Assembly (NCBI GenBank): GCA_008501785.1
Contig: QQUD01000445.1
Coordinates: 1-6,597, forward strand
Origin: Chloroflexota bacterium
Lineage (GTDB): Bacteria > Chloroflexota > Anaerolineae > Promineifilales > Promineifilaceae
Reading direction: 5' to 3'
DNA: 6,597 bases
Part shown: positions 1 through 6,597 of the stretch, in pieces
Position numbering within the stretch: the stretch's first letter is position 1
Layout of the letters: each line of letters begins with the position of its first letter
The notes under the pieces: generated by a model
What the model saw: the letters and a program-made list of their open reading frames with translations, nothing else
What the model was told of the DNA's origin: nothing
The model's database searches: none
Position numbers and translations under genes: made by a program

Positions 1-192
1 ATATTTGAAACACCGATGCTGGCTGGATTGCCCGAAAAAGCACGACTTTCATTGGGTCAACAAGTTCCATTCCCCCCACGTTTGGGCCAACCGGCTGAAT
101 ACGCTGCATTAGCACAACACATCATTGAGAATCAGATGCTGAATGGGGAAGTGATCCGGCTAGATGGGGCCATTCGGATGGCGGCAAAATGA
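1..192 (+). CDS. 3-hydroxyacyl-CoA dehydrogenase type-2-like short-chain dehydrogenase, C-terminal 63 residues (partial)
   Basis: Frame 1 is open from the window edge to the TGA at 190-192 and gives the last 63 residues of a protein whose start lies outside the window. The segment matches the family C-terminus I remember for HSD17B10 / 3-hydroxyacyl-CoA dehydrogenase type 2. It has F-x-T-P-M/L-L near the left end, then [24 protein letters not shown] and [13 protein letters not shown] at the end. In this family the fragment covers the substrate-side helices and the last Rossmann strand, while the NAD-binding glycine motif and the catalytic Ser-Tyr-Lys are upstream and unseen. Family members oxidise 3-hydroxyacyl-CoA to 3-ketoacyl-CoA with NAD+ in the cytoplasm, in fatty-acid or branched-chain degradation. 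The stop overlaps the ATG of rpe (ATGA), so the two genes are probably cotranscribed and translationally coupled. The family call is firm; the exact substrate is not known. Confidence 0.9.
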
Positions 193-863
193 TGGATGTG
201 AAATTGGCTCCCTCGATTTTAGCGGCTGATTTTCGCCGTCTGGAAGCCCATGTGCGTGAGGCTGTGGATGCAGGTATTGATTGGCTGCACATTGATATTA
301 TGGACGGCCGTTTTGTACCGAACATCTCGTTTGGTCCACTGGTGGTGGAGGCGTTACGGTCGTTAAAAGAAGAAACTGGCTGTATCTTGGATGTCCATTT
401 GATGATTGTTGAACCGGAAAAATATATACCTGCATTTGCTAAGGCTGGGGCTGACATCATCACCGTGCATGTAGAAGCCACCCACCATTTGCATCGTGCT
501 ATTCAGATGATTAAAGAACTGGGTGTGAAAGCTGGGGTGACGCTGAATCCGGCGACGCCACTAAATGTGTTGGAAGAGATTTTGCCAGATATTGATCTGG
601 CTTTGATCATGTCCGTCAATCCTGGTTTTGGCGGTCAAAGCTACATTCCTGGCAGCACACGTCGTATTCAGGCGCTGCGTGAACTGCTTGACATGATGAA
701 TCCTGGGGCATGGTTGGAAGTAGATGGCGGCGTGAAGCCGGACAACGCATATGAAATTGCAGCAGCAGGCGCGACAGTTTTAGTGGCAGGTAGTGCTGTT
801 TTTGGTGGTAATAAGTCGGTTGCAGAAAATGTTGTGGACTTTGGCCGCGTGTTGGATGGTTGA
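189..863 (+). CDS. rpe: Ribulose-phosphate 3-epimerase
   Basis: A complete 224-residue TIM-barrel enzyme of normal family length. It interconverts D-ribulose 5-phosphate and D-xylulose 5-phosphate in the cytoplasmic pentose phosphate pathway (or Calvin cycle where present). Visible family signatures are [10 protein letters not shown] at residues 6-15, [12 protein letters not shown] at 34-45 (metal ligands His34 and Asp36, the latter an acid/base residue), DVHLMI at 68-73 with His70, a phosphate/loop motif [10 protein letters not shown] at 141-150, and VDGGVKP at 178-184 with the second acid/base Asp179. The last phosphate-binding stretch VAGSAVFG is near the C-terminus. Two adjacent ATGs (189 and 192) could both start the protein; the first gives the classic 4-nt ATGA overlap with the upstream dehydrogenase stop. 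No strong Shine-Dalgarno is seen (only a weak GGATGGCGG), consistent with coupling to the upstream gene. A copy of the ACGGCCGT palindrome encodes Asp39-Gly40-Arg41. Confidence 0.97.
304..311. repeat. ACGGCCGT palindrome, copy 1
   Basis: Within rpe, encoding Asp-Gly-Arg (residues 39-41; palindrome read in frame xAC-GGC-CGT). Flanks are G and T. Here the protein motif is itself conserved, so this copy alone would be unremarkable. Confidence 0.9.
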
Positions 864-864
864 T

Positions 865-1830
865 CTATTCTGAAGTAACCAATTCTAATGTAACCAGCAG
901 CCCGATGTGGTCTGATGCCCATAAGTTTCCGTCTGGGGTCGGATACGGCCGTTTCCACACCAACGCGGCATCGTGAACAATCACCTCATTCGTTCGCGGC
1001 GATATGAACAAATAATCAAGACGGCTGTCGAACGAATTTGGGTCCCCGTTCAGCAGTTGATTTACACAACAAGTAAACCCTGAATCATGAGGATGGATCG
1101 TGCGATAGCTATCTATCCATTGTGCATTCAGGGTTTTTATTTGGGAAGTTGTTTCGGCTGCGTTGAAATCACCGGCAATAACGGCCGTATTTGTCGCTGT
1201 CTTTTCCACATATTCCAGGAGCGCGTTTGTTTGAGCTTTATTAATTTCTGTAGCACCATTTGTCAAATGTGTTACATATAAATCTATTCCCCCTTGCGGC
1301 GTTTCAGTCTTCGCATGCAGCACAACACGATGTTCGAAAAAGGCTGCCTGTGGCATCAATTCTGTAAAGTGTATATCTTGTAATGGGAATCGGCTTAAAA
1401 TTAGCTGCCCTTCTTCAAATCCTATCAATTTGAGATTACCATTTGCCCGAAAATAAACATAATTCATTCCTGTCTTTTCGGCCAGACAGGTGACAAAATT
1501 GTCATGATTTTTAATGAAAGGTACTTCTTGAAGAAAAACGAAATCAGGATTAAGTTTGCGAATTTCTGATGCGATCAAATCAACGCGTTGTTCGAGATAC
1601 AGATAGTCAGGATATCCGTGCAGCATATTGAGGGTTAAAATGTTGAGGTAACGGCCGTTTCCCCCACCAACAGTTGCACAATCTTGTCGGCATCCAATTG
1701 CCTCTGTGCCCGGCTTACTGACATTTTTCAAATATATATAAGAAAAAATGCCAACACTAATCAAGAAAATGGTTAACACGCAAGTAAGACGATGTTTAAA
1801 TTGATGATTGTTACGTGGGTTTACTGCCAT
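865..1830 (-). CDS. Membrane-anchored endonuclease/exonuclease/phosphatase family protein
   Basis: A 321-residue protein. A short basic N-terminus is followed by one hydrophobic segment (about residues 15-34), read as a signal anchor or uncleaved signal peptide. A linker containing Cys47 and Cys51 comes next, then an EEP (DNase I/exonuclease III-like) domain from about residue 61 to the end. All the metal/catalytic landmarks of the fold can be placed: Asn68 in LTLNML, Glu102 in LQEV, GQLILSR at 141-147, His188 in THL, Asp221 and Asn223 in GDFNA, Asp272 in DYLF, and Asp307-His308 in SDH. The enzyme should therefore be active as a Mg-dependent phosphodiesterase, probably outside the cytoplasmic membrane. 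Relatives include secreted nucleases, sphingomyelinase-like enzymes and phosphatases, and the substrate cannot be told from sequence. The ATG at 1830-1828 has only a weak purine-rich upstream stretch. The gene converges on rpe, with one base between stop codons, and diverges from the histidine kinase gene. It carries three ACGGCCGT copies, each in a different reading frame. Confidence 0.87.
   Translation of the reverse strand: MAVNPRNNHQFKHRLTCVLTIFLISVGIFSYIYLKNVSKPGTEAIGCRQDCATVGGGNGRYLNILTLNMLHGYPDYLYLEQRVDLIASEIRKLNPDFVFLQEVPFIKNHDNFVTCLAEKTGMNYVYFRANGNLKLIGFEEGQLILSRFPLQDIHFTELMPQAAFFEHRVVLHAKTETPQGGIDLYVTHLTNGATEINKAQTNALLEYVEKTATNTAVIAGDFNAAETTSQIKTLNAQWIDSYRTIHPHDSGFTCCVNQLLNGDPNSFDSRLDYLFISPRTNEVIVHDAALVWKRPYPTPDGNLWASDHIGLLVTLELVTSE
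945..952. repeat. ACGGCCGT palindrome, copy 2
   Basis: Within the minus-strand EEP gene, read in frame xxA-CGG-CCG-T as Lys-Arg-Pro-Tyr (293-296), the only copy in this frame. On the + strand it continues with TTCC, as copies 4 and 5 do. Confidence 0.9.
1181..1188. repeat. ACGGCCGT palindrome, copy 3
   Basis: Within the EEP gene, read as Thr-Ala-Val (215-217) immediately before the catalytic GDFN motif. Confidence 0.9.
1641..1672. repeat. Related palindrome plus C-tract element inside the EEP gene
   Basis: AACGGCCGTT (1650-1659) is followed by T and five C. TGTT...GGT on the left (1641-1649, two unpaired bases GA) pairs with ACCAACA on the right (1666-1672). It shares the 15-mer ACGGCCGTTTCCCCC with the kinase-gene copy at 3151-3165. 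Read on the minus strand it encodes V-G-G-G-N-G-R-Y, in the flexible linker just before the EEP domain. Confidence 0.45.
1651..1658. repeat. ACGGCCGT palindrome, copy 4
   Basis: Within the EEP gene linker, read as Asn-Gly-Arg (58-60). Extends to AACGGCCGTT and is followed by a C tract. Confidence 0.9.
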
Positions 1831-1870
1831 TAGACTAAACTTTTCATAGATGGATTTAATTAACGAGCTT

Positions 1871-1888
1871 ATTTTATGATAAAATCAT
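1871..1888. repeat. Overlapping short inverted repeats, candidate operator
   Basis: ATTTTAT-G-ATAAAAT (1871-1885) is a perfect odd-length palindrome. It overlaps a second one, ATGAT-AAA-ATCAT (1876-1888). Both lie in the divergent promoter region, about 41 nt upstream of the EEP start codon and about 130 nt upstream of the kinase start codon. The position suits a transcription-factor operator, but AT-rich DNA yields such palindromes by chance, so this is only a candidate. Confidence 0.35.
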
Positions 1889-1936
1889 CATGGTAGAAAC
1901 GATTATCTCTGTAGGGTGTAATTGTATTGGATTTTG

Positions 1937-1953
1937 AATAACAAATAGTTATT
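1937..1953. repeat. Inverted repeat AATAAC-N5-GTTATT, candidate operator
   Basis: Perfect 6-bp arms separated by 5 nt lie about 67 nt upstream of the histidine kinase ATG, in the divergent intergenic region. There is no T-run after it, so it is not a terminator. It could be a protein-binding dyad for the kinase promoter; that function is inferred only from symmetry and position. Confidence 0.3.
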
Positions 1954-2019
1954 GCATTTGTACAGTTTCCATGCACAAAGATCAAAAAAAATCCCTTACA
2001 ATAGCCCATAAGAAAAACC

Positions 2020-3426
2020 ATGTTTTCTTATTTGCGTCAATTAATTATTCCCCCCATATTTCCCACACTTGAAGAAACGCGTAAAGCGAAAATAATTCAC
2101 AACTTGCTCCTTCTTGGAATAGTTCTGGGAGTCGGCTTTGCCCTTATCGCAACTCCCTTTGTAAAGGATAATTCTGGTCCTGTTATTGCGGCATTCACTT
2201 CTGGGGTTTTTACCATTCTTTTTATTTTGTTAAGAAGAAAGAAACTGAAATTTGTTTGTGTTGCCATTATCGTATCAAGTTATATAGCAATCGTCATTTC
2301 GCTGCTTGTTAATGGGGGGCTGCGTGATGAAGCCGCGCTTGTTTTAATTGCATTATTAGCAGTGGCCAGCTTTTTTTTAGGTGAATGGGCAACAGTTGCA
2401 ATTGGTTTCATGACCGGGCTTGTTTTTATTGGATTGTTTATTGCTGAACATCGAGCATGGATTCCAGAAACTGAACATTTTTTCCCAGTAGGGACAGATG
2501 ATCTTTTGCTCGCGCTGATTGCAGTTTTGGCGACAACGACAATTTTACGTCAGTTAATGGGACAGTTAATAAAGGGAAATCATCAAATTCAGATACAGGC
2601 ACAGGAATTGGAAAAACAAACCCAATATTTAAAACAAACATTAGCTAATTTACAAGAAACACAGGCGGATTTGTTACTTGCAAAGGAAACAGCCGAGGAT
2701 GCGAATCAGGCTAAAAGTGATTTCTTATCCAAAATGAGTCACGATTTAAGGTCACCACTCTCCAGCATTGTGGGGTTTGCCGATGCTTTGAAAAGCAAGC
2801 CTGATTTATCCAATAAAAAGCGTGCTGAATTATTAGGGTATATTGAACGGAATGGACAATATCTATTTGGTTTGATTGACAATCTGTTGGATTTATCTCG
2901 TATTGAGGCGAATAAGTTGATTTTGTATCCTGAAGCATTTTCGTTGTTATCGTGTTTAACTGAAATTGTAACAATGATGCAGTTAAAAATTATCGGAAAA
3001 GACGTGCAAATTTTAACTGAGTTTGATGATCAATTACCAGTGACTTGGACAGCAGATGAGCAGCGACTTCGACAAGTATTGACAAATCTGCTAGAAAATG
3101 CGATTAAATTTACGCTAGAGGGAAGTGTGACTTTGCGGGTTTGTGTGAAAACGGCCGTTTCCCCCCCCACACAATCATCCATCCATTTTGCAGTCATCGA
3201 TACTGGCATCGGCATTCGCGATGATGATTTGTCCAGGATACTTAACCCATTTGAACAAATTGATATTCGCTCACAGCGAGGTCATGGAACAGGTCTGGGG
3301 TTGGCGATTTGCACCCAACTTGTCGAGTTAATGGGAGGCAAACTCAATGTTGAAAGCAAGGTAGGGCAAGGCAGTCGATTTTGGTTCGACCTGCCTGAGG
3401 TATCACGTGTTGGTGCAATAGATTAA
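2020..3426 (+). CDS. Membrane-bound sensor histidine kinase (orphan)
   Basis: A 468-residue kinase. The N-terminal third is membrane-embedded, with about six hydrophobic segments (roughly residues 26-47, 53-71, 77-97, 105-120, 124-142 and 161-178) and no recognisable extracellular sensor domain. A coiled-coil-like stretch rich in Gln, Glu and Leu (about 182-232) connects to the catalytic core. The HisKA domain has the H-box MSHDLRSP with phospho-acceptor His241. The HATPase_c domain shows the N-box with Asn360 (NLLENAIKF), the G1 box DTGIGI starting at Asp394, the F-box NPFEQ at 409-413, and the G2 box GHGTGLGL at 421-428. It should autophosphorylate His241 and pass phosphate to an aspartate on a response regulator, but no regulator gene adjoins it and no receiver domain is fused. 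The loop between the N-box and G1 box appears some seven residues longer than usual; it coincides with an ACGGCCGT palindrome and a C8 tract. The start ATG has only a weak AAGA upstream. Signal and partner are unknown. Confidence 0.93.
   Translation: MFSYLRQLIIPPIFPTLEETRKAKIIHNLLLLGIVLGVGFALIATPFVKDNSGPVIAAFTSGVFTILFILLRRKKLKFVCVAIIVSSYIAIVISLLVNGGLRDEAALVLIALLAVASFFLGEWATVAIGFMTGLVFIGLFIAEHRAWIPETEHFFPVGTDDLLLALIAVLATTTILRQLMGQLIKGNHQIQIQAQELEKQTQYLKQTLANLQETQADLLLAKETAEDANQAKSDFLSKMSHDLRSPLSSIVGFADALKSKPDLSNKKRAELLGYIERNGQYLFGLIDNLLDLSRIEANKLILYPEAFSLLSCLTEIVTMMQLKIIGKDVQILTEFDDQLPVTWTADEQRLRQVLTNLLENAIKFTLEGSVTLRVCVKTAVSPPTQSSIHFAVIDTGIGIRDDDLSRILNPFEQIDIRSQRGHGTGLGLAICTQLVELMGGKLNVESKVGQGSRFWFDLPEVSRVGAID
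3141..3174. repeat. Nested inverted repeat with palindrome core and C8 tract inside the kinase gene
   Basis: Perfect 7-bp outer arms, TTGTGTG (3141-3147) and CACACAA (3168-3174), enclose 20 nt. These include the 12-bp palindrome AAACGGCCGTTT (3149-3160) and most of a run of eight C (3161-3168). The element is translated as a loop containing K-T-A-V-S-P-P-T between HATPase motifs, where an insertion would be tolerated. It resembles the arrangement at 1641-1672, which suggests a small repeated element; that is inference. Confidence 0.5.
3151..3158. repeat. ACGGCCGT palindrome, copy 5
   Basis: Within the histidine kinase HATPase loop, read as Thr-Ala-Val (378-380). Extends to the 12-bp palindrome AAACGGCCGTTT and is followed by eight C. 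Confidence 0.9.
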
Positions 3427-3578
3427 TCGGCTCTGTTGTTATTAGCCATCGAATTTTCGTGCTGTATCCTGAAAATCCCATAAATTTTGGCAAAAAGTAT
3501 CCAATTTGAAACCTTTTCATTGTGAATCAGTTTGTTTATATAAAGCGCTTTTTCTGAATCACGTTGGAGAACGACGAT
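3427..3578 (+). promoter_or_regulatory. Leader and probable promoter region of the sigma factor operon
   Basis: These 152 nt separate the kinase stop from the chosen sigma-factor start and become AT-rich toward the right. Two weak promoter candidates can be pointed to. One is TTTTCA (3514-3519) with TATATA (3537-3542) at 17-nt spacing, resembling a housekeeping promoter. The other is TTGAAACC at 3506-3513, which resembles the AAC-containing -35 of some ECF promoters and could serve autoregulation, though no paired -10 is identified. No convincing terminator for the kinase is present; the only hairpin is a 4-bp GGCT/AGCC pair without a T-run. Confidence 0.4.
3566..3570 (+). promoter_or_regulatory. 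Ribosome binding site that decides the sigma factor start
   Basis: GGAGA sits 8 nt upstream of the ATG at 3579. The longer possible start, a TTG at 3564, would place this Shine-Dalgarno inside the coding sequence and has no comparable site of its own. The ATG at 3579 is therefore preferred. Confidence 0.75.
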
Positions 3579-4130
3579 ATGACGCATGAGATGACGGATG
3601 CAGAGTTAGTGGAACAAGTTCAAGCGGGTCAATCAGCCGCGATGTCCCAATTGTATCGACGATATAAAACGGCCGTTTTTCGCTACACCCTTTCCAAAGT
3701 ATACGATCCCAATTTAGCGCAGGACATTACCGGCGAAATATTTCTACGGATGGTGGCTCATCTGCCGCAGTACAAAGTTACGGATGTGCCATTTACGGTT
3801 TGGTTGTTTCGGATTGCCCGTAACTACATCATCACACATTTGCAAAAGGAAAACCGCTATCAGCTCATGCCCATCTCACAAACAGACAATTTGAGCCGTG
3901 CTGAAGATAATCCGGCACACATTGTGGAAGCACAGCTCGAATTGGAATGGATATGGCGCGGATTGCAGCAGCTTGATGAACAGCAGCGTGACGTTATCGT
4001 CTTGCGCTTCATCATTGGCCTCTCATTGAAGGAAGTTGCGTCTACATTAGAAAGAACGGTTGGTGCTATCAAAACATTGCAGCATCGTGGTATCACGGCG
4101 CTGCGCGTGGCGCTGCAAGTCGCTCGATAG
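3579..4130 (+). CDS. ECF-type (sigma-70 family) RNA polymerase sigma factor
   Basis: A 183-residue protein from the ATG at 3579, of normal ECF size, consisting only of sigma regions 2 and 4. Region 2 (about residues 8-93) begins with D-A-E-L-V-E-Q-V-Q-A-G and Y-R-R-Y. It continues with A-Q-D-I-T-G-E-I-F (region 2.2, core RNA polymerase contact) and F-T-V-W-L-F-R-I-A-R-N (region 2.3/2.4, -10 recognition and melting). A short variable linker follows. Region 4 (about 126-180) carries L-D-E-Q-Q-R-D-V-I-V-L-R-F and the helix-turn-helix S-L-K-E-V-A-S-T-L-E-R-T-V-G-A-I-K-T-L-Q-H-R for -35 binding. Its gene ends 10 nt before the FecR-like membrane protein, its presumed antagonist. ECF factors commonly drive their own operon, so autoregulation is likely but not shown. 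An ACGGCCGT palindrome encodes Thr31-Ala32-Val33 in region 2. Confidence 0.93.
   Translation: MTHEMTDAELVEQVQAGQSAAMSQLYRRYKTAVFRYTLSKVYDPNLAQDITGEIFLRMVAHLPQYKVTDVPFTVWLFRIARNYIITHLQKENRYQLMPISQTDNLSRAEDNPAHIVEAQLELEWIWRGLQQLDEQQRDVIVLRFIIGLSLKEVASTLERTVGAIKTLQHRGITALRVALQVAR
3669..3676. repeat. ACGGCCGT palindrome, copy 6
   Basis: Within the sigma factor gene, read as Thr-Ala-Val (31-33). Extends to AAACGGCCGTTT. Confidence 0.9.
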
Positions 4131-4134
4131 GTGG
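4129..4134 (+). promoter_or_regulatory. Ribosome binding site of the FecR/DUF5666 protein gene
   Basis: AGGTGG overlaps the last bases of the sigma-factor stop codon and lies 6 nt before the ATG at 4141. It supports that ATG over an in-frame ATG at 4060, which would overlap the sigma factor by 71 nt and add 27 residues rich in Cys, Arg and Trp unlike the rest of the protein. Its position suggests translational coupling to the sigma factor. Confidence 0.75.
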
Positions 4135-4140
4135 TTATTC

Positions 4141-6525
4141 ATGAAACAAAGTGAAGATTATTTACAAGAACTTGTCGAACGGTTAGAAAATGGCGAACCG
4201 GTTGCAGAATGTGTCGCTAGTTTGCCTGCGCAAGAAGCTGAGATTGTGGCATTAATAGATGCGATGCACAAGCTTTCTTTCCCTGAGGAGAATGAAGCAG
4301 TTGCAGCCGCACAAGAGGCAAAGTTGTTGGCAGCGACACAGGCGCAATTTTCAGGTGGGCGGGTCGGGGAAGATGATTTACCGATAACGGCCGTTATCCG
4401 CACCCAAATCCAAACATGGCTAGACCAACTGCCCATTCCGCGAGAATTAGCCTACGGTTTGGCCGCTGTACTGGTGATGATTCTATTTGCAGTTGTTTGG
4501 ACTAGCTTGTCTAATCGCCCTGGCGATGGTTTACCCATTCAAGTTGAAACAAGCACGGAGACGATTGTAGAAGTGGTGCCTACTTCTGCGGCTGGTGTGG
4601 TTGATGATCCGCCAGCAATTGATGCAGAACAACTCGCTGAACAAGCCGAAGTTGCCGCTATCCCACCGACACCACAAGGTCCGACGGTTTATTTGCCTTT
4701 GATGACCAGTCCGCTTGATTTTAGGGCGGAAACGGCCGTTATCGACAACATTCAAGGCATCGTAGAAATGCAAACGGACGATGGCGTGTGGACGGCCGTT
4801 AATCAAACGACCACAATTGCCGCTGGTCAGCTACTGCGCACCGGAAATCTGTCACAGGCAACACTCAATTTCTACGATGGCAGTCTAGCAAATCTCAGCG
4901 CCAACACCGAGATTTCAATTGATGAACTAAACGCCCTGCGACCAGAAAATGGCTTCCGCACCGTTGTGATGACCCAATGGACCGGCGACACTGACCACGC
5001 CGTCCAGTTCCGCAATGATGGTGGTTCTCGTTACGAAGTGAACACGCCAACTGGTTCAGGGATTGCCCGTGGCACTAAATTCCACGTCATGGTAACGGCC
5101 GATTTACTCACGCGCTACATTGTCACCGAAGGTCGCGTCGATGTCACCGGAGCTGGACGCATGGTTACCGTCACAGCGGGCAAGCTCTCCACTATTTTGC
5201 CAGAAACCGTACCTACAGAACCAGCTTTCAATATTGCTGGTGAAGGCGAAGTTGAAGCAACTGGCCCAGTCTGGACCATCGCCGGACAAACTTTTCAAAC
5301 ACATGAACATATGATTACGGTTGGCAATCCGCAGATTGGCGATTTGGTGCGAGTAAATGGCCATTTGCTGTCCGATGGCAGCCGTGTGGCAGATAGGATT
5401 GTGCTGGTGCGTCGTGCCATTGCTAACCGGTTTACATTTACGGGCACGGTCGAAGCAATGGGGGCTGCATGGACGGTTGCTTCCCAAACCATCACGGTCA
5501 ACAGCGGAACTGCTGTAGATGCCGACATCGTAATTGGAGCAAATGTACAAGTTTCAGGTATGATTTTGGCAGATGGAACGCTGCAAGCCAAGCAGATTGT
5601 TTTGCTCGATGAACTCCCTGGCCATCCATTTGAATTTAGCGGTGTGGTGCAATCGATTGGGTCTGACAGTTGGACAGTTTCGGGCCACACAATTGCCGTG
5701 GATGTGTTTACTGGAATTGAAACAGGTATTGTTGTGGGTGATGTGGTCACGGTTCGGGGCGTCATTTTAGCTAATGAGTCATGGCTGGCGGGCAACATTG
5801 TCCTCAAGTTTGATGCGTTGCCGACCTTTGAATTTACAGGTACGTTAAACGGCATGGCACCATGGCAGGTTGGTGGACTCTCGTTTGAAATTAAACCCTG
5901 GACGATTGTTGACCCGAATCTTGCCGTGGGTGATCTTGTTTCTGTTAAAGGCATTATTTTGAGTGATGGCACCCGCGTTGCCACAAATATTGTGTCTTTG
6001 GCGGAACCCATCAATAATGTGATCGTCTTTGCCGGAACAGTGACGAGCATGAACCCCTGGATTGTCGATGGTCTGCAATTGGTGGTCACTGACGATACAC
6101 AAATCATTGACAATATCACGATTGGTGCAATGGTGAGTGTCCGCGCCCGGCTCATGCCCGATGGTACGTGGTCAGTGCTCACCGTGCGGCTGCTGTATCC
6201 TGATTTTGGACAAGGCTGCTTGACAATTAGCTCGCCAGTGGTTGCATTTGACGCTGGCATGATTCGCGTAAAGCATTGGCATGTGGATATTAAGCGAGAC
6301 GGCCGTATCCACATCAAAGGTAATCTCAAAATAGACCATGTGATCACCGTGCCGCTTTGCACAGGTTGGGATGGGGTAACAATAATTGTGGGTGATATTA
6401 CCGTTATCTATCAGCCTGTCGTAATTATCATTAATGATGGCAATAGTAATGGTGGCTCATCCGACTGTCGTGGTAGCAAATGTTCAAACAGAGGATCAAA
6501 TAGAGGGTCAAAGAAAAGTGGTTAG
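4141..6525 (+). CDS. Single-pass membrane putative anti-sigma factor with FecR-like domain and five DUF5666-like repeats
   Basis: A 794-residue protein from the ATG at 4141. Residues 1-70 are acidic and helical (L-x-E-L-V-E-R-L-E-N-G-E-P-V-A-E-C), a pattern I associate with N-termini of anti-sigma-like proteins in Chloroflexota. It should be cytoplasmic and contact the sigma factor; no zinc-binding HxxxCxxC motif is present. One transmembrane helix spans about 103-123 and is followed by a Pro/Glu/Thr-rich linker. A FecR-like beta domain covers about 203-350 (G-I-V-E-M, G-Q-L-L-R-T-G, A-T-L-N-F-Y-D-G-S, T-P-T-G-S-G-I-A-R-G-T-K-F, V-T-E-G-R-V-D-V). Five repeats of 65-66 residues follow (363-690), resembling DUF5666. 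The last 100 residues are beta-rich, then turn Gly/Ser/Asn/Arg/Lys-rich with Cys776 and Cys781. Role as a surface sensor controlling the sigma factor is inferred from gene order and domain order. The ligand is unknown, and no TonB-type transducer, the usual FecR partner, is seen. Confidence 0.82.
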   Translation: MKQSEDYLQELVERLENGEPVAECVASLPAQEAEIVALIDAMHKLSFPEENEAVAAAQEAKLLAATQAQFSGGRVGEDDLPITAVIRTQIQTWLDQLPIPRELAYGLAAVLVMILFAVVWTSLSNRPGDGLPIQVETSTETIVEVVPTSAAGVVDDPPAIDAEQLAEQAEVAAIPPTPQGPTVYLPLMTSPLDFRAETAVIDNIQGIVEMQTDDGVWTAVNQTTTIAAGQLLRTGNLSQATLNFYDGSLANLSANTEISIDELNALRPENGFRTVVMTQWTGDTDHAVQFRNDGGSRYEVNTPTGSGIARGTKFHVMVTADLLTRYIVTEGRVDVTGAGRMVTVTAGKLSTILPETVPTEPAFNIAGEGEVEATGPVWTIAGQTFQTHEHMITVGNPQIGDLVRVNGHLLSDGSRVADRIVLVRRAIANRFTFTGTVEAMGAAWTVASQTITVNSGTAVDADIVIGANVQVSGMILADGTLQAKQIVLLDELPGHPFEFSGVVQSIGSDSWTVSGHTIAVDVFTGIETGIVVGDVVTVRGVILANESWLAGNIVLKFDALPTFEFTGTLNGMAPWQVGGLSFEIKPWTIVDPNLAVGDLVSVKGIILSDGTRVATNIVSLAEPINNVIVFAGTVTSMNPWIVDGLQLVVTDDTQIIDNITIGAMVSVRARLMPDGTWSVLTVRLLYPDFGQGCLTISSPVVAFDAGMIRVKHWHVDIKRDGRIHIKGNLKIDHVITVPLCTGWDGVTIIVGDITVIYQPVVIIINDGNSNGGSSDCRGSKCSNRGSNRGSKKSG
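4387..4394. repeat. ACGGCCGT palindrome, copy 7
   Basis: Within the anti-sigma gene just before the transmembrane segment, read as Thr-Ala-Val (83-85). Extends to the 12-bp palindrome TAACGGCCGTTA. Confidence 0.9.
4732..4739. repeat. ACGGCCGT palindrome, copy 8
   Basis: Within the anti-sigma gene at the start of the FecR-like domain, read as Thr-Ala-Val (198-200). Extends to AACGGCCGTT. Confidence 0.9.
4792..4799. repeat. ACGGCCGT palindrome, copy 9
   Basis: Within the FecR-like domain, read as Thr-Ala-Val (218-220), only 60 nt after copy 8. Flanks are G and T. Confidence 0.9.
5227..6210 (+). repeat. Five tandem DUF5666-like protein repeats (65-66 residues each)
   Basis: The units start at 5227, 5425, 5623, 5821 and 6016 and encode residues 363-428, 429-494, 495-560, 561-625 and 626-690. 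The common pattern is F-x-G-x-V-x-x-[MI]-x-x-x-W-x-V-x-x-x-x-[IF]-x-V, then I-x-x-G-x-x-V-x-V-x-G-x-[IL]-L-x-D-G-[ST]-x-x-A-x-x-I-V-L. The invariant first glycines are at residues 369, 435, 501, 567 and 632, giving periods of 66, 66, 66 and 65. Conservation is at protein level; the DNA copies have diverged, so this is an old internal duplication and not a recent DNA repeat. Units 4 and 5 lost one residue, and unit 5 replaces the terminal A-x-x-I-V by S-V-L-T-V-R. Confidence 0.85.
6299..6306. repeat. ACGGCCGT palindrome, copy 10
   Basis: Within the C-terminal part of the FecR/DUF5666 protein gene, read as Asp-Gly-Arg (720-722). Flanks are G and A. No exact copy lies between 4800 and 6298; a one-mismatch copy, ACGGCCGA, is at 5095-5102. 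Confidence 0.9.
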
Positions 6526-6597
6526 ATGACTCAACTGGAAACCAATATCAATCCACGAAAATGTGCAAGAGTTCTGGGTATCATTGCCATCTATTTA
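6526..6597 (+). CDS. Start of an unidentified, probably membrane protein (partial)
   Basis: An ATG lies directly after the TAG of the preceding gene (TAGATG) and opens a frame that stays open for 24 codons to the window edge. The visible sequence is a short polar N-terminus (M-T-Q-L-E-T-N-I-N-P-R-K) followed by the beginning of a hydrophobic stretch (V-L-G-I-I-A-I-Y-L), as in a cytoplasmic N-terminus leading into a first transmembrane helix. The zero-spacing junction points to translational coupling and membership of the sigma/anti-sigma operon. Too little is visible to name a family. Confidence 0.6.
   Translation, partial: MTQLETNINPRKCARVLGIIAIYL

What the first reader, a model, noticed from the sequence alone, without database searches (positions are those of the whole stretch)
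304..6306. ACGGCCGT is a highly iterated palindrome in this genome (HIP1-like)
Ten exact copies of an 8-bp palindrome occur in 6597 nt, at 304, 945, 1181, 1651, 3151, 3669, 4387, 4732, 4792 and 6299. About 0.1 would be expected for equal base frequencies. Five extend to AACGGCCGTT (about 0.006 expected). They are spread over all five full-length genes and both coding strands. The analogy is the cyanobacterial HIP1 palindrome GCGATCGC, whose abundance is thought to be linked to methylation or repair. A comparable element with this sequence in the presumed Chloroflexota host is not something I know to be described. Possible causes are a solitary methyltransferase target (it contains GGCC and CGGCCG), biased repair, a nucleoid-protein site, or a mobile mini-element.
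Basis: partly seen in the sequence, partly recalled or inferred. Interest (0 to 1): 0.82.

Follow-up and report, generated by a model that had tools for sequence, protein, structure and literature searches.

The report
Dialect-switching genomic palindrome in Chloroflexota
Relatives of this presumed Chloroflexota bacterium, and some phages, carry one 8-letter DNA word up to two thousand times per million letters, strongly enough to change their proteins, and related lineages use versions that differ only in the outermost letters, much like an unexplained pattern long known from cyanobacteria.

Summary
ACGGCCGT occurs 10 times in the window (0.07 expected) and fills 10 of the 11 places its proteins allow. 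The window's own genome is not held. Of 59 related genomes, 22 carry ACGGCCGT at 437-2,102 copies/Mb, the density of cyanobacterial HIP1. Relatives keep the core CGGCCG but switch the outer base pair: two use TCGGCCGA (7,668 and 9,414 copies), one GCGGCCGC (12,040), with the other versions at background. Four have the hexamer with little flank preference. Sites nearly saturate permissible coding positions (604/677 in 400 kb of G014), occur between genes, survive divergence (34/37 kept at 80% identity; control octamers 19%) and alter proteins: Thr-Ala-Val is 6.9-fold over-represented, Ser-Ala-Glu 6.5-fold in a TCGGCCGA genome. IMG/VR contigs carry up to 3.7/kb, two with clear phage genes. Cytosine-5 methyltransferases and Vsr do not track it. 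An orphan-looking amino-methyltransferase does (23/25 versus 8/34 genomes), but phylogenetically controlled support is weak. Best reading: a HIP-class system outside cyanobacteria, a new variant with dialects. Mechanism is inferred: methylation-linked repair bias or a Chi-like self mark.

The parts
304..311 (.). ACGGCCGT site 1, in rpe, codons GAC GGC CGT (Asp-Gly-Arg)
945..952 (.). ACGGCCGT site 2, in the Exo_endo_phos gene (minus strand), Lys-Arg-Pro-Tyr frame
1181..1188 (.). ACGGCCGT site 3, in the Exo_endo_phos gene, Thr-Ala-Val frame
1651..1658 (.). ACGGCCGT site 4 (AACGGCCGTT), in the Exo_endo_phos gene, Asn-Gly-Arg
3151..3158 (.). ACGGCCGT site 5 (AACGGCCGTT), in the histidine kinase gene, Thr-Ala-Val
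3669..3676 (.). ACGGCCGT site 6 (AACGGCCGTT), in the ECF sigma factor gene, Thr-Ala-Val
4387..4394 (.). ACGGCCGT site 7 (AACGGCCGTT), in the FecR/DUF5666 gene, Thr-Ala-Val
4732..4739 (.). ACGGCCGT site 8 (AACGGCCGTT), in the FecR/DUF5666 gene, Thr-Ala-Val
4792..4799 (.). ACGGCCGT site 9, in the FecR/DUF5666 gene, Thr-Ala-Val
6299..6306 (.). ACGGCCGT site 10, in the FecR/DUF5666 gene, Asp-Gly-Arg
5095..5102 (.). ACGGCCGA, the only CGGCCG of the window outside the octamer (CGGCCG at 5096)
5509..5516 (.). ACTGCTGT, the only permissible coding place (Thr-Ala-Val) not filled by the octamer
189..863 (+). ribulose-phosphate 3-epimerase gene (rpe), host context
   Evidence: Pfam PF00834, E 8.6e-79
865..1830 (-). 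endonuclease/exonuclease/phosphatase-family gene, host context
   Evidence: Pfam PF03372, E 2e-15
2020..3426 (+). sensor histidine kinase gene, host context
   Evidence: Pfam PF02518 and PF00512
3579..4130 (+). ECF-type sigma-70 factor gene, host context (start 3579 chosen by me; the listed ORF starts at 3564)
   Evidence: Pfam PF04542 and PF04545 on 3564-4130
4141..6525 (+). FecR domain and five DUF5666 stretches, host context (start 4141 chosen by me; the listed ORF starts at 4060)
   Evidence: Pfam PF04773 and PF18914

Best explanation
The window samples a genome with a highly iterated palindrome of the HIP class that belongs to a clade of Chloroflexota and has another core than cyanobacterial HIP1. 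SHOWN in relatives: one dominant octamer per genome made of the constant core CGGCCG and one lineage-specific outer base pair (A/T mostly; T/A and G/C in others) at about 1-2 per kb, in genes and between genes and in some viral contigs; it arises by base substitution, is kept far better than other octamers, and is strong enough to change amino acids. INFERRED: a sequence-specific cellular process reads core plus outer pair and favours their creation and retention in any DNA that replicates in the cell. The candidate writer is the approximately 660-aa alpha-type amino-methyltransferase with zinc-ribbon-like cysteines found in 23 of 25 octamer genomes. Confidence: about 0.97 that this is a real HIP-class system, about 0.35-0.4 for the methylation-linked repair mechanism; the figure below is for the statement as a whole.
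For: Counts: 25 of 59 relatives have one dominant octamer, 22 A-type (437-2,102/Mb, median 1,518), 2 T-type (1,207 and 1,504), 1 G-type (1,505) (densities). z = 122 for ACGGCCGT in 400 kb of G014 and 75 for TCGGCCGA in 200 kb of G019 with third-order Markov; the next palindrome reaches 3.0 and 3.6. Fill of amino-acid-permissible positions: 604/677 (G014), 267/354 (G019), 61/77 (G025), against 0-5% for the other flanks of CGGCCG in the same three genomes; RpoB+FusA 63 of 75 in 19 A-type rows against 1 of 49 in 13 HIP-poor rows (my sums). Fourteen cyanobacterial loci, picked because they are HIP1-rich, give 0.62-0.95 by the same measure. Amino-acid effect: TAV 353 against 51 expected in G014 but 1.0x and 1.2x in G019 and G035; SAE 122 against 19 in G019 but 0.5x in G014. 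Maintenance: 34/37 HIPs kept at 80.5% identity against 0.19 for control octamers. Noncoding: 66 observed, 0.6 expected. One-off variants are enriched at the outer positions (1.4-4.0x), not consistently at the inner ones. RpoB tree: one clade of 28 rows (SH-aLRT 98) holds all 21 octamer genomes that are in the tree. Viral contigs: 36 of 94 stretches dense, fill 0.69-0.97 in ten contigs examined. Methyltransferase: 23/25 versus 8/34 (Fisher 1.6e-7); within the RpoB clade 20/21 versus 2/7 (p 0.0012).
Against: No methylation data exist here; the methyltransferase's target base and site are unknown. It is present in HIP-poor genomes (G009, G031, G035, G044, G045, partial G038) and in hexamer-type G017, so it is at best necessary and not sufficient, and not found in two A-type genomes (G016, G024; MAG incompleteness not measurable). 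The search profile was built from five A-type proteins, which favours A-type hits. In T-type G019 the gene is split over two frames, and the tool counts one in-frame stop in the matches of G029, G039, G042 and G043. Over 200 random sets of phylogenetically independent pairs, 1-3 pairs (mean 2.5) agree and none disagrees (median p 0.25). No excess of C-to-T one-offs (ATGGCCGT 24 against 40 expected), so no m5C footprint. Elhai's rule (methylated C preceded by G) does not predict A and T flanks if the first C of the core is the target, and predicts no flank preference if the C of GGCC is (my reading). Fill is low in some A-type rows (RpoB+FusA: G018 1/4, G020 2/5, G030 2/4), and two contigs of G002 have 0 and 1 octamers in 28 kb. 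Saturation could come from selection on each site instead of a repair bias.
Confidence: 0.5

Rival explanations
1. Self-identity (Chi-like) mark: a nuclease, helicase or recombination machine of the cell stops or is tamed at the octamer, so DNA without it is degraded; chromosome and phages are selected to carry it densely. A dialect change follows a change of the reading machine.
For: Of 94 viral stretches 17 exceed 2 octamers per kb, up to 3.7, above the usual host density (several stretches share a contig), and two contigs have clear phage genes: terminase and portal in L432, prohead protease and head/portal-like proteins in L404. Spacing is close to random with about one site per 0.6 kb. 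In 5 of 20 contexts the candidate methyltransferase gene is followed by a NurA-like end-resection nuclease gene (Pfam on one of the five). Dialects resemble those of uptake sequences (recalled).
Against: Known Chi sites are not palindromic (recalled). No reader was identified; NurA adjacency is in 5 of 20 only. Selection for one site among some 10,000 should be weak, yet permissible places are 63-100% filled in the octamer genomes pooled over their fetched ORFs. No convincing T- or G-type phage was found (0 of 48; 7 of 120 dense stretches, the six listed ones 63-71% GC).
Confidence: 0.28
2. Selected chromosomal binding site for a nucleoid, segregation or replication protein.
For: Genome-wide spread and strong conservation.
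Against: No orientation is possible, spacing is close to exponential (CV 0.94-1.17, slightly fewer gaps under 100 bp than expected), there is no consistent preference for noncoding DNA in hosts, and some viral contigs carry it more densely than hosts.
Confidence: 0.12
3. DNA uptake sequence for natural transformation.
For: Comparable copy numbers and dialect evolution are known for uptake sequences (recalled; PMC1939737 seen in a listing only).
Against: About as dense inside genes as between them in G014, G019 and G025; dense viral contigs are not explained by uptake. Competence genes were not searched.
Confidence: 0.08
4. Codon or amino-acid usage artefact, or GC-rich composition.
For: ACG GCC GTN spells Thr-Ala-Val, common residues.
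Against: The reversed control and the other flanks stay low in the same genomes; noncoding enrichment is 110-fold; the dialects exchange between relatives.
Confidence: 0.01
5. Mobile mini-element.
For: High copy number.
Against: Sites align without gaps to non-HIP octamers of relatives, including one-base variants; beyond one or two biased bases no longer shared flank is seen.
Confidence: 0.01

Closest known systems
HIP1 (GCGATCGC) of cyanobacteria
   Same: Single GC-rich palindromic octamer with a constant 6-bp core; about 1,000-2,000 per Mb (PMC4390886 section 3.1); deviations concentrated at positions 1 and 8 (section 2.6); same saturation of permissible coding positions (0.62-0.95 in 14 HIP1-rich cyanobacterial loci); dense viral contigs exist for it too (6 of 120 stretches).
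   Different: Different phylum and core (CGGCCG, not CGATCG). Near-complete exchange of the outer base pair between relatives; [quoted passage not shown] No universal m5C methyltransferase here.
Alternate HIPs of single cyanobacteria (GGCGCC, rCCGGy, GCsGC, GGGATCCC; PMC4390886 section 2.3)
   Same: One dominant GC-rich palindrome at HIP-like density where HIP1 is low.
   Different: Those are sporadic; here one core runs through a clade of 28 sampled genomes with dialects.
Chi sites
   Same: Frequent octamers spread through the genome; phages may carry them (recalled).
   Different: Chi is asymmetric and oriented (recalled); here palindromic and near-saturated.
DNA uptake sequences (Neisseria, Pasteurellaceae)
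   Same: High copy number, lineage-specific dialects with a constant core (recalled).
   Different: Not palindromic (recalled); here no excess between genes.
DUF1156-type and other alpha-class amino-methyltransferases
   Same: The candidate writer matches PF01555 above cut-off and, below cut-off, PF06634 (DUF1156); parts of it match PADLOC Type II methyltransferase models.
   Different: About 660 aa against 944-960 positions in the DUF1156 anti-phage models; far below the NCBIfam cut-off; no neighbour shared by more than 5 of 20 contexts.

Membership tests
HIP class (as proposed in PMC4390886) | One GC-rich palindrome far more over-represented than all others | tested here: met
   z 122 and 75 against 3.0 and 3.6 for the next palindrome; 75-100% GC
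HIP class | Density of about 500-2,500 per Mb (section 2.3) | tested here: met
   437-2,102/Mb in 25 of 59 genomes, one of them (G041, 437) just below the range
HIP class | One-base deviations concentrated at the first and last positions | tested here: met
   1.38-4.02x at position 1; 0.35-1.62x at positions 2-4 (A-type pool); the T and G pools are too small to tell
HIP class | Spread by substitution, in and between genes | tested here: met
HIP class | A methyltransferase able to methylate the site is present | tested here: inconclusive
   m5C family not found in 11 of 25 octamer genomes; amino-methyltransferase in 23 of 25, specificity unknown
HIP class | Site is methylated in vivo | not testable with these tools
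   no methylation data
HIP1 sensu stricto | Sequence GCGATCGC over-represented | tested here: not met
   fill 2 of 213 in G014
Restriction-modification target site | Site avoided; restriction gene beside the methyltransferase | tested here: not met
   site enriched; no neighbour shared by more than 5 of 20 contexts; single neighbours were not annotated
VSP repair product (Vsr) | Vsr endonuclease present in the genomes | tested here: not met
   7 of 59 genomes, 5 of 25 octamer genomes
Chi site | Modulates a recombination nuclease | not testable with these tools
   needs biochemistry
Chi site | Asymmetric, oriented along replication (recalled) | tested here: not met
   the sequence is palindromic
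DNA uptake sequence | Preferential uptake; competence machinery | not tested
   competence genes not searched
DUF1156 anti-phage methyltransferase (NF042963) | Score above the curated cut-off of 1000 bits | tested here: not met
   71.2 and 67.5 bits for the two proteins tested

The most novel reading that the evidence does not exclude
The octamer is a heritable genome dialect: a machine in the cell reads CGGCCG plus the outer base pair on any DNA and either rewrites near-matches into it or spares only DNA that has it. Lineages have switched dialect (A, T or G outside) and rewritten about ten thousand sites, changing their proteins on the way, and phages must speak the host's dialect. HIP1 of cyanobacteria would be one more dialect of the same kind of machine with another core.
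Probability: 0.3. Interest if true: 0.93.

Novelty: new variant of a known kind. Interest (0 to 1): 0.82.

Why it matters
HIP1 was described in 1995 and, in the papers seen here, its cause is still argued over and is studied in cyanobacteria. A second case in another phylum, with natural dialect switches between relatives, hexamer-only states, losses, and dense viral contigs, gives contrasts for separating core from flank; if the first C or the C of GGCC is the methylated base, the published G-before-methyl-C rule does not account for the A and T flanks, and a testable writer enzyme is named. It also shows a short DNA word reshaping a proteome (the most over-represented tripeptide differs by dialect), which matters for codon-based, phylogenetic and gene-transfer analyses and could give a host signature for phages in metagenomes.

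Tried and rejected
Own-genome count: not possible. Vsr as the cause: 7 of 59 genomes only. m5C methyltransferase as the universal writer: PF00145 in 22 of 59, not found in 11 of 25 octamer genomes. Canonical PF01555 enzymes: in 56 of 59 genomes at E 0.001; among the 30 loci per family that the calls returned no cluster spans the octamer genomes (the families had many more matches, so that clustering is partial). Conserved neighbour of the candidate methyltransferase: none in more than 5 of 20 contexts. Methyltransferase carried by phages: only 12 weak relatives in viral contigs. T- and G-dialect phages: none convincing (0 of 48 and 7 of 120 stretches). m5C deamination footprint: none. Structure of the candidate methyltransferase: confident model (pLDDT 84.5), but Foldseek matches only parts of a generic SAM-methyltransferase fold (best Trm11, E 2.6e-4; CcrM 4e-3; N4-cytosine methyltransferase 1.4e-2), so the target base is not told. 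Literature: 10 searches listed no report of a HIP in Chloroflexota; lists were capped and judged by title and abstract (20 of 196 papers listed, none opened); the library holds open-licence papers only, and the 2011 survey of HIP1 among prokaryotes (PMC3271550) is not held. One search used whole-word matching on a word stem and so was too strict. PMC12772301 and PMC8093824 (passages) turned out to be about other subjects.

The density script used 37 of the 59 genomes; the other 22 I read off the call outputs (0-180 ACGGCCGT each). G002, G015 and G027 had no RpoB match and G016 only a fragment that I dropped, so 21 of 25 octamer genomes are in the RpoB tree. ORFs were called by length, not by a gene finder. 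Fill counts positions that the present proteins permit, so it is partly circular; RpoB/FusA, where HIP-poor genomes have as many permissible positions, and the cross-dialect counts are the controls. Conservation comes from 15 locus pairs, one of which gave no alignment and two of which are the same region. After checking, I lowered interest from 0.84 to 0.82 because the paper on HIPs already names two cyanobacteria in which a flank variant (TCGATCGA) is dominant.

Full report
OBSERVATION. ACGGCCGT is present exactly at the ten stated places and AACGGCCGTT at five. None of 200 dinucleotide shuffles held more than two. Ten of the eleven CGGCCG of the window sit in the octamer; the other is ACGGCCGA with its core at 5096. 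With the five proteins kept and synonymous codons redrawn, the mean is 0.45 and the largest of 2,000 is 5. Of 11 coding places where the amino acids permit the octamer, 10 have it; six of the ten read Thr-Ala-Val.

HOST AND RELATIVES. The window's own genome is not held. Its ribulose-phosphate epimerase led to relatives. Among 11 genomes counted first, a MAG titled Anaerolineaceae bacterium NAT123 (L002 = G002) has 11,907 copies in 8.1 Mb, a Chloroflexi MAG (L004 = G004) 8,313 in 5.0 Mb, and an Ardenticatenaceae MAG (L005 = G005) 1,189 in 7.4 Mb; the seven others with Chloroflexota-type titles have 9-201 and one titled Thermoanaerobaculia has 269. Among 59 relatives of G002 the best epimerase matches to the window are 71-73% identical (G023, G022).

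DIALECTS. In these 59 genomes I counted the four palindromic flanks of CGGCCG and, as the tool's reversed control, the four of GCCGGC. In 25 genomes one flank exceeds every other at least nine-fold: 22 with ACGGCCGT (437-2,102 per Mb), two with TCGGCCGA (G019: 7,668, with only 85 ACGGCCGT; G042: 9,414 against 198), one with GCGGCCGC (G025: 12,040 against 83, 65 and 69) (densities). G023 instead has TGCCGGCA (3,665), a different core. G028, G036, G005 and G017 have CGGCCG with little flank preference (flank tables; in G028's rpoB region 53 CGGCCG among 74 GGCC). The remaining 29 show none of these. Of them G038 has 1,785 CCGGCCGG, more than eleven times its other flanks, and G009, G044, G045 and G046 have 982-2,126; all are about twice their reversed control (GGCCGGCC), the fetched sequence of these genomes is GC-rich (58-64%), and I do not count them as a fourth dialect, though a weak C dialect is not excluded. 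On an RpoB tree of 39 genomes the 21 octamer genomes present all fall in one group of 28 (SH-aLRT 98): one part of 21 rows (95) is A-dialect but for three (G017 hexamer; G032 and G035 none), the other of seven (93) holds the T, G, TGCCGGCA and three hexamer states; G042 (T) and G028 (hexamer) are sisters. Four octamer genomes (G002, G015, G016, G027) are not in the tree for want of a full RpoB match.

STRENGTH. In 400 kb of G014, ACGGCCGT is seen 653 times against 25.7 from a third-order Markov model (z 122); the next palindromic octamer has z 3.0. In 200 kb of G019, TCGGCCGA is 308 against 14.7 (z 75). In 200 kb of HIP-poor G035 the largest z is 3.2 (ACGGCCGT 28 against 16, z 2.9). I defined fill as the share of coding positions, permitted by the amino acids, that hold the octamer. 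It is 604/677 in G014, 267/354 for the T word in G019, 61/77 for the G word in G025, and 0-5% for the other flanks there. In RpoB plus FusA, where HIP-poor genomes have as many permitted positions, 19 A-type rows fill 63 of 75 and 13 HIP-poor rows 1 of 49 (my sums; low A-type rows are G018 1/4, G020 2/5, G030 2/4, and the short G016 fragment 0/1). Over all ORFs fetched by then, the A-type genomes range from 0.63 to 1.00, and 14 cyanobacterial loci, chosen as HIP1-rich, give 0.62-0.95 for GCGATCGC by the same script. So the quantitative behaviour is that of HIP1.

EFFECT ON PROTEINS. Permitted positions themselves are two to three times denser in the matching dialect (56 per 10,000 residues for the A word in G014 against 16-26 in G019, G035 and G025; 60 for the T word in G019 against 23 in G014; the G word is less clear, 57 in G025 but 66 in GC-rich G035). 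Thr-Ala-Val, the in-frame reading of ACG GCC GTN, is the most over-represented tripeptide of 120,000 residues of G014 (353 against 51), while it is 1.0x in G019 and 1.2x in G035; Ser-Ala-Glu is the top one in G019 (122 against 19) and 0.5x in G014; TAI, TAL and SAV are not raised in G014. At RpoB alignment column 4067 fifteen A-type genomes share the octamer where others have varied codons. The process is therefore strong enough to change amino acids.

ANATOMY. Density is similar in and between genes (1.67 and 1.27 per kb in G014; 1.51 and 1.74 in G019; 1.52 and 1.13 in G025); in strictly noncoding DNA of 20 A-type genomes 66 copies are seen against 0.6 expected. Spacing is near exponential (CV 0.94-1.17). 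The next base outward is also biased: A 0.60 in the A dialect, T 0.62 in the T dialect, C 0.59 in the G dialect. One-base variants are enriched at the outer position (1.38-4.02x) and not systematically inside (0.35-1.62x); there is no C-to-T excess. Between relatives the octamer is kept much more often than control octamers of six G+C: 34/37 against 0.19 (G013/G014, 80.5% identity), 46/52 against 0.50 (G034/G015), 24/34 against 0.23 (another G013/G014 region), the weakest pair being 2/4 (G004/G039). Sites change by substitution without gaps, which excludes a mobile element.

PHAGES. A scan of IMG/VR for the extended word GAAACGGCCGTTTC gave 94 stretches, 36 of them with at least four octamers at more than 0.8 per kb, up to 49 in 13.2 kb; several stretches share a contig. 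I ran ten proteins of four contigs: two contigs have clear phage structural genes (L432: terminase phrog_979 E 1e-113 and portal; L404: prohead protease, head-morphogenesis and portal-like), L362 has FtsK-like and transglycosylase matches, and L359 only a weak replication-protein match. Fill in ten contigs is 0.69-0.97 and noncoding density is up to 5.3 per kb. The same kind of scan gave 0 dense stretches of 48 for the T word and 7 of 120 for the G word, the six of those that I listed having 63-71% GC; for HIP1 it gave 6 of 120, among them 45 copies in 11 kb. Whatever favours the word thus acts on, or matters to, non-chromosomal DNA as well.

SEARCH FOR THE AGENT. Cytosine-5 methyltransferases (PF00145) are in 22 of 59 genomes and not found in 11 of the 25 octamer genomes. 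Vsr is in 7 of 59. PF01555 is in 56 of 59, but a closer look at ten A-type genomes exposed a family of about 660 aa in motif order I, then a long middle part with cysteine pairs, then TDPPY. Pfam calls it PF01555 in two pieces with DUF1156 below cut-off; NCBIfam models match far below their cut-offs and PADLOC models only partially. A profile of it (A1, five A-type proteins) hits 23 of 25 octamer genomes above 300 bits (not G016, a very fragmented MAG, nor G024) and 8 of 34 others (G009, G017, G031, G035, G038 partial, G044, G045, and G064 at 467 bits); the hexamer-type genomes G005, G028 and G036 lack it. Fisher's test gives 1.6e-7 over all 59 and 0.0012 inside the RpoB clade (20/21 against 2/7), but phylogenetically independent pairs give 1-3 (mean 2.5) for and 0 against (median p 0.25). 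Motif I and TDPPY are present in the 20 aligned rows, HIP-poor ones included; in G019, not among the 20, the gene is split over two frames, and the tool counts one in-frame stop in the matches of G029, G039, G042 and G043. No neighbour is shared by more than 5 of 20 contexts; in 5 a NurA-like gene follows (PF09376, E 1.8e-18, tested on one). Its protein tree does not follow the RpoB tree throughout. The model (pLDDT 84.5) matches only generic SAM-methyltransferase parts. A protein search found 1,522 relatives, of which 120 were listed, those with names being from Chloroflexota-type sources. I rate it as the best candidate writer, necessary-but-not-sufficient at most, and unproven.

MECHANISM. 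Shown in relatives: one octamer per lineage; core fixed and outer pair exchangeable; near-saturation; protein change; retention; presence in viral contigs. Inferred: a reader of core plus outer pair. Under Elhai's model a repair system uses a G followed by methyl-C (PMC4390886, section 3.4 part 1 of 2 read). A methylation-linked repair bias explains creation and retention in any replicating DNA, phages included; a Chi-like self mark explains the same through selection. I put the first somewhat ahead (0.35-0.4 against 0.28) because fill approaches completion at single sites among some ten thousand, but strong selection is not excluded.

COMPARISON AND NOVELTY. By the defining features that could be tested this belongs to the HIP class, not to HIP1 itself (GCGATCGC fills 2 of 213 in G014). 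Alternate HIPs are known as sporadic cases in cyanobacteria, and the flank variant TCGATCGA is named there as the dominant octamer of two cyanobacteria (section 2.3 read), although section 3.1 says it 'was never observed to replace' HIP1. So a flank variant as such is not new; new here are the phylum, the core, and near-complete exchange of the outer pair between relatives in three sampled genomes. The terms 'Chloroflex' and 'CGGCCG' were not found in that paper. Ten literature searches listed no HIP in Chloroflexota, within an open-licence library; the 1995 and 2011 HIP1 papers were not read. A 2012 paper on gene-transfer detection remarks that very few bacterial genomes have octamers as frequent as HIP1 (PMC3497702, passages). 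I call it a new variant of a known kind.

Noticed in passing
G023 (L156, L157, L161): A relative with TGCCGGCA as its dominant octamer (3,665 in 4.0 Mb; fill 21/36): another core, GCCGGC, in the same clade.
   Followed up: partly
G025 and G028: GCCGGC palindromes nearly absent (1-5 copies of each of the four flanks in 8.0 Mb of G025; 2-4 of three flanks and 43 of the fourth in G028), as if a restriction system against GCCGGC were or had been present.
   Followed up: no
G065 (L237): GGCC almost absent (2 in 15.3 kb) together with several cytosine-5 methyltransferase matches; looks like GGCC avoidance.
   Followed up: no
L141 and L143 (contigs C1 and C20 of G002): 0 and 1 octamers in 16.8 and 11.7 kb within a HIP-rich MAG: foreign or misbinned contigs, or recent acquisitions; the word could serve as a binning check.
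   Followed up: no
L721 and L693 (IMG/VR): Viral contigs with HIP1 GCGATCGC at about 4 per kb (45 in 11.0 kb, 54 in 13.6 kb): a phage parallel may exist for cyanobacterial HIP1; their genes were not examined.
   Followed up: partly
L432:9698-10948: The HIP-dense phage contig encodes its own PF01555 methyltransferase (417 aa) a few genes from its terminase.
   Followed up: no
L309, L304, L301, L312, L318: NurA-like gene downstream of the candidate methyltransferase, then a 206-225-aa ORF without a Pfam match in the one member tested.
   Followed up: partly
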